Source: Sinorhizobium numidicum (GTDB lineage Bacteria > Pseudomonadota > Alphaproteobacteria > Rhizobiales > Rhizobiaceae). Taken from it: a stretch of 64,000 bases of DNA. The first letter of the stretch is position 1. Every line of letters starts with the position of its first letter. The translations under genes were made by a program, and so were the position numbers. Shown one piece after another: positions 1-64,000 of this stretch. The notes under the pieces are model-generated. The model did no database searches. It was not told the DNA's origin and was given only the letters and a program-made list of their open reading frames with translations. Location: NCBI RefSeq assembly GCF_029892045.1, contig NZ_CP120369.1, positions 1-64,000 on the forward strand, given 5' to 3'.

Positions 1-1983
1 ATGACAGCGAATAGGCTTGCTCTCGTCGCTGTCCCTGTCGTGCTGATGATCTTGGCCGTCATCGGCATGACCGGGATCGAGCAATGGCTTTCGGCCTTCG
101 GCAAGACCGATGCCGCAAGGCTGACGCTGGGCCGCGTCGGAATCGCCGCTCCCTATGTCACCGCCGCGGCGATCGGCTTGATCTTTCTGTTCGCGAGCGC
201 CGGCTCAACCAGCATCAAGTTCGCCGGCTGGGGAGCACTGGCCGGAAGCGCAGCAACGATGTTGGTCGCGGCGATACGCGAGGCGACACGTCTGGCCGGG
301 TTCGCCGGGCAGGTGCCGGCGGACAAGTCTATCGCATCTTACCTTGACCCTGCGACGATAATCGGGGCGGCCTCCGCGCTGATTGCGGGCTGTTTCGCGC
401 TGCGCGTTGCGTTGATCGGCAACGTGGCCTTCGCACGCGCCGAGCCAAAACGCATCCGGGGACAAAGGGCCCTGCATGGTCAGGCCGACTGGATGAAGAT
501 GCAGGACGCGGCAAAGCTCTTTCCCGATACCGGCGGCATCGTGGTTGGCGAGCGTTACCGCGTCGACAAGGACAGCACGGCGGCGCGTCCCTTTCGTGCC
601 GATGATCCCGAAACCTGGGCCACTGGCGGCAACTCGCCGCTACTCTGTTTCGACGGCTCGTTCGGATCCTCACACGGGATCGTGTTCGCGGGTTCGGGCG
701 GCTTCAAGACGACGTCGGCGACAATTCCCACGGCACTCAAATGGGGCGGGGGACTCGTCGTTCTCGATCCATCGAACGAAGTGGCGCCCATGGTCTATGA
801 GCATCGGAAGAATGCAGCGCGTTTCATTCGCATTCTCGATCCGAAGGAGCCGGAGACGGGTTTCAACGCTCTCGACTGGATTGGCCGCTTCGGCGGAACC
901 AAGGAGGAAGACATCGCCTCCGTCGCGTCGTGGATCATGAGTGACAGCGGCGGCCCGCGTGGCGTGCGCGACGACTTCTTCCGGGCATCGGCGCTGCAGC
1001 TGTTGACGGCGCTGATCGCCGACGTCTGCCTGTCCGGCCATACTGACACCGAGAACCAGACCTTGCGGCAGGTTCGAGTCAATCTCTCCGAGCCGGAACC
1101 GAAGCTGCGAGAGCGGCTGCAGTCGATCTACGACAATTCGAACTCGGACTTCGTGAAGGAGAACGTCGCCGCCTTCGTCAACATGACGCCGGAAACCTTC
1201 TCCGGCGTCTACGCCAATGCGGTGAAGGAAACCCACTGGCTGTCCTACCCAAACTACGCGGCACTGGTATCGGGTTCGACCTTCTCGACCGACGCGCTTG
1301 CGGCCGGCGACACCGATGTCTTCATCAACATCGACCTGAAGACACTGGAGACGCATTCCGGTCTTGCCCGTGTGATCATCGGCTCGTTCCTAAACGCGAT
1401 CTACAATCGCGATGGCGAGCTGAAGGGCAGGGCGCTCTTCCTTCTCGATGAGGTCGCGCGCCTCGGCTACATGCGCATCCTGGAAACCGCGCGTGATGCC
1501 GGCCGCAGGTATGGTATCTCGCTGACGATGATCTACCAGTCGATCGGCCAGATGCGCGAGACCTATGGCGGCCGCGACGCGGCGAGCAAATGGTTCGAGA
1601 GCGCGAGCTGGATCTCGTTCGCATCGATCAATGATCCGGACACGGCAGACTACATCTCGAGGCGCTGCGGCATGACCACAGTCGAGATCGATCAGGTCAG
1701 CCGCACTTTCCAGGCGAAGGGATCGTCACGAACTCGATCGAAGCAGTTGGCGGCGCGGCCGCTGATCCAAGCGCATGAGGTCCTTCGCATGCGGGCAGAC
1801 GAGCAGATCGTCTTCACCGCCGGCAACCCGCCGCTTCGATGCGGAAGGGCGATCTGGTTCCGGCGTGAAGACATGAAGGCTTGCGTCGGCACGAACAGGT
1901 TTCACAGAATCGGAAAACCGTCTGACGCCCGCGTGATCGAGCCGGCGCGCTGTGCAACGAGCAAGGCTGATCCAGGAAAATGA
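1..1983 (+). CDS. traG: TraG/VirD4-type type IV coupling protein
   Basis: Inner-membrane ATPase that links the relaxosome to the mating-pair channel in plasmid conjugation. The 660-residue product has hydrophobic N-terminal segments (about residues 5-25 and 45-65), a Walker A-like GSGGFKTTS near residue 230 and a Walker B-like stretch ALFLLDEVARLG near residue 478. Length matches TraG of Ti and rhizobial plasmids. An ATG lies exactly at the window edge, so the gene is probably complete, but a start further upstream cannot be excluded. Its TGA overlaps an ATG at 1980 that opens a frame of only about 35 codons, not called here. No relaxase gene is visible in the window, so the rest of the transfer region must lie to the left. 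Confidence 0.93.
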   Translation: MTANRLALVAVPVVLMILAVIGMTGIEQWLSAFGKTDAARLTLGRVGIAAPYVTAAAIGLIFLFASAGSTSIKFAGWGALAGSAATMLVAAIREATRLAGFAGQVPADKSIASYLDPATIIGAASALIAGCFALRVALIGNVAFARAEPKRIRGQRALHGQADWMKMQDAAKLFPDTGGIVVGERYRVDKDSTAARPFRADDPETWATGGNSPLLCFDGSFGSSHGIVFAGSGGFKTTSATIPTALKWGGGLVVLDPSNEVAPMVYEHRKNAARFIRILDPKEPETGFNALDWIGRFGGTKEEDIASVASWIMSDSGGPRGVRDDFFRASALQLLTALIADVCLSGHTDTENQTLRQVRVNLSEPEPKLRERLQSIYDNSNSDFVKENVAAFVNMTPETFSGVYANAVKETHWLSYPNYAALVSGSTFSTDALAAGDTDVFINIDLKTLETHSGLARVIIGSFLNAIYNRDGELKGRALFLLDEVARLGYMRILETARDAGRRYGISLTMIYQSIGQMRETYGGRDAASKWFESASWISFASINDPDTADYISRRCGMTTVEIDQVSRTFQAKGSSRTRSKQLAARPLIQAHEVLRMRADEQIVFTAGNPPLRCGRAIWFRREDMKACVGTNRFHRIGKPSDARVIEPARCATSKADPGK

Positions 1984-2365
1984 AGAGTATCGGAGAAATC
2001 AGCATTAGCGCCGCCGAAAGGTGGGATTTCGGGAATTCTCGTCGTGCGAGGGGCGGGAACAGGGCAGCCGCAGGAGCCTCAACATAGTGGCCGAAGGGGA
2101 GGCGGGACCGACTGCTCCCCGCTCCTGCACACAGCTTTTCCAGCCCCGCTTCAGTCCGAGGCCGAGTTCCTCCGTAAACGCAGACGAAACCGAGTCCGAC
2201 ATAGGCTGAGGCAAACACGAGGGGATCGGATAGTGGCGAAATCGAATGTGATTCCGTTCAGGAAGCCGCGGAAGGCTGGAGGCGGCCCGCGATCGACCGC
2301 CCGCGCGTGGAAGACTGCCAAGATCCGGACGGCGTGGTCCGCACAAAACACTGGCAGCCATCCTT

Positions 2366-2815
2366 TTGGCGATGAGCATTGCTGGAGGAGGGTGGCTTGC
2401 TTATGACGGCTCCGGCGACTTCGACGGCCTCCTGGCTTTGGCCCACACGTCGAAAGCGGACTTGCTGTCAGCTTCGTTTCCGATCTGCGGTGATGACCGT
2501 CACATCAACTGCGTCGTCGATGGCGATACGTTCTGGTTCGAAGGCGAGAAAATCCGGATTGCCGATATCGACACACCTGAGTTGAGCCCTCCGCGATGCG
2601 AGGCCGAACGGATAAAGGGGGAGCGGGCGAAAGCACGCCTTCTCGCCCTGCTCAACGCGGGGACGTTCTCGCTTTCGCCCGGCTTACGAGATGAGGACAA
2701 GTATGGGCGCAAGCTCCGTACGGTGACACGAGCGGGGCGGTCGCTCGGCAGCACGCTTGTTGATGAGGGCCTTGCCAGGCGCTGGGAGGGCGAGAGACAC
2801 GGCTGGTGTGACTGA
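2366..2815 (+). CDS. thermonuclease (SNase-like) family protein, probably 5' frameshifted
   Basis: Secreted or periplasmic staphylococcal-nuclease-like protein. The SNase core is visible: VVDGDTFW, then IRIADIDTPE, then DEDKYGRKLRTV near the C terminus. The open frame starts at a TTG in the middle of a hydrophobic segment (LAAILLAMSIAGGGWLAY), which suggests that the true N terminus is upstream. A GTG at 2233 in another frame encodes AKSNVIPFRKPRKAGG, an N terminus I recall for this rhizobial family, and the two frames join if one base is restored near 2341. The gene is therefore either frameshifted or carries a sequencing error. The function itself is secure; intactness is not. Confidence 0.75.
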   Translation: MAMSIAGGGWLAYDGSGDFDGLLALAHTSKADLLSASFPICGDDRHINCVVDGDTFWFEGEKIRIADIDTPELSPPRCEAERIKGERAKARLLALLNAGTFSLSPGLRDEDKYGRKLRTVTRAGRSLGSTLVDEGLARRWEGERHGWCD

Positions 2816-3015
2816 GAGGTCGCAAGAGGATCGTCACCCGACGGGGCGGAGACCGCGGGCGGGCTCCATGAGCCAAGCGAGTAGAGCCGTGCGCCGAAGA
2901 CGTCTCGCCCAAGCCTTCGCGACCCTCGCAAATCATCACCGATGTGAATCGATCCCTGCCCACCGATTCATAAGTGTCGTTGGACGCGATTATCGGGATC
3001 AGCGATTCTGATCTC

Positions 3016-3273
3016 ATGATCTCTCAACCCTACCGCCTCTATGTCGAACGCTCGGATCCCTCGAGGAACATGGCCCGCTACTATGCCATGTCGATCGAAC
3101 CAAACCTGTTCGGGGACATTTGCCTGCTTCGCAAGTGGGGTCGCATTGGAACCAGGGGACAGATGATGGTCCATCATTTCTGCCAGGAAGAGGAGGCGGT
3201 CCGGCTGTTTCTCGATCTGCTCCGACAGAAAGGAAAACGCGGCTATCGTCCGCGAACTTCCTTGCCGAAATAA
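3016..3273 (+). CDS. WGR domain-containing protein
   Basis: Small WGR-domain protein of 85 residues. The motif is explicit: RKWGRIGTRGQ around residues 39-49, preceded by an ARYYAMSIEPNLFGDICL strand and followed by an acidic helix with EEEAVRLFLDLL. WGR domains are nucleic-acid-contacting modules in PARPs and occur as stand-alone plasmid proteins in rhizobia; the role of these stand-alone forms is unknown. I chose the ATG at 3016 (MISQPYRLYV) over the earlier ATG at 2974 because the family begins close to this strand. It lies between the nuclease and two small minus-strand genes. Confidence 0.8.
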   Translation: MISQPYRLYVERSDPSRNMARYYAMSIEPNLFGDICLLRKWGRIGTRGQMMVHHFCQEEEAVRLFLDLLRQKGKRGYRPRTSLPK

Positions 3274-3306
3274 GAATGGCCCGCCGAAACGGACCGCGAA
3301 AGCGCC

Positions 3307-3480
3307 TCATCGGCGCCGGTTCCAGTCGATCTCGAAGGACACTTCGAACTCGACAAAGAACGGGATCTTGATGGCTAGCTTCAGGCCGAGCTTTCGCTTG
3401 CGGAAGAAGTGGCTGATCACCTTGCCGAGACCGCGGAGTTGGCGGCCGGTGGCGGCGAGGAATTGAGCGAGCTGTTGCAT
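3307..3480 (-). CDS. conserved small basic protein, 57 aa
   Basis: Short open frame MQQLAQFLAATGRQLRGL...EIDWNRRR of 57 residues. The ATG at 3480 is preceded by a strong ribosome site (AAAGGAGATCC, about 4 bases away), which is the main reason to call it. The protein has an amphipathic, Arg/Lys-rich first half and a beta-prone second half (IPFFVEFEVSFEIDW). No catalytic motif is seen and I do not recognise a named family. Small ORFs of this kind accompany WGR and DUF736 genes on rhizobial plasmids, so a plasmid-maintenance or transfer-related role is possible but is inference. Confidence 0.55.
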   Translation of the reverse strand: MQQLAQFLAATGRQLRGLGKVISHFFRKRKLGLKLAIKIPFFVEFEVSFEIDWNRRR

Positions 3481-3690
3481 GATGGATCTCCTTTCGAAAT
3501 GCGGTCATCGCGGGGATAGGCGGCAGACCGGGAAGGAGGGACGCACCTGAGAGGCCGAAACGATGTGAAGGACCTGGCCCGCCTGAATTTTGTCTCCGCG
3601 AGGAGCCGCAACGCGGCGGGAAAAATTCTGGCGGTGGCAGGTTGCGTCGTGACGAAAGGGCTGCAACGGCGACAGAGGACATGGAGATGA

Positions 3691-3710
3691 GCCTCCGTCA
3701 GAACGGAGGC
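3691..3710. terminator. hairpin at the 3' end of the 54-aa ORF
   Basis: Perfect 8-bp inverted repeat GCCTCCGT / ACGGAGGC with a 4-base loop. The stop codon of the minus-strand ORF (3698-3700) sits inside it. No T-run follows on either strand, so it may be a weak or Rho-assisted terminator. Confidence 0.35.
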
Positions 3711-3862
3711 TCGGCGCTTACACTGCCGTCCTGCTCGGCCGAGATCACTTCGCGTTCGGCTTGGGCGAGTTCAAGTTCGACCTCGATCTGCCGACGCTCG
3801 TTAGCGTCGACGGCGTTGCGCAGTTCGGCGCGCAGTTCTTCGATGTGCTGTTCGATGGTCAT
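3698..3862 (-). CDS. conserved small acidic helical protein, 54 aa
   Basis: Open frame MTIEQHIEELRAELRNAVDA... ending SAEPPF. Almost the whole protein is charged helix (ELRAELR, ERRQIEVELELAQAERE) with coiled-coil-like heptads. An AGGAG lies 9 bases upstream of the ATG at 3862; a second in-frame ATG at 3871 directly abuts the AGGAG and is less likely to be used. No family is recognised. It shares orientation with the 57-aa ORF but is about 215 bases upstream of it. Confidence 0.5.
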   Translation of the reverse strand: MTIEQHIEELRAELRNAVDANERRQIEVELELAQAEREVISAEQDGSVSAEPPF

Positions 3863-4145
3863 CGTCGTCATCTCCTGATGTTTGAGAAGGGTGACGACCG
3901 CGGCGTGGCGACAGGGTCAAGGAGCGCTATGCGACCGCACCGCGGCGGGTGGGGGGACCCGAAATGCGCCAGCATTTTGGACGACCGCTCGTCCTTGAGG
4001 CTGCCGCTTCACCACGGCAAGATGGCACGGTCTGAGCAGACCCCACCTCTCGTTTGGCACCGAAAAGCCGGAAACCGGCTCGATGCCTGTTTCCGGCTTC
4101 TGCGATGAGGGTTGGCCCCGCTTGGCGAGCGGGCCGGTAAGCTCC

Positions 4146-4420
4146 TCAGTCCCGGTTCGGGCCGCGCCCTTCGCGGCCTCGATGGCTGTCGCAAAGACCG
4201 GGGACGATCGGGGACCGCACCTCACAAGCCCGGAATGAAATGAAGGCGGCCGGGAGGAACTTTGTTGTTCCGCGAGGAATGGCGGCGCCTCCCGGTCCCC
4301 GATCGGTTTGGCAAGATCGGGGTGGGGTCCGGCAGGGGAAAAAGTTCTGGAGGGCCGTTGCGGGCAGACGATCGAGGCGAAGCCGTTCCCCGGTCAGATA
4401 TGCCTCATAGAGCCCGCGGA
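4146..4420. repeat. direct-repeat copy A: leader plus deleted DUF736 gene
   Basis: About 270 bases nearly identical to 5914-6178, the leader upstream of the DUF736 gene. Reading on the minus strand, copy A keeps the leader and then jumps straight to the last few codons of the DUF736 gene (TCAGTCCCGGTTCGGG, identical to 5585-5600). The junction falls at a CGGGC present on both sides in the intact copy, so this looks like a duplicated DUF736 locus that lost its coding region between short direct repeats. The remaining sequence up to 4768 holds no recognisable gene. Confidence 0.7.
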
Positions 4421-4767
4421 GGACGCGTCAGTGACAGCGGTGGAAGGAACAAGACGATGGCGACCCTCGTCAGCAGACGGCACCGACATGGCGGCGACCC
4501 GCTATCCTCCGGCCACCGTCATGGCCGTTCCAAGGCGCACAAGGCCGAGCCGAATAGCACTGGCACATATGCCTCATCGCCTGCCATCGATGATTTGCCG
4601 GCCCGATCGAACCGAGCAGCCGGCGATCCAACACCAACCCGCAACGATCGCCACAACCTCATCGAAGACATCGGAATGGCGCGCCACCACTGCTTATGGG
4701 TTCCTCCCGGCCGGAGGGGACGTCCGACCCCACCCGCCAATCGCCCAGGTACGAATCTCCGTGTGTG

Positions 4768-5184
4768 CTATCTGATCCGGCTGATCTCAGTGAGCGACTT
4801 GCGGCGCGCGATGAACTCGCGGAGAAGGGGAAGGAAGAACGCTTTGCTGAACCGCCCGATCGGAGGCTCGGGCTCGATGTAAAAGGAGCGGCCAACGATA
4901 TCGGTATTGAATTCATCGAGGATGATCCAGAGGCGCAGGTCCGCATCGAGGCCGGCCCGCCGCTTCTCGATGGCCGGAATTTCAGCCGCGAAGCGAGCCT
5001 GCTCGGGCTGCTTGGTGGTGATCGGGAAAAACAGAACCAGATCGCCGTCACGTCGGGCAAGCCTCACGCCGACAGCGACTGACCGATCCTTCCGCCCCTC
5101 TGTCTCCCCTTTTCGGGCTTGCCGCGCCCATAAATAGGGATAACGGATGACTGTGGCGGTCTGGATGTCATCATAGCTGCTCAT
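4768..5184 (-). CDS. PemK/MazF-type toxin of a type II toxin-antitoxin pair (probable)
   Basis: 138-residue protein beginning MSSYDDIQTATVIRYPYLW, then ARQARKGETEGRKDRSVAV, the pattern seen in PemK-like growth inhibitors where a beta-barrel RNase starts with a basic GETEGRK loop. MazF/PemK toxins cleave mRNA. Its start overlaps the end of the antitoxin gene by 4 bases (ATGA), so translation is coupled. The C-terminal half (IILDEFNTDIVGRSFYIEP) is less typical. Toxin identity rests on this motif and on the operon partner. Confidence 0.65.
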   Translation of the reverse strand: MSSYDDIQTATVIRYPYLWARQARKGETEGRKDRSVAVGVRLARRDGDLVLFFPITTKQPEQARFAAEIPAIEKRRAGLDADLRLWIILDEFNTDIVGRSFYIEPEPPIGRFSKAFFLPLLREFIARRKSLTEISRIR

Positions 5185-5447
5185 CGGTTGGTCTCGTCGG
5201 TCTCCGCATAGGCGTCGACCGCCGCCTCGAATTCGTTGAGCAGCTCGCCCGGCATGGTTTCGAGTGTGCCGACTGAACGGGCATCGGATTGCCGCATCAG
5301 CCGTTCGTAGTCATCGATGTTAAGAAGGACGAGGCGCGGCTTGTTGCGTTGGGTAATCGTGACCGGATGGCGCAACGCCTCGGCGATGATATCGCCGGAC
5401 TTCCGGGAAAGATCGCTTGTCGAATAGGAACCACCGGTGCGGGGCAT
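5181..5447 (-). CDS. Phd/YefM-type antitoxin
   Basis: 88-residue antitoxin that would bind the operator through its N-terminal domain and neutralise the toxin through its C-terminal tail. The Phd core is visible: STSDLSRKSGDIIAEAL, HPVTITQRNKPRLVLLNIDDYERLM. The ATG at 5447 follows GGAGATCAAC. The gene is the first of a two-gene operon with the overlapping downstream toxin. A perfect 10-bp inverted repeat about 58 bases upstream is a good candidate for the autoregulatory operator. Confidence 0.85.
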   Translation of the reverse strand: MPRTGGSYSTSDLSRKSGDIIAEALRHPVTITQRNKPRLVLLNIDDYERLMRQSDARSVGTLETMPGELLNEFEAAVDAYAETDETNR

Positions 5448-5504
5448 GTTGATCTCCAGATGTCTTTGCCGACTGCACTATAACATCGGAACCGGCGCAA
5501 TTCC

Positions 5505-5531
5505 AGCATTTACAGCATTGTTGTAAATGCT
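5505..5531. promoter_or_regulatory. inverted-repeat operator of the toxin-antitoxin operon
   Basis: Perfect repeat AGCATTTACA / TGTAAATGCT with a 7-base spacer, upstream of the antitoxin start. Phd-family antitoxins usually bind such palindromes to repress their own operon. Confidence 0.6.
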
Positions 5532-5541
5532 GTGTATTCAG

Positions 5542-5578
5542 CGGTTAAAGCCCCACCTGGGCGGCGGGGCTTTAACCG
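5542..5578 (-). terminator. strong hairpin between DUF736 gene and toxin-antitoxin operon
   Basis: Perfect 13-bp stem CGGTTAAAGCCCC / GGGGCTTTAACCG with an 11-base loop, 7 bases after the DUF736 stop on the minus strand. There is no T-tract, but the stem strength and position fit a transcription terminator that insulates the toxin-antitoxin promoter. Confidence 0.6.
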
Positions 5579-5584
5579 AGGATA

Positions 5585-5893
5585 TCAGTCCCGGTTCGGG
5601 CGCGACCAGATGAGCTGGAAGCCATCTTCGCCCTCGACTTCCGTCAGCGTCGCGTAGATCGGAGCCGGAAAGCTCGGGTCGTCGAGCTTGACCGAGAGGT
5701 AGTCACGGTCCTGCTCGGAGCGCTTCTGCCAGGCGGCGCCCAGTTCGACGGCACCCGCGTAGATGCGGAAGTGCGGGCCCTTGTCCGAGGGATTTTCGAT
5801 GCGGGCGATGCGGGCCTTGACGTTGAGGGCGAGGGTGCGGATCGAGCCGGTGAAGCCGTTTTCGTTTGCGGTGAAGGTGCCGATGGTAGCCAT
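5585..5893 (-). CDS. DUF736 family protein
   Basis: 102-residue DUF736 protein. The family signature is clear: [16 protein letters not shown] at the start, then [25 protein letters not shown] and [18 protein letters not shown]. The function is unknown; the family is widespread on alphaproteobacterial plasmids and near conjugation genes. I chose the ATG at 5893, 7 bases after AAGGAA, over the ATG at 5899 that nearly touches the ribosome site. Upstream lies the long conserved leader that is duplicated at 4146-4420; downstream lies a strong hairpin. Confidence 0.85.
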
Positions 5894-5913
5894 TGTCATG
5901 TTCCTTTCGTTGT

Positions 5914-6178
5914 GTCGGGCCGCGCCCTTCGCGGCCTCGATGGCTGTCGCAAGACCGGGGACGATCGGACCGCACCTCACAAGGCCGGAATGAAATGGAG
6001 GGCGGCCGGCAGGAACTTTGTTGTTCCGCGAGGAATGGCGGCGCCTCGGGGTTCCCGATCGGCTTGGCCAGAGCGGGGTGGGGTCCGACAGGGGAAGAAA
6101 GTTCTGGAGGGCCGTTGCGGGAAGACGATCGAGGCGAAGCCGTTCTCCGGTCAGACATACCCCATCGAGCCCGCAGAA
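5914..6178. repeat. direct-repeat copy B: DUF736 leader
   Basis: About 265 bases that closely match 4158-4420. It stays open in the DUF736 frame on the minus strand, but codon content and lack of a start suggest an untranslated leader. It contains the shared segment GAACTTTGTTGTTCCGCGAG. A weaker relative (TTTTGTCTCCGCGAGGA) lies near 3590 upstream of the 57-aa ORF, which hints at a leader family reused by several small plasmid genes. Confidence 0.65.
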
Positions 6179-6394
6179 GGGAGCGCCGGCAACAACCGGC
6201 GAACACGGCGATGCCATCAATGCCGTCCTGACCGCTGCAGGCTACAACTTCTTGCTCCTCCTCAACTCCTCTCGGCGTCAGGCGGAAGGCGCCACGGCAA
6301 TGATCAGCACACTCAGGCTGATCAGGTCAGGCGGGAGCCTCGCGGAGGTAGGCAGTTTGATTTGCCATTCAGCTCGTCTATCCAGTGCGCATCA

Positions 6395-6890
6395 TAGCGG
6401 CAGCCAGTCCATGAAATGCATCTTGGAGCGAGCGATCCTGACTGTTCCGTTCCGCCAATCAATGTCCTCGATGCGCAGCTTGACCACTTCCGCACAGCGA
6501 AGGCCAAGGCCGGTGACGCATCTGACCATGGAATAGGCCCGTCGACCAGACGGTAGATTCGCATCGAACGATGCCAAAAGCGCGTCAATCTGGGCTGGTT
6601 ACAATGTCTCGGGTAGTGACGCCAGACGCCAGTGCGCCGCGCGCGGGATGGCCTGCAGAAGTTTGCTGACCTTGCCGCCACACATCTGTCGGTACTTCAG
6701 ATAACCGCCTATCGAACTGCCCGCGACGCGCACTGCCCCGGCGCCCCAATCGCGACTTCACCCAGGACACATTGTGCGCGTACCGGTCTTCCCGCAGACG
6801 AGCGACATAGCGGTCTTGGTAAGCTGACAGAATGCTGGACGACAGCCATGCTTGCGGTCCAGGCTGCAAAATGATGGGCCTCACAGAAAT
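6395..6890 (-). pseudogene. degenerate tyrosine recombinase (integrase)
   Basis: Fragments in several minus-strand frames together resemble a XerC-like integrase. A start region reads LSSSILSAYQDRYVARLRED (about 6790-6850), and the catalytic-domain beginning reads VTGLGLRCAEVVKLRIEDID then WRNGTVRIARSK (about 6410-6540). The C-terminal HxxR and Tyr part is missing and frame changes interrupt the middle. It marks a past site-specific integration or recombination unit. Confidence 0.6.
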
Positions 6891-7009
6891 CTCCTTCCAG
6901 TGATTGGAGCAGGGAGAATGAAAATTGTGCGCAGTTGGAAACGTCACGCTGCTTTCGCAATCGCTGTAAAACAAAGGTTATTTGCCGAGGAGCTAGCGAG
7001 CCTGCGCAT

Positions 7010-7372
7010 AATCCCGAGCTTCGAATAATTTCGACGACGTTGGGAGCCGAGCTCGATGCGGCCGTCGGTCAGGAAGCGTTCGAAGATGGCGGGACGCGAG
7101 AGGGCATAACGGAGCGCCTCGGCGAGCCTTCGATTTGCCGGAGACCCGCGGCAGGGTCTTCTGCCAAAGGACGATCAGGTCGGCGGCAACCACCGCAGAG
7201 ATTGCTGACGCGCCGCGACACGGCCGTCAAGGTTTTTGCCGCGGATGGTCTCCTCGATCTGCCACAGCTTCGCAATCCGCTCGCCCGTCGCCGTTGCGAC
7301 CTTCGAGCTTTCCGCGACATGCAGCTTATAAAACTTGCGCCGGCTGTGTGAACAGCAGCCTGCCGGCAGAAC
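7010..7372 (-). pseudogene. IS66-family transposase (TnpC) fragment
   Basis: Minus-strand pieces such as SHSRRKFYKLHVAESSKVAT, ERIAKLWQIEETIRG and LWQKTLPRVSGKSK match the central and C-terminal part of IS66 TnpC. Several frameshifts are present and both ends are lost. It appears fused to the CoA-transferase relic on its upstream side, so the element probably inserted in that gene. Confidence 0.6.
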
Positions 7373-7735
7373 GGGGGTCCGCAAGCTCGACAATGCCCGG
7401 GTTCGATGCGGCTCCTTGATCGCTTCCGGCACCGTATTGATCGATCCTGCCGGAACGCCCGCCTTCTCGAGTTCGGCGATCAGCTACCACTTCGGCCTTT
7501 GACAGGTCTTCTCCGCGATCGTACTGAGAGTGCCTTGCGGTTCTCAACCGCGCCGGGTTTGTGGCGTAGCAGGGGTAGCTCGAAAGCCCATTGAGGCCAA
7601 GCAGCCTGCAAAGAGCTGCAAACTGCCGGTCGTTGCCGCAGGCGATGATGAGATGCCGTCGGAGGTCGGGAAAGCCTGATAGGGCACGATATTGGGACGC
7701 GCGTTGGCCATGCGACGGGGCACCGTACTACCCAC
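7373..7735 (-). pseudogene. CaiB/BaiF (family III) CoA-transferase fragment
   Basis: Minus-strand pieces RRMANARPNIVPYQAFPTSDG, then (other frame) CYATNPARLRTARHSQYDR-like, then PEAIKEPHRTRA fit the middle of family III CoA-transferases (the pattern HPNIVPYQTFPTADG ... NTVPEAIADP). At least two frameshifts separate them. Not functional. The 120 bases from here to the rpoN stop hold nothing recognised. Confidence 0.5.
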
Positions 7736-7854
7736 AAGATAGTTGACGGTTAAGTTCCCCGTTTCCGCCTAAATGCATACCGCTCTAAGGTAGTAAGACC
7801 TGAACGATTCCGAGAGGTAAGTCTGGGATGCGGGGGGACCGCGCACCCTTTTCC

Positions 7855-9444
7855 TTATCCCCTTTCCCATCCCGCGCTAGACGAACAGAAGGCGGAAGCC
7901 TTGGCCAGAGCGTGCTTTTCACGCCGCCGCTGGACGGAGGAGGGGATGTTCATCGCCTCGCGATATTTTGCGACGGTACGACGCGCGATCTCAATACCGG
8001 CCTCTCGGAGCATGTCGACGATGTTATCGTCAGAAAGCAAGGCGTCGGCTGTTTCCTGGGCGATCATCGTGCGGATGCGATGACGGACGGACTCTGCCGA
8101 ATGGGCGTCGCCGTTCTCCGCCGAGCCGATTGAAACGGTGAAGAAATACTTCAGTTCGAACAGTCCGCGCGGCGTCAGCATGTATTTGTTCGAGGTGACG
8201 CGGCTCACCGTCGATTCATGCATCTTGATCGCGTCTGCGATGATCTTGAGGGTTAAGGGCCGCAGATGATCGACACCGTGCAGCAGGAAGGCGTCCTGCT
8301 GCCTGACGATCTCGCTCGCCACCTTCATGATCGTCCTGGCGCGCTGGTCGAGGCTGCGCGTCAGCCAGTTGGCATTCTGCAAGCATTCGCTGAGAAAGGC
8401 CTGGTCGGCACTGTTTTTCTGGGTGCCGCGCGAGATCTCGGCGAAATAGTCGTGATTGACGAGAACCCGGGGCAGGGCGTCAGGATTGAGTTCGACCAGC
8501 CAGCTACCGTTCGGCGCCGCGCGTACGGTGACGTCGGGTATGATCGCCTCGCTGACGCAGGTTTCGAAGCTGGTGCCCGGTTTCGGGTCGAGCTTGCGGA
8601 TTTCGGCGAGCATGTCGATCAGATCTTCCTCGTCAACGCCGCAGATTTTCTTGAGGCTGGCGAAATCGCGGCGCGCCAAAAGCTCCAGATTGGCGACGAG
8701 CGCGTCCATCGCCGGATCGAGTCGGTCGCGGGCGCGCAGTTGAATGGCGAGGCATTCGCCGAGCGTGCGCGCGAAGACGCCCGGCGGATCGAACTGCTGC
8801 AGGACGAGGAGCACGCGCATCACATCCTCGCTTGTCGTCCCGAGCCTTGCCGCTGTTTCCCCAAGGTCGGCATGCAGGTAGCCGGCGTCGTCGAGCTGGT
8901 CGATGAGATGCTGAGCTATCAACCGATCGGTGTGTGCGTGGAACGCGAAGGGAAGCTGCTCAACGAGCCCTTCCGTGAGGGTCTTCCGGCAGGCAACGAA
9001 ATCGTCGAGGTCGTATCGCTCGCCGTGGTCGCCGTTTTCGGCTCCCGGCATTGACTTCCATTGGCCGAGCAATTCGGGGGCATCGGCCCGCTGCGGCACA
9101 GTATCGTCCGGAAAAACATTGGCAAAATCGGCGTCGAGTTCGACGCTGAGCCTCTCGCCCGATGAGGAGGTGGCGCTGTCGTAAAGATCTCCCTGACCAG
9201 CTTCTTCGATCCCGTCAGGCGGGTCCGCGGCAAGCGCGATGGCCTCGTCAGGGCCCCGGTCCTGCGCACTGACAGGATCCTCGCCGTTCAGGAATTCGAG
9301 CAGCGGATTTTTTTCGACTTCCTGTGCGATGAACTGTGTCAGCTCCAGATGGGTCATTTGCAGCAGCTGGATAGACTGCATCAGTTGCGGCGTGATGACC
9401 AGCGACTGTGACTGGCGCAGACGAAGGCTGGCGGACAAGGCCAT
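7855..9444 (-). CDS. rpoN: RNA polymerase sigma-54 factor, symbiotic copy
   Basis: Sigma-54 directs RNA polymerase to -24/-12 promoters and needs an AAA+ activator such as NifA. The 529-residue product shows region I (LRQSQSLVITPQLMQSIQLL), an acidic region II, the core-binding and HTH parts (MHESTVSRVTSNKYM) and the RpoN box ARRTVAKYRE near the C terminus. I start it at the ATG at 9444 (MALSASLRLRQ), the usual RpoN start, rather than at 9507. It lies directly downstream of nifA on the same strand with 185 bases between; no convincing -24/-12 site was found there. Rhizobia with an rpoN on the symbiotic plasmid usually carry a second, chromosomal copy, so this one is probably a NifA-linked rpoN2. 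Confidence 0.95.
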   Translation of the reverse strand: MALSASLRLRQSQSLVITPQLMQSIQLLQMTHLELTQFIAQEVEKNPLLEFLNGEDPVSAQDRGPDEAIALAADPPDGIEEAGQGDLYDSATSSSGERLSVELDADFANVFPDDTVPQRADAPELLGQWKSMPGAENGDHGERYDLDDFVACRKTLTEGLVEQLPFAFHAHTDRLIAQHLIDQLDDAGYLHADLGETAARLGTTSEDVMRVLLVLQQFDPPGVFARTLGECLAIQLRARDRLDPAMDALVANLELLARRDFASLKKICGVDEEDLIDMLAEIRKLDPKPGTSFETCVSEAIIPDVTVRAAPNGSWLVELNPDALPRVLVNHDYFAEISRGTQKNSADQAFLSECLQNANWLTRSLDQRARTIMKVASEIVRQQDAFLLHGVDHLRPLTLKIIADAIKMHESTVSRVTSNKYMLTPRGLFELKYFFTVSIGSAENGDAHSAESVRHRIRTMIAQETADALLSDDNIVDMLREAGIEIARRTVAKYREAMNIPSSVQRRREKHALAKASAFCSSSAGWERG

Positions 9445-9629
9445 GCTGATGCGATGCTCCCGTGAAATCTCCGCGGCCAACGTCTCTTTTAGACGGGCCA
9501 TTATCAATTTGGCCCAAAAATGTCAGACTGCGACAGCGGTCAAATTGTGTCTCGAATCAGTCGTGTTTAAGGACAAACGGAGGGGCAGGAGAGCGGCGAC
9601 ACTGGCGACGCTTTGATCTCACCGGCAGC

Positions 9630-11276
9630 TTAGAACTTCTTCACCCGAATGCCATGCCGGCGCAGGGCATAGCCGACCTGCCGCGGTGTCAGGCCGAGAA
9701 TACGAGCAGCCCTGGCCTGAACCCAACCGGCCTCCACCATAGCGCTGACCAGCCGCTCACGATCGGTCAGATGCGGTGCTTCTCCTGCGGAGTTGGCCGG
9801 CGGTCCAATCGCGGTTCGATTACCGGGAGTAAACTCATTGATGGCATTGCCGCAAGGCCAACCGCCAGCTCGTTTCCAGAGGAGTGAAGAATGGCACTGT
9901 CCATTCTGGCAGGCGAAATCTGATGCGGTAATCGTTGTTGAACGTGCGAGTGTCGCGGTCCTTCGCACGCAGTTTTCTAGCTCGCGAACGTTGCCAGGGA
10001 AGTCGCATTTCGCCAAGAACTCAAGTGCCGAGGGCGCGAAGGCAAGTTCACGATCATTCTCCTTGTTGAATCTGTCAAGGAAAACTTTCGCAAGTCGTGG
10101 AATGTCACCGTCGCGCTCCCTAAGTGGCGGCAAAGTGATGGGGACCACATTGATGCGGTAATAAAGGTCGGCCCTGAACTCCCCGTTCGCGACAGCCGTC
10201 TCGAGGTCCTTGTTGGTGGCGCATATGAGTCGGACGTCGACCTTCAGCGTCTTTGTGCCGCCGACTCGCTCCAGTTCACCTTCCTGCAGGACACGTAACA
10301 GCTTCGCTTGAAATGCCGGCGAAATCTCGCCGATTTCATCAAGCAGCAACGTTCCGCCGTCCGCTAGTTCGAAGCGGCCTGCTCGCTGAGAGATAGCCCC
10401 GGTGAAAGCACCTTTCTCGTGCCCAAACAGCTCCGATTCCAAAACGCCTTCAGACAGTGCGGCGCAATTCAACTTGACGAAGGGCTTCTTTCGCCGGGAT
10501 GAGAGTTCGTGGATTGCCTTGGCAAAGGATTCCTTGCCAGTCCCGCTTTCGCCCCTGAGAAGGACGGTTGAATTGGTCTCTGCCACGAACGTGATGGTTT
10601 CGACCACCGCCTTGAGTGCGGGACTTTCCCCGACAATCCAGCCGATTTTGACAGGCCGCTGCCGGGTGGAGCCCTGCCTCTCCTCGTCACGTGAATTCTT
10701 CGGTGCTTGTTGCTCTTCGGCGAACGGTTGGCCATCCCTTCTAAGACTGCGATAGAGCCGGATGGCCGCGCCTGCAAGATTGGCGACCATAGTCAGAAAC
10801 CGTACGTCCTCCTCGCAATCATTATTAGAGGTAACGGTTCTGGCGCGCTCGATCCATAATATTCCAAGCGTTTTTTGATCGACCTTCATCGGAACACCGA
10901 TGAACGTACCCGGAACATTGCCGGTTGAAGGCGATAGAAGTTCGGCTTGGAATAGTTCCGATGTACTAACGTCCGGTATGACGAGCCGCGCGCCGGTCGC
11001 GATGATTCGGTCTATTGCGACCCTAGGTACGATGTAGTGAGCGGCTCCCGGAGATTCATGCCCAGCGCCGGAGGTTACGGTTATCTCTGGGTCTCCTTCA
11101 GCGGCCGGAACGACGATGCCGCAGTGGCGCATTGGCAGAAGCAAGGAGAGGGTATTTACGAAATTCGCAAGCGTGATCTCAAGACCAGTGGGAGCAAATA
11201 AAGACTTTGATATCCGGTACATTCCGGTGGACAACATGTCCTGTTTGTGCATGTTTTTTCGAGACAGTTCAGCCAA
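9630..11276 (-). CDS. nifA: NifA, sigma-54-dependent activator of nif and fix genes
   Basis: Master activator of nitrogen fixation. The 548 residues show an N-terminal GAF-type domain (about 20-180), an AAA+ domain with Walker A GESGTGKE and the sigma-54-contacting ESELFGHEKGAFTGA, and a C-terminal Fis-type HTH (RAARILGLTPRQVGYALRRHG). Between AAA+ and HTH lie cysteines including CQNGQC (C-X4-C), the hallmark of oxygen-sensitive rhizobial NifA. A TTG at 11276 has a good ribosome site (GGAGTAGGACCA); the ATG at 11252 (MHKQDMLS) is an alternative with weak Shine-Dalgarno but fits remembered S. meliloti NifA. It follows fixX by 222 bases on the same strand, so both readthrough from fixABCX and its own promoter are possible. 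Confidence 0.96.
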   Translation of the reverse strand: MAELSRKNMHKQDMLSTGMYRISKSLFAPTGLEITLANFVNTLSLLLPMRHCGIVVPAAEGDPEITVTSGAGHESPGAAHYIVPRVAIDRIIATGARLVIPDVSTSELFQAELLSPSTGNVPGTFIGVPMKVDQKTLGILWIERARTVTSNNDCEEDVRFLTMVANLAGAAIRLYRSLRRDGQPFAEEQQAPKNSRDEERQGSTRQRPVKIGWIVGESPALKAVVETITFVAETNSTVLLRGESGTGKESFAKAIHELSSRRKKPFVKLNCAALSEGVLESELFGHEKGAFTGAISQRAGRFELADGGTLLLDEIGEISPAFQAKLLRVLQEGELERVGGTKTLKVDVRLICATNKDLETAVANGEFRADLYYRINVVPITLPPLRERDGDIPRLAKVFLDRFNKENDRELAFAPSALEFLAKCDFPGNVRELENCVRRTATLARSTTITASDFACQNGQCHSSLLWKRAGGWPCGNAINEFTPGNRTAIGPPANSAGEAPHLTDRERLVSAMVEAGWVQARAARILGLTPRQVGYALRRHGIRVKKF

Positions 11277-11498
11277 TGGTCCTACTCCATCAATCGCGTT
11301 TGCAGTACATGAGCGATGAGAGCACCTTAGGCATTGTCCAGTCCTCTTCTTACTCTTAGTAATCTAGTTGACACCCGGGCGCATGAGACCCATCCAATCT
11401 ATTGGGAAACGGCGGGATGGTTTCCTGGCGAGTATCCGTGCACGCTCGTTCCCTATGCTGGTCGCTGTTTCAGAAGTTTTGAATCGAGCTTAGACTGG

Positions 11499-11795
11499 TC
11501 ATCCGAACTTGAAGAGGATACCGAACCCACCTCGCGGATAATTCCACTCGATGTAACCACTCGCTTCGCACAAGACTCTACATGTGCCGCACTCCATGCA
11601 GCCATCCGGAGTGACTTCCACTTGCCCGGATTCATTCAACTCGTAGCAATTAGCCGGGCAGACTCGCGTCAGCGCGAGCAGGCTCGGGCTTGGCGATTGG
11701 TGCGGTCGCACTTTGATGTGTGGGCGCCCCGAGTCGACCAGATAGCGGTTTTGGTAAAGTTTGTCTTCGATGCGCTCCGCGATTGCCGTCTTCAT
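11499..11795 (-). CDS. fixX: FixX, ferredoxin-like protein
   Basis: 98-residue ferredoxin-like partner of the FixABC electron-bifurcating system that feeds electrons toward nitrogenase. The cluster motif is [11 protein letters not shown] near residues 65-75, with an earlier VCPANCYE. Ribosome site AAGGAG is 7 bases before the ATG. It starts 12 bases after fixC ends and closes the fixABCX operon. It is the last gene before the 222-base gap to nifA; that gap holds no recognised gene or anaerobox. Confidence 0.95.
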
Positions 11796-11807
11796 CTCAT
11801 TTCTCCT

Positions 11808-13115
11808 TCAGCGCCACGCAAAGGCTAGGCGAACTGCGTCACTGAGCAGACCCCACCGAGAACGTGCCTTGATGAAGGCGGCCGTAGTCGCCTTTTCCAT
11901 CTCAATCTTAGGAGTGCCGTCAACGCGGAGGAAGTTCTTCGCGGCGTGCGATATCAGCTGTGGGTAGGTCATGAAAAAACTTCGAGAATTTGTGTGGAGC
12001 AGAGAGGGCATGTCTTTGTACTTCCTCAGGTCCTGCATAACAAACGACTTGTCCAGCATGGCTTTGTAAAGGGAGAGGTTCTGCTTAGTCATCGGCTTCC
12101 CACGGCTCTTTATGAGGGAGATTGACTCGCCGGCCATGCGGCCCGACACCATCGCCAGGTTCGACCCTTCGCGGTGCACGGCATTGTTAAGTTGCGCCGC
12201 GTCGCCAACGACGACCCAACCGTCCCCGAAGAGCTGTGGGATTGCTTTGAAGCCGCCCTCGGGAATGAGATGCGCGGCGTATTCTTTGACCTCCGAGCCC
12301 GCTATTAGAGGCCGGACGGAAGGGTGGCGCTTAAAGCCGTCAAGGAGGTCATACGGTTTTTCCATGGTTGCGGCGAGACCGGAGACGAGGCAGCCTATGC
12401 CGAGTGAGATTGATTCCCTATTTGTATAAAGGAAGCCCAAACCGGGCATTCCGCGCGAGATTGTCCCGGCCGCTTCGATCACACATCCTTCATCTCCGGT
12501 TATGCCGAAGCGCTCTGCGATGACCTCTTCGGGCAGGAAATGCATTTCCTTGACCGCGAGTGCCACATTTTCCGGTTTCGGCGTCTCACGCAAACCGGCC
12601 CGGGTGCCGAGGAGCCCATTGACGCCTTCCGCGAGCACGACCACATCTGCCTGGATTACGTCCCCGGCCCGATCAGTGTGGACGCCTATCACCTTGCCGC
12701 CACTGTCCCTGGCCAGTTCAGTCGCCGTCGTCTCGCATAGAATCGTCCCGCCTGCCTCGCGCACCTTGCGCGAAAACCACTTGTCGAACTGAGCGCGAAT
12801 GATCGTGTAGCGGTTTGGCGACAACTCATTGAAGTCGTCCGACCGGTAGTGCATTCCTGTATGTGATGTGTCGTCCATTATCCAGAATCGCTGCTCGACC
12901 AAGTGCCGCTCAAGAGGTGCGTCATTCCGGAAATCCGGAATGATCGTCTCCAGCATGTTCGCGTACATTATGGCGCCCTGAACGTTCTTGGAGCCTGCAT
13001 ACTCCCCCCGCTCCAACTGCAGCACCCTTAGGCCGCGCCTAGCCATAGTGTAAGCAGCCGCATTGCCTGACATGCCGGCACCTACGACGATTGCGTCAAA
13101 ATTTTTATGGGTCAT
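11808..13115 (-). CDS. fixC: FixC, ETF-quinone oxidoreductase-like flavoprotein
   Basis: 435-residue FAD protein of the ETF:ubiquinone oxidoreductase family, membrane-associated, part of FixABCX. The dinucleotide fold is at the very start: [21 protein letters not shown] second flavin motif, [18 protein letters not shown], lies around residue 300. It begins 10 bases after fixB stops, with GAGGGATAAGG as ribosome site. Full length for the family and uninterrupted. Confidence 0.96.
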
Positions 13116-13125
13116 GCCTTATCCC

Positions 13126-14232
13126 TCAAGTCACAAGCCTCACACGCCTGCTCGGCGCCAGTCGCCTGCTGAAGACTTCCGTCAGTGCCGGCAGGAGACC
13201 GATCGCATCGGCCACCACGCCGAGATGGGCGAATTCAAAAATCGGGGCATTCGGGTCCGTGTTGACGGCGAGAATGAGATCAGCTCCTTCGACGCCAACC
13301 CGGTGCTGGATTGCTCCCGAAATCCCGGCCGCTATGTAGAGCTTCGGCCGGATGGTTTTCCCAGTTTGGCCGATCTGCCGATCAACCGGCATCCAACCCT
13401 TCTGGACCAGCGGGCGAGAACAGCCATATTCACCGCCGATCGTCCGCGCGAGATTCTTCAAGAGCCGCAGGTTCTCCGCTGCGCCGAGGCCGAGCCCACC
13501 GGCCACCACGACGTCAGCATACGCGAGATTGGCTGTCTCCGACTTGCCATCGGAAAGGAAGCCAAGCACTTTGGTGGCGATCTCTTCCTCGACCATCGGC
13601 AGGTCGTGCCGGATAACCCGCCCAACCGGCTTGTTGGTCCGCAGCGGCATTCGCATCACCCTTGGTCGCACTGTTGCCATTTGCGGTCGGCAATTTAGCG
13701 TATAGATCGTACACAGCAAGGAACCGCCAAACGTTGGTCGAGTGGCCGCGAGCGAACCGTCCGTATCCACATCAAGTTCGGTGCAGTCAGCTGTGAGGCC
13801 GGTCAGCAGGGTCGTCGCCACGGAACCGGCGAGGTCGCGGCCGAGCGTGGTCGCACCGAGAAGCAGGATTTCTGGCTTATAGGTGACAACCAGATCCGTC
13901 AGCGCTTTGGTGAAAGGCTCGTTTCGGTAGTCTGTGAGAAGCGGCGTCTCGAGCAGGTAGACAAGGTCTGCACCGTAAGCGAAGGCCTCGGTGACTGCAT
14001 GCGATGTTGCCTCTCCCGGCGGTCCGAGAACGGCGCCGGCGAGCTGAACACCTAGTTGATCAGCTAGCCTCCGGCCTTCGCCGAGCAGTTCAAACGAGAC
14101 GGGGTGGACTTGGCCGCGTTCCAGCTCCATGAAGACCCAGACGTGCCGGTACTCCCTAAAGTGCTCGGGCAGCTCCTTCTTCATGCCAGCCCGGCTGCTG
14201 GCGGGAGGTGGTGTTTCGGGGATTTGAGTCAC
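13126..14232 (-). CDS. fixB: FixB, electron transfer flavoprotein alpha subunit
   Basis: ETF alpha-like subunit pairing with FixA. The C-terminal FAD-binding domain is clear: [41 protein letters not shown], then [21 protein letters not shown] start it at the GTG at 14232 (VTQIPETPP) because AGGAG sits 9 bases upstream, while the ATG at 14277 lies inside fixA and lacks a site. fixA ends 20 bases before this start. Product about 368 residues. Confidence 0.94.
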
Positions 14233-14251
14233 GATCGTCTGCTCCTGCTGT

Positions 14252-15100
14252 TCACGCAAGGTTGGATGAAAGCGCAAGTTCCAGCGCCGGCTGCTGGGTT
14301 AAGATTGAGGCAACCACCTCGTCAGCGACATGGCGAAGTGTCTTATCGCTAGTTTCGATTTGCACCGCGCTTTGCGCCCGCGGGGTAGGAGCAAAAACGC
14401 GCTTGACGACTGTCGGTGAACCGCGCAGGCCGCATTTCGTGATCTCCTCTATACCAGCGTCGGCCGCATTCCACTTGACGATCTCGCTGCATGCGGCGCG
14501 AAAGGCGTCATCGAGTGATCCACGGCGAATCGCGTTGACGCCTTCCAGCATGGTGATGAGGCAAGGCAACCTGCTGTTCAGGATCTGCGTGCCGCCCTCG
14601 GAGCGGCGTTCGACCGTGATCGCGCGCGAAGCAAGGTCGATCGAGGTAATTTTCGCGACGTAGGTCAACTGCCGGAAGTTGAGGCGCTTGGCTATTCCGG
14701 GGCCGACCTGGGCGGTATCGCCGTCGATCGTCTGCTTGCCGGTGAAGACGATATCAGGTGTGCCGAAGGCATCGCCAATCTTCGCAATCGCCTTAGAAAG
14801 GGCGAATGACGTCGCCAGCGTGTCGGACCCGGCAAAACAACGATCAGTCAAGAGCACCGCACCGTCGGCGCCATAAGTAAGCGACTTTCGCAGCGCTTCC
14901 TCTGCCATGGCCGGCCCCATGGTGAGTACCGTGACCTTGCCGCCATGGGAGTCGCGTAATTTGAGTGCTTCTTCAAGGGCGAACAAGTCGTAGGGGTTGA
15001 TGATGGTCGGCACGCCCTGGCGCATGATCGTGTTCGTCACCGGGTGGACGCGGATCTGCGCTGAATCCGGCACCTGCTTGATACAGACTACGATGTGCAT
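14252..15100 (-). CDS. fixA: FixA, electron transfer flavoprotein beta subunit
   Basis: ETF beta-like subunit; first gene of fixABCX. Begins [20 protein letters not shown] and carries the family signature [17 protein letters not shown]. The ATG at 15100 is preceded by GGGAG at about 11 bases. Earlier in-frame ATGs run into the promoter and are rejected. A sigma-54 promoter and a NifA site lie 50-160 bases upstream, so expression should follow NifA and RpoN. 282 residues, normal length. Confidence 0.96.
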
Positions 15101-15151
15101 GTGGTTTTTAGCTCCCGATCGACAATGAGCTTGGCGTTTTGGTCTACCCCC

Positions 15152-15167
15152 AGCATTATTCATGCCA
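15152..15167 (-). promoter_or_regulatory. sigma-54 (-24/-12) promoter of fixABCX
   Basis: Minus-strand TGGCATGAATAATGCT has GG and GC exactly 10 bases apart, close to TGGCAC-N5-TTGCW. It lies about 52 bases upstream of the fixA ATG. Confidence 0.85.
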
Positions 15168-15241
15168 ATCGCATTTGCCATTAGTAACTGATTGAAGTCT
15201 CGGCCATTTTCCTTTTGAGAAATCTGGCGCGGTGACAGTCT

Positions 15242-15257
15242 TGTCGCGTCGGCGACA
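15242..15257 (-). promoter_or_regulatory. NifA upstream activator sequence for fixA
   Basis: Perfect TGT-N10-ACA (TGTCGCGTCGGCGACA), about 75 bases upstream of the -24 element, in the nifW-fixA gap. The palindrome also extends inward (GTCG/CGAC). Confidence 0.88.
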
Positions 15258-15281
15258 TTGTCGTGTCGCAACCTGCTGCAC

Positions 15282-15662
15282 TCACCAAGTCCCGAATGGC
15301 TTCAGGGAGTCCAAGGGTACAAAGGTGCGGCTGGGCGTAGCGGCTTTAGCCGGATCGCGGTCCTCGAGCACCTTGAATACTCTACGCGCAAGCGGCGACG
15401 ACGTTGCAAAGTCCTCGTAAGCGCGTTCGAGTGTGGCGCGCGCACGGGCCGCCATCGTCCTATCGCCGAGATCGGAAAAATCCTCCCGGGCCAGGTACTG
15501 CCCCATGCGCTTCATGATGTGCAGCCGCGAAACATTGAGCACCTTCGGATCATAGGAGATGCCAAGGACCTCGAAGAATTCCTCGGCAGCCGACAAGCCC
15601 TTTAGCCGCGCAAGAATGTCGGTCACATCAATGGGAACGGTCTCGCCGACACAACTGCTCAT
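15282..15662 (-). CDS. nifW: NifW, nitrogenase-stabilising protein
   Basis: Nitrogenase-protective/stabilising protein. Typical features are ILARLKGLSAAEEFFEVLGI, a PKVLNVSRLHIMKRMGQYL stretch and a C terminus ending near FVPLDSLKPFG. I take the ATG at 15662 (MSSCVGE), 7 bases after AGGAG; the ATG 6 bases earlier is too close to the site. The gene ends just before the NifA site of fixA, so it is transcribed separately from fixABCX. I found no clear sigma-54 promoter in the 700 bases upstream. Confidence 0.9.
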   Translation of the reverse strand: MSSCVGETVPIDVTDILARLKGLSAAEEFFEVLGISYDPKVLNVSRLHIMKRMGQYLAREDFSDLGDRTMAARARATLERAYEDFATSSPLARRVFKVLEDRDPAKAATPSRTFVPLDSLKPFGTW

Positions 15663-16399
15663 TTGCATTCTCCTTTGGTTGTGGTTGGTCTGGAATCCGC
15701 TTCGACTTCTAGCTGACGAGCAGTCGCGAGCTTTGCAGGTCGAGAAATGAGGCGGGGTTATCCAGCGGCCGAATTCGATGTACCAAGTCGTCGCCTTGAT
15801 AAGTGGCGGCCGAAGCCGGAGCGGTCGTCACCAGCACCAGCGCGGCCGCAGCAAGTATCGTCCGCAGCTAACTTCGTCGATGGCTTCGCGAATCCGCGGC
15901 GGCGGTATTTTTTTGTTGAGGTAATCTCCGTACGTCTTTCTCTTGGTTCGTGGCGTGTCTGCGGATGAACAGCGTCGATCGGGCACGCCGGACAGTATTG
16001 ATAAGGCCTGCTACTTCATGAGTTCTCCCGTCTGCTTGTGCCCTTGTGGCAGCCCTGGCTGACAGCAACCTGAACCCCACTAGCGATTTACGCAGCGGCG
16101 ATTCAGCGTCGTCTCAAGTTCTGTCGATAGAATTCCCTCGACCGGGAAGCTCTGCACACTTGATGCGGACGCTGCTCATGAAGACGACAAGGCCAAGCGG
16201 CTGAGCCGGCGACCGCAAAGAAAAACCGTCCAAAAGGGCATACTCTTACAGCACTGGCTCTCAGTCCGACGAAAATCCGATCTCATGAGCGCAGCCATAA
16301 GCACCTGAGGCTTGGAAGAGGCCGCGGCATGCTTGTCCCGCTCCAATGGATTGGGATGTGGTGTGCCGCCGCGACAGCTGATACCACCAACGGCGTTAG
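15663..16399. other. gene-poor gap upstream of nifW
   Basis: Only short unsupported frames on both strands. A run of seven T (about 15910) and GC-rich direct repeats are seen. No promoter consensus or RNA gene recognised. Confidence 0.4.
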
Positions 16400-16920
16400 A
16401 GGTTGACCTGTGCGCCATTTGCGTGAAGCGGTGGAAGTGACGGCACGCCTGTCGTTTGCGAAGAAGTCCTGGGCTTGACAGTATTTGTCAATGATGTCGT
16501 CGCAGCCGCCTAAGACGGTGACGGCGAGCTTGTTCTTGCGGGGATACATCCCAGATGTTCTTAATCGGATTGAGCTCGGGCGCGTAGCGCGGCAGGTGCA
16601 GAAGCGTGAGGTTGTCGGGTAGGATGAGATCCTGCGCGCTACGACAGCCTGCCCCGTCGAGCACCAGGATCGCATGCGCCCCGGCGGCGACCTGACGTCT
16701 GATCTCCGCCAGATGCAGGGACAGGGGCCCTCGGCATTGGCCTTCGGCAGGACGAGGGTGGCGGAGGCGGCGCGCGCCGAGCAAACGGCGCCGCAGATGT
16801 ATCCCAGGGCCGCGCGGGCGGTTCCGCGTCTGGCCCGGACCCGTGTCAACGTTCCGTGTTGGCCGACCCGCGCCTCGTCCTGGAGCGAGATCTCGATCGG
16901 CTTGCGGCCTCAGGCAGAGC
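16400..16920 (-). pseudogene. IS630-family transposase relic
   Basis: Minus-strand pieces in two frames form an IS630 transposase: QDEARVGQHGTLTRVRARRG (first catalytic Asp region), HAILVLDGAGCRSAQDLILP (second), LTLLHLPRYAPELNPIKNIW (the conserved ELNPxENxW with Glu changed to Lys) and NKLAVTVLGGCDDIIDKYC. Two frameshifts break it, and the last catalytic Glu is Lys in this reading, so it is inactive. Confidence 0.75.
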
Positions 16921-17529
16921 CGCCGCTACCTTGTCGCGGAGAACTCGCAAATATATTTGTTCATGTCCGCTCCGCTAATGACCTTGCCTGTAGGTTGCTT
17001 TTGTAGTCCCGCAGCTTCGATACTTCGCCGCTCGGCCGAGCTTTCGGCGTCAGCGGCCCAGTGTCCTAGTGTCGCAGAAATCACTTCCCCTCCGTGCATT
17101 TTCGGGAACTCCAGGTGGGGTAATCACCAAAGTCGCTGTTGGCAATGAAATCGGTCACTATTTACTAAGAGATCGTCGGCACTATGCTCGCAACCGAACC
17201 TGCCGATTACCGCGCACTTCGTGTGCCAATGTGATCAACTCGATAGCGATTTTGTCCAATATGCGACAGTATCGAGAACTCTACAATGAACGCCTGATCG
17301 CTCTGTACACCATACAACCGAGTTGCGACGTCGGCCGGGCGACGCAGCAGCGCGATCGAACTGACTCTGCGAAAAAGTGACCGTACCACCGTCACAACGA
17401 TGCCCTGAATAACACACTCTCATGATCGTCAGACACCCATCGAAATGAAGTCAGTTCGACATTCTCGTTGCCTGACCAGCAGCGCACAATCCTTCCCACG
17501 CGCAACTCGGGCGTTGAAACAAACCAGTG
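16921..17529. other. intergenic region between IS630 relic and sensor kinase gene
   Basis: AT-richer than its neighbours. Only short overlapping frames; nothing recognised. Confidence 0.4.
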
Positions 17530-18825
17530 TCATGGAGGGATTCGAATAATCGCCTCAAAACCATCGTCGCGACCACGGGCAGGCGACGCAAGTTCAAGAC
17601 TCCCACCGATGCGCTTGATCACCATACTAGCGATGTGTAGACCAAGGCCTGACCCCGCCGCTCCGGTAGCACCACGCCTAAATCGCTTCGTTATCTCTTC
17701 AAGGTCGGGGAGCGGTACCACCGGTCCCGCGTTTGCAATGGCGATGGACCCTTCAGTTCGGACGGAAACTGTTGCCGGGGTACCGGGCAGTCCATGTGTG
17801 AGCGCATTCTCGATTAGGTTACGAAGCAGGATAGCAAACGCATCGACGTCTACTTTGCGCATCAAACTGGGGCAGCCGTCGACGTCAAGGATTAGCCGTC
17901 CGGCATATTGCGGCTTTTTCCCGAGGTCCTCAATTTCTAGCCGAACCGCTCGGACAAGATCGATCGCGTGGACTGCGATGCCGATTCCCGATTCGGCCCG
18001 CGCGAGTTGAAGCAGTTTTTCGACACGAGAGCCAAGGCTCGACAGCGCTTTCTCAATGCCGCGCGCGCGCGTTTTCGCCGAGCCCTGGGGAAGTTCGGCC
18101 ACGAGCCTCTGCATCTGAGCGAGCGAACCTGCGATCGGCGTGCGCAGTTCATGTGCACTGTTTGCGGCGCACTCGCGTTCGCGATCGAGGGCCGTCCGCA
18201 GACGTTCCAGAAGCCGATCGACGGAGGCCGCGATGGGGGCCAATTCTGCTGGGAGATCAATGACGCCCACGGGTGAGAGATTGCGGCCGTCGCGCGATCC
18301 GATCTCCTGCTGCAGTACTTTGATGGGCGCCAGCGACCGCCGGATCACCATCCACCAGACGGCTATACTAAAGGGCAGCAACACGAGTATCGGGACCAAG
18401 ACAAGAGCTGCGCCGTTCTTGATTGACTGACGGCGGAGATCGAGTGGTTCGGCCACCCGAAGAATCCTGCCGTCTGGCATCTTCAGTGTATAGATGCGGT
18501 CAGTAGCCGTTTGCGAAAATCCATCAAGCGCTGGAGTACCAGGGGACGGCCTAGGGTTCACCTCGACCGAATAGCGGACGGTCCAGTATTTTTCGAAACT
18601 GGGCGTATAGCCAGGTATACGAATGTAATCGGAGTCCACCTTCCCTTCATCAATTAGTGCCGGCTCCATAAACACGGCAGTTAGCTTCAGCAGGTCGTCG
18701 GAGAGGTCATCGACCACTTTGCTCAGCCTGAGCGCAGCAATGGTAGGGACGGAAATCCAGACCAGGAGCGTTGCGCCGCCCAGCCCCAGTATCAGCCTGC
18801 GCGTCAAGCTGCGCGAGTTCGTCAT
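17530..18825 (-). CDS. two-component sensor histidine kinase (QseC/TctE type)
   Basis: 431-residue membrane kinase. A first transmembrane helix (about 12-35), a periplasmic part of about 130 residues and a second helix (VLVPILVLLPFSIAVWWMVI, about 170-190) precede a HAMP-like linker. The H-box is AANSAHELRTPIAGSL, N-box LLRNLIENALTHG and G-box GSGLGLHIASMVIKRIGG. Its ATG at 18825 overlaps the TGA of the response-regulator gene (ATGA), so the two are translated together. The signal is unknown. Sits between two mobile-element relics and may be a late arrival. Confidence 0.9.
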   Translation of the reverse strand: MTNSRSLTRRLILGLGGATLLVWISVPTIAALRLSKVVDDLSDDLLKLTAVFMEPALIDEGKVDSDYIRIPGYTPSFEKYWTVRYSVEVNPRPSPGTPALDGFSQTATDRIYTLKMPDGRILRVAEPLDLRRQSIKNGAALVLVPILVLLPFSIAVWWMVIRRSLAPIKVLQQEIGSRDGRNLSPVGVIDLPAELAPIAASVDRLLERLRTALDRERECAANSAHELRTPIAGSLAQMQRLVAELPQGSAKTRARGIEKALSSLGSRVEKLLQLARAESGIGIAVHAIDLVRAVRLEIEDLGKKPQYAGRLILDVDGCPSLMRKVDVDAFAILLRNLIENALTHGLPGTPATVSVRTEGSIAIANAGPVVPLPDLEEITKRFRRGATGAAGSGLGLHIASMVIKRIGGSLELASPARGRDDGFEAIIRIPP

Positions 18826-19481
18826 GTAACCACGAGCCTGTACCCGAGACCACGCACGGTCGCTATTACGTCCCCGCCGATCTTCTTGCGGAGCCGGCTG
18901 ACGTAAACCTCCACTGTGTTGCTCTCGATCTCCGAACCGAAAGAATAGAGCGCGTCCTCGATCTCCCCCTTCGAAACTATCGTTCCGGGCCGGCGCAGAA
19001 GGCAGTCGAGCACCGCCCATTCGCGCGCAGTCAAGTAGACGGCCTGCCCGTGGCGGTCGAGGCGTCGCGCGGCCGACTGTATGGCCAGCGTTCCGAGAGA
19101 ATATATCGGCTCGGGGAAGTGCCCATGGCGACGCGCCACAGCGTAAATGCGGGCGGAGAGTTCGCCGAGATCAAACGGCTTGAGCAAATAGTCGTCGGCT
19201 CCTGCGTTGAGCCCCTCGATACGATCTGAGATCTGATCACGAGCCGTCAGGATGATGACCGGTGTCGAATCAAGCCGCTTTCTCATCTCCCGCAGGTAGT
19301 CGATGCCGTTACCGTCAGGCAGGTGAATGTCAAGAAGGGTAAGCTGGTAGGCGACCGAACGTGCGTATTCCCGCGCTTGGGACAGGTCTTTGACCCAATC
19401 GGCGGCGTGGCCCTCAGTCACCGTATGTTCGCGTACCGCACTGCCAAGGGCCTCGTCGTCTTCAATTAGCAATATTCGCAT
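18822..19481 (-). CDS. OmpR/PhoB-family response regulator
   Basis: 219-residue DNA-binding regulator, partner of the downstream kinase. Receiver: MRILLIEDDEALGSAVREHT with phosphoacceptor Asp51 in LTLLDIHLPDGNG and Lys in LLKPFDLGEL. Winged-helix output: LTAREWAVLDCLLRRPG, then SNTVEVYVSRLRKKIG and TVRGLGYRLV. The ATG at 19481 fits the canonical receiver start; the 10 codons before it are rejected. Its closest general type is QseB/TctD, often tied to metal, carboxylate or antimicrobial responses, which is inference only. Confidence 0.92.
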   Translation of the reverse strand: MRILLIEDDEALGSAVREHTVTEGHAADWVKDLSQAREYARSVAYQLTLLDIHLPDGNGIDYLREMRKRLDSTPVIILTARDQISDRIEGLNAGADDYLLKPFDLGELSARIYAVARRHGHFPEPIYSLGTLAIQSAARRLDRHGQAVYLTAREWAVLDCLLRRPGTIVSKGEIEDALYSFGSEIESNTVEVYVSRLRKKIGGDVIATVRGLGYRLVVT

Positions 19482-19621
19482 CAGGTGTGCTGAGATCCAG
19501 TTTGGGGGCAAGACTCCTACCTTAGTGTATTGTCACAACCTGACGCTCAGCTGAACCGCCGTGGCGGAAAATATCCGGGGGGTTTTCAGGCTGCTGTCAG
19601 CTACGGCTGCAAGAAGGGCTG

Positions 19622-19837
19622 CTATTGCACCAACCAAATTAGAGAGCCCTTGTGAAAACGCTCATGATCTAGGCACTCTTTCTCGGCCCGCTTCATATCG
19701 GCGACGTCCTTGGGAGCATTAGTCACAGCGAGAACCTCGCGCCCAATGATCGCTCCGATGTATGCGCCCCTCCCAATCGTGTATTGCTCGACAGGAAACC
19801 GTCCCCGAATGCAGGCATCCAAAATACGCAAATGCAC
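19622..19837 (-). CDS. small HExxH-containing protein, probably a fragment
   Basis: 71-residue frame from a GTG at 19837. It contains NAPKDVADMKRAEKECLDHE followed by RFHKGSLIW, so a zinc-protease-like HERFH is present in a context I associate with small rhizobial secreted proteins of unknown function. There is no signal peptide in this frame, so the 5' end may be missing. Lies just upstream of the two-component genes on the same strand. Confidence 0.35.
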   Translation of the reverse strand: MHLRILDACIRGRFPVEQYTIGRGAYIGAIIGREVLAVTNAPKDVADMKRAEKECLDHERFHKGSLIWLVQ

Positions 19838-20329
19838 AGGAAGGAGTGTTCTCCGGCCTTGCCTTCTCTTCGGTTCTAGCGCGTTAGCGCTGGGCCTGCT
19901 GCTGCTAATTGCCTCGAAAAGTCACATGAATGCTCGCCCGGTGCTCCACTATCATCTTCATCTCGGGTGACCGCGTTCGCAATCTTGCTTTCCGCGTCGG
20001 CTGCGACCTCTCAGCAGAACGACCTGATGCCGGAGCCATCTCGTCTCAAGTCGGTTTGATAAGGGCCAATCGCGCTTCCGTTGCGCGATATGCCAAATAT
20101 AGTATCTCCTATAAAGCGGAGGTGAGCGCGTGTGATGGTGAGCTGAACGTTATCCTTTGTCAGTTCTGCGTTCATCACAGAAATTCCCTGCGAGGCGCGG
20201 ACGCCATCTCGAGCGTGTTTGCGCCCTGGGTGTTGAGGATGTGCAGCCCAAGAGATGTAATGCTCTGGTAGTTTGCAAGGCTGGTCCCTATCAGCGCCCG
20301 TGTCGAGAACTGTCCCCATCCGAGAGGTC

Positions 20330-20620
20330 GACGGGATAGCCGCTCGCTTCGAGCGACGATGATCCTGTTGAAGCCTGAAGTATCTGCTATGGTCCCTCGA
20401 CCGTTATGATCCCGCTGGTTGATGCCGGATATGAGCGTTCCCGCCGCGCGATCCTGATTTTTCGCCTCGGATTGCTTCCATGACGGTGGAAACACCAGGC
20501 CATAGGCCTCCAGATGATCAGGATCCACGACCACGAGAACTTGCCGTTCGCTGCCGCCAACGAGTGGATCTGCCCGACGCCGGATACGACGCGTCTTTCC
20601 ACTTAGGTCGTTCATGCGGA
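20330..20620 (-). pseudogene. fragment of an RND-type efflux transporter
   Basis: Minus-strand pieces in two frames: [15 protein letters not shown] and [22 protein letters not shown], then [14 protein letters not shown] and [15 protein letters not shown]. This order matches the porter domain of RND pumps (GVG...GGxERQVxVxxDPxxLxAxGL). Frameshifts are present and both ends are missing. The rest of 19838-20824 has no recognised gene. Confidence 0.45.
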
Positions 20621-20824
20621 GGAACTCGAATGGCTGATTCCCCAGCTGGCGATTGCGACGGTCGACCAGCATTCTCAAATGCCAGGCGACACATCAGCCG
20701 ACTCGGTCTGACTTCTATTGAGATTCCACACCGAGCTAAGCGTGCTTATTGAGAAAGACCCGGAGGTCTTGTCCTCGGTTCTTCCGTCAGGCGAGCTGCG
20801 GATTCTGAGTTCTCAGCACTTCGC

Positions 20825-21952
20825 TTACCCCGCCGAAATAGGAAAGGAGTCGCGCAGTTTCTTCACGATTTCCGGTGTGACTTCCAGCACCCGATCTACC
20901 TCCTCCTCGAGGTTGTACCGTGAAAAGGAGAAGCGAACTGCTCCGAGTGCCGCAGTGTGGGGAATGTTCATAGCCCTTAGAACATGGCTCCGTACCAGGG
21001 AGCCAGAGGTGCAGGCGGAGCCAGAGGAACAAGCGATGCCGTGGTGATTGAGCAGAGACTGTATGGCTTCACCGTCAACGCGGTCGAAGGCTACATTTGT
21101 GGTATTCGGCAGCCGAGCCAGCGGATCGCCGGTGACGAAGGACTTGGGGATGCGCTCCAGAAGTCCTTTCTCCAATCGATCCCGCAGCGATTTTACTCGT
21201 TTGTTTTCCTTGTCCATGTACTGCAAGGCGAGTTCGGCCGCCTTGCCCAAACCAACGATCCCGGGCGTGTTCTCTGTGCCCGCGCGTCGGTCGCGCTCCT
21301 GGCGGCCCCCCTTGATCAGTGTGTGAAAAGGCACGCCGCGTCTTATGTAGAGGGCGCCGACGCCCTTCGGCCCATGTAGCTTGTGGCCGGAGAGCGATAG
21401 CATGTCGATTGCGGTCGATTTCAGATCGATCGGAAGCTTGCCGACGGCCTTGGCCATCTCAGCAAGCTTAGCGACAGGGAAGATTGTTCCAGTCTCGTTG
21501 TTCGCCCATATGATCGAAACGATTGCCACCCGATGGGTGAGAGCGGCCCGGTAGGCGTCAAAGTCGAGACGGCCATAACGATCCACCGGGATCCTGTGGA
21601 CCTTCACGCAACACGTCTTCTCAAGATGTGCGCAGAGCGTCCGCACCGCCGGATGCTCGACCGGCGAAGTGACGATCTCCGTGCGCTCGGGATTCACCTC
21701 GAGCCCAGAAAGGATCGCCGCATTGTCGCTTTCGGTCCCGCCCGAGGTGAACGTGATCTCGTGGTCGAACTTCGCACCGATCAGCGCTTGCAACTTCCGG
21801 CGCGCCGTCTTTATCGCTTTGCCCGCAGCGGCGCCAATATCATGCATCGATGAAGCATTGCCAAACTGATCGATAAAGAACGGCAGCATCCCTTGAAAAA
21901 CTTCGGCATCGACTCGCGTAGTTGCGTTGTTGTCAAGATAGATAGGCCTCAA
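20825..21952 (-). CDS. nifS: NifS cysteine desulfurase with internal deletion
   Basis: PLP enzyme that mobilises sulfur from cysteine for nitrogenase Fe-S clusters. Visible: PIYLDNNATTRVD at the start, SGHKLHGPKGVGALY with the PLP lysine, and ACSSGSACTSG with the catalytic cysteine. Between KLAEMAK and AVGKLPIDLKS about 12 residues found in other NifS (the segment ending HTDAVQ) are missing in frame, and with them the aspartate that contacts the PLP ring nitrogen. The enzyme may be inactive. Start: TTG at 21952, 8 bases after GGAGG; no ATG fits. Downstream of iscN and probably in one transcript with it. 375 residues versus about 387-400 usual. Confidence 0.85.
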   Translation of the reverse strand: MRPIYLDNNATTRVDAEVFQGMLPFFIDQFGNASSMHDIGAAAGKAIKTARRKLQALIGAKFDHEITFTSGGTESDNAAILSGLEVNPERTEIVTSPVEHPAVRTLCAHLEKTCCVKVHRIPVDRYGRLDFDAYRAALTHRVAIVSIIWANNETGTIFPVAKLAEMAKAVGKLPIDLKSTAIDMLSLSGHKLHGPKGVGALYIRRGVPFHTLIKGGRQERDRRAGTENTPGIVGLGKAAELALQYMDKENKRVKSLRDRLEKGLLERIPKSFVTGDPLARLPNTTNVAFDRVDGEAIQSLLNHHGIACSSGSACTSGSLVRSHVLRAMNIPHTAALGAVRFSFSRYNLEEEVDRVLEVTPEIVKKLRDSFPISAG

Positions 21953-22082
21953 GGTTACCACCTCCACCTGCCGATGATGCAGCGCGTACAACGGCGGTAC
22001 TCGCCCCACTCGGACGCCGCCATTGGAGAAGTGTTCCGCGAGTGTATCTCGATTGTCCCGCATTGTCGTTTGTCTTAGGCAA

Positions 22083-22403
22083 TCAGCTGAAGGACTTGCC
22101 GCAGGCGCACTTCTCCCGCGTATTGGGATTATCGAAGATAAAACCGGAGGACTGGGAGCCCGCGACGAAATCTACGGTCAAGCCCGCGACATGGGGTTGG
22201 GAGCCTGCATCTACGAACACCTTGACTCCACCCGTCTCAATGAGAGCATCCCGCTCGCGAGGCCCGTTGTCCAGGCCCACAAGGTATTTGAGACCGGCGC
22301 AACCGCCCACTTGGACGGCGATGCGCAAGCCGTTCGCCGGCTGCGGGGCCTGGCAAAGGGCATCCTTCACTACGACGATGGCCTTTTCGGTAATCGTGAT
22401 CAT
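22083..22403 (-). CDS. iscN: IscA/HesB-type Fe-S assembly protein (IscN)
   Basis: 106-residue A-type Fe-S carrier. Typical features: MITITEKAIVVVKDAL, GLRIAVQVGGCAGLKYLVGL and SGFIFDNPNTREKCACGKSF, giving the three ligand cysteines (GGC, CxC). The R. etli homologue iscN is needed for symbiotic fixation and precedes nifU and nifS; here nifS follows after 130 bases and no nifU is recognised in between. ATG at 22403 is 10 bases after AGGAG. A sigma-54 promoter and NifA site lie upstream, making this the head of an iscN-nifS unit. Confidence 0.9.
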   Translation of the reverse strand: MITITEKAIVVVKDALCQAPQPANGLRIAVQVGGCAGLKYLVGLDNGPRERDALIETGGVKVFVDAGSQPHVAGLTVDFVAGSQSSGFIFDNPNTREKCACGKSFS

Positions 22404-22447
22404 GACATCGTTTCTCCTGGTTTCCGAGATGCACTCGCAAATCACGT

Positions 22448-22463
22448 TGCACGTAGTGTGCCA
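22448..22463 (-). promoter_or_regulatory. sigma-54 promoter of iscN-nifS
   Basis: Minus-strand TGGCACACTACGTGCA: GG and GC exactly 10 bases apart and a perfect TGGCAC box, about 45 bases upstream of the iscN ATG. Confidence 0.88.
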
Positions 22464-22508
22464 ACGGAAAAGCCACCCTGAAAACAACGCGAGGCTCGAA
22501 CACTGCCA

Positions 22509-22524
22509 TGTCGTATTTCCGACA
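22509..22524 (-). promoter_or_regulatory. NifA upstream activator sequence for iscN
   Basis: Perfect TGT-N10-ACA (TGTCGTATTTCCGACA), about 46 bases upstream of the -24 box, rather close but on the right side of the promoter. Confidence 0.82.
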
Positions 22525-22776
22525 CAGTCGGAGATCGGACAACGCAGAATGCGGCTGTTATGCGCGATCTGTCTGGGTCGTGCCACGAAAGCACTGGGCA
22601 ACCCACGTGCATTCTGGGGGTTACTCAGTCGACGAGATGATCGTCCAGCGCAGCTTGCTTACTACGCCTCTCATCGGACACTCCCAACGTTGAACCAGAC
22701 CTGGTAACTAGAGGTGATCTTGTCGAGCAACGCCCCTTAGCGGTGTCCCAGAGCTATGACCCGTTCTCTTCTTTGA

Positions 22777-23325
22777 TCAGGGGGCGGACGCGACCCTAAG
22801 ACACTTCAGCGCTTCGAGAATGTTCTGCGGCGACGAGACCCCGTAGGGATCTGATGCGCAGTTGTCTGAGAGACCTTCCTCCTCGAACCAATGTTCCACC
22901 ACGCCATCATTGACTACGGCAGCATAGCGCCAGGAGCGCATGCCGAAGCCGAGATTATCCTTCGCGACTAACATGCCCATCTTACGAGTGAATTCGCCTG
23001 AACCATCAGGAATGAGCGTGACCTTCTCCAGCTTCAACGCCTTTCCCCAGGCATTCATCACGAATGCATCATTGACAGAGAGGCAGTAGACGGCTTCAAT
23101 TCCTTCCTTTTCGAATTCATCATAGAGCTTTTCAAAATCGGGCAGTTGATAAGTCGAGCAGGTCGGGGTGAAGGCGCCGGGAAGCGAGAATAGCATTACG
23201 CGCTTGCTGCCGAAGTAATCATCGGTTGTTTTGTCTTCCCAACGATACGGATTGGTCCCGTCCACGGTCTCATCGCGAACACGCGTGCGAAAAGTGACGA
23301 AAGGTAGTCTTTTATTGGTAGCCAT
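22777..23325 (-). CDS. atypical 2-Cys peroxiredoxin (PrxS-like, peroxiredoxin 5 type)
   Basis: 182-residue thiol peroxidase that would protect nitrogen-fixing bacteroids. The peroxidatic cysteine is in LPGAFTPTCSTYQLPDFE; a second cysteine in LSDNCASDPYG is a candidate resolving residue. The ATG at 23325 (MATNKRLPF) has GGAG at 9 bases. The R. etli relative prxS is linked to rpoN2 and is under NifA control; here it is next to iscN-nifS instead. I found no convincing -24/-12 match directly upstream. The next 350 bases to the nifQ control region hold no gene. Confidence 0.9.
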   Translation of the reverse strand: MATNKRLPFVTFRTRVRDETVDGTNPYRWEDKTTDDYFGSKRVMLFSLPGAFTPTCSTYQLPDFEKLYDEFEKEGIEAVYCLSVNDAFVMNAWGKALKLEKVTLIPDGSGEFTRKMGMLVAKDNLGFGMRSWRYAAVVNDGVVEHWFEEEGLSDNCASDPYGVSSPQNILEALKCLRVASAP

Positions 23326-23677
23326 CAGTATTGCTCCGTTTGCAATTTTGGCGCATTTGCCCGCCCTGAACACTCTTTAGAAACCTGCTATTTTGGAGTG
23401 CATCTTCCAGATTTCGCCACCCGCCCCGAAACGGTTATCAAATCCAGGGCCGGGGAGCTTTTGCTCCTCTTGTCGGCTGCTTGCGGACGTCCAACGAGCG
23501 AGAAGCAAGGGCCATGCCATTTGACATCAAGGCTGTAACGGCGGCGCTTTGCCGCGCATGGCTAGGACCTGGCGTGCGTGTATTCAGTTGCTAGGAGGCA
23601 TGCGGTCCAGCATCTCGCGCTTCACAAGTAATCCGGGCCGCTGCCTTTGGCACAGAACCGACAGTTAATGTCGGGCT

Positions 23678-23693
23678 TGTCCATCCCGCAACA
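23678..23693 (+). promoter_or_regulatory. NifA upstream activator sequence for nifQ
   Basis: TGT-N10-ACA (TGTCCATCCCGCAACA), about 90 bases upstream of the -24 box. Confidence 0.7.
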
Positions 23694-23781
23694 CGGCGGT
23701 CTCCGCCGCTGCCTCCCTACACGCATCATCAAGCCATTGAAAAGCAACCATAAGCCTTCTCATCGGCTTTGTGGACGCGAT

Positions 23782-23797
23782 TGGCACGCGTTTTGAA
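23782..23797 (+). promoter_or_regulatory. nifH-type sigma-54 promoter of nifQ-dctA
   Basis: TGGCACGCGTTTTGAA. The -24 box is perfect; the -12 box reads TTGAA instead of TTGCA, the same change as in the nifH and P450 promoters of this window. Confidence 0.8.
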
Positions 23798-23876
23798 CCT
23801 TCCTTGTCGCGGGGCGGCCAGGGCTGCGGCAATGATCTCGTGAGTACGGGTGTATGTGACAAAGGAGGAAAGCAAC

Positions 23877-24560
23877 ATGTCAAGTCTGGCTCAGATCCGC
23901 ACCCTATCGGAGAGAATGACGCTTGGAGTCCGAAAGGCCGATCGGCCTGGCTGGCGACGATTATTGCAATCGCTCGGCCTCGGACCATGGCCGCCTACAG
24001 ACCTGGAGATGGATTTCGATCAGTACGTGCTTGCCTGTGTCCTCTCGCGTGCGCTGGAGGAGATTGACGCCAGCGAGGCAACTGTCACGGAGGCGACGGG
24101 GCTTTCGCGTGCCGAGCTTCGGGACATGCTGGCCCACAGTTTTCCCGCCACTGTTATTCACGCCTTCGCCTTGGAAGAGGTGAGTGACCCCGAATCTGGC
24201 GTGGAGGAGGAGCTTCTACGATGTCTGCTGCTCGCGCATGCTCGACCGGACGATCCAGCGAGCGGCCGTTTTGCCAAGATCATAGCCCGGCGTTCGTTGC
24301 GTCAAGACCATCTCTGGCTGGAGCTTGGTCTCTGGGACCGCGCTGAACTCAGCCGCTTGCTCGCCACGCATTTCCCCACGCTCGCAGCCGGCAATACCAA
24401 TAACATGAGATGGAAAAAGTACCTTTATCGAAAGCTCTGTGAAGCTGAGGGCTTGTCCCTATGCACCGCCTCCAGTTGCCGAGAATGCAAGGCATTCGAA
24501 GACTGCTTTGGTCCTGAGGAAAGTGAAAGACTTCGCATGTACACGGCCAATTTGGGTTAG
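23877..24560 (+). CDS. nifQ: NifQ, molybdenum-trafficking protein for FeMo-co
   Basis: 227-residue protein that delivers molybdenum for FeMo-cofactor synthesis on NifEN. The diagnostic C-terminal cysteine motif is complete: CTASSCRECKAFEDC, that is C-X4-C-X2-C-X5-C. The ATG at 23877 follows AGGAAAGCAAC. Its leader is strikingly like that of nifH (same promoter, similar length of 95-101 bases, same GAGGAAAGCAACATG or GAAGGAAAGCAACATG end). dctA follows 90 bases downstream on the same strand, as I recall from NGR234. Confidence 0.93.
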   Translation: MSSLAQIRTLSERMTLGVRKADRPGWRRLLQSLGLGPWPPTDLEMDFDQYVLACVLSRALEEIDASEATVTEATGLSRAELRDMLAHSFPATVIHAFALEEVSDPESGVEEELLRCLLLAHARPDDPASGRFAKIIARRSLRQDHLWLELGLWDRAELSRLLATHFPTLAAGNTNNMRWKKYLYRKLCEAEGLSLCTASSCRECKAFEDCFGPEESERLRMYTANLG

Positions 24561-24650
24561 GAGCGACTTACAAGAGCTGTAGACCACCTCAGCCCGTAAG
24601 CGTCAGTTCGCGGTGTACGACGTCACGCGCCTAATGTGGAGGACATCATC

Positions 24651-25976
24651 ATGATCGTTGAACATTCCGCGGAGGTCTGCGGCAAGACACCCTTTTATCG
24701 TCACCTCTATGTCCAGGTGCTGGCCGCGATCGCCGCGGGTATCCTGCTCGGGCATTTCTATCCGGACATCGGTACCGAGCTGAAACCGCTCGGCGACGCC
24801 TTCATCATGCTCGTCAAGATGATTATCGCCCCCGTCATCTTCCTGACGGTTGCGACCGGCATTGCCTGCATGACCGATCTCGCCAAGGTCGGCCGCGTCG
24901 CCGGCAAGGCGCTGATCTACTTCCTGACCTTCTCCACTCTCGCGCTTGTCGTCGGCCTCGTTGTCGTGAATATCGTTCAGCCGGGCGTCGGCATGCATAT
25001 CGACCCGGCCTCGCTCGATGCGAAGGCGATTGCGACCTACGCCGAGAAGGCGCATGAGCAGTCGATCACCGGCTTCCTGATGCACATCATCCCGACGACG
25101 CTTGTCGGCGCTTTCGCCGAAGGCGACATCCTGCAGGTGCTGTTCATCTCGGTGCTTTTCGGCGTTTCGCTGGCGATGGTCGGCAAGAAAGCGGAGCCGG
25201 TCGTCGATTTCCTGCAGGCGCTGACCCTGCCGATCTTCCGGCTGGTGGCGATCCTGATGAAGGCAGCCCCGATCGGCGCCTTCGGCGCCATGGCCTTCAC
25301 CATCGGCAAATACGGCATCGCCTCGATCGCCAACCTCGCCATGCTGATCGGCACGTTCTATCTGACGTCGTTCGTCTTCGTCCTCGTCGTGCTCGGTGCG
25401 GTGGCGCGCTACAACGGCTTCTCGATCGTGGCGCTCATTCGCTACATCAAGGAGGAGCTGCTGCTCGTCCTTGGAACGTCGTCTTCGGAAGCGGCTCTCC
25501 CGGGCCTCATGAACAAGATGGAGAAGGCGGGCTGCAAGCGCTCGGTCGTCGGCCTTGTCATTCCGACCGGCTATTCCTTCAATCTCGACGGCACCAACAT
25601 CTACATGACGCTTGCGGCACTCTTCATCGCGCAGGCGACCGATACGCCGCTCTCCTACGGCGACCAGATCCTGCTGCTGCTCATCGCCATGCTGAGCTCG
25701 AAGGGGGCTGCCGGCATCACCGGCGCGGGCTTCATCACGCTTGCCGCAACGCTCTCGGTCGTTCCCTCCGTGCCGGTCGCCGGCATGGCGCTGATCCTCG
25801 GTATCGACCGCTTCATGTCGGAATGCCGGGCGACCACCAACTTGATCGGCAATGCCGTTGCGACCGTCGTGGTGGCTAAGTGGGAAGGAGAGCTTGATCA
25901 GGCGCAGCTCGTCCTGGCGCTCGGCGGCAAGGTGGCGATCGAAGTCACTCCGAAGGTCGTCAAGCCGGCCGAGTAA
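24651..25976 (+). CDS. dctA: C4-dicarboxylate:cation symporter DctA
   Basis: Imports malate, succinate and fumarate, the plant carbon supply for bacteroids. 441 residues of the DAACS family with about eight hydrophobic segments plus re-entrant loops. Family motifs: [17 protein letters not shown], the serine-rich [30 protein letters not shown] and [19 protein letters not shown] at 24651 is 8 bases after GGAGG; the GTG at 24636 is rejected. GC-rich codon use differs from the neighbouring accessory genes and looks chromosome-like. It lies behind nifQ under a NifA-type promoter and ends in a strong terminator; a chromosomal dctA probably exists elsewhere. Confidence 0.96.
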
Positions 25977-26010
25977 GTCCCTCCCGGGGCCCGCACGACA
26001 AGTGCGGTTT

Positions 26011-26079
26011 GGCGCGGTCTGGTCCTCCCCCGGATCGTGCTGGGCGCGGTCTGGTCCTCGCCAGATCGCGCCCTTTTTT
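26011..26079 (+). terminator. Rho-independent terminator of nifQ-dctA, with a duplicated arm
   Basis: Stem GGGCGCGGTCTGG / CCAGATCGCGCCC (one G-T pair) at 26042-26073 followed by six T: a classic terminator. A 17-base segment GGCGCGGTCTGGTCCTC is present twice (26011-26027 and 26043-26059), so the hairpin seems to have been tandemly duplicated, with the first copy less perfect. Confidence 0.85.
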
Positions 26080-26638
26080 CTTCCTACGCGGCGATACTGT
26101 GCCGCGAGGCGCTCGTTGCGCAGGCTCATTCGCTCGCGGCCATAAGCGTTGCGGCCGCAGTGCCTGGGATGAGACGTCGCAAGCTATTGTTAGTTCCCAT
26201 CGCTCGTTTCCCATGCCCTATGCGCTTTCGCTCACCTCAGGCCGCTCCGCCACGCACGTTAGCCTCAGGGTTCAAGCTCGTGCCGCAGATATGCGTCGTT
26301 CGAGACATATCCGGCGTAGGGATCCGCGGGAGCAGCATTTTTCCGATTGCGTTCGTTCTATCGAACTCCGGCTGTGAGACCATAGTGCGTATGGTCTGCA
26401 CCGATGGGCATCGATTCGGACGCCGTTTTCTCATAGAAGAGCCGATGACGGGTGTGTCTGACCTCAAGGCGGTTATGCAGTGCGTGGCCCAGAACACCTG
26501 AAAGTCGCGTCACCAGACTGACGGCAACTGCTGTCGGATCTCACCTGGTCAAATCCGTCTCGACAGCCCCTCCATACGCCGTCCGAAAATGAACGTACGG
26601 GGCTCTGAGCTGACGTCGTTAGGCACCTCCAATCGGTT
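26080..26638. other. intergenic region with no secure gene
   Basis: A plus-strand frame to 26501 contains CVVRDISGVGIRGSS and TDGHRFGRRFLIEEP, faintly like a PilZ domain, but it lacks a convincing start and the N-terminal Arg motif. Could be a relic. Nothing else recognised. Confidence 0.3.
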
Positions 26639-26654
26639 TGTCGGATCCGCGACA
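26639..26654 (+). promoter_or_regulatory. NifA upstream activator sequence for the P450 locus
   Basis: Perfect TGT-N10-ACA (TGTCGGATCCGCGACA), about 90 bases before the -24 box. Confidence 0.8.
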
Positions 26655-26744
26655 CGCAGGCCACTACATGAAGCTCTCGATTTTCCAGGGCTAAATAGCT
26701 GAAAAGCGGCCATAAGATCACTTCCCCAGTTTGATCAGTCAAAT

Positions 26745-26760
26745 TGGCATGGGTTTTGAA
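26745..26760 (+). promoter_or_regulatory. nifH-type sigma-54 promoter upstream of the P450 gene
   Basis: TGGCATGGGTTTTGAA, with the same TTTTGAA right half as the nifQ and nifH promoters. Confidence 0.75.
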
Positions 26761-26850
26761 GCCATTCCGTCACACGGCGCGATCCGCTGCCGGGCTGTAC
26801 TTGTGTCATGGGTAAGCGCGATTAAATGAAGGAGGAGAAACAAGTTTGAA

Positions 26851-26928
26851 ATGTCTAAAGCTGCACGGAATCGGAGACGCTCACCACCTCGCTCCATTTT
26901 GGTCCAACCCGCGCCGTCGTCGGCGTGA
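26851..26928 (+). CDS. possible short leader ORF, 25 aa
   Basis: ATG 106 bases after the sigma-54 promoter, with GGAGGAGAAACAAGTTTGAA upstream. It encodes a short basic peptide (MSKAARNRRRSPPRSILVQP...) and then stops. It sits where nifH or nifQ begins behind the sister promoters, so it may be a leader peptide or the stump of a lost gene. Low confidence as a protein. Confidence 0.25.
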   Translation: MSKAARNRRRSPPRSILVQPAPSSA

Positions 26929-27085
26929 TCGGGCGTCTTCATCCCGCCGTTCGAACCCGAAAAAATGCGGCCGCTCCGCAAGTATCACTTCCGCTCTTCC
27001 GCGGCCGCAGCCCCAACGGAGACTAACGACCTTGCCGGGTCGATTAGCGCAAGCTGATGAATAACTAGAGAGAAGGAGAAGCCGA

Positions 27086-28303
27086 GTGCAGAGCAACCCC
27101 ATTCCAGACCACGTTCCGCCCGGTTTTGTGAAGGACTTCAATCTCTTCACGTCGCCGGGCATGGCACCGACACCCAACGGAGACCCGCACGCAGCTGTGG
27201 CATGCGTCCATGGAGGCGCCCCGATCTTTTTTTCTCCCCATAACACGCGCGATGGACGGGGGACCTGGGTGATCACGCGCGCGAGTGACCAGCGCAAGGT
27301 GCTGCAAGACCTCGAGACCTTTTCCAGTCATCGCAGCATCTTCTCCTCCGCACTCGGCGAAAGTTGGCCAATGATCCCGCTCGAGCTCGGTCCACCGGCC
27401 CATGGTGTCTTTCGTGCGCTACTAAATCCGCTGTTCTCACCTAGGCGGGTGGAAGCGCTGGAGCGGATTGTCCGTCAGCAAGCGAGCGCGCTGACGGACC
27501 GGATCGCCCGATCGCGGACCAGCTGTGACGTCATGAAGGATTTTGCCTATCCATTCACAGCTAACGTTTTCCTTGGGTTTCTGGGGCTCTCGGATAGCCG
27601 ATCCGACATGCTACTTGGCCGGGTAAGCGATTTGCTCCACGGCAACGAAGTCAAGCGAACGGCAGCGGCCCAATCGATCGTGGAGTTCATTGACGAAGTT
27701 GCAGCGATGCGCCGCAAGGAACCAGCCGCTGATTTCATGACCTTCGTCGTGCAGGCGCACATCGAGGGTCGCTCCTTAGCCAACGAGGAAGTCCGTGGCA
27801 TCGGTGTACTCTTCTTGGTCGGGGGACTCGACACGGTCGCAGCCGCGATAGGCTTTGACTTGGCCTATCTTGCACGCAATCTGAATGATCAGGAATTGCT
27901 GCGGAACGAACCGGACCGGATCGCGCTCGCGGCTGAAGAACTATTGCGCGCCTATTCAACCGTTCAGATGATCCGCGTGGCAACAAAGGATATTGACTTT
28001 GAAGGCGCGCCGATTCGTAAGGGAGACTATGTTTCCTGCGCAACGATGATTTCCAATCGTGACCCCGCAGAATTTGCGTGCCCTAATACCATCGATCTGG
28101 CGCGACAGGACAACCACCACACCGCCTTTGGCTATGGTCCTCATCTTTGCCTCGGAGCACATCTGGCCCGGCGAGAGATTGTCATTGGGCTCGACGAATT
28201 TCTGGCACGCATCCCCACTTTCCGAATAAAGGACGGGACGGCGCCGATCACCCATGGCGGCCACGTATTTGGGATTCAAGACCTGAATCTGGCCTGGGGT
28301 TGA
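27086..28303 (+). CDS. cytochrome P450 (CYP127-like)
   Basis: 405-residue soluble bacterial P450, a heme mono-oxygenase. Motifs: I-helix GVLFLVGGLDTVAAAIG, K-helix EELLR (ExxR), and heme loop FGYGPHLCLGAHLARRE with the cysteine ligand. GTG start at 27086 is about 8 bases after AAGGAG. A NifA site and sigma-54 promoter lie 330-450 bases upstream, so it is probably expressed in nodules. NGR234 carries a similar P450 near its nif genes (y4vG); its substrate is unknown. No ferredoxin or reductase gene is recognised nearby. Confidence 0.92.
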   Translation: MQSNPIPDHVPPGFVKDFNLFTSPGMAPTPNGDPHAAVACVHGGAPIFFSPHNTRDGRGTWVITRASDQRKVLQDLETFSSHRSIFSSALGESWPMIPLELGPPAHGVFRALLNPLFSPRRVEALERIVRQQASALTDRIARSRTSCDVMKDFAYPFTANVFLGFLGLSDSRSDMLLGRVSDLLHGNEVKRTAAAQSIVEFIDEVAAMRRKEPAADFMTFVVQAHIEGRSLANEEVRGIGVLFLVGGLDTVAAAIGFDLAYLARNLNDQELLRNEPDRIALAAEELLRAYSTVQMIRVATKDIDFEGAPIRKGDYVSCATMISNRDPAEFACPNTIDLARQDNHHTAFGYGPHLCLGAHLARREIVIGLDEFLARIPTFRIKDGTAPITHGGHVFGIQDLNLAWG

Positions 28304-29326
28304 CCGGCCCGCAGGGGCATTGTCGTTATAGGAGCGCTATTAGCTGCCCGGCAGGCATTCACGTCTGTGGGCGCGCGATGGCTGGCGGACCTCGAGACGA
28401 CGTGCATTGTCCGAGGGAAATCTGCCGGTGCCACTCGGCCCATTTGGCGGTCAGAGGAAATCGACCAAGACGTGGCACATACTGGAAAGGAGGGGCGCCG
28501 CCGTTGGCGGCACCTTCTCGCCGAATTGCATAGGCTCCTCGCCGACTCCAGTCACACCACATGGTGCGCAAACAACAGATGTGTTCGCTTACGCCGAACA
28601 GGACGAAATCGCGCGATCGACCGCGCGGACGAGGCGGCACTGCGGAGCGCGTATTGGGCGGACGCCGATGGACAATCATGGGGCCTATTCCGGCTCGGCC
28701 GAGGGTTTATTCGTTAGGGACATAATCTCTTCGTAACGGCGTTCCACGACGGCTTGGAAATTTTGCGCGCCGCGCGTGGGTTCATCCAGGAAGCGGCGAA
28801 TTCAGAGGGCAGGAACGTCAGCCACGCCAAGATGTCGCTTCTGCTCTGCTGCTATGCAGCGATGATGCAACTAGGATCAGCAACTATCGCGACAACACAC
28901 GTTTCCAACGCCGGTTAGGAGAAGTCGCCGATTGAGTGGAGTGCTATGAACGACCGCCGCTTTTTTTGTGCTTGTCATGTCTGGTTCCTTCGTTGGTCGA
29001 ACTCTTTTGGCTGGCTTCCGTGCCGCCGCGAGCAAGTCGTTCAAAATTCGTGCCAAGTCGCTCGAGTGAGCCGACAAGAGAGATGATTGCTTGTTGTTTA
29101 GGTATATAGGTTGAGGAATGAACACACCGACTTGGATAATAAGCTTATGTCGCGGAGCCGACAAAGGTGACGACAGTGCGCAAACTTAGCTTGTTGTTCT
29201 GGCAAGCAAGGTTTGGATCGAACGCGGGTCCTTCAATCTGCCAAGTCCCGTGTCGTTGACCAGCAGCATCATTTTGCCGCCCCCCTGAAACGTTAAAGCC
29301 ACGCTTGCGACATTGTCCGTCACCTT
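28304..29326. other. 1 kb between P450 and nifH control region, no secure gene
   Basis: Several frames of 90-130 codons overlap on both strands without start signals or recognisable domains. In related replicons the P450 is followed by oxidoreductase genes, so decayed remnants are possible, but I could not identify any. Confidence 0.4.
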
Positions 29327-29342
29327 TGTCCGTTCAGCGACA
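29327..29342 (+). promoter_or_regulatory. NifA upstream activator sequence for nifH
   Basis: Perfect TGT-N10-ACA (TGTCCGTTCAGCGACA), about 90 bases upstream of the -24 box of nifH. Confidence 0.88.
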
Positions 29343-29414
29343 AAGGCTTGTCTCCTCAGCCGCGCGTTTTTTAGTCTAAACATTTGGAACAAAAAGCATA
29401 TTGGCTCTTGTTAG

Positions 29415-30425
<1,011 letters not shown>

Positions 30426-30527
30426 ACGCCGCAGCACGCAAGGGGCGCGGACCCTGATACGGCGCGCCATTCTAAGAACGACGTCCAGTTGGTGAGGCAT
30501 CACCCGAACCTTGAAGGGACAGGCCCA

Positions 30528-32030
30528 ATGAGCCTCGACTACGAGAATGACAGTGCTCTGCATGAGAAGCTTATCGAGAAAGTGCTGTCGCAGTATCCAG
30601 ACAAGGCGGCGAAGCGCCGCAAAAAGCACCTTAGTGTCGCAACGGACAAGGAGGTGGCCGGCGAGGAAGGACAGGTGGTTTCCGAATGCGACGTAAAGTC
30701 GAATATTAAGTCCATTCCAGGCGTGATGACGATCCGCGGCTGCGCTTATGCCGGTTCGAAGGGGGTAGTTTGGGGTCCGATCAAGGACATGGTCCACATC
30801 TCGCATGGGCCGGTCGGTTGCGGTCAGTATTCCTGGTCACAGCGGCGCAACTACTACGTCGGCACGACGGGTGTCGACACTTTCGTGACGATGCAGTTCA
30901 CCTCCGACTTTCAGGAGAAGGACATTGTCTTCGGTGGTGACAAGAAGCTGGAAAAGATCATCGACGAGGTCCAGGAACTTTTTCCCCTTAACAAAGGCGT
31001 CACCGTGCAGTCCGAATGTCCGATAGGCTTGATTGGCGACGATATCGAGGCGGTATCGCGCAAAAAGGCCAAGGAGCACGCGAAAACGATCGTGCCGGTC
31101 CGTTGCGAAGGCTTCCGCGGCGTCTCGCAATCGCTCGGCCACCACATCGCCAACGACGCGATACGCGATTGGGTCTTCGACAAGACCGAAATCGAGTTCG
31201 AAACCGGTCCTTACGACGTCAACGTGATCGGCGACTACAATATCGGCGGCGACGCCTGGGCCTCACGCATCCTGCTCGAGGAGATGGGGCTGCGCGTGAT
31301 CGGCAACTGGTCGGGGGACGCCACGCTCGCCGAAGTGGAGCGTGCGCCAAAGGCCAAGCTCAACCTCATCCACTGTTATCGGTCGATGAATTACATCTGT
31401 CGGCACATGGAGGAAAAGTACGGTGTCCCTTGGATGGAATACAATTTTTTCGGTCCATCTCAAATCGAAGCTTCCATGCGCGAGATAGCCAAGCATTTCG
31501 GGCCGGAAATCGAAGACAAGACCGAGAGAGTCATCGCCAAGTACCGGCGCTTGGCGGATGCTGTGATCGACAAGTATTGGCCGCGCCTCCAGGGCAAGAG
31601 GGTGATGCTCTATGTGGGCGGCTTGCGCCCCCGTCACGTCGTCACCGCCTACGAGGACCTCGGCATGGAGATCGTGGGCACCGGCTACGAATTCGCCCAC
31701 AACGACGACTATCAGCGCACCGGCCATTACGTGAAGAAGGGCACGCTAATCTATGACGATGTAACCGGGTACGAACTGGAGAAGTTCATAGAAAGGATTC
31801 GCCCGGATCTCGTCGGCTCCGGCATCAAGGAGAAATACCCGGTGCAGAAGATGGGCATCCCATTCCGTCAGATGCATTCCTGGGATTATTCCGGGCCGTA
31901 TCACGGCTATGACGGCTTCGCCATCTTCGCCCGCGACATGGATCTAGCCATCAACAATCCGGTCTGGGACCTCTACGACGCGCCCTGGAAGAAAATCACG
32001 GTGCCTACGGCAGCAGTTGCAGCCGAATGA
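30528..32030 (+). CDS. nifD: nitrogenase MoFe protein alpha chain
   Basis: Catalytic subunit that holds FeMo-co. 500 residues with P-cluster cysteines in [30 protein letters not shown] and STCPIG-like [12 protein letters not shown], and FeMo-co ligands in IHCYRSMNY and [15 protein letters not shown] at 30528 chosen by family start (MSLDYEND). A perfect 13-bp hairpin separates it from nifK. Appears intact. Confidence 0.98.
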
Positions 32031-32035
32031 GAGCG

Positions 32036-32070
32036 AGGTCTCTCGCGGACACAAGGGCCGCGAGAGACCT
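32036..32070 (+). other. nifD-nifK intergenic hairpin
   Basis: Perfect inverted repeat AGGTCTCTCGCGG / CCGCGAGAGACCT with a 9-base loop, 5 bases after the nifD stop, no T-tract. More likely an mRNA-stability or processing element than a terminator, because nifK has no visible promoter of its own. Confidence 0.65.
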
Positions 32071-32131
32071 GCAACGTCCCGAACGTCTCTGTGCCGCCGT
32101 ATAGATGCCAGATGAAAAAAAGGTGACCACT

Positions 32132-33673
32132 ATGCCGCAATCGGCCGAAAAAATTCTCGACCATGCTCCCCTGTTCCGCGAGCCGGAATACAGGCGAATG
32201 TTCGCGGAGAAGAAGCTAAACTTCGAATGCTCACATCCGGAACAGATCGTTACTGATCAAAGCGAATTCACCAAAAGCTGGGATTATCGCGAGAAAAACC
32301 TCGCCCGCGAAGCTCTCGTGGTGAACCCCGCTAAAGCCTGCCAGCCGCTCGGCGCCGTGTTCGCGGCGGCGGGATTCGAGCGGACCATGTCCTTCGTCCA
32401 CGGCAGTCAGGGCTGCGTTGCCTATTACCGTTCACATCTATCGCGGCATTTCAAAGAGCCTTCATCGGCCGTTTCGTCCTCGATGACGGAGGATGCGGCG
32501 GTGTTCGGCGGTCTGAAGAACATGGTCGACGGGCTCGCCAATACTTACACTCTCTATGATCCGAAGATGATTGCCGTCTCTACCACCTGTATGGCGGAGG
32601 TCATTGGTGACGATCTGCATGGTTTCATTGAGAACGCCAAGAGCGAAGGCGCAGTCCCTCCCGAATTTGACGTGCCATTCGCTCACACGCCCGCCTTCGT
32701 CGGCAGCCACGTCGACGGCTATGACAGCATGGTCAAAGGCATCCTGGAGCACTTCTGGAAAGGCAAGGAGCGCACGACAGCGGCTGGCACGATTAACATC
32801 ATCCCGGGCTTCGATGGCTTCTGCGTCGGGAACAATCGCGAACTCAAGCGCCTGCTCAACCTTATGGGCGTGTCCTACACCTTCATCCAGGATGCCTCCG
32901 ACCAGTTCGATACGCCGTCCGATGGCGAATTCCGCATGTATGACGGAGGCACGAAGATCAAAGACGTGAGAAGAGCATTCAATGCGGAGGCGACAGTGTC
33001 ACTGCAGCACTATAATACTCGCAGGACCCTGGAATATTGCGAACAGGTCGGACAGGCGACGGCGTCCTTCCACTATCCGCTCGGTATTAAGGCTACCGAC
33101 GAATTCCTGATGAAGGTCTCGAAGATTTCCGGCAAGGAAATCCCTGAGGCAATCCGCCTGGAGCGCGGCCGGTTGGTCGACGCTATGGCAGACAGCCAGT
33201 CTTGGCTGCACGGCAAGAAATACGCGATCTACGGCGACCCTGACTTCGTATACGCCGTGGCGCGGTTCGTCATGGAAACCGGTGGCGAGCCAACACACTG
33301 CCTCGCCACCAACGGCACCTCAGCCTGGGAAGCCGAGATGAAGGAATTGCTGGGATGCTCACCGTTCGGTAAGGATGCACAGGTGTGGGCGGGCAAGGAC
33401 CTCTGGGCAATGCGCTCACTGCTTTTCACCGAACCGGTGGACCTGCTGATCGGCAATTCCTATGGCAAGTATCTGGAGCGCGACACCGGAACACCTCTGA
33501 TCCGGTTGATGTTTCCGATCTTTGACCGGCACCATCACCATCGTTTTCCCCTTATGGGCTACCAAGGCGGACTGCGTGTGTTGACGGCGATCCTCGATAA
33601 GATCTTCGACAAGCTCGATCGCGACACGATGCAGCCGGGTGTGACCGACATCTCTTATGACCTCACTCGCTAA
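32132..33673 (+). CDS. nifK: nitrogenase MoFe protein beta chain
   Basis: P-cluster-holding subunit, 513 residues. Visible ligands: [33 protein letters not shown], and [13 protein letters not shown] terminus is intact (TDISYDLTR). Start at the ATG at 32132 ([11 protein letters not shown]) with AGGTGA upstream; the ATG at 32105 is less likely. Confidence 0.98.
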
Positions 33674-33680
33674 GAGCGGC

Positions 33681-33698
33681 GGCCGGCGTAGGCCGGCC
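33681..33698 (+). other. small nifK-nifE intergenic hairpin
   Basis: GGCCGGC / GCCGGCC with a 4-base loop, 7 bases after the nifK stop. Position resembles the nifD-nifK hairpin; may tune mRNA segment stability. Confidence 0.4.
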
Positions 33699-33727
33699 AT
33701 CTTTCGATCAATTTAGGGTCCAGCGCA

Positions 33728-35200
33728 ATGCTCTCGCTCAGTGCCAAAATCCAGGATGCCTTTAACGAGCCTGCCTGCGAGAACAACCGCAGCAAGGACG
33801 CCGAGGCTCGCAAGAAGGGCTGTTCAAAGCCGCCAACACCCGGAGCGGCAGCTGGCGGCTGCGCTTTCGACGGCGCCAAGGTGGTTCTGCAGCCGATCAC
33901 TGACGTTGCTCATCTGGTCCACGCACCGCTCGCCTGCGAAGGCAATTCTTGGGACAATCGCGGCACGGCGTCGTCAGGGCCAATGCTGTGGCGCACGAGC
34001 TTTACCACTGACCTCACAGAACTCGACGTGGTGATGGGGCACAGCGAGCGGAAGCTTTTCAAAGCGATCCGGGAGATCAACGAAGCATATGCGCCGCCGG
34101 CGATCTTCGTCTATGCGACCTGTGTGACGGCACTGATCGGCGACGACATCGAGGCGGTGTGCAAGCGGGCGGCGGAAAAATTCGGCTTACCGGTGGTGCC
34201 GATTGATGCGCCGGGCTTCGTCGGTTCAAAGAACCTCGGTAATAAGCTGGCCGGCGAGGCGTTGCTCGACCATGTCATCGGCACGGTAGAGCCGGATGAT
34301 GCCGGGCCGCGCGACATCAATATCCTTGGGGAATTCAACCTATCCGGCGAATTCTGGTTAGTAAGGCCGCTCTTGGACAAGCTTGGCATCCGTGTCCGCG
34401 CATGTATTCCTGGAGACGCGCGCTACCTCGATATTGCCACAGCGCACCGTGCACAGGCAGCTATGATGGTGTGCTCGACCGCTCTCATTAATCTTGCCCG
34501 CAAGATGGAGGAACGCTGGGATATTCCGTTCTTCGAGGGCTCCTTCTATGGCGTTACCGACACCTCGGAAGCACTCCGGCAGATCGCTGAATTGGTCGTA
34601 AAGAAAGGTGCTGAGCCCGAGCTTATCAGTCGCACTGAAGCGCTGATTGCAGCAGAAGAGGCAAAGGCGTGGAGAAGACTTGAGGCCTACCGCCCTCGTC
34701 TCCAAGGCAAGCGTGTTCTTCTCAACACCGGCGGTGTCAAGTCATGGTCGATCGTCCACGCGTTGACGGAGTTAGGCATGGAGATCGTCGGAACATCGAT
34801 CAAGAAATCGACCGTCGATGATAGGGAGCGGATCAAGCAGATCCTCAAGAACGAGAACCACATGTATGAGACGATGACACCGCGCGAGCTATACTCGAGT
34901 CTAGCCGAACAAAACGCTGACATCATGCTGTCGGGCGGTCGCACCCAATTTATCGCGCTTAAGGCAAAAATCCCTTGGCTCGACATCAATCAGGAACGCC
35001 ATCACGCTTACGCCGGCTATGAGGGCATGGTGGAACTCGCGCGCCAGATCGACCTGGCAATCCACAACCCCATCTGGGAACAGGTGCGCGAACCGGCGCC
35101 ATGGGAGGAGCCCTTGGCCGGGCAGGAGAGATCGGGAGAAGAAAGCGCAAGCATCCTGAATCTATGCGGGAAGACCGCCCGCCACGTCGGTGAGTGTTGA
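33728..35200 (+). CDS. nifE: NifE, FeMo-co scaffold alpha subunit
   Basis: Forms the NifEN scaffold on which the NifB-co precursor matures to FeMo-co. 490 residues, paralogous to NifD: GGCAFDGAKVVLQPITDVAH, VHAPLACEGNSWDNRG, FVYATCVTALIGDD and the late LSGGRTQFIALKAKIPWLD. Full length. Its end overlaps the region of nifN start candidates, so the two are tightly coupled. Confidence 0.97.
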   Translation: MLSLSAKIQDAFNEPACENNRSKDAEARKKGCSKPPTPGAAAGGCAFDGAKVVLQPITDVAHLVHAPLACEGNSWDNRGTASSGPMLWRTSFTTDLTELDVVMGHSERKLFKAIREINEAYAPPAIFVYATCVTALIGDDIEAVCKRAAEKFGLPVVPIDAPGFVGSKNLGNKLAGEALLDHVIGTVEPDDAGPRDINILGEFNLSGEFWLVRPLLDKLGIRVRACIPGDARYLDIATAHRAQAAMMVCSTALINLARKMEERWDIPFFEGSFYGVTDTSEALRQIAELVVKKGAEPELISRTEALIAAEEAKAWRRLEAYRPRLQGKRVLLNTGGVKSWSIVHALTELGMEIVGTSIKKSTVDDRERIKQILKNENHMYETMTPRELYSSLAEQNADIMLSGGRTQFIALKAKIPWLDINQERHHAYAGYEGMVELARQIDLAIHNPIWEQVREPAPWEEPLAGQERSGEESASILNLCGKTARHVGEC

Positions 35201-35217
35201 GGTATTCGGTGGCCTGC

Positions 35218-36381
35218 ATGCTTCCCCAAGCCAAATCAACGGCAATTAACCCTGTGAAGTCGTCCCAGCCGCTTGGCGCTGCCTTCGCTTTTCTGGGCGT
35301 CGACGGCGCAGTGCCACTGTTCCACGGCAGCCAGGAGTGTACCAGCTTTGCACTTGTGCTGCTCGTGCGGCATTTCAAGGAAACGATCCCGCTGCAGACG
35401 ACCGCGATGGAAGAGCTGGAGACGATTCTCGGCGGCGAGGATCGTCTCAAAGATGCGATCCTCAATTCCAAAGCGCGTGCAGAGCCGCAGTTTATCGCGG
35501 TCTGCACGACGGCACTGGTAGAGACCGGCGACGACGACACCACTTGCGACCTCGCGAACATCAAACTTAAGCGGGCAAGAGAACTTACAGGTACAGAAGT
35601 GGTACTCGCCAACGCGCCGGAGGCGCTAGAGGAGGGTTGGTCCAAGGCTGTTACCGCTATCGTCGACCGAATTGCGCGGCCGGGAAAGCAAAAACCCGAC
35701 CCGAAGAAGGTGGGGGACATACGCGATCTCGGCGCGGCGACGAAGTGCAGGGGCACGGGCGAGCACATGCGGCGACCGGCCGAAGCGTTGCAACGGTTAA
35801 CCGCTGAGCCTTACGTGCTGTTTGAGTCGCTGGCGGGGCTGAAGAATGCGGGCAGGTTTATCTTGCTGCTTACAACAGTGTCGGGCGAACAAGCTCCGGC
35901 GAAGGTCCTTCGCGGCCGCATGCAGTTGCAGGATGCCATGCTCGACGGGCATTTCCATCTGGGCGGCAAGAAGATAGCGATCTCCGCGGAGCCGGATCAA
36001 CTCCTGCAGCTCTCGGACTTTTTTGTCGGCATGGGCGCAAAAATTTCAGCCGCCGCCACCACCACCGGGACTTCAAAAATATTGCAAAAAGTGCCGGCCG
36101 AGACGGTCCAAGTCGGCGATCTTTGTGACCTGGAACGCCTCTCTGCTGTCGCCCACCTTCTCGTGACGTATTCGCACGGCCGTCCAGCTGCAGAGCGTCT
36201 CGCCATTCCGCTGATGCATGCCGGATTCCCTGTCTTTGACACGTTGGGCAGTCAGCACAAGCTTACAATCCTGTATCAGGGAACGCGCGACATGATCTAC
36301 GAGGTTGCCAATATCATGCAGGCTGACCAACACCCGCCGACGCCTGACGCACTTGATCCAGTCTGTAATCGGGGATTGTAG
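35218..36381 (+). CDS. nifN: NifN, FeMo-co scaffold beta subunit, with large internal deletion
   Basis: Partner of NifE. N-terminal part is typical (KSSQPLGAAFAFLGVDGA, LFHGSQECTSFALVL, FIAVCTTALVETGDDD) and so is the C-terminal half (GEHMRRPAEALQRL, AAERLAIPLMHAGFPVFDTL). Between DPKK and GDIRDLG about 60 residues present in other NifN (the ILPG...HLT...SGSLDG...GGTS segment) are absent without loss of frame. The product is 387 residues versus roughly 440-470 usual. Start at the ATG at 35218 (MLPQAKSTA) by family alignment; a GTG at 35194 overlaps nifE. Scaffold function is doubtful. Confidence 0.88.
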   Translation: MLPQAKSTAINPVKSSQPLGAAFAFLGVDGAVPLFHGSQECTSFALVLLVRHFKETIPLQTTAMEELETILGGEDRLKDAILNSKARAEPQFIAVCTTALVETGDDDTTCDLANIKLKRARELTGTEVVLANAPEALEEGWSKAVTAIVDRIARPGKQKPDPKKVGDIRDLGAATKCRGTGEHMRRPAEALQRLTAEPYVLFESLAGLKNAGRFILLLTTVSGEQAPAKVLRGRMQLQDAMLDGHFHLGGKKIAISAEPDQLLQLSDFFVGMGAKISAAATTTGTSKILQKVPAETVQVGDLCDLERLSAVAHLLVTYSHGRPAAERLAIPLMHAGFPVFDTLGSQHKLTILYQGTRDMIYEVANIMQADQHPPTPDALDPVCNRGL

Positions 36382-36382
36382 A

Positions 36383-36880
36383 ATGAGCTCCATTCGTCGT
36401 TTCTCGCTCGTCAGTGATCGGTTCCAGAAACAGATGCCGGAACGGCAGGCAGGCGCATTGCGCATAGCGATCGCCACTCAAGACCTGAAAGGACTGAACG
36501 CCCATTTCGGCTCGGCTAGACATTTTGCCGTTTATGACGTGCTGCCCCACGAGTGGAGTTTTGTGGAAGCGATTGCATTCGACGAAGTTTCTGACGAAAG
36601 CGGTACGCATCGAACCGAAGGTGATGACCGCATCGCTCCGAAAGTTGCAGCGTTGAAGGGCTGCCAGCTCTTATTTTGTCTCGCTATCGGCGGGCCTTCG
36701 GCAGCCAAGGTTATTTCGGCAAAGATTCATCCGATCAAAGTGCCGCAGCCTGAATCCATCCAGCACTTGCTTTCGCGCATCCAGACAATGCTCAGGACGG
36801 CTCCTCCACCTTGGCTACGCAAGGTGGTAGCGGAAGCAGGCGCCGCCAAAGAGAAACCCTGCTTCGAGAGCGAGGGCTGA
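36383..36880 (+). CDS. nifX: NifX, FeMo-co precursor carrier
   Basis: 165-residue carrier of NifB-co/VK-cluster between NifB, NifEN and NifDK. Family features: ALRIAIATQDLKGLNAHFGS, ARHFAVYDV, then GCQLLFCLAIGGPSAAKVI. ATG at 36383 begins 1 base after the nifN stop, so translation is coupled. Confidence 0.93.
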   Translation: MSSIRRFSLVSDRFQKQMPERQAGALRIAIATQDLKGLNAHFGSARHFAVYDVLPHEWSFVEAIAFDEVSDESGTHRTEGDDRIAPKVAALKGCQLLFCLAIGGPSAAKVISAKIHPIKVPQPESIQHLLSRIQTMLRTAPPPWLRKVVAEAGAAKEKPCFESEG

Positions 36881-36883
36881 AGC

Positions 36884-37369
36884 ATGACAACGTTAGCTGA
36901 TCCGGCGAGTATCCCGGCTGTCGACGACGGCAAACTCCTTTCCACCCCCTTTATCAAATGCCTCGTGCGGCTGATACGGGCTCAGGATTCCTACGGATCG
37001 TGGGACGGCAAGTGCGACACTGAGCTGCTGGCCAAGTTCATCGTTAAGGAGGAACAACGCCGTGCAATCCCAATCATCGGCGACCCCGATCCGTACGTGC
37101 TGTGGAGGCTCGATGTTTATTACGCCGCGGTCGGCCTTTCTATCGAAGCGCGCTCTGACCTATTCGTATCGCGGACGATGGAGATCAGCGCCGAGGGTTT
37201 CGGGCGGGTAGTATTTACGACCAAGCGGTTGGTCGTGCTGTCGAAGACCCTGCGCGGCGTTCACCGCTTCGGCTTCGATACGCTACGCAAATGCGCCAAG
37301 ACCGGGACAAAGCTGGTGAAGGATGCCGTCGCAGTCATTGAAGCTTATCCAGACGTAGCGCGGGCGTGA
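36884..37369 (+). CDS. NifX-associated nitrogen fixation protein (DUF269)
   Basis: 161-residue DUF269 protein found behind nifX in many diazotrophs; role in FeMo-co assembly is presumed but not settled. Typical stretches: FIKCLVRLIRAQDSYGSWD, FVSRTMEISAEGFGRVVF and LVVLSKTLRGVHRFGFDT. Starts 3 bases after nifX and is followed by an overlapping downstream gene, so it belongs to the nif operon. Confidence 0.92.
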   Translation: MTTLADPASIPAVDDGKLLSTPFIKCLVRLIRAQDSYGSWDGKCDTELLAKFIVKEEQRRAIPIIGDPDPYVLWRLDVYYAAVGLSIEARSDLFVSRTMEISAEGFGRVVFTTKRLVVLSKTLRGVHRFGFDTLRKCAKTGTKLVKDAVAVIEAYPDVARA

Positions 37370-37395
37370 TGGAGCCGGTTGTGGGGAAAAAGGCC

Positions 37396-37599
37396 ATGTC
37401 AGATTTTGAAGAATTGAAAAAGCAAGTCCGCAAGCTGCAGTCGCGTGCTGGAACTGCGAAGATGGAATTGCACGACCTTGCGGAGGATCTTCCGGTCAAC
37501 TGGACCGAAATCATGGCGGTCGCGGAGAGGACATTCCACGCTTTTGCTGAGCTGGAAGCTGCCAAGAAAGAATTCGCTGCGTCGGAGAATTCACGATGA
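37396..37599 (+). CDS. CCE_0567-type (DUF683) nif-associated protein
   Basis: 67-residue helical hairpin protein that always travels with DUF269 in nif clusters. Sequence MSDFEELKKQVRKLQSRAGT then AKMELHDLAEDLP and FAELEAAKKEF. I start it at the ATG at 37396; the ATG at 37366 overlaps the previous gene and adds an atypical leader. Its stop overlaps the ferredoxin start by 4 bases. Confidence 0.88.
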   Translation: MSDFEELKKQVRKLQSRAGTAKMELHDLAEDLPVNWTEIMAVAERTFHAFAELEAAKKEFAASENSR

Positions 37600-37913
37600 T
37601 ATGCTCATTCGTGACCCGCGACGGGTCCAGGTGGATGCCGAAATATCTGACCGCCATCGACGGTGCGACATGCATCGGCTGCGGTCGTTGCTTCAAGGTT
37701 TGCTCACGCGAGGTAATGCACCTTCACGGCATCGACGATGCAGGTGAAATTCTCGGCGTGTGCGATGGTGAGGACGATGACTTCGATGGCGATCTCAATC
37801 GTATGATCATGGTCGTCGACCACCCAGGCCGCTGTATCGGCTGCGGGGCCTGCGCCCGCGTCTGCCCCAAGAATTGCCAGACTCATATCGGGGCGGACAC
37901 GATTGCCGCATGA
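37596..37913 (+). CDS. fdxB: nif-specific ferredoxin III (FdxB type)
   Basis: 105-residue ferredoxin with two 4Fe-4S sites: CIGCGRCFKVCSREVM (about residues 26-41) and CIGCGACARVCPKNC (about 81-95). Likely electron donor or assembly factor for nitrogenase. ATG at 37596 overlaps the previous stop (ATGA), which fixes the start and the operon membership. Confidence 0.92.
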   Translation: MICSFVTRDGSRWMPKYLTAIDGATCIGCGRCFKVCSREVMHLHGIDDAGEILGVCDGEDDDFDGDLNRMIMVVDHPGRCIGCGACARVCPKNCQTHIGADTIAA

Positions 37914-37940
37914 TCCGAGAGAAGAAGCAGGAGAACGATA

Positions 37941-38168
37941 ATGCGCTTCGCAGTCTTTCATCGCGCCCTATGGCTGTTGCTATGCACCAACGCCATCGCG
38001 GTATACTTTGCCTCGCATTCCATTCGCAGATTAATCGTCAGTACACTAGCGTTCTCGCTGCTTCTTCAGCTCGCTTATTTCGGGAGCGTGCTTTTTCTGC
38101 TCTGGCGGGCACGCAGGGCTGAGCACTTAAGCTTTTCGCGACAAGAACGGCCCGCAATTGATCAGTAG
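37941..38168 (+). CDS. ExoX/PsiA-like small membrane protein, copy 1
   Basis: 75-residue inner-membrane protein with two hydrophobic helices (about 8-25 and 30-53, LIVSTLAFSLLLQLAYFGSV). It resembles the exopolysaccharide production repressors ExoX (S. meliloti) and PsiA (R. phaseoli). ATG is 7 bases after AGGAG. It lies 27 bases after the nif ferredoxin gene and may be expressed with the nif operon, which would lower exopolysaccharide in bacteroids (inference). Confidence 0.75.
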   Translation: MRFAVFHRALWLLLCTNAIAVYFASHSIRRLIVSTLAFSLLLQLAYFGSVLFLLWRARRAEHLSFSRQERPAIDQ

Positions 38169-38610
38169 GGCACGGCACTCTTTGAAGGTATCCCGCAGCT
38201 CCGAGAGAGCCTGGCACCAGCTTGGCACGACGGAAAGCGCAACGTCACCCCTCGGGGGAAGGGCGTGCTTGGAACATGCCGCGGGAGCATGATGGGATAT
38301 GAACTTTGCAAGGTTCGGCACCACTGGCAGGCACTAGCATTTGGTCCCAGGAAACATCTATCGAAAGAACACGTGCTTCGCGGATGATGACTGAATGACT
38401 CCAACACTACATGACCCCGCAATTATACCTGCCATCGATCGCAATAAGGTCTTGCCGCTGGGCTGGCGGCACTCGCCGGAGCCAGCGAGATGGGATTGCG
38501 ACTTCGCCGAGGGCAGCCAATTGGATCGAAGTCATGTCAGGACGTCATTCCTCTGTTGGACTCTGGCAAGGGTTGCCGCATGATCAGACGGCAAAACCAG
38601 GAGAGCGGCG
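38169..38610. other. spacer between the two ExoX-like genes, includes duplicated leader
   Basis: The end (about 38571-38610, TTGCCGCATGATC...CCAGGAGAGCGGCG) resembles the segment just before copy 1 (about 37905-37940), marking a tandem duplication. Otherwise no gene is recognised. Confidence 0.5.
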
Positions 38611-38931
38611 TTGCTTTTAAGAACCGTTCGTTCCATTCTATGGCTGCTCCTGTCTACCAATGCTCTTACAATCTACTTAGCTTCGCAGCCCAGCCAGCGC
38701 TTAATTGTTACGACACTGGCTTGTTTGCTGCTTCTTCAACTTGCTTATTTCGGAAGCGTGCTCGTTTTGGTCTGTTTAGCTGCGCTTGGAAAGCTGTCGA
38801 AAAATTTGCGCATTCTCGGCCTTCACGACGAGAATGGGAAACACAACTCTCACGAAAGTCCCAACGGCTGGTGGATTCGCGAGATAAGGGAGGCGCCGTC
38901 GCAGGACCCGGACCGTTCCACTCAGAACTGA
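38611..38931 (+). CDS. ExoX/PsiA-like small membrane protein, copy 2 with extended tail
   Basis: 106 residues from a TTG, 7 bases after AGGAG. The first 60 residues match copy 1 closely (SQRLIVTTLACLLLLQLAYF versus IRRLIVSTLAFSLLLQLAYF). After the second helix it carries a new polar tail of about 45 residues (HDENGKHNSHESPNGWWIRE). Paralogue of the preceding gene by tandem duplication; the tail may give a new partner or be read-through sequence. Confidence 0.7.
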   Translation: MLLRTVRSILWLLLSTNALTIYLASQPSQRLIVTTLACLLLLQLAYFGSVLVLVCLAALGKLSKNLRILGLHDENGKHNSHESPNGWWIREIREAPSQDPDRSTQN

Positions 38932-38944
38932 CGTGGAATTCTGA

Positions 38945-40423
38945 ATGCTGAATCTGACGAATGCGAGGCGGATAGGAATCGTCGGAGGCGACCTTGTGGG
39001 CTGGCTTGCCGCTATTGAGCTACGCCGGGTCTTCGAACCAGACGTGGATGTCGCAGTCATAGAGACTCCGGAGCTATTTTCATTCGGCCTTGGGGAGGGC
39101 GGCGCGCTCAATCTCGTTGATACGTTGTGCCGTAATCAGCTCGACTTGGACATTTTCGTTGGTGAAGCCGGCGCCACGTACAAGCTTGGAGTGCTCTATG
39201 ACAATTGGAGAGGTGGAGGAATTTCAGATCGGTACTATCGTCTGTTCTGCGGACCGGGCGTCCCGGAAATCGAATGGCGCGTCGACGGCTTCTTTCCTCT
39301 GCTGTCGGCGAGAATCGCGATGGGCGAGGACCTTCACACTTGCGTTCCAGGATTCGACGCAATCGCAAGGCACGCGTCGCAGCAGGATATCGAGCGATTG
39401 CTGGCGACCGGCCAGTCCGGCCTTTGTCCATCCTACCACTTTGACGCTGAGGCTTTCGAGCGGTACCTGAAGCGAGTCGGATTGAGCCGTGGGATCACTG
39501 CCCATGCGAGCGCTGTATGCGGGATGAGGCTGGACGAGCGGGGGTATGTGCGGTCCTTGCATCTCGGCGGCGAACAACTGGAGGTCGACTTCGTGATCGA
39601 TGCGTCGGGATTTGCCAGATTGGGGCTCGGCAGTGTTTTCGGTACACGCTGGCGGTCTTTCGCAAACACTTTGCCGACCGATCGTGCGATCACTTTTGAT
39701 CTTGAGCCGTCAGAAATGTGCCCCGATCCCGTAACCCGTTCGACTGCCATGAAGGCCGGATGGATGTGGGAGGTCCCACTGAATCGCAAGATCACTGCGG
39801 GATACGTGTTCAGTAGCAGACATGCGGATCATGCCATTGCAGTCGCAGAGGTCGAGCACCGCCTTGGACACCGCGTCCAGCCGAAGCACTTGCTTTCGCT
39901 CGATCAAGGCTATTTCGAAACGGCGTGGGTCAATAACCTTGTGGCACTCGGAACGGCGTCCGGTTTTGTAGAGCCGCTGGACGCAGCGCTTGCGACCCAC
40001 ACGTTCGAACAGCTAAGGAATATAGGACGCGTTCTCACCAACGGAGGTGGGGTCGTGCCTGCTCACACAATCGAAGCTTATAACAGCGCTAACGCGCGCT
40101 CGTGGACAGGAGTTCGAGACTTCCTGCGGCTGCACTATGATTGCAAACGAAATGACGCACCGTTCTGGCGAGATATTGCGGCAGCCGAGTTGCCAGAAGG
40201 CTATGCCGAGCTGAGGGCCTGTTTTCACAAACGGACACCTCGTTGGATCGATATTCAACCCTATGTCGGAAGCGGGTGGCACGCGTTGTTTCACCAGCTT
40301 GATTGGATATCCGTGGCGGCTCCTCTCGGCGTCGTGCCGGCGACGGCTGCCCGAGCAGAGCTACGTCGGCTTTCGGCGGATATTGTTGAAAAACTTGGCA
40401 TTGCCGATGCTTGGGACGCGTGA
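38945..40423 (+). CDS. flavin-dependent halogenase-like protein
   Basis: 492-residue member of the tryptophan-halogenase/FAD mono-oxygenase family. FAD fold IGIVGGDLVGWLAAIEL at the start, the lysine region GATYKLGVLYDNW where the catalytic Lys is expected, and the halogenase motif WxWxIP as GWMWEVPL. Deviations: GEATxP is GEGGALN, and the usual PLEST near residue 345 reads EPLDAALAT, so the expected Glu is Asp and the following Ser is Ala. The last residues (RRLSADIVEKLGIADA) lie in the inverted-repeat end of the adjacent IS, so the original C terminus may have been replaced. No partner flavin reductase seen. Starts 13 bases after the ExoX-like copy. Confidence 0.8.
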   Translation: MLNLTNARRIGIVGGDLVGWLAAIELRRVFEPDVDVAVIETPELFSFGLGEGGALNLVDTLCRNQLDLDIFVGEAGATYKLGVLYDNWRGGGISDRYYRLFCGPGVPEIEWRVDGFFPLLSARIAMGEDLHTCVPGFDAIARHASQQDIERLLATGQSGLCPSYHFDAEAFERYLKRVGLSRGITAHASAVCGMRLDERGYVRSLHLGGEQLEVDFVIDASGFARLGLGSVFGTRWRSFANTLPTDRAITFDLEPSEMCPDPVTRSTAMKAGWMWEVPLNRKITAGYVFSSRHADHAIAVAEVEHRLGHRVQPKHLLSLDQGYFETAWVNNLVALGTASGFVEPLDAALATHTFEQLRNIGRVLTNGGGVVPAHTIEAYNSANARSWTGVRDFLRLHYDCKRNDAPFWRDIAAAELPEGYAELRACFHKRTPRWIDIQPYVGSGWHALFHQLDWISVAAPLGVVPATAARAELRRLSADIVEKLGIADAWDA

Positions 40424-41973
40424 TTCAATCCTCTGAGTGATTTGCAGGGGATCAGGCGAATGATGGGATGTCAGGCGGTTCCGGCGCAGCTCTTCTACGA
40501 CTTCTGCCTCGATGAACATGTCCCTGCGGATCATCTGCTGCGCGGGATCGATCGTCACCTCGATCTCGATAGCGTTCGAGCACAGTTGAAGCCTTTCTAT
40601 AGCAACACTGGTCGGCCCTCAGTTGATCCTGAGCTGATGATGCGAATGCTGATCATCGGCTACAGCATGGGTATCCGGTCGGAACGGCGACTTTGCGAGG
40701 AGGTCCATCTCAATCTCGCATATCGGTGGTTTTGCCGCCTTGGCCTGGACGGAAAGGTACCGGATCATTCCAGCTTTTCGAAGAACCGTCATGGCCGGTT
40801 CCGGCAAAGTGATATCCTCCGGCACATGTTTGAGACTGTGGTGGAACGGTGCCTTGCCCAAGGGCTGGTGGGAGCAGAAGGCTTTGCGGTTGATGCCAGC
40901 CTGATCGCGGCGGACGCCAACAAGCAGCGTTCGGTGCCCGGCACTGAATGGAAAGCCGAAGACGATGCTGGCCGCTCGGTTCAGGAGTATTTGGCGGTTC
41001 TGGATGACGCTGCTTTTGGCGCTGCCTCGCCGGTGACGCCGAAGTTCATTTCGCAATCCGACCCGGCAGCTCAGTGGACAGGTGCTCATAAGGGGCATGC
41101 CTTCTTCGCCTACGCCACCAATTATCTGATCGATACTGATCACGGTATCATTCTTGATGTCGAGGCGACGCGAGCGATCCGTCAGGCGGAGGTCGGAGCA
41201 TCCCGCACGATGATCGACAGAACCGAGAACCGCTTCGGCTTGACGCCAGGCTATCTGGCAGCCGACAGCGCTTACGGTTCTGCTGACAATCTTGCCTGGC
41301 TGGTGAAGGAAAAGGACATCGCGCCGCACATTCCCGTGTTTGATAAATCCAACAGGACGGACGGGACCTTCTCGCGTTCGGACTTCACCTGGGATGGCGA
41401 GGGAGATCGCTACATCTGCCCGGCGGGCAAGGAATTGGTTCAGTTCCGCCGCACCTACGCGACGCCCCGATCGGGCATCACCAGTGAAGGCACCCGGCTT
41501 TATCGGGCCAGCAAGAAGGACTGTGATGTGTGCGATCTGAAGCAGCGCTGCTGCCCGAATGCAGTTGCTCGCAAGGTGCCGCGTGATCTCAACGAAGATG
41601 CCCGCGATGTGGCCAGAGCAATTGCCGCCACACCCGCTTACGAGCGTTCCCGGCATCGCCGCAAGAAGGTCGAGATGCTCTTCGCTCACCTCAAACGCAT
41701 TCTCCGGATGGCGCGTTTGAGGCTGCGAGGTCCATGTGGTGCGCGAGACGAATTCCTGCTTGCAGCAACCGCCCAGAACCTCAGAAGACTGGCGAAACTC
41801 AGACCACAAAGGCCACCACACGGCGTCATTGCCGCATAAAAGCAGCCAGTAAGGATACCCTGCGCCAAAGTGCGGGGCAGATAACCGATCATCCCTACCG
41901 GAAAGATGCTGCAACAGCCCGATGAACAGTTAACTGGCCGAGTTTTTCAACGATATCGGCGGAAAGCCGACGT
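40363..41973 (+). mobile_element. IS1182-type insertion sequence with imperfect terminal inverted repeats
   Basis: The transposase gene is framed by an imperfect inverted repeat of about 36 bases (about 4 mismatches) reading ACGTCGGCTTTC..GC.GATAT.GTTGAAAAACT.GGC: left 40363-40402, right 41938-41973 in reverse. Exact element ends and target duplication could not be fixed by eye; the inner part GTTGAAAAACTYGGC may be the true terminal repeat. The left arm overlaps the 3' end of the halogenase gene. Confidence 0.65.
40442..41839 (+). CDS. IS1182-family transposase
   Basis: 465-residue DDE transposase. N-terminal region FYDFCLDEHVPADHLLRGID and IGYSMGIRSERRLCEEVHLN; catalytic region VDASLIAADANKQRS (first Asp), YLAADSAYGSADNLAWL (second Asp) and a late CxxC-rich part (CDVCDLKQRCCPNAVARKV) before KKVEMLFAHLKRIL, with the catalytic Glu. 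The reading frame is intact, so the element may still be active. Start could also be the ATG at 40460 (MMGCQAVPAQ). Confidence 0.92.
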   Translation: MQGIRRMMGCQAVPAQLFYDFCLDEHVPADHLLRGIDRHLDLDSVRAQLKPFYSNTGRPSVDPELMMRMLIIGYSMGIRSERRLCEEVHLNLAYRWFCRLGLDGKVPDHSSFSKNRHGRFRQSDILRHMFETVVERCLAQGLVGAEGFAVDASLIAADANKQRSVPGTEWKAEDDAGRSVQEYLAVLDDAAFGAASPVTPKFISQSDPAAQWTGAHKGHAFFAYATNYLIDTDHGIILDVEATRAIRQAEVGASRTMIDRTENRFGLTPGYLAADSAYGSADNLAWLVKEKDIAPHIPVFDKSNRTDGTFSRSDFTWDGEGDRYICPAGKELVQFRRTYATPRSGITSEGTRLYRASKKDCDVCDLKQRCCPNAVARKVPRDLNEDARDVARAIAATPAYERSRHRRKKVEMLFAHLKRILRMARLRLRGPCGARDEFLLAATAQNLRRLAKLRPQRPPHGVIAA

Positions 41974-42223
41974 GAGGTCCAAGCCTATCTCGACCTGCTG
42001 AACGGAACGATGTCAAGGCGCCTTCCCCCGAGTGGCTGGGTGCATTAAGTGTTGGGCGCGACCGGCCACATGCGTCTAACCGCTTCAGGCTAAAAGTGGA
42101 CATGAGGTCGTCATGTAGCTCCGATCCAGATGATGTTGAGGTTGCACCCTTTTAATCGTCTCGCGTAGGAATGTATACGCAATGGGTGTTGAACCGTTTA
42201 GGAACGCTTAAGTCGGCGCGCCC

Positions 42224-43141
42224 TCACGGCGGAGCAACCATACGTGACGCTTCCTGGAGCAGTATCTCGCGCAACCAGATGCTTGCCTGATCCCTATTGT
42301 GGAGGGCGGGCCATTGGAGAGCCTGGGTGAATGTAGGAAGTGGCAGCGGAAGTTCGACGATCCGCAGGGGGATCATGCGTTCGAAATGCTTGACCAGCCG
42401 CAAGGGCATAGTCGCTATACGGTTAGTACCTGACAGCACGGGCGGAATCAGGCTGAAGCCCGGCACGACGACCTCGACACGTCTTTTGAAACCGTGCTCG
42501 AGCAACAACCACTCCTCGAACGAGGGCATCAGCGAACGTCCGAGCTTGGTTGCAACCTGTCCTATCGACATGAATCCCTCCAAGCAAAGCTGCCCCGATA
42601 GCTTCTCGTTCGTGGGGCAACCGACGCACACGAGTGTCTCGTCGAACAGTTTCGCTTTGGGATGCGCGTTCGGCATGAACGAATCCGGTAGGATTAGAAA
42701 ATCGATGTCGCCGCGGAGGAGAAGCTCATCGGGATCGCCATCGAGAGGTAGCAACTCGAAGGTGACGGCGGGAGCCTCCCGGGCCACGCGCTCCACGACC
42801 CTCTCGAAGAACACGAGTGTCATGAAATCCGAAAGGATGACCCTGAAGCGGCGCTTCGATTGGGCTGGGTTGAACATGTCCCAGGAAATGATGGAGAACT
42901 GAATGTGCAGCAGGACGTCGCGGACCGTAGGGGCGAGCGCTTCCGCACGCGGTGTTGGGATAAGTTCGCGGCCCTGCATTTTAAACAACTCGTCGCCGAA
43001 ATAGGTGCGTAGCCGCGCGATAGCCGCGCTCATCGCCGGCTGACTGAGATTGATGCTGCGAGCCGCCGCCGTAACGCTTCGTTTGTTCATCAGAGCGTCG
43101 AGCGCAACGAGAAGATTTAGATCAAGGCCTTTGAAACGCAT
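42224..43141 (-). CDS. nodD: NodD, flavonoid-responsive LysR-type regulator
   Basis: Activates nod operons from nod boxes on sensing plant flavonoids. 305 residues: [47 protein letters not shown], then a LysR effector domain ([25 protein letters not shown]). ATG at 43141. A nod box-like sequence begins 10 bases upstream on the opposite strand, the usual divergent arrangement, but no nod operon follows it. Appears intact. Confidence 0.95.
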
Positions 43142-43151
43142 GTCTTGATGT

Positions 43152-43200
43152 ACCCATGGTGTGGATGATTGGCATCCAAGCAATCAGTTCAGCCGTGTTG
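43152..43200 (+). promoter_or_regulatory. nod box with degenerate right half, divergent from nodD
   Basis: ACCCATGGTGTGGATGATTG then GCATCCAAGCAATC match the left two thirds of the nod box; the expected GATTTTACCAATC end is replaced by AGTTCAGCCGTG. No recognisable gene follows on the plus strand. Confidence 0.65.
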
Positions 43201-44959
43201 TCGAATAGACGTCGTCGGCTTCACCTCCGGACTGGTGGCTGATTCCTTTGGGTCGACGAGTAGAAGATCAGGCGCTTCGTCGCCCACTGAGTCTGGCTGC
43301 CCAAACGAGCGGTGAAGATGTTGACCCCACAACTGAAAGCACTCCGGCACGACAGCTCCGTTCATCGCGCTCAACGCGAAGACCAGAGCATCAGGTTGGG
43401 AGTTTTCTGAAGCGTCGCTCGCAGAGTGACACCGGAGGAGGACCTAATCGTCCAACCCTCCACCCACGAGCCCCAAGACTGTGGTGGCCTCACTGAGTAT
43501 CGACCCTGCGCTTCAAGATGGATTTCATTCCGACCTCGTCGCCACCGGACCCATGGGGGTCAAATGCTTCTTCGGTGAGATTACGTCGAAGCGCATCGGC
43601 CGCATCTTCAATCATCGGTGGCGCCTTTCGGTTACAATCAACGAGTGGCGATACTAGTGTCCACCCCGCCGGTCTGGCCATGCAAAGTCCATATTCCATC
43701 ATACGCCCGGGGCATGGTTGAAAACGCCTTCGAAGGACAGTGCAATGTAATAGCGCTGTAGGCGGACTCTTCAGCGTCTCGCAGGCTAATGCAGATCACC
43801 GGCGACGATGAATTCGATATCGTTGAGATCACCTGGCCCAGCAGGAACGTCAACCAAGCCGGACTGCTCGGCCGGCCACTTCGACAGCGATTTCTCCACA
43901 TCCGCGGCGTCCAGAATTGCGGTGGCGCCAGGTGACTGTGCCGGTGTTCTGGAGCGGTTTGCTGAAGCTCAGTAGAAGGCGCAGCCGCATCCGGACGATG
44001 CCTTTCTGCGTGCACCATCCCCGAAGTCTGATTCGACTTTTGGACCTCCTTGTCGTGGAGGGCATTAGGTATCGAAGCCGACAGCTATCCGGGTTGGAGC
44101 TTTGCGGCAGTCGCGTCGGGCGGACGCCGTTCAAGCCAAATGGACAGGCTCCGTTGGGGGGCTGCTTGCCTGCAGGTGGGTAAAACGCATGTATCCATAG
44201 CGTGGATGGAAGCTATGCGAAAAGTGGATTTTTCCAGCCTTGCCGAATGGGATTAGAAAGCCGTGAAATATAACTGGAGGCAAACGTGGAAAACCACACC
44301 CACCCCAATGCGCACTGTTGCAAAGAACACATGATTGGTAAGGCCGGCCTCAGATTGAAGCGGGCTCCACGAGCAAATCAGTGGTGTCATGACAGAGAGG
44401 TGATTTTGTGACTATTGCGGTGGTCCAAGTATGGTGTGGCGAGCGTAATCTCGAGTGCAGTCCGCGCGAGCACCATCTAAACGTCGGCAACACGACAAGT
44501 TTTTTGCTCGCTTCAGCTCAGTGTATCGCAAGTGGAGCGCGTCTGCCTGTGCCGGAGGCAGCCTGCGACCTCCGCCACTTGCGAGTTAATGAGGTCGAAG
44601 GTGAAGCAGGACGGGTCTATCTCAAGCCCGGCCGTCACGATCGAGTCTTGTTCATTGACGACGCGCCAAGGCCGCCAAGCCTCTCCTGAGGAAGCTTTTG
44701 CCGGGGTACGATAGAGTCGAAATCATCAATGCAGGCGGGCCGCCAGCCGATGCCACGCAAGGGTCGACGAAACGAACGGCTGTACATGTCAGCCGCGTCA
44801 GGGCAGTTCGAAGGTGTCATAGCCCAAGTGCATCTGGCTAGAAAATTCGCAACCATCCAATCTGATGGAGAGGTCAGAAGAGTTTTCTTACACGCTTATT
44901 TGATGTTGCAACGCTTGAATTTCAAAGCATTGCACGAAAACACTTAGGAGAAGAAACCC
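43201..44959. other. 1.75 kb gene-poor stretch between nodD and the SyrM-like gene
   Basis: Only frames below about 130 codons without supporting signals. One, 44729-44947 plus, has a weak cold-shock-like pattern (GVIAQVHLARKFATIQSDG then VFLHAYLM) and lies just before the regulator, but I do not trust it as a gene. No element recognised. Confidence 0.4.
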
Positions 44960-45964
44960 ATGGATCAGCCCGCTTGGAAGCGCCCGAATATGGCGCTGAT
45001 CGGCGGTCGCGGTGATGCCGCACAACAACGACAGATGCGGAACCTAACGTCCATCGACCTAAACCTACTGGTGGATCTCGAAGCCTTGCTGCAGTACCGG
45101 AACATCACTCACGCGGCTCTACATGTCGGTCGGAGCCAACCGGCAATGAGCCGAGCGTTGTCAAGGCTGCGCAGCATGTTCAATGATGATCTTCTGGTTC
45201 GCGGCTCGAGCGGCCTCGTGTTGACGCCGCTGGCCGAAGACTTGGCCCAAATGCTCCCTTCGGTGTTGGGTACGGTTCGCCAGATGGTGAACTGCAGCTT
45301 CGCTCCAAGAGAATGTCGATGGAAGGTGACGATGGCTATGCCCGACCACCAAGCGTTAGTTCTGCTGCCGCGTCTCCTGCCGCGGCTGCGCGAGCGCGCT
45401 CCTCATCTCGACATCGTCACCGATTCGTTCTTAGTTGGCGCGCTGCGTAGACTTGAGCAAGGTGAGATCGACCTGGCCGTCGGGCAGATCGGTGCCGCTC
45501 CGCCCGGCTACCTGCGGCGCAGGCTCTACGGGGATCGCTTCACCTGCTTGCTGCGCCACAATCATCCGGCCTTGGCCCAGGAATGGACCATCGGGACTTT
45601 CGAGGCTTTGCGCCACGTCGCCATTGCCTCGGAATGCAACGACCGCTTCGGGCAGATCTATGACGCGTCGGCCAACCTCGGAATATTGCTGGATTGCAAC
45701 CCGATGGTGGTTTCCAACGTATTAACGGCGGCGGTCGTGATCGCGGCGACCGACTTGGTGCTAATTGTGCCGAACCGCGTGGCGATCCGGGTCGCCGCCA
45801 TGCTGCCGCTCGCGGTTGTCGATCCACCCGTGGAACTGACGCCGTACGAGGCCGCGCTGATCTGGCACGAGCGTTGCCATCGCGACCCGCAGCATCGGTG
45901 GCTGCGCCGCGAAATCGCCGCCGCAGCGCGAGCGGCCCAATCAGATGGGGAGGCGACCAAATAA
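44960..45964 (+). CDS. SyrM/NodD-like LysR-family symbiotic regulator
   Basis: 334-residue LysR-type regulator. HTH: IDLNLLVDLEALLQYRNITH, AALHVGRSQPAMSRALSRLR; then SMFNDDLLVRGSSGLVLTP. This beginning is the SyrM style (NLxxIDLNLLVxLxALL...SQPAMSRALSRLR). In S. meliloti SyrM activates nodD3 and exopolysaccharide genes; NGR234 has two. I start at the ATG at 44960, 9 bases after AGGAG; an ATG at 45035 (MRNLTSID) fits the family core. Assignment as SyrM rather than another LysR is likely but not certain. Confidence 0.75.
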   Translation: MDQPAWKRPNMALIGGRGDAAQQRQMRNLTSIDLNLLVDLEALLQYRNITHAALHVGRSQPAMSRALSRLRSMFNDDLLVRGSSGLVLTPLAEDLAQMLPSVLGTVRQMVNCSFAPRECRWKVTMAMPDHQALVLLPRLLPRLRERAPHLDIVTDSFLVGALRRLEQGEIDLAVGQIGAAPPGYLRRRLYGDRFTCLLRHNHPALAQEWTIGTFEALRHVAIASECNDRFGQIYDASANLGILLDCNPMVVSNVLTAAVVIAATDLVLIVPNRVAIRVAAMLPLAVVDPPVELTPYEAALIWHERCHRDPQHRWLRREIAAAARAAQSDGEATK

Positions 45965-46633
45965 TGATTGAACTGACGGCTGGCGAGGAGAGGTGGGCGT
46001 TGAAGCACCGGTCGGCTGACGGGATGCTGGCGCTTGAGGATTCAGGATGCAACCGAAGCTCAACCCTATCAGGAACGATGGTCGCGGTGTGGAGCGGTGA
46101 GATAGGCGTGACCAAGCTTCCATGGGTATTAGGCCAGTTACATCGAGCGGCTGATAGACGGTGCCGGCCCGGCGCACACAATGGCTGAAGTTTCGGTAAC
46201 GGCCAGTAGTTTCGTAGTATCTGATTGTGTGCCTACAGCGCCGCGCGTCTATCAAACGCGCAAACGTCGCTGTAGAACTTTGAATTTCTGCATGTCTTTG
46301 TCCTCAAATCGAGCCCGATTTTAAGGAGACATGCAGTAGGTCCGCGGAATGTGGACGTTCGGCCATTCACGCTGCTGCGCCTTGCCAGCGAAAACTGGCG
46401 ACCGATGGTTCGCTGCAAGTCTTCCGCCGCCCACTTCACTCGCCGAGACTATCGACGGATTGCCATCTCGTTGCGACGGAAGCAAGTCAACCGCAGGTCA
46501 TGGCGATGCCGAGGGCACCTCTGGTTACAGCAGAGGCCGCGGGTCGCAACGCCGAAGTGTTTTCGGGCGATTATTGAGCTGGAAGCCGTGATCACCGGCA
46601 AACCAGAACCACCCGAAAGCTATCCGTCGAGCA
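45965..46633. other. intergenic region, no secure gene
   Basis: Frames on both strands are short and unsupported. No nod box, sigma-54 site or mobile element recognised. Confidence 0.4.
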
Positions 46634-47647
46634 TCACCCTTTGCGAAACATATAGCTGTAACCGTTGATAGCTGGCGTGCCGCCGAGATGCGCGTACAGC
46701 ACCCGCGATCCCTCTGGAAAGAAGCCTTTCCTGACGAGATCGATTAGCCCTTGCATCGATTTGCCCTCGTAGACGGGATCAGTAATCATACCTTCGAGCC
46801 GCGCACACAAGCGGAGGGCCTCCTTCGTTTCGTCGGACGGAATGCCATAACACGGGTGCGCGTACTCCTCGATGAGGGTGACGTCATCTTCGATGATTTC
46901 CGTGCCGAGATCGACCAGTTTCGCCGTATGCTGGGCAATACTTAGCACCTGCGCCTTGGTTTTAGTGGGCGTGGCGGAGGCATCGATCCCAATCACACTA
47001 TGCTGTCGGCCGTCTTTGGCGAAACCGACGACCATGCCAGCATGCGTAGAACCCGTGACGGTGCACACGACGATATAGTCGAAGGCAAACCCCAACTGTT
47101 GCTCCTGGGCGCGCACCTCCTCTGCAAACCCGACGTAGCCGAGCCCGCCATACTTGTGAGCGGAAGCCCCGGCCGGTATCGCATAGGGTATGCCGCCCTT
47201 CGACCTGACGTCTTCGAGAGCCTGTTCCCAACTGCGGCGGATACCAATGTCAAAGCCCTCATCGACGAAGCGCACGTCCGCCCCCATGATGCGGCTCAAC
47301 AGAATGTTGCCGACCCGGTCGTAGACGGCGTCCTCATGCGGCACCCAGCTCTCCTGCACGAGGAGGCATTTCATGCCGATCTTGGCGGCGACCGCGGCGA
47401 CAATCCGCGTGTGGTTTGACTGCACGCCGCCGATAGAAACAAGGGTGTCTGCATGAGCAGCGATCGCGTCGGGGATGATGTATTCGAGCTAACGGAGCTT
47501 ATTTCCGCCACACGCGAGACCGGAGTTGCAGTCCTCGCGTTTGGCGTAGATTTCCACTTTACCGCCAAGGTGCTTTCCGAGGCGGTCAAGCTTCTCGATA
47601 GGCGTGGGTCCAAAGGTGAGCGGGTAGCGTTCGAATTTTTCCAGCAC
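46634..47647 (-). pseudogene. acdS: ACC deaminase gene interrupted by an in-frame TAG
   Basis: ACC deaminase degrades the ethylene precursor and promotes nodulation. From a GTG at 47647 (GGAGAGAAC upstream) the frame reads [20 protein letters not shown] and on to [13 protein letters not shown], then TAG at 47489-47491, then [15 protein letters not shown] and [20 protein letters not shown], without a frame change to the end. The TAG stands where KLRKLEY is usual (AAG to TAG, codon 53), three codons after the PLP lysine (Lys50). Total 338 codons, exactly the family size. Unless TAG is read through, the protein is lost; the later open frame alone lacks the PLP lysine. Confidence 0.88.
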
Positions 47648-48168
47648 GTTCTCTCCAGCAATATGTGAGTGATAAAACTAGGTAGTCAGTTTAAGAGGCT
47701 GCACCAGAGGCGGCGGTACAAAGCGACTCCGTGCCCGATGTTTCGATGCTGCATCCGAGCATGGTTGCACTTGCGTGGAGCGCGCAGCGGGCTAGGCGGG
47801 CAGAAGGGTCCTTCGCCTGCGAGCGGAATGCGATGTGGCGGATTGTCACGGCGAACTCGCGCTGACACGTGCGAGCGTCGCATGGACATGGCGTTTCAGC
47901 TTTCCAGGGCCAACGAACCTGGTCTGCCGAGCAGCGGCAAAGATTCGTCGATCCCCGCTATTGACCTCTGCCTCGATCGCGAACACATCCGAGGCGCGCT
48001 CGGCTGGCGCGGCCCGAATTTCGCGGCTGTGGAAGACGTAATCTGGCCGGAGCTGGAAGGCATCCGAATTTACTATGTCAGAAGGGCGCGGTCGAGGACG
48101 CCAAAAGCGCATCCGGTCGCTTCAAGTGTAGCGACACAGACCTATCCGCCGTCAGTGACCGCAGCTCA
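47648..48168. other. intergenic region between acdS relic and nodH
   Basis: Overlapping unsupported frames. On the minus strand GGGCACGGAGTCGCTT upstream of acdS is one base too short between GG and GC for a sigma-54 site. Nothing else recognised. Confidence 0.35.
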
Positions 48169-48912
48169 TCAGGCATCACCAAGCTCAAAAAATCTCGCGT
48201 AAGGTCCATGTGCGAAGTGTACCCGCAACTCATGAAAATTCTGTAGCGTTTGGTCCAACGGGCGCGTTTCTTGCCGCTGAAGAATGCGGCGACTAGAGAG
48301 CTGACGCGCTGGGACCCCAAGGAAATCCAAGATAGTTGCAACGCAAGCGTGGGGATCTCGAAGAAGCCTCTCGTACTCGATTGAAAGCATTTTGGTTGGC
48401 CCGAAGGCGTTCGCGACCTGAGCGTGGAAGTCGTCGGCAGCTTTGAAGTAGGCCTCGCAGGCAGCGAGTGACAACGTCACGGGCGGCGGTGGAGCGGCAT
48501 CGTCCGAACTGAACTTAAGCCAGTGGCGGGTTTGCCTTGCCTGCACAAGCGATCTCAGCGATTCCAATGTGTTTCCGCGAATCATAAGGATAACCTTGAG
48601 CCCTGACCAATTGGCCAGCTCAGCAAAAAAGCCGGGACGCTCGTGAAACTGAGGTTCATTGATCTTGCAGCCAACATGCGTCACCGTCTTGTCGCTTCGC
48701 GTGGGGTAGCGCAAGAAGGCACGCTCAAGAAGCTCGCGATCGCTGCCTAGCAGGCGATCCTTATCGGGCCAATTCGTATCGTAGATATTGAGCAGTTCAC
48801 CGTTGCTCAACACATTCGGGTGCTCGTTTAGAAGTTCTTCCAAGTAGTGTGTGCCAGCCCTTGGCATCGCGAGGATTGCAAATGGCTCAGGCGACAGTGT
48901 GGAATGGGACAT
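48169..48912 (-). CDS. nodH: NodH, Nod factor sulfotransferase
   Basis: Transfers sulfate from PAPS to the reducing-end glucosamine of the Nod factor. 247 residues, the same length as S. meliloti NodH. The PAPS 5'-phosphosulfate loop is FAILAMPRAGTHYLEELLNE; later LKVILMIRGNTLESLRS is the 3'-phosphate-binding type region. ATG at 48912 (MSHSTLSPEP) chosen by homology over 48927. A good nod box lies about 245 bases upstream on the same strand. PAPS would come from the NodPQ encoded 4-7 kb away. Confidence 0.95.
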   Translation of the reverse strand: MSHSTLSPEPFAILAMPRAGTHYLEELLNEHPNVLSNGELLNIYDTNWPDKDRLLGSDRELLERAFLRYPTRSDKTVTHVGCKINEPQFHERPGFFAELANWSGLKVILMIRGNTLESLRSLVQARQTRHWLKFSSDDAAPPPPVTLSLAACEAYFKAADDFHAQVANAFGPTKMLSIEYERLLRDPHACVATILDFLGVPARQLSSRRILQRQETRPLDQTLQNFHELRVHFAHGPYARFFELGDA

Positions 48913-49157
48913 TGAGCGTTTTTCCATCTAACAGTGGCGGTGACTCCAGCACAGGATCTTGGCTGTCCGCCGGCTCGTTTAATCTGGGGAGGCTTGCGGC
49001 TCCATAGCGCTGATCACCTGCTCCGAGGCCATCCAGGACCTCGCGTTGACAGGCTGATCTTTGCCGTTGGTAGTGTTGTGCTTGAGTTGGGCCGGTACCT
49101 ACTCCCTTGGCGCGGGCCTTTCTCCGGTTTAAGTCAGCTTTTCTAACGGCGCTCGGG

Positions 49158-49206
49158 AAGAGTGGTAAAATTGATTGTAGTGATGACAACCATCCACACA
49201 GTGGAT
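49158..49206 (-). promoter_or_regulatory. nod box upstream of nodH
   Basis: Minus strand ATCCACTGTGTGGATGGTTG, then TCATCACTACAATC and AATTTTACCACTC: close match over all 49 positions of the consensus. Points toward nodH. Confidence 0.85.
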
Positions 49207-49329
49207 AGAGCAGGCAGGCACATCGGTCCTGCACGCTGAAATACCTGCCGACCTCATGTCACGACCGGCGCAAGACGCTCCGCTACAAGGGTCGATCTCT
49301 TGGCCGACGACGCTATAACCACTCCCCCG

Positions 49330-49489
49330 CTCCGATAGGTAAGTAGCGCACGTGTCGATTGCATAGTTCTGCGACGGCAAGTTTGGATAGGAACTGGATT
49401 AGTGCTGCGGCGGCGTGCGGTAAGATCAGGCTTACTCTCAGAACGCCAAGTACGACAAGAAGAGTCAGATCAAGGCGCTTCGAGCGCCA
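49330..49489 (-). pseudogene. 5' fragment of a second nodD
   Basis: Minus-strand frame RSKRLDLTLLVVLGVLRVSL followed by AAAALIQFLSKLAV aligns with Nod[21 protein letters not shown] and onward. The start codon position is now TGG, and the HTH is no longer recognisable. It lies 10 bases from the nod box at 49499, exactly the nodD-to-nod-box distance seen at 43141/43152, which supports a decayed divergent nodD. Confidence 0.6.
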
Positions 49490-49498
49490 CGTAGAAAT

Positions 49499-49547
49499 AT
49501 CCACAGAACGAATGAATTTCATCCAAACAATCGATTTTACCAATCTT
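49499..49547 (+). promoter_or_regulatory. nod box of nodFEG
   Basis: ATCCACAGAACGAATGAATT then TCATCCAAACAATC and GATTTTACCAATCTT. Right half is perfect; the left half is slightly degenerate. About 200 bases upstream of nodF. Confidence 0.9.
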
Positions 49548-49744
49548 AGCGGTTGCTACATAGCATGGGCCGGCGACTTTCTTCGTCACCGGAGCCTACG
49601 CCGCAGACCCGCCGGAACGTCTCCGGCTCTTATAAGCAATGGGCTTGGGCAGTTGTGCAAGTCTGATGGTAATTTGGCGACGCGGCTCGCCTCAGGAATT
49701 GAGCCGCGTCCCACGTCAAGCCAAACTGAAATGGAAGGAACACA

Positions 49745-50026
49745 ATGGCTGATCAACTCGCAACGGAAATCATTGCCATAATCAAGAAACGCGTCGAAGC
49801 GGAGAGCGGCGAGGGCACGACTGCATCCATCGTCGGCGATATAACGACTGGGACGGAATTGACCGAGCTCGGCATCGACTCACTGGGATTCGCGGACGTG
49901 CTCTGGGACTTGGAGCAAGCCTACGACATCAAGATCGAAATGAACACGGCCGAGGCGTGGTCGGGTGTCCAGAGTGTCGGCGGCATTGTGGAAGCCATGC
50001 GCGGCTTGCTTGCTAAGGTGACTTAA
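49745..50026 (+). CDS. nodF: NodF, specialised acyl carrier protein
   Basis: 93-residue acyl carrier protein on which the host-specific polyunsaturated acyl chain of the Nod factor is built. The phosphopantetheine serine is in [12 protein letters not shown]. Length and flanks ([19 protein letters not shown]) match NodF of S. meliloti. AAGGAAC precedes the ATG. nodE starts at the base after its stop. Confidence 0.95.
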
Positions 50027-51238
50027 ATGGACAGACGAGTCGTCATCACCGGAATAGGCGGGCTGTGCGGACTAGGCACCGACGCCGCCTCGATTTGGAC
50101 AGGGATGCGCGAAGGCCGCTCCGCCATCGGCCCGATTGTCAATGCAGAGCTTCATGGGCTGAAGGGCACGATCGGCGCCGAGATCAAGGCGCTGCCTGAG
50201 CACGACATTGACCGCAGGCAAGTCGTCTCCATGGCCCGCTGCAGCCTGCTTGCCGTGCTTGCGGCGCACGAAGCCATGCGACAGGCCGGACTTTCCTGCG
50301 ATGAAGGAAATGCCCATCGCTTCGGCGCGACAGTGGGCGTCGGCTTCGGTGGCTGGGACGCGACCGAAAAAGGCTACCGCGCCCTCCTTTTGGGCGACGG
50401 CGCGACCCGCATGGATCTCTTGACTGGAGTAAAGGGGATGGCGAGCGCAGCTGCCTGCAATGTCAGCATGAGCCTCGGCCTGCGCGGGCCGGTCTTCAGT
50501 GCCACCTCCGCCTGCGCCTCGGCCAACCATGCGATCGCCTCGGCGGTCGACCAGATCAGGGCTGGCCGGGCCGACGTGATGCTTGCCGGAGGCAGCGACG
50601 CGCCATTCGTATTTTTTGTGTTGAAGGCATGGGAAGTAATGCGCGTACTCGCTCCGGATACTTGCCGGCCTTTCTCCGCCGACAGGAGGGGCCTGGTGCT
50701 GGGCGAGGGTGCGGGCATGGCCGTGCTGGAAAGCTATGAGCATGCCACGGCGCGCGGCGCGACGATCCTTGCCGAGATCGCCGGCATCGGCCTTTCCGCC
50801 GATGCCTTCCACATCGCCTCGCCGACTGTCGAGGGGCCGGAAGCGGCGATGCGCGCCTGCCTTGCCGATGCCGGGCTGAATGCCGAGGATGTGGACTACC
50901 TAAACGCGCATGGCACCGGCACCAAGGCCAACGATGAAATCGAAACGGCGGCGATCAGGCGCGTCTTCGGGGACCATGCTAGTTCGCTGTCCGTCTCTTC
51001 CACCAAGTCCACCCACGGGCATTGCCTCGGTGGAGCGAGTGCGCTTGAAATGATCGCCTGTGTGATGGCGATCCAAGAGGATGTTGTGCCGCCGACCGCC
51101 AATTATCGCGAGCCAGATCCCAAATGCGATCTCGATGTCACGCCCAATGTTGCGCGCGAGCGCAAGGTGCGCGTGGCCATGAGCAACGCGTTCGCCATGG
51201 GCGGCCTGAACGCAATTCTAGCATTCAAACAGGTGTAG
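50027..51238 (+). CDS. nodE: NodE, beta-ketoacyl-ACP synthase
   Basis: Elongates the NodF-bound acyl chain and sets host range. 403 residues, KAS II-like: active-site Cys in [16 protein letters not shown], His residues in [12 protein letters not shown] and [17 protein letters not shown] directly follows the nodF stop, so the pair is coupled. A shortened second copy of this gene lies downstream of nodG at 52605-52747. Confidence 0.96.
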
Positions 51239-51705
51239 AAGCCCTGCGAGATGCGTCCTGCAAGTTCACCCTCCCGTATCCAGATGCTTGCCGAATCACT
51301 CCATCGGTCCGTGACCGCCTCCTTGGTGAGGTAGGCTGAGGGTGCAAGTCTTAGTGTAAGCACCAAGAGAAGTCTTGTGACGAAGCATCAGATTAGGTGA
51401 TTACGTCGAAGGCGTCGGCGCTGGTCTCGACAGAGAAGGAGCGGCTCGTTGCCAGCGCGAATGCACCGGCTTCAGCGGTGGGATGATTCTCCCCTCCAAC
51501 GGCGGCGCGACGATCTACGAATCGGCGCCGCCAAGGTGCTGTCTGGCTTGGCGCGGCGCATCAACCGCGACGTCGCCGCCGTTAGTAGGCGGCGGCGCTG
51601 GCGCTTGAGTGCCCGGGTGAATCAGCGCCGGCGAGGAGTTCTGGCGCGCCGGCTTTAAAAGTTAACCGAATTCACCAGCCTGCATGATTGAGAAGAGGAT
51701 AAGAC
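51239..51705. other. 467-base insert between nodE and nodG
   Basis: Larger than the short nodE-nodG spacing expected for the operon. It holds unidentified sequence with repeated GGCGGCG motifs (51490-51600) and short frames such as SPLQRRRDDLRIGAAKVL that look like mobile-element debris. No complete gene. Confidence 0.4.
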
Positions 51706-52443
51706 ATGTTCGAATTGACCAGCCGTAAGGCGCTCGTCACCGGCGCATCGGGAGGTATCGGCGAGGCGATCGCCCGCGCGCTACATGCGCAGGGTGCTAT
51801 TGTCGGCTTGCACGGTACCCGCGTTGAGAAATTGGAGCTGCTTGCCGCTGAGCTCGGGGACCGCGTCAAGCTGTTCCCAGCTAATCTCGAGAATCGTGAC
51901 GAGGTCAAGGCGCTAGCTCAGAAGGCGGAGGCCGATCTCGAAGGCGTCGACATCCTCGTCAACAATGCCGGCATCACCAAGGACGGCCTGTTCGTGCACA
52001 TGGCAGACGCCGACTGGGACCGTGTCCTGAGGGTCAACCTCACCGCGGTGTTCGAGCTAACTCGGGAGCTCACCCGTCCGATGATGCGCCGCCGGAATGG
52101 CCGCATCATCAACATCACTTCGGTCGCCGGCGTGACCGGCAATCCTGGCCAGACCAATTACTGCGCCTCCAAGGCCGGTATGATCGGCTTCTCCAAGTCT
52201 CTGGCGCAGGAGATCGCTACACGCAACATTACCGTAAACTGCGTCGCCCCGGGCTTCATCGAATCGGCTATGACCGACAAGCTCAATGGCAAGCAGAAGG
52301 AGACTATCATGGCGGCGATCCCCACCCGCCGCATGGGCACTAGCGCCGAAGTCGCGTCGGCCGTCGCGTATCTCGCTTCCACTGAAGCGGCCTACGTCAC
52401 CGGCCAGACCATTCACGTGAACGGCGGCATGGCAATGATTTGA
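51706..52443 (+). CDS. nodG: NodG, FabG-like 3-oxoacyl-ACP reductase
   Basis: 245-residue short-chain dehydrogenase. NADP-binding loop ALVTGASGGIGEAIARAL, structural NNAG (DILVNNAGITKDG), catalytic Ser in INITSVAGVTGNPG and YxxxK in NYCASKAGMIG. Acts in fatty-acid reduction; its Nod role is thought to overlap FabG. GAGAAGAGGATAAGAC precedes the ATG. Separated from nodE by debris, so its link to the nodF nod box may be weakened. Confidence 0.94.
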   Translation: MFELTSRKALVTGASGGIGEAIARALHAQGAIVGLHGTRVEKLELLAAELGDRVKLFPANLENRDEVKALAQKAEADLEGVDILVNNAGITKDGLFVHMADADWDRVLRVNLTAVFELTRELTRPMMRRRNGRIINITSVAGVTGNPGQTNYCASKAGMIGFSKSLAQEIATRNITVNCVAPGFIESAMTDKLNGKQKETIMAAIPTRRMGTSAEVASAVAYLASTEAAYVTGQTIHVNGGMAMI

Positions 52444-52604
52444 GCATGGTCATGCGCCAGGGGAGATGTTGGCCCTTGCGGCCATCTTGTGCGGGCATAG
52501 CACGTCTTGAACCAGATCCGGATCGGCTGCCGTGTCGCACGGAGTAGGCGCGGGGAACTCCGCTGGCAGTAGATAATTTCGGATGTGTAGAAAGCCCTTC
52601 GATG

Positions 52605-52747
52605 GGCCCGGGCTTTCCTGCGATGAGGAAAATGCGCGTCGCTTCGGCGCAACCGTGGGCGTCGGCTTCGGCGGCTGGGACGCGGGGTGCGCGTCGCCAT
52701 GAGGAACGCCTTCGGCATGGGCAGCATGAATGCAGTTCTGGTATTGG
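52605..52747 (+). pseudogene. internally deleted nodE copy
   Basis: 52605-52684 matches nodE near 50285-50364 (GGGCTTTCCTGCGATGAGGA, CGTGGGCGTCGGCTTCGG). It then jumps to sequence matching nodE near 51166-51228 (GTGCGCGTCGCCATGAG, ATGGGCAGCATGAATGCAGT). About 800 bases are missing. A relic of an old nodE duplication downstream of nodG. Confidence 0.8.
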
Positions 52748-52890
52748 GGGAAGATGTATTAAGGACACGTCATTCCAAGTGAACGGCCAAATAACGTGAG
52801 CCGAAAGGGGACGGCCACATCAGGTTTCAGCTTTCACGACCTCGTCGATGCAGGCGTAAGTCGAATACCCAGTAAAAACAGGGCGATAAA

Positions 52891-53790
52891 TTGTCTCTTA
52901 TTCATCTGCGTCGGCTTGAAGCCGAAGCCATTCATGCCATTCGAGAAGCCGTTGCAACGTTTTCAAATCCGGTCGCGCTTTATTCCATTGGAAAAGACTC
53001 GTCCGTTTTGTTGCATCTTGCAATGAAGGCGTTCTACCCGGCCAAACCGCCCTTTCCCTTCCTGCATGTGGACACCAGGTGGAAATTCCGGGAGATGATT
53101 GCGTTTCGCGACCGAATGGCGCGCGAGCTTGGGTTCAATCTCCTCGTGCACGTCAATCAGGACGGAATCGATCAGGACATCGGCCCTTTTTCGCACGGGT
53201 CCAACGTCCACACCCACGTCATGAAGACGATGGCGTTGAGGCAGGCGCTGGAGAAATACGGCTTCGACGCGGCGCTCGCGGGGGCGCGGCGCGACGAGGA
53301 GAAGTCACGGGCCAAGGAGCGCATCTTCTCGATCCGCAGCGCCCAGCACGGCTGGGACCCGAAGCGCCAGCGCCCCGAGATGTGGAAGACCTACAACACG
53401 CGCGTCGGACAGGGGGAGACGATGCGTGTCTTCCCGCTCTCCAACTGGACCGAGTTCGACATCTGGCAATACATCCTGCGCGAGGAAATCCCGATCGTGC
53501 CGCTCTACTTCGCGGCGCGGCGTCCGGTCGTCAAGCGGGACGGCATGCTGATCATGGTCGACGATGAGCGGATGCCGATCCAGCCGGATGAGAAGGTTCT
53601 GGAGCAGCAGGTCCGCTTCCGGAGCCTCGGCTGCTACCCGCTGACCGGAGCGGTCGAGTCCGAGGCCGCCACGGTTCCGGACATATTGCGGGAAATGCTG
53701 ACGGTGCGAACGTCTGAACGGCAGAGCCGCCTGATCGACACGGATGAAGTCGGGGCGATGGAGAAAAGGAAGCGGGAGGGCTACTTCTGA
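52891..53790 (+). CDS. nodP: NodP, sulfate adenylyltransferase small subunit
   Basis: CysD-like PP-loop ATP sulfurylase subunit making APS with NodQ. 299 residues: [19 protein letters not shown] is the PP-loop, and [20 protein letters not shown] plus [17 protein letters not shown] are family hallmarks. The start is a TTG ([14 protein letters not shown]) fixed by homology; the ribosome site (CAGGGCG) is weak. Its stop shares one base with the nodQ start. No nod box is seen in the 450 bases upstream, which hold the nodE relic. Confidence 0.95.
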
Positions 53791-55691
53791 TGTCGTATGT
53801 TCAATCCATACCGCCGCGTGACATTGAAGCGCATCTGGCCGAGCACGACAACAAGTCGATCCTGAGATTTATCACTTGCGGCTCGGTGGACGATGGAAAA
53901 TCGACCCTTATCGGGCGCCTGCTCTACGACGCGAAACTGATCTTCGAGGACCAGCTCGCCAATCTCGGGCGCGTCGGCTCTCCCGGTGCCGCAAACGGCA
54001 AGGAGATCGACCTTGCCCTGCTTCTCGACGGGCTCGAGGCAGAGCGCGAACAGGGCATTACCATCGACGTCGCCTATCGCTATTTCGCGACGTCCAAGCG
54101 CAAGTTCATCGTTGCCGACACGCCCGGCCACGAGGAATATACGCGCAACATGGTGACCGGCGCTTCGACGGCGGACCTCGCCATCATCCTGATCGACAGC
54201 CGGCAGGGAATCCTCCAGCAGACCCGGCGCCATTCCTACATCGCCTCGCTGCTCGGCATCCGCCATCTCGTGCTGGCCGTCAACAAGATCGACCTCGTCG
54301 GTTTCCAGCAACAGGTCTACGAGGAAATCGTCACCGACTACATGGCTTTCGCGAAAGAGCTCGGATTCGCCAGCATCCGTCCGATCCCGATCTCGGCGCG
54401 GGACGGGGACAACGTCATCTCGGCTTCCGCCAATACGCCCTGGTACAGAGGGGCGGCACTGCTGGAATATCTGGAGACGGTCGAATTGGATCCGATGGAC
54501 CAGGCGAAGCCATTCCGCTTCCCGGTTCAGATGGTCATGCGGCCGAATGCGGATTTTCGCGGCTATGCGGGGCAGATTGCTTCCGGCAGAATTTCGGTGG
54601 GCGATCCGGTCGTCGTTGCAAAAAGCGGACAGCGCACGTCGGTCAAGGCGATCGTCACCTATGACGGCGAGCTTGCGACGGCGGGGGAGGGCGAGGCGGT
54701 AACGCTGGTGCTCGCCGACGAGGTGGATGCCTCGCGCGGCAATATGCTCGTCGCCCCCGGTGCGCGCCCCTTCGTGGCGGATCAGTTCCAGGCGCATGTG
54801 ATCTGGTTCGACTCGAGCCCGATGTTGCCGGGACGTAGCTACATTCTGCGAACGGAGACCGACAGCGTCAGTGCCACGGTTACCGCGCTCAAGCACCAGG
54901 TGAACATCAACAGCTGCATCCGCGAGGCCGCGAAATCGCTTCAGATGAACGAAGTGGGTGTTTGCAACGTCTCGACGCAGGCGCCGATCGCCTTCGACGC
55001 CTATGCGGACAACCGGGCGACGGGCAATTTCATCATCGTCGACCGCGTGACGAACGCCACCGTCGGCGCGGGGTTGATCGATTTTCCGCTCAGGCGCGCA
55101 GACAACGTCCACTGGCATGCGCTCGAGGTGAACAAGAGCGCGCGCAGCGCCATGAAGAACCAGCTCCCTGCCGTGCTCTGGTTCACCGGGCTCTCCGGTT
55201 CGGGAAAATCAACCATCGCGAACGAGCTCGACAGGATACTCCACGCCCAGGGCAAACATAGCTACCTGCTCGACGGCGACAATGTACGCCACGGCCTGAA
55301 CCGGGATCTCGGCTTTACCGAAGAGGACCGGGTCGAGAACATCCGCCGCGTGGCGGAGGTGGCCAAGCTCATGGCCGATGCCGGTCTGATCGTGCTCGTG
55401 TCCTTCATCTCACCGTTCCGCGACGAGCGCCGGATGGCGCGGGAACTGATGGAAGAGGGCGAGTTCATCGAGATCTTCGTGGATACGCCGCTCGACGAGT
55501 GTGCACGCCGCGATCCGAAGGGCCTGTATGAAAAGGCGCTCGCCGGGAAGATCGCGAATTTCACCGGCGTCTCCTCGCCTTATGAGGTGCCGGAAAACGC
55601 GGAATTGCATCTGCAGACGGTCGGTCACGAGCCGATCGACCTCGCTCTGAAGATCGAGGAATTCCTCGAGAAGAGGATGGACGACGAATGA
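53790..55691 (+). CDS. nodQ: NodQ, sulfate adenylyltransferase large subunit fused to APS kinase
   Basis: 633-residue bifunctional enzyme yielding PAPS. Residues about 25-450 form the CysN GTPase: [33 protein letters not shown]. Residues about 455-630 form APS kinase: [19 protein letters not shown] and [20 protein letters not shown]. Starts with the last base of the nodP stop (TGATG). All motifs are intact. Supplies the sulfate donor for NodH; high-GC, chromosome-like codon use. Confidence 0.97.
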
Positions 55692-56794
55692 TGCCCCTTT
55701 GCGAAATGCTTGCATTCACGGATTCCAGAGCCCGGTCGTAAGTCGACTTGCGTACCTGGCCCTTTACTCTCGGTGGCTGTCAGCACGTCGGTGCCGAGCA
55801 GGCTGTGCAGAAGCCCGACGATCTGAGACTGCGGCGTATCGAACGGCTCGTGCCTGGTCACGATGTACTTGATGAAGTCGTGCTGAAGGTCGCCGCCGGC
55901 TTTTCTGACAACGGAAAGCAGGTCCGATGTTACGAGCAGAACTGCGACATCGAAGCGACGTCGACCACTTGAGGATGAATTGTGATGAGAAGAGAGGTGG
56001 CGGCACAGACCGCGCCGAGAGTCAGTTACCCGAGCTGCGGGCAGTCTATGACGACGAGGTTATATTCCTGCTCAACCTCCGCAATGGCCGCTCCGACGCG
56101 CTTTAAGAACACTTCTCCGTTTCTTGAGCGCTCGTTCAGTGCCCGCAGAGTTTCATGCTCGTATTCCATGAGCTCGAGATTTCCAGGTACGAGGTCGAGT
56201 CCGTCGAAACAGGTCTTTCTGATGATCTCCTTCAGCGGCCGTCGCTTCTCGTCGTATCGAATCGCTCCATACAGGGTCTCTCCATCGCAACGTCGAACTC
56301 CGGCTGCGCCCCCAGCATGGACGTCGGCGAGGCTTGTGGATCGAGATCGACCGCCAGCACCCGATAGCCGGCCAGCGCAAGATATTGCGCGAGGTATAAT
56401 GTGGTGGTGGTTTGCCGATCGATCTTTGAAATTCGTAACCGCGATCGTCTGGAGCTTCTCACCTGGCCGCCTTCGAGGGAGATAAGTGATGACGTCCATC
56501 GGCTTAATTGAAGCCATGTGGTGGCGCCGCTCGTTTTTCCTGAGCAAGTGTGTAGGATCGTCTGCCGTTCAACGAGACCTTCCGGCGTGCGGCCTTGCCG
56601 TCGATCGAAAGCTGGCGGAGATACCCGTCGGAGACGCACACCACGTAGGCAGCTTCACCAGACGTCAACGGCCTGAGTGTCTTCTGCGAAAGCGGCGGAA
56701 ACAAACGCTCACGCAGCAGCTTTAGCTGCCTGGAAAGCTGTTTCGCGTGCCGCTCGACGCGGACATCTGTCGTCGAGACGGTTTGAATATTCAC
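55692..56794 (-). pseudogene. repA: repABC-type RepA (ParA-like) relic
   Basis: Minus-strand pieces in order: N-terminal HTH part FPPLSQKTLRPLTSGEAAYV and LNGRRSYTLAQE; then YLPRRRPGEKLQTIAVTNFK where the Walker A is destroyed (KDRSANHHH); then, in another frame, LAQYLALAGYRVLAVDLDPQ; then ETLYGAIRYDEKRRPLKEII, DGLDLVPGNLELMEYEHET and LVVIDCPQLG; and a tail VTRHEPFDTPQSQIVGLLHS. Several frameshifts. No repB or repC follows; nodQ sits where they should be. Marks an old plasmid fusion or cointegrate. Confidence 0.8.
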
Positions 56795-57023
56795 GTGAGG
56801 TATTTCCTTCCGATGCGTTTTTCCAGGCGTCTTTCCCGTAAAAAGCGTATCGAAGATGCCATCATTCGGAATCTCGGCACCGCGGACCTTTACCTGGTCA
56901 GCCGACCTAAAAGTTGGCCATCGTCAACTCCAATTGAATAGTCGGCTGAATCGAAACCGATTGTCTGCGGTCGCGGCAACCGTCCACAGACACGTTCGAA
57001 GCGCGAAACTGATCTGAGGCCCC

Positions 57024-57896
57024 TCACTGCGACGGCGCCCTTTGCTTCTCATGCAGATAGTCGGCTGCAGCCTGTGCCTTTGCCGCGGCCGTTATGATGG
57101 CCCGCTTGTCGTTCTTCAGCGCCTTGAGCCAGCTTGCCAGATAGGTCGCGGTATTGCCGCGAGGATCGTGGGCCACTCCGAGGTCCGCGCAGAGGAACGA
57201 AGCGGCGAGCTCGGCGACCAGTTCCTCGATGGCGTAGCTTTCCCTGCCGAAACGGCCGCTCAGGTCACGGTCGAGGCGATGCTTTGCGCCTGACCAGTGC
57301 GACATTTCGTGAAGCAAGGTCGAGTAGAGGTGAACCTCGTCGACGAAGCGTGCCCGATCGGGCATGAGGATATCGTCGGGGGCGGGACGATAGCACGCGG
57401 TTGTTCCGCCGTAGGTGATCGCCGCGCCGGTGTTGCCGACGAAGGTTTCGACGGTCTCAAGATGCGGAACTGCCATCGCCGGCAGCTCCTCGGCCGGTCG
57501 ATAGAACCGGTCTGGAAGGTTCTCGATCTGCTCGATGTTGAAGACCGTGTAACCCTTGAGATAGGGGATTGCGCGTTCGTCGTCTTCGCGCTCCTTGGGG
57601 GTGAAGGTGCCGTATTTGACGACGAGGGAGCCCTTCTCGCCCTTGCGGACCTGGCCGCCGAGATCCTGAGCTTGGCGGTAGGTCATCCAGGTGTTTTCCT
57701 CGTAGCCGGCGAGCTCGCTTGCGAGCCACAGCATCAGGACGTTGATCCCGCGATAGGCTTCGCCGGTGGCGCGGCGCGGAACGAGGGAGCCGCGGCCGTT
57801 TCCGCGCCAGGGCCGGATCCACGGCTTTGTGCCGGCTTCAAGCTGCTCGATGATGGCATCGGTGATGCGCTGGTAGGTGTCCTTGATGCTCTGCAT
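57024..57896 (-). CDS. ArdC-type antirestriction protein
   Basis: 290-residue protein with an N-terminal ArdC ssDNA-binding domain (about 5-130, TKPWIRPWRGNGRGS, YRGINVLMLWLASE) and a C-terminal zincin-like metallopeptidase domain (LYSTLLHEMSHWSGAKHRLD, HExxH). Such proteins protect incoming plasmid DNA during conjugation. AAGGAGACGGCA before the ATG at 57896. Lies in the plasmid-backbone part of the window with other small transfer-associated genes. Confidence 0.92.
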   Translation of the reverse strand: MQSIKDTYQRITDAIIEQLEAGTKPWIRPWRGNGRGSLVPRRATGEAYRGINVLMLWLASELAGYEENTWMTYRQAQDLGGQVRKGEKGSLVVKYGTFTPKEREDDERAIPYLKGYTVFNIEQIENLPDRFYRPAEELPAMAVPHLETVETFVGNTGAAITYGGTTACYRPAPDDILMPDRARFVDEVHLYSTLLHEMSHWSGAKHRLDRDLSGRFGRESYAIEELVAELAASFLCADLGVAHDPRGNTATYLASWLKALKNDKRAIITAAAKAQAAADYLHEKQRAPSQ

Positions 57897-58118
57897 TGCC
57901 GTCTCCTTCCGTTGGTTGACGGCAAAAAAACGGAGATGGCCGAAGCGAGCCCATGCACCCGAAGGGCTGCAACAGAGTGGAGGACCGCGCCAGCGGTTGT
58001 GTGGGGGAGGGGCTATCGTAGCTTGTCCGTCAAATCACCCGACGGAAGGAGAGGGCGCAGAGCATCGGCGCCTTCTGCTCACGGATAACTCTTGCAGCTT
58101 AAAGAGCCGGTGGGCCGG

Positions 58119-58526
58119 TTACCGCTCGCGATCGTCGTGATCACGCTCCCGACTGCGCCTTGCCGCCAATTGCGCCTCGATCGCCTTCAACTCCGGGTTA
58201 TGGTCCTGCTGTGGCTGCCGCGCTGGCGCCGCCTGCGATTGCGCCTCCTGGGCCGACTGCTCTCGCCTCACTCGGGAAAAGTCCGACCGGGCAGTGAAGG
58301 TGATCTCCTCCTCGTCTGGCAACTTCTCCGGCAGGTCCGCGCGATCGGCGACGACAATCCCTTGATCGGTCACAAGGCTGGCAATGCCATCGTCGTGGCC
58401 GAGAACCGTTCCTGTGATTTCCTCGCCCGGCCGGGCAGTGCGAACATGATGGCGCAGGGGCTCCTCGCGGACCTCCCGCAAGTCTTCGAATGCGGATCGA
58501 ATGGCCTCCCGACGGGCCGGGTTCAT
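58119..58526 (-). CDS. conserved plasmid protein, possibly KfrB-like
   Basis: 135-residue protein. Middle part (RPGEEITGTVLGHDDGIASL then VVADRADLPEKLPDEEEITF) looks like a small beta-barrel of the KfrB type found in plasmid relaxases and helper proteins; the C terminus is a charged, Gln/Ala/Arg-rich tail. Its ATG overlaps the TGA of the gene before it (ATGA). Encoded upstream of ardC on the same strand. Function unknown; KfrB resemblance is from memory. Confidence 0.5.
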   Translation of the reverse strand: MNPARREAIRSAFEDLREVREEPLRHHVRTARPGEEITGTVLGHDDGIASLVTDQGIVVADRADLPEKLPDEEEITFTARSDFSRVRREQSAQEAQSQAAPARQPQQDHNPELKAIEAQLAARRSRERDHDDRER

Positions 58527-58741
58527 CGCGTCTCAATGACGTGTTTCATCACGGGATTGGACGGGTCGTTCGTGGCCTCGATCGACACCTCGATCATGCG
58601 CGGTTTGGTGATTACCGAAAAGTCGACTAACTGCAAAACGAACGCCTCCTGGGCCTTCCGCTTCCCTCCTGAAAAGGATGCACGTACTTCAGCTCTGGGA
58701 GTATTTTTGTCGATTGCCACGCTATTTTGCTTTTTTGTCAC
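58523..58741 (-). CDS. conserved hypothetical protein, 72 aa
   Basis: From a GTG at 58741 (AAGGCAACATA upstream): TKKQNSVAIDKNTPRAEVRA then SGGKRKAQEAFVLQLVDFSV and a C terminus PVMKHVIETR. Unrecognised. The stop overlaps the start of the next gene, which supports real translation. Probably a two-gene unit of plasmid backbone function. The longer frame starting at 59026 has no support upstream of this GTG. Confidence 0.45.
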   Translation of the reverse strand: MTKKQNSVAIDKNTPRAEVRASFSGGKRKAQEAFVLQLVDFSVITKPRMIEVSIEATNDPSNPVMKHVIETR

Positions 58742-59041
58742 TATGTTGCCTTGAGGGCAGCATCGTTGACCTATCTCGCGAAGCAAGATCATTCCTGTCC
58801 CGGAGCTTGCGTCACGCGCATCCCGGGAGAATCCTCCAATATCAACTCGCACGCACTGATTGTGGCAAGATTGTGCTGGGCGGCGCGCCCCCAGACGGTC
58901 GTTAAGGCACCCGATTTGTCGTTCTGAAAGCTGCCGGTCGGCTACGAAAGCGACAATGCCGCAAGTGAGCCGTTCGGGCGGCCAGCGTCTTTCTCGCAAT
59001 AATCGAGTGCTTCCCATCCCATTCACAATACTTTCAGGGCT

Positions 59042-59549
59042 TCAGGGGAGTTGAGCCAGGATATCGTCGACGATACTCGGGACGGTACCCGCCGTGTCGA
59101 TATTGATGCCGGCGGGAAGGTATTCCCGGGTATCATGGTAGCGGAGTACCAACGCGCGCTCTGCCGGCTCGAAGCCCGGCTCATTTGGCCGCCCATCTAA
59201 TCGTCGGTTCAACGTCTCGACGTCTATATCGAGCACGAAAACCTTGTCGAATAGGTCGAGGAATTTGTGAAAATTGCGCGAGCCGCCACAGAAGAAGGTG
59301 ACAGGATAGGTGGTGGGCAGCAATAGCCCGGACCTTGTCGACAGGCCAGATCCAGTGCGCGTACCCCCAAACGATGCGGTCCGCGCCTTTGGGTGGTCCT
59401 GCGAGCGCCTGGCCTGTCTCGGGGTCGCCGACATAGGCCAAGACCCGGTCACCATGGACGACATGATAGCCCCGCCGCTCCAATTCGGTAGCGACAGACG
59501 TTTTTCCAGTGCCGGAACCGCCTTCGATCAGATAGTTCTTGATGCCCAT
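59042..59549 (-). pseudogene. P-loop nucleoside/nucleotide kinase-like gene, frameshifted
   Basis: MGIKNYLIEGGSGTGKTSVA (P-loop) continues through GYHVVHGDRVLAYVGDPETG and GADRIVWGYAHWIWP, then the frame shifts by one base near 59310 and continues as PVTFFCGGSRNFHKFLDLFD, VFVLDIDVETLNRRLDGRP and ends DDILAQLP. Together a complete small kinase of about 168 residues, commonly annotated as AAA/nucleoside kinase in rhizobia. A single extra base (or two missing) breaks it. Confidence 0.7.
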
Positions 59550-59635
59550 GGGGGCTTTTATCATGGCCTTCAATCCGGTGAGAAGAGTCTCTCCGGGCGG
59601 GCGCTCCCCTACTCAGTTCATCGTCGAGGCCGAGT

Positions 59636-59770
59636 AGTAGAGCCGCCCGACGGGATTGATATTGTCTTCAAGTGTGTCGCCGGCCGTCGGCTCGACCACC
59701 ATCCACATGCCGTCGGTCTTGAGCGCCTTGCGGATGCCGGGCCGCTTTGCGCCTCCATCCCAGTCATCCC
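59636..59770 (-). pseudogene. C-terminal fragment of a SAM-dependent methyltransferase
   Basis: Minus-strand KALKTDGMWMVVEPTAGDTL then EDNINPVGRLYYSASTMN resembles the region following the Rossmann core of a class I methyltransferase (DGxWMIVEPxAGDxLxxNLNPVGRLYY). Other parts are scattered or missing in the next 350 bases, which otherwise hold no gene. Confidence 0.45.
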
Positions 59771-60147
59771 GCCGACCCTATGTCGTTCCCGTAAGCTGCC
59801 GTTCGCGGAAGCCAAGCACCGGCCTGTTGAAGGACCGGGTGTGGAAACATTGCTGCCGGGCAGCTTTGGGATCGCAGCGACCGAAAGCTGCCCGATGGCG
59901 CCTAAAACGTAGGCGCAATTGGCGAAGATGTAGAAGGCGCCGTCAGTGGTCTTGGCCGAAGGCTCCGGCGCCTAGTTGATCAGCTCGACGGCGGCCCGCT
60001 GATCGCCAGCCTGCTCCATGCGCTCATTGCGATGATCGATCGACTTTGAAGAGTGCGATGCGCCGTTCGATCGCGGACTCCGAGGCGCTGCATATGAATA
60101 TCTGCCAGAGACCTTATTCCGCACCGCCTCCATAAATCGCCATAGCG

Positions 60148-63100
60148 GTGCAGGTTCATTTTGGACCTTCGACCCGCTATTCCTTTCGACGGACGGGTGG
60201 GCTAAACGGGAAATCTATTACGGTTCTTGGGGGAGAGTGCGATTTGCTTGGGGGCGAACTGTCCAGGACCGCGCTTGCGCTGTGGCCGCATCAGCATGCG
60301 GCGCTCGACACGGTCGAAGCTTATTTCGCGTCGGCGAGCGCCCGCGCGTGCCTCGTCAATATGCCGACAGGCACCGGCAAAACCGGGGTGATGGCGACGA
60401 TCGCGCGCCAACGCGCTCAGGTCCGGCCGGTGCTAGTCGTCTGCCCCTCGGCGGCTTTGGTCGAGCAGCTCATCGCCCAGTTCGAGGACCGCTTCTGGGA
60501 TAAGATCGGCGCCAGCCTGGTCTGGAAGCCCGACAGGGTCTGGAATGTTCTGCCGAGTGATATCGAGAGCCTCGCGCAGCGCCTCGACGGTCATGGTGGC
60601 GAGCGGATCATCGTGGTGGGTACCGTTCAGGCCATCCAGCAGATCGACGCTGAAGGCAAAATCGATCAGCTCCATGGCCGCATCGGCACGATACTGTTCG
60701 ACGAGGGTCATCGCGAGCCTGCACCTAGCTGGGCGCGCGTCGTCCGCGGTTTTGCTGTACCTACCGTCCTGTTCAGTGCCACGCCGTTTCGGGGCGATCT
60801 CAAGATCTTCGACGTCGATGACGACCATATCCATTTTCTCGGCTTTGCCGACGCGGTCGATCAGGGCCTCATCCGTGGGGTCGAAATCGACGAACAGCCA
60901 TTGCCCCTGTCGCCGGACGACTATGCCCTGGCGCTGATCGCGAGGGTCGACGCGCTTGTGGCCGAGGGGCGTTTCACGGCTGCCAACAAGGTGATCGTGC
61001 GCTGCGACAGCGAGGAGTCAGTCATCGAAATGCACCAGGCACTGACCGCGGGGCTTGCCGGTCGGGCCGACGGGGTCCTCGCGATCCATCATAATTTCCG
61101 CGAGCGGCCCGATGGCGGCATTTTCGACGCGGTGCCGAGGGACCTGGCGGCGCGGGCCGAACGCTTTCTCGTCCACCAGTTCATGCTGATCGAAGGGATC
61201 GACGATCCCCGTTGCACGATGCTCGCGCTCTACGAACCGTTCACGAATACGCGCATGCTAGTCCAGCAGATTGGCAGGCTGATCCGCCATCCGGGGCCGA
61301 TCGGCGACGCCGCGCCGGCCGCCTATGTCCTCGCGCCTATGGGTCGTGATATCGCCAACGAATGGAACAGCTTCCTCGCCTTTGACGCAGCCTCGAAGGC
61401 GAATGGCAACAAGCCGTTCGTCCGCAACGACGCGACGGTCCTGGAAAACCTGATCGCAGCCCTGCCGACCCTCGACTATGTTATGGGGCGCTTCCGCGAA
61501 CGACCGGATCTCGACGATCCCGGTCTCCATGACGACCTGCGCTTCCCGAGCGCGGCGGTCGCCTTCACGATCGAGCCAGATCTCGATCTGGACGAGCTCC
61601 AAAAGGCGATCAAGGCCGAACTCATTCGCGAGGATCGCCACGAAGCGCTCACCGGTCGAACCGCCGACGGCAATTGCCGCTATCATATTACGCTTCGGCT
61701 GACTCCATCACCGTTCCTGTCGGGCAGCCTTTTTCAGGCGCCGAGCCTCGAGGCAACGATCTATACGAAAAAGAACAAGCGTCTCTTCTTCTTCGACAGC
61801 GCGGGGCTCTGGATCAACGAACTCGATGGCATCGGTCCGCGCGTCAACGCCAAGACCTTGCGCGCCCTTCTACCCGATGGATACGACAACAGCATTTCTT
61901 TCATGAGCGTAAAAAATACCGATCTTGGGCCGCTGGCGCTGCGATCGCGCAGTCTGTCGGCACGCTCGCTCGATCGGTCGGGCGTGTTCATGGGCGAGCA
62001 TCTCAACGTCGTGACACGCGCGACCGGCTATATTCACCCCAAGGCGGCCGAGGATGGGATCCGCCGGGCGGTTGGTTTCTCGCGATCGCGCGTGCGCGAC
62101 GGCAAGGGCAATGACCTGACCGCGCAGCAATATGCCGATTGGTGCGGCACGGTCGATGCCCAGCTCGACGCCGCCGCCCGGACAGCATCGATCTTCACCC
62201 GCTTCGCCGTTCCCGACACGGTTCCTGCGGACACGACGCCGCTCAACATTCTCGTCGACATGGTCGAGATGGCCGATCAGTTCGTCGCCAAGGGGCAGAC
62301 CGCGGCGGTCAGGATCGAGGATCTGTGTGTCGCGGTCGAGGAGGACACCGACCCCAAGGTGCCGGCGCTGTTCCGCTTCCTCCTGCATGTCGATGGAGAG
62401 GAGCATCCGGTCTGGATCGACTGGAACGCCAAGAAGGCAAAATATTGGCTGGTGTCGCCTGGCCTTAGCCGGATCAAGACCAAGGACAATCCGAAGATCT
62501 CGCTAACCCGTCGCTTGAACCAGCTGCAGCCTTTCCGGATCATCACCCGCGATCTCGCCCACACCTATGTCGGCGGCGATTTTTACCGGCTCGACCTGGA
62601 TCTCACCGACCCAAAGGGTGCCGCGAGTCTGGTGCTCGATCTGATCACCGCAATCCCCGGTCTCGGCGCGGTGACGTCGGAAAAGGGTGTGCTGGTCGAC
62701 GGCCATGTCGATTATTGGGCTGACGGCTCGCTGTTTGAGTTTCTCGATAAGGCACTCAGGCCCGACCGTGGCCCGGCGCTGTTCGGGCGGAGTTTTCCTG
62801 ATCTGGTGTGCGACGATCTTCAGGACGAGGTCGGCGACTTCCTCGGTCTAGATGAGACATCGGCTAGTCCGGCGGCGGTGGCCGTCGCAGGCAAATGGAA
62901 AAGCGGCAATCCCGGCGTGTCGGCGTCAGCCTTCTACGACGTCTGCGCGCAGGGACTCAAAAATCTCGCTTATATGAAAAGCGACGGGGTCGTTCTGCCG
63001 GGCACCCAGACGCGGTTCGATGGTCGTTGGCGGCTGTCAAAGCGCAATTCGCCCATTACCCAGACGGTCGATCGCAAACGGCATGGCCGCGGATCGAAGG

Positions 63101-63321
63101 CCTTCCGCGGCACCTTCCAGCGTCTGCGCGCCGCCCCGACGACCGACCGGGCGATCTGGCTGGTCTGTTCGGGCGGCATGCTGTCTCTCGCCAAGCTCAA
63201 GGCCGAGTTCGCTAAACCCCAGCCCGAGCCGCACGTTCTCCAATTCTATCACCTGGTACTCTCGACATATTCGGCGTGCCAGTCGGTCGGGGTTCAACTC
63301 CGGATCTTCTGCGCTGAATAG
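60148..63321 (+). CDS. large DEAD/DEAH-box (SF2) helicase, putative defence protein
   Basis: 1057 residues. SF2 helicase core in the first 400: Walker A NMPTGTGKTGVMATI (about 71-85), Walker B DEGH (about 185-188), motif III SATPFRGD (about 210), and motif VI QQIGRLIRHPG (about 371-381). The remaining 600 residues show no domain I recognise and have few cofactor-like motifs, so they may bind a partner or substrate. The GTG at 60148 opens the frame; the first 40 codons are doubtful and a TTG near 60244 behind GGGGGAGAG may be the real start. High GC and uniform codon use differ from the relic-rich sequence before it. An AbiV-type gene follows after 83 bases, so a phage-defence role is plausible. 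Confidence 0.85.
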   Translation: MQVHFGPSTRYSFRRTGGLNGKSITVLGGECDLLGGELSRTALALWPHQHAALDTVEAYFASASARACLVNMPTGTGKTGVMATIARQRAQVRPVLVVCPSAALVEQLIAQFEDRFWDKIGASLVWKPDRVWNVLPSDIESLAQRLDGHGGERIIVVGTVQAIQQIDAEGKIDQLHGRIGTILFDEGHREPAPSWARVVRGFAVPTVLFSATPFRGDLKIFDVDDDHIHFLGFADAVDQGLIRGVEIDEQPLPLSPDDYALALIARVDALVAEGRFTAANKVIVRCDSEESVIEMHQALTAGLAGRADGVLAIHHNFRERPDGGIFDAVPRDLAARAERFLVHQFMLIEGIDDPRCTMLALYEPFTNTRMLVQQIGRLIRHPGPIGDAAPAAYVLAPMGRDIANEWNSFLAFDAASKANGNKPFVRNDATVLENLIAALPTLDYVMGRFRERPDLDDPGLHDDLRFPSAAVAFTIEPDLDLDELQKAIKAELIREDRHEALTGRTADGNCRYHITLRLTPSPFLSGSLFQAPSLEATIYTKKNKRLFFFDSAGLWINELDGIGPRVNAKTLRALLPDGYDNSISFMSVKNTDLGPLALRSRSLSARSLDRSGVFMGEHLNVVTRATGYIHPKAAEDGIRRAVGFSRSRVRDGKGNDLTAQQYADWCGTVDAQLDAAARTASIFTRFAVPDTVPADTTPLNILVDMVEMADQFVAKGQTAAVRIEDLCVAVEEDTDPKVPALFRFLLHVDGEEHPVWIDWNAKKAKYWLVSPGLSRIKTKDNPKISLTRRLNQLQPFRIITRDLAHTYVGGDFYRLDLDLTDPKGAASLVLDLITAIPGLGAVTSEKGVLVDGHVDYWADGSLFEFLDKALRPDRGPALFGRSFPDLVCDDLQDEVGDFLGLDETSASPAAVAVAGKWKSGNPGVSASAFYDVCAQGLKNLAYMKSDGVVLPGTQTRFDGRWRLSKRNSPITQTVDRKRHGRGSKAFRGTFQRLRAAPTTDRAIWLVCSGGMLSLAKLKAEFAKPQPEPHVLQFYHLVLSTYSACQSVGVQLRIFCAE

Positions 63322-63404
63322 CGCCCGACCCATGCCCGGGAGCGTGGAAGGCCGGCGGAGGTCGCACTGGGATGATTACGAGTATAATTTGAGGGGCTGC
63401 GGGA

Positions 63405-64000
63405 ATGAGTGGAGCTGGCGAGGCTGCAAAGAAGGATGGTCGCACGTTAACGACAGAGGATCTTGTCTATCTCGGTGGACATCAGGCTCCGATATTTCTC
63501 AATGCGATCCGGCTGCTCGATGACGCCCGAGTGCTCAGAAAGCAGAGAAGATATGCCTCCGCGACTGCTCTCGCGGTCTTAAGCATAGAGGAAGTCGGAA
63601 AGTTCGTCCTCACCCATCCGTATTTCCGATCGGAGATAACCGCTCGTAGACCGGGCGGGAGGAACGCGAAGTTCAGTCACAGGGAAAAGCAGTGGGCCGC
63701 GGCGCAGATGGTGCAGGGCTTCATGGGCATACATGAAATAGATGCCCTTATACATCTCGCCGGTTATAAACTGACACTCGTTGCCAAAGATACAGATCGG
63801 AAGCCCTCCCCATCGATGGCAGAAGTGATCTCCACCATTGAAGAGGCGGACTTGAATGACTTCTTGGTCGCCAACTCTGACTTTGGAGCGCACCTGAGAT
63901 TTCCGGTCCATCTCCTTCAAGGCAGGTATGACGACGTGAAGAAGAAGTGCTTTTATGTGGATGCTGATGGGCAGGGCGCAATAATTTCGGATCCGGACGA
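63405..64000 (+). CDS. AbiV-family abortive infection protein, cut by the window end
   Basis: Open frame with no stop before the window end (at least 198 residues). MSGAGEAAKKDGRTLTTEDL, then HQAPIFLNAIRLLDDARVLR and YASATALAVLSIEEVGKFVL. The helix pair with NAxxLLxDA and SIEEVGK is the AbiV/HEPN-like signature; lactococcal AbiV halts translation during phage infection. The start ATG at 63405 lies 83 bases after the helicase stop, in the same direction, and the gene is less GC-rich than the helicase. It was not obvious as an ORF because the 3' end is missing. Confidence 0.75.
   Translation, partial: MSGAGEAAKKDGRTLTTEDLVYLGGHQAPIFLNAIRLLDDARVLRKQRRYASATALAVLSIEEVGKFVLTHPYFRSEITARRPGGRNAKFSHREKQWAAAQMVQGFMGIHEIDALIHLAGYKLTLVAKDTDRKPSPSMAEVISTIEEADLNDFLVANSDFGAHLRFPVHLLQGRYDDVKKKCFYVDADGQGAIISDPD

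What the first reader, a model, noticed from the sequence alone, without database searches (positions are those of the whole stretch)
35670..35740. NifN scaffold subunit has lost about 60 internal residues in frame
The protein runs DPKK-V-GDIRDLG-AATKCRG-TGEHMRRP. In NifN proteins I know, DPKK is followed by a segment with ILPG, HLT, SGSLDG and GGTS before the EEIRxLG...GEHMRRP stretch. The rest of the gene is well conserved and in frame, so this is a clean deletion rather than general decay. NifEN is essential for FeMo-co, so the strain may be Fix- or depend on a second nifN.
Basis: partly seen in the sequence, partly recalled or inferred. Interest (0 to 1): 0.72.

Follow-up and report, generated by a model that had tools for sequence, protein, structure and literature searches.

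The report
Decaying spare copy of nifN
One of two nifN genes on a rhizobial symbiosis plasmid has lost a stretch of its middle and is eroding, most likely because an intact second nifN elsewhere on the same plasmid does the work; this is ordinary gene loss, caught partway.

Summary
The deletion is real. The window lies on the 629-kb symbiosis plasmid of Sinorhizobium numidicum. Its operon nifN (35209-36381) lacks 55 codons at 35709/35710 and 3 more near 35621, compared with full-length relatives. It is not a sequencing artefact: two separately sequenced stocks of the type strain carry it, and S. garamanticum shares both deletions. Nor is it a clean lesion in a healthy gene. Of 163 NifN positions invariant in 41 other sequences, this copy breaks 36 (20 deleted, 16 substituted); the others break 0-3. 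The S. garamanticum copy is also frameshifted. A full-length second nifN lies on the same plasmid (C3:90134-91567, outside the window) and breaks 0 of 163. It belongs to the lineage of the stand-alone nifN of S. meliloti and sits behind remnants of nifH and nifE. Best explanation: the operon copy became redundant and is decaying, and NifEN is assembled from operon NifE plus orphan NifN. S. meliloti 1021, whose nifHDKE operon has no full nifN, looks like the end state. In the genus sample, the 3 of 30 nif-bearing genomes without an intact operon nifN are the only ones with an intact meliloti-type orphan. A Fix- strain is not indicated, but fixation was not tested.

The parts
35209..36381 (+). 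nifN1: operon nifN with internal deletions, 390 aa (annotated 'nitrogenase component 1' in LMG 27395); ORF upstream in-frame start at 35194
35709..35710 (+). junction of the 165-nt (55-codon) in-frame deletion, after K167
   Evidence: coordinates
35621..35622 (+). approximate junction of a second, 9-nt (3-codon) deletion, shared with S. garamanticum
   Evidence: coordinates
33728..35200 (+). nifE, 490 aa, the only full-length nifE found in the genome; predicted partner of the orphan NifN
29532..30425 (+). nifH
30528..32030 (+). nifD
32132..33673 (+). nifK
36383..36880 (+). nifX, starting two bases after the nifN1 stop
36884..37369 (+). nifX-associated gene
37596..37913 (+). fdxB
29327..29342 (+). 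NifA-type activator site TGT-N10-ACA upstream of nifH (consensus recalled)
9633..11231 (-). nifA, open frame over the family cut-off

Best explanation
The window's nifN is a redundant operon copy undergoing decay. The plasmid also carries an intact stand-alone ('orphan') nifN of the S. meliloti type, about 26 kb beyond the window's end and a few kb from nodABC. Once that copy could supply NifN, selection on the operon copy relaxed. It lost 55+3 codons in frame (short near-repeats at the large junction would allow replication slippage), then gathered substitutions at positions otherwise invariant in NifN, and in S. garamanticum it was also frameshifted. FeMo-cofactor assembly most likely runs on a mixed NifEN made of operon NifE and orphan NifN. 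Shown: the deletion, the decay, the intact second gene, the lineages of both. Inferred: that the orphan is expressed and sufficient, and that the short protein is non-functional.
For: Second full-length nifN on the same plasmid. nifN1 breaks 36 of 163 invariant columns; 41 other rows break 0-3; the orphan breaks 0. Between S. numidicum and S. garamanticum, nifN1 has 13 synonymous and 21 nonsynonymous changes against 54 and 24 for nifH+D+K+E+X, P=0.003. S. garamanticum copy frameshifted and without an annotated CDS. The orphan groups with S. meliloti nifN and has nifH and nifE remnants upstream. Of 30 nif-bearing genus genomes, the 3 without an intact operon nifN are the only 3 with an intact meliloti-type orphan. 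S. meliloti 1021 has nifE and nifX 495 nt apart with no full nifN between, and its nifN elsewhere.
Against: The nifN1 frame is still open in S. numidicum and in P0002. The S. numidicum-S. garamanticum pair does not separate nifN1 (dN/dS 0.55) from the orphan (0.47): P=1.0, and neither differs from neutral, P=0.11 each. The orphan's activator site is one base off the recalled consensus in both species, though exact in S. meliloti, and the promoter scan did not flag its sigma-54-like element. A nifN relic in the S. meliloti spacer is not above shuffled sequence. No expression or fixation data.
Confidence: 0.82

Rival explanations
1. The short NifN still works: it is a trimmed but functional scaffold subunit, or is kept for a lesser role such as translational coupling of nifX, and the orphan is the spare.
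For: The frame is open over the whole length in S. numidicum and in P0002. Five of six lineage indels keep the frame: 165, 9, 3, 3 nt and 3 codons, against one of 1 nt (counted; protein searches favour open frames, so the count is biased). The cluster cysteine C44 is kept. nifX starts two bases after the nifN1 stop.
Against: 36 of 163 invariant positions lost or changed; the sister copy is frameshifted while its nifX stays 97% identical. In low-confidence models the region just after the deletion, well modelled in the orphan (block means 65-83), drops to 27-38 in nifN1.
Confidence: 0.07
2. Neither nifN is effective and the strain is Fix-: the operon copy is broken and the orphan is unexpressed or incompatible with this NifE.
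For: The orphan's activator site is one base off the recalled consensus; the orphan and the operon NifE come from different lineages.
Against: The orphan breaks 0 of 163 invariant columns and has dN/dS 0.18 against S. meliloti nifN. S. meliloti has the same pairing of lineages. The plasmid type is found in two species isolated from legume nodules.
Confidence: 0.08
3. The gap is an assembly or sequencing artefact.
For: None found.
Against: Separate Nanopore+Illumina genomes of two stocks of the type strain, and of a second species, carry it; a further, 92%-identical protein has the same two gaps.
Confidence: 0.01

Closest known systems
S. meliloti split arrangement: nifHDKE operon without nifN plus a stand-alone nifN near nodD1 (its old name fixF and its Fix- mutant phenotype are recalled, not read)
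   Same: Same pairing of nifE and nifN lineages; the stand-alone nifN lies near nod genes behind a nifE remnant, with a shared promoter stretch
   Different: S. meliloti 1021 has no full nifN in the operon; S. numidicum still has a partly deleted one, and larger nifH/nifE remnants before the orphan
S. mexicanum ITTG R7, two nifN genes on one symbiosis plasmid
   Same: Two nifN genes on one plasmid, one of them apart from nifHDKE
   Different: Both are full length, and neither is of the meliloti orphan lineage
nifN of Rhizobium sp. 007, operon type
   Same: Nearest full-length relative of nifN1, 81.8% DNA identity, same operon order
   Different: Complete, 460 aa, without the two deletions

Membership tests
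Functional NifN (FeMo-co scaffold subunit), applied to nifN1 | Full length, including the segment equivalent to about 3pdi_B 172-228 | tested here: not met
   58 codons missing (mapping)
Functional NifN (FeMo-co scaffold subunit), applied to nifN1 | Family-invariant residues kept | tested here: not met
   36 of 163 lost or changed, against 0-3 in 41 other rows
Functional NifN (FeMo-co scaffold subunit), applied to nifN1 | Homology to NifN (Pfam PF00148) and place after nifE | tested here: met
Functional NifN (FeMo-co scaffold subunit), applied to nifN1 | Forms NifEN and supports fixation | not testable with these tools
   needs mutants and protein
Pseudogene / decaying paralogue, applied to nifN1 | Relaxed constraint relative to its operon | tested here: met
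   P=0.003 against nifH+D+K+E+X
Pseudogene / decaying paralogue, applied to nifN1 | Disrupted frame | tested here: inconclusive
   open in S. numidicum and P0002, frameshifted in S. garamanticum
S. meliloti-type orphan nifN, applied to C3:90134-91567 | Same clade, nifE remnant upstream, near nod genes | tested here: met
S. meliloti-type orphan nifN, applied to C3:90134-91567 | NifA/sigma-54 promoter | tested here: inconclusive
   Shared TTGGCACGAGTTTTGA seen by eye; pattern scans did not flag it; activator site one base off

The most novel reading that the evidence does not exclude
The short NifN is still made and keeps a reduced role, for instance holding NifE, coupling nifX translation, or acting as a trimmed scaffold beside the orphan NifN. 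This would explain why five of six lineage indels keep the frame.
Probability: 0.07. Interest if true: 0.65.

Novelty: new member of a known kind. Interest (0 to 1): 0.33.

Why it matters
It explains a puzzling annotation ('nitrogenase component 1'; no CDS listed in the sister species) and shows a likely intermediate step of how the S. meliloti split nifHDKE / nifN layout can arise: an orphan copy first, loss of the operon copy later. It also predicts a naturally mixed NifEN, with NifE and NifN from different lineages. And it warns against inferring a Fix- phenotype from one damaged nif gene without searching the whole genome.

Tried and rejected
Assembly collapse: rejected.

Relatives sharing a working short form: in PLSDB, 2 of the 61 records that match the 125-base junction query cover at least 80% of it, S. 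numidicum and S. garamanticum (collection of 72,556). Among 33 genus genomes only G000 and G010 match nifN1 across the junction. An exact 29-base junction pattern gave 0 hits in genome contigs, where records near the window may be left out. The protein search (7999 candidates scored, best 120 of 1854 listed) listed two further short forms, P0002 (named S. meliloti by a source) and P0003; P0003 reads as the S. garamanticum product. I fetched 6 of the 120 sequences; the rest were judged by length and coverage only.

A nifN relic in the S. meliloti nifE-nifX spacer: suggestive only. Collinear matches to the NifN C-terminus end at nifX, but the best score (22.3 bits) does not exceed the best of 100 single-base shuffles (22.7).

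Structure: AlphaFold2 models of nifN1 and of the orphan were poor (mean pLDDT 46.8 and 52.4), so no fold search was run; only the contrast after the deletion is quoted, as weak support.

Literature: searches listed nothing. Searches gave listings and abstract starts only; of those I opened PMC3899959 alone (nifN passages), which gives NifN trees and not this case. (species names and host) are listings too; from them I read PMC10281163 (part 1 of 2) and passages of PMC6144797. The species description is not held. I therefore make no claim that this case is absent from print.

Full report
Where it is. The window is bases 1-64000 of contig C3 (629445 bp) of a 6,722,812-bp genome. A 41-kb stretch around the nif operon is identical to the plasmid NZ_CP120372.1 of Sinorhizobium numidicum LMG 27395. 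The genome paper (PMC10281163, part 1 of 2 read) reports two separately sequenced stocks of the type strain, with plasmids of 629,446 bp (LMG 27395) and 629,445 bp (CIP 109850); by size the window is most likely CIP 109850.

What is in the sequence. The operon runs nifH-D-K-E-N-X-(nifX-associated)-(CCE_0567)-fdxB at 29532-37913. nifN (35209-36381) encodes 390 aa, against 460 in Rhizobium sp. 007, T136 and R. sullae. Compared with these it lacks 165 nt at 35709/35710 and 9 nt near 35621, and its start codon is GTG instead of ATG. The length difference also includes the longer C-terminus of those relatives. S. garamanticum LMG 24692 has the same two deletions, plus -3, -3 and -1 nt; the last breaks the frame, and no nifN CDS is listed there. 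The two species have distinct core genomes but closely similar nif genes (dS 0.01-0.07), so the lesion probably travels with the plasmid (inference).

It is decay, not a clean deletion. In an alignment with 41 other NifN sequences, 163 columns are invariant in all 41. nifN1 loses 20 of these by deletion and changes 16 more (for example G43E, next to the cluster cysteine; the cysteine's role is recalled). Each of the 41, tested against the other 40, breaks 0 to 3. The S. garamanticum copy was tested only over its N-terminal part and shows 16 substitutions, one of which is its GTG start codon read as V. Between the two species nifN1 differs by 13 synonymous and 21 nonsynonymous changes (dN/dS 0.55), against 54 and 24 summed over nifH, D, K, E and X (P=0.003); the nifX-associated gene (0.44) was not in that sum. 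nifN1 is not distinguishable from neutral (P=0.11). Neither is the orphan on this pair (8 and 11, dN/dS 0.47, P=0.11), so this test does not separate the two nifN genes. The longer comparison shows constraint on the orphan (0.18 against S. meliloti nifN) and a higher value for nifN1 (0.34 against Rhizobium sp. 007, where T136 against 007 gives 0.21).

The second nifN. The search of the own genome found one other nifN, at C3:90134-91567, 477 aa. It breaks none of the 163 columns and is 98.7% identical in DNA to its S. garamanticum counterpart. It lies a few kb from nodABC, behind remnants of nifH (residues 1-60 and 175-202) and nifE (230-377), and before a nifX-associated gene. It thus looks like the leftover of a second nif operon. 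A stretch resembling a sigma-54 element (TTGGCACGAGTTTTGA) is shared with S. meliloti (aligned). I picked it out by eye; the pattern scans did not flag it, nor the similar element before the window's own nifH. The activator site is one base off the recalled consensus in both species and exact in S. meliloti 1021. The operon nifE is the only full-length nifE found; nifA and nifB have open frames over their family cut-offs.

Lineages. In unrooted DNA trees (quick method) the orphan groups with S. meliloti nifN, G013 and the broken G022 C60 copy (5 rows, SH-aLRT 99), on the side of the other Sinorhizobium, Mesorhizobium and Microvirga nifN. The operon nifN groups with Rhizobium sp. 007, T136, R. 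sullae, R. lentis and R. johnstonii (7 rows, 100). The operon nifE falls with the same Rhizobium set plus S. meliloti-type nifE (10 rows, 100). Both S. meliloti and the numidicum/garamanticum plasmids therefore pair a nifE of one lineage with a nifN of another.

Genus survey. 30 of 33 genomes have nifN and nifE matches; G006, G015 and G030 have none. Of these 30, 27 have a full-length nifN next to nifE (open frames of 446-529 aa). G022 has a broken orphan, a broken nifE-nifX set without nifN, and an intact complete operon: the opposite outcome. These genomes are related and several are drafts, so this is a pattern and not a set of independent tests. In S. meliloti 1021 the nifE-nifX spacer is 495 nt; a nifN relic there is suggestive but not above shuffled sequence. 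S. meliloti and S. numidicum have different lesions, so the losses at least ended separately.

How it works, most likely. An orphan nifN made the operon nifN dispensable. The operon copy then lost the segment that in the orphan's model forms a strand-helix-strand unit (167-174, 181-193, 197-200; block means 64-84 in an otherwise poor model), about A. vinelandii NifN 172-228 by alignment, and eroded further. NifEN would be made from operon NifE and orphan NifN. S. meliloti 1021 shows the same pairing, with one nifN in the 38 kb examined; that its nifN is needed for fixation is recalled, not read. The steps not shown are expression of the orphan, assembly of the mixed NifEN, and fixation.

What speaks against it. 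The short frame is open in S. numidicum and in P0002 (384 aa, named S. meliloti by a source), and five of the six lineage indels (165, 9, 3, 3 and 1 nt, and 3 codons in P0002) keep the frame. Protein searches favour open frames, so this count is biased; still, some residual constraint on the frame cannot be excluded. Whether the P0002 strain carries the orphan is not known.

Noticed in passing
G000:C3:186199-186381 and 186737-188050 (outside the window): A fragment matching the last 64 positions of NifA lies just before the intact nifB, while full nifA is at window 9633-11231; another sign of rearranged or duplicated nif regions.
   Followed up: no
G000:C3:220096-220293 (outside the window): A nifX fragment with an internal TGA.
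   Followed up: no
L009:10295-13858: A 1187-aa ORF with long internal repeats near the orphan nifN; the S. garamanticum counterpart is annotated as a Ulp1-family isopeptidase.
   Followed up: no
L065, L066, L064 (genome G022): A sister genome with a broken meliloti-type orphan nifN, a nifE with three stops followed by a split nifX, and an intact complete operon: the reverse replacement.
   Followed up: partly
L009:7612-7992 and L037:12223-12657: The nifX-associated gene behind the orphan nifN is shorter in S. numidicum than in S. garamanticum, with an internal loss.
   Followed up: partly
L010:7862-8350 and 9417-9905: Rhizobium sp. 007 has two nifX-associated genes close together.
   Followed up: no
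window near 38996-40423 and 27086-28303: A tryptophan halogenase family gene and a cytochrome P450 gene lie beside the nif operon (positions converted from the annotation with the offset).
   Followed up: no
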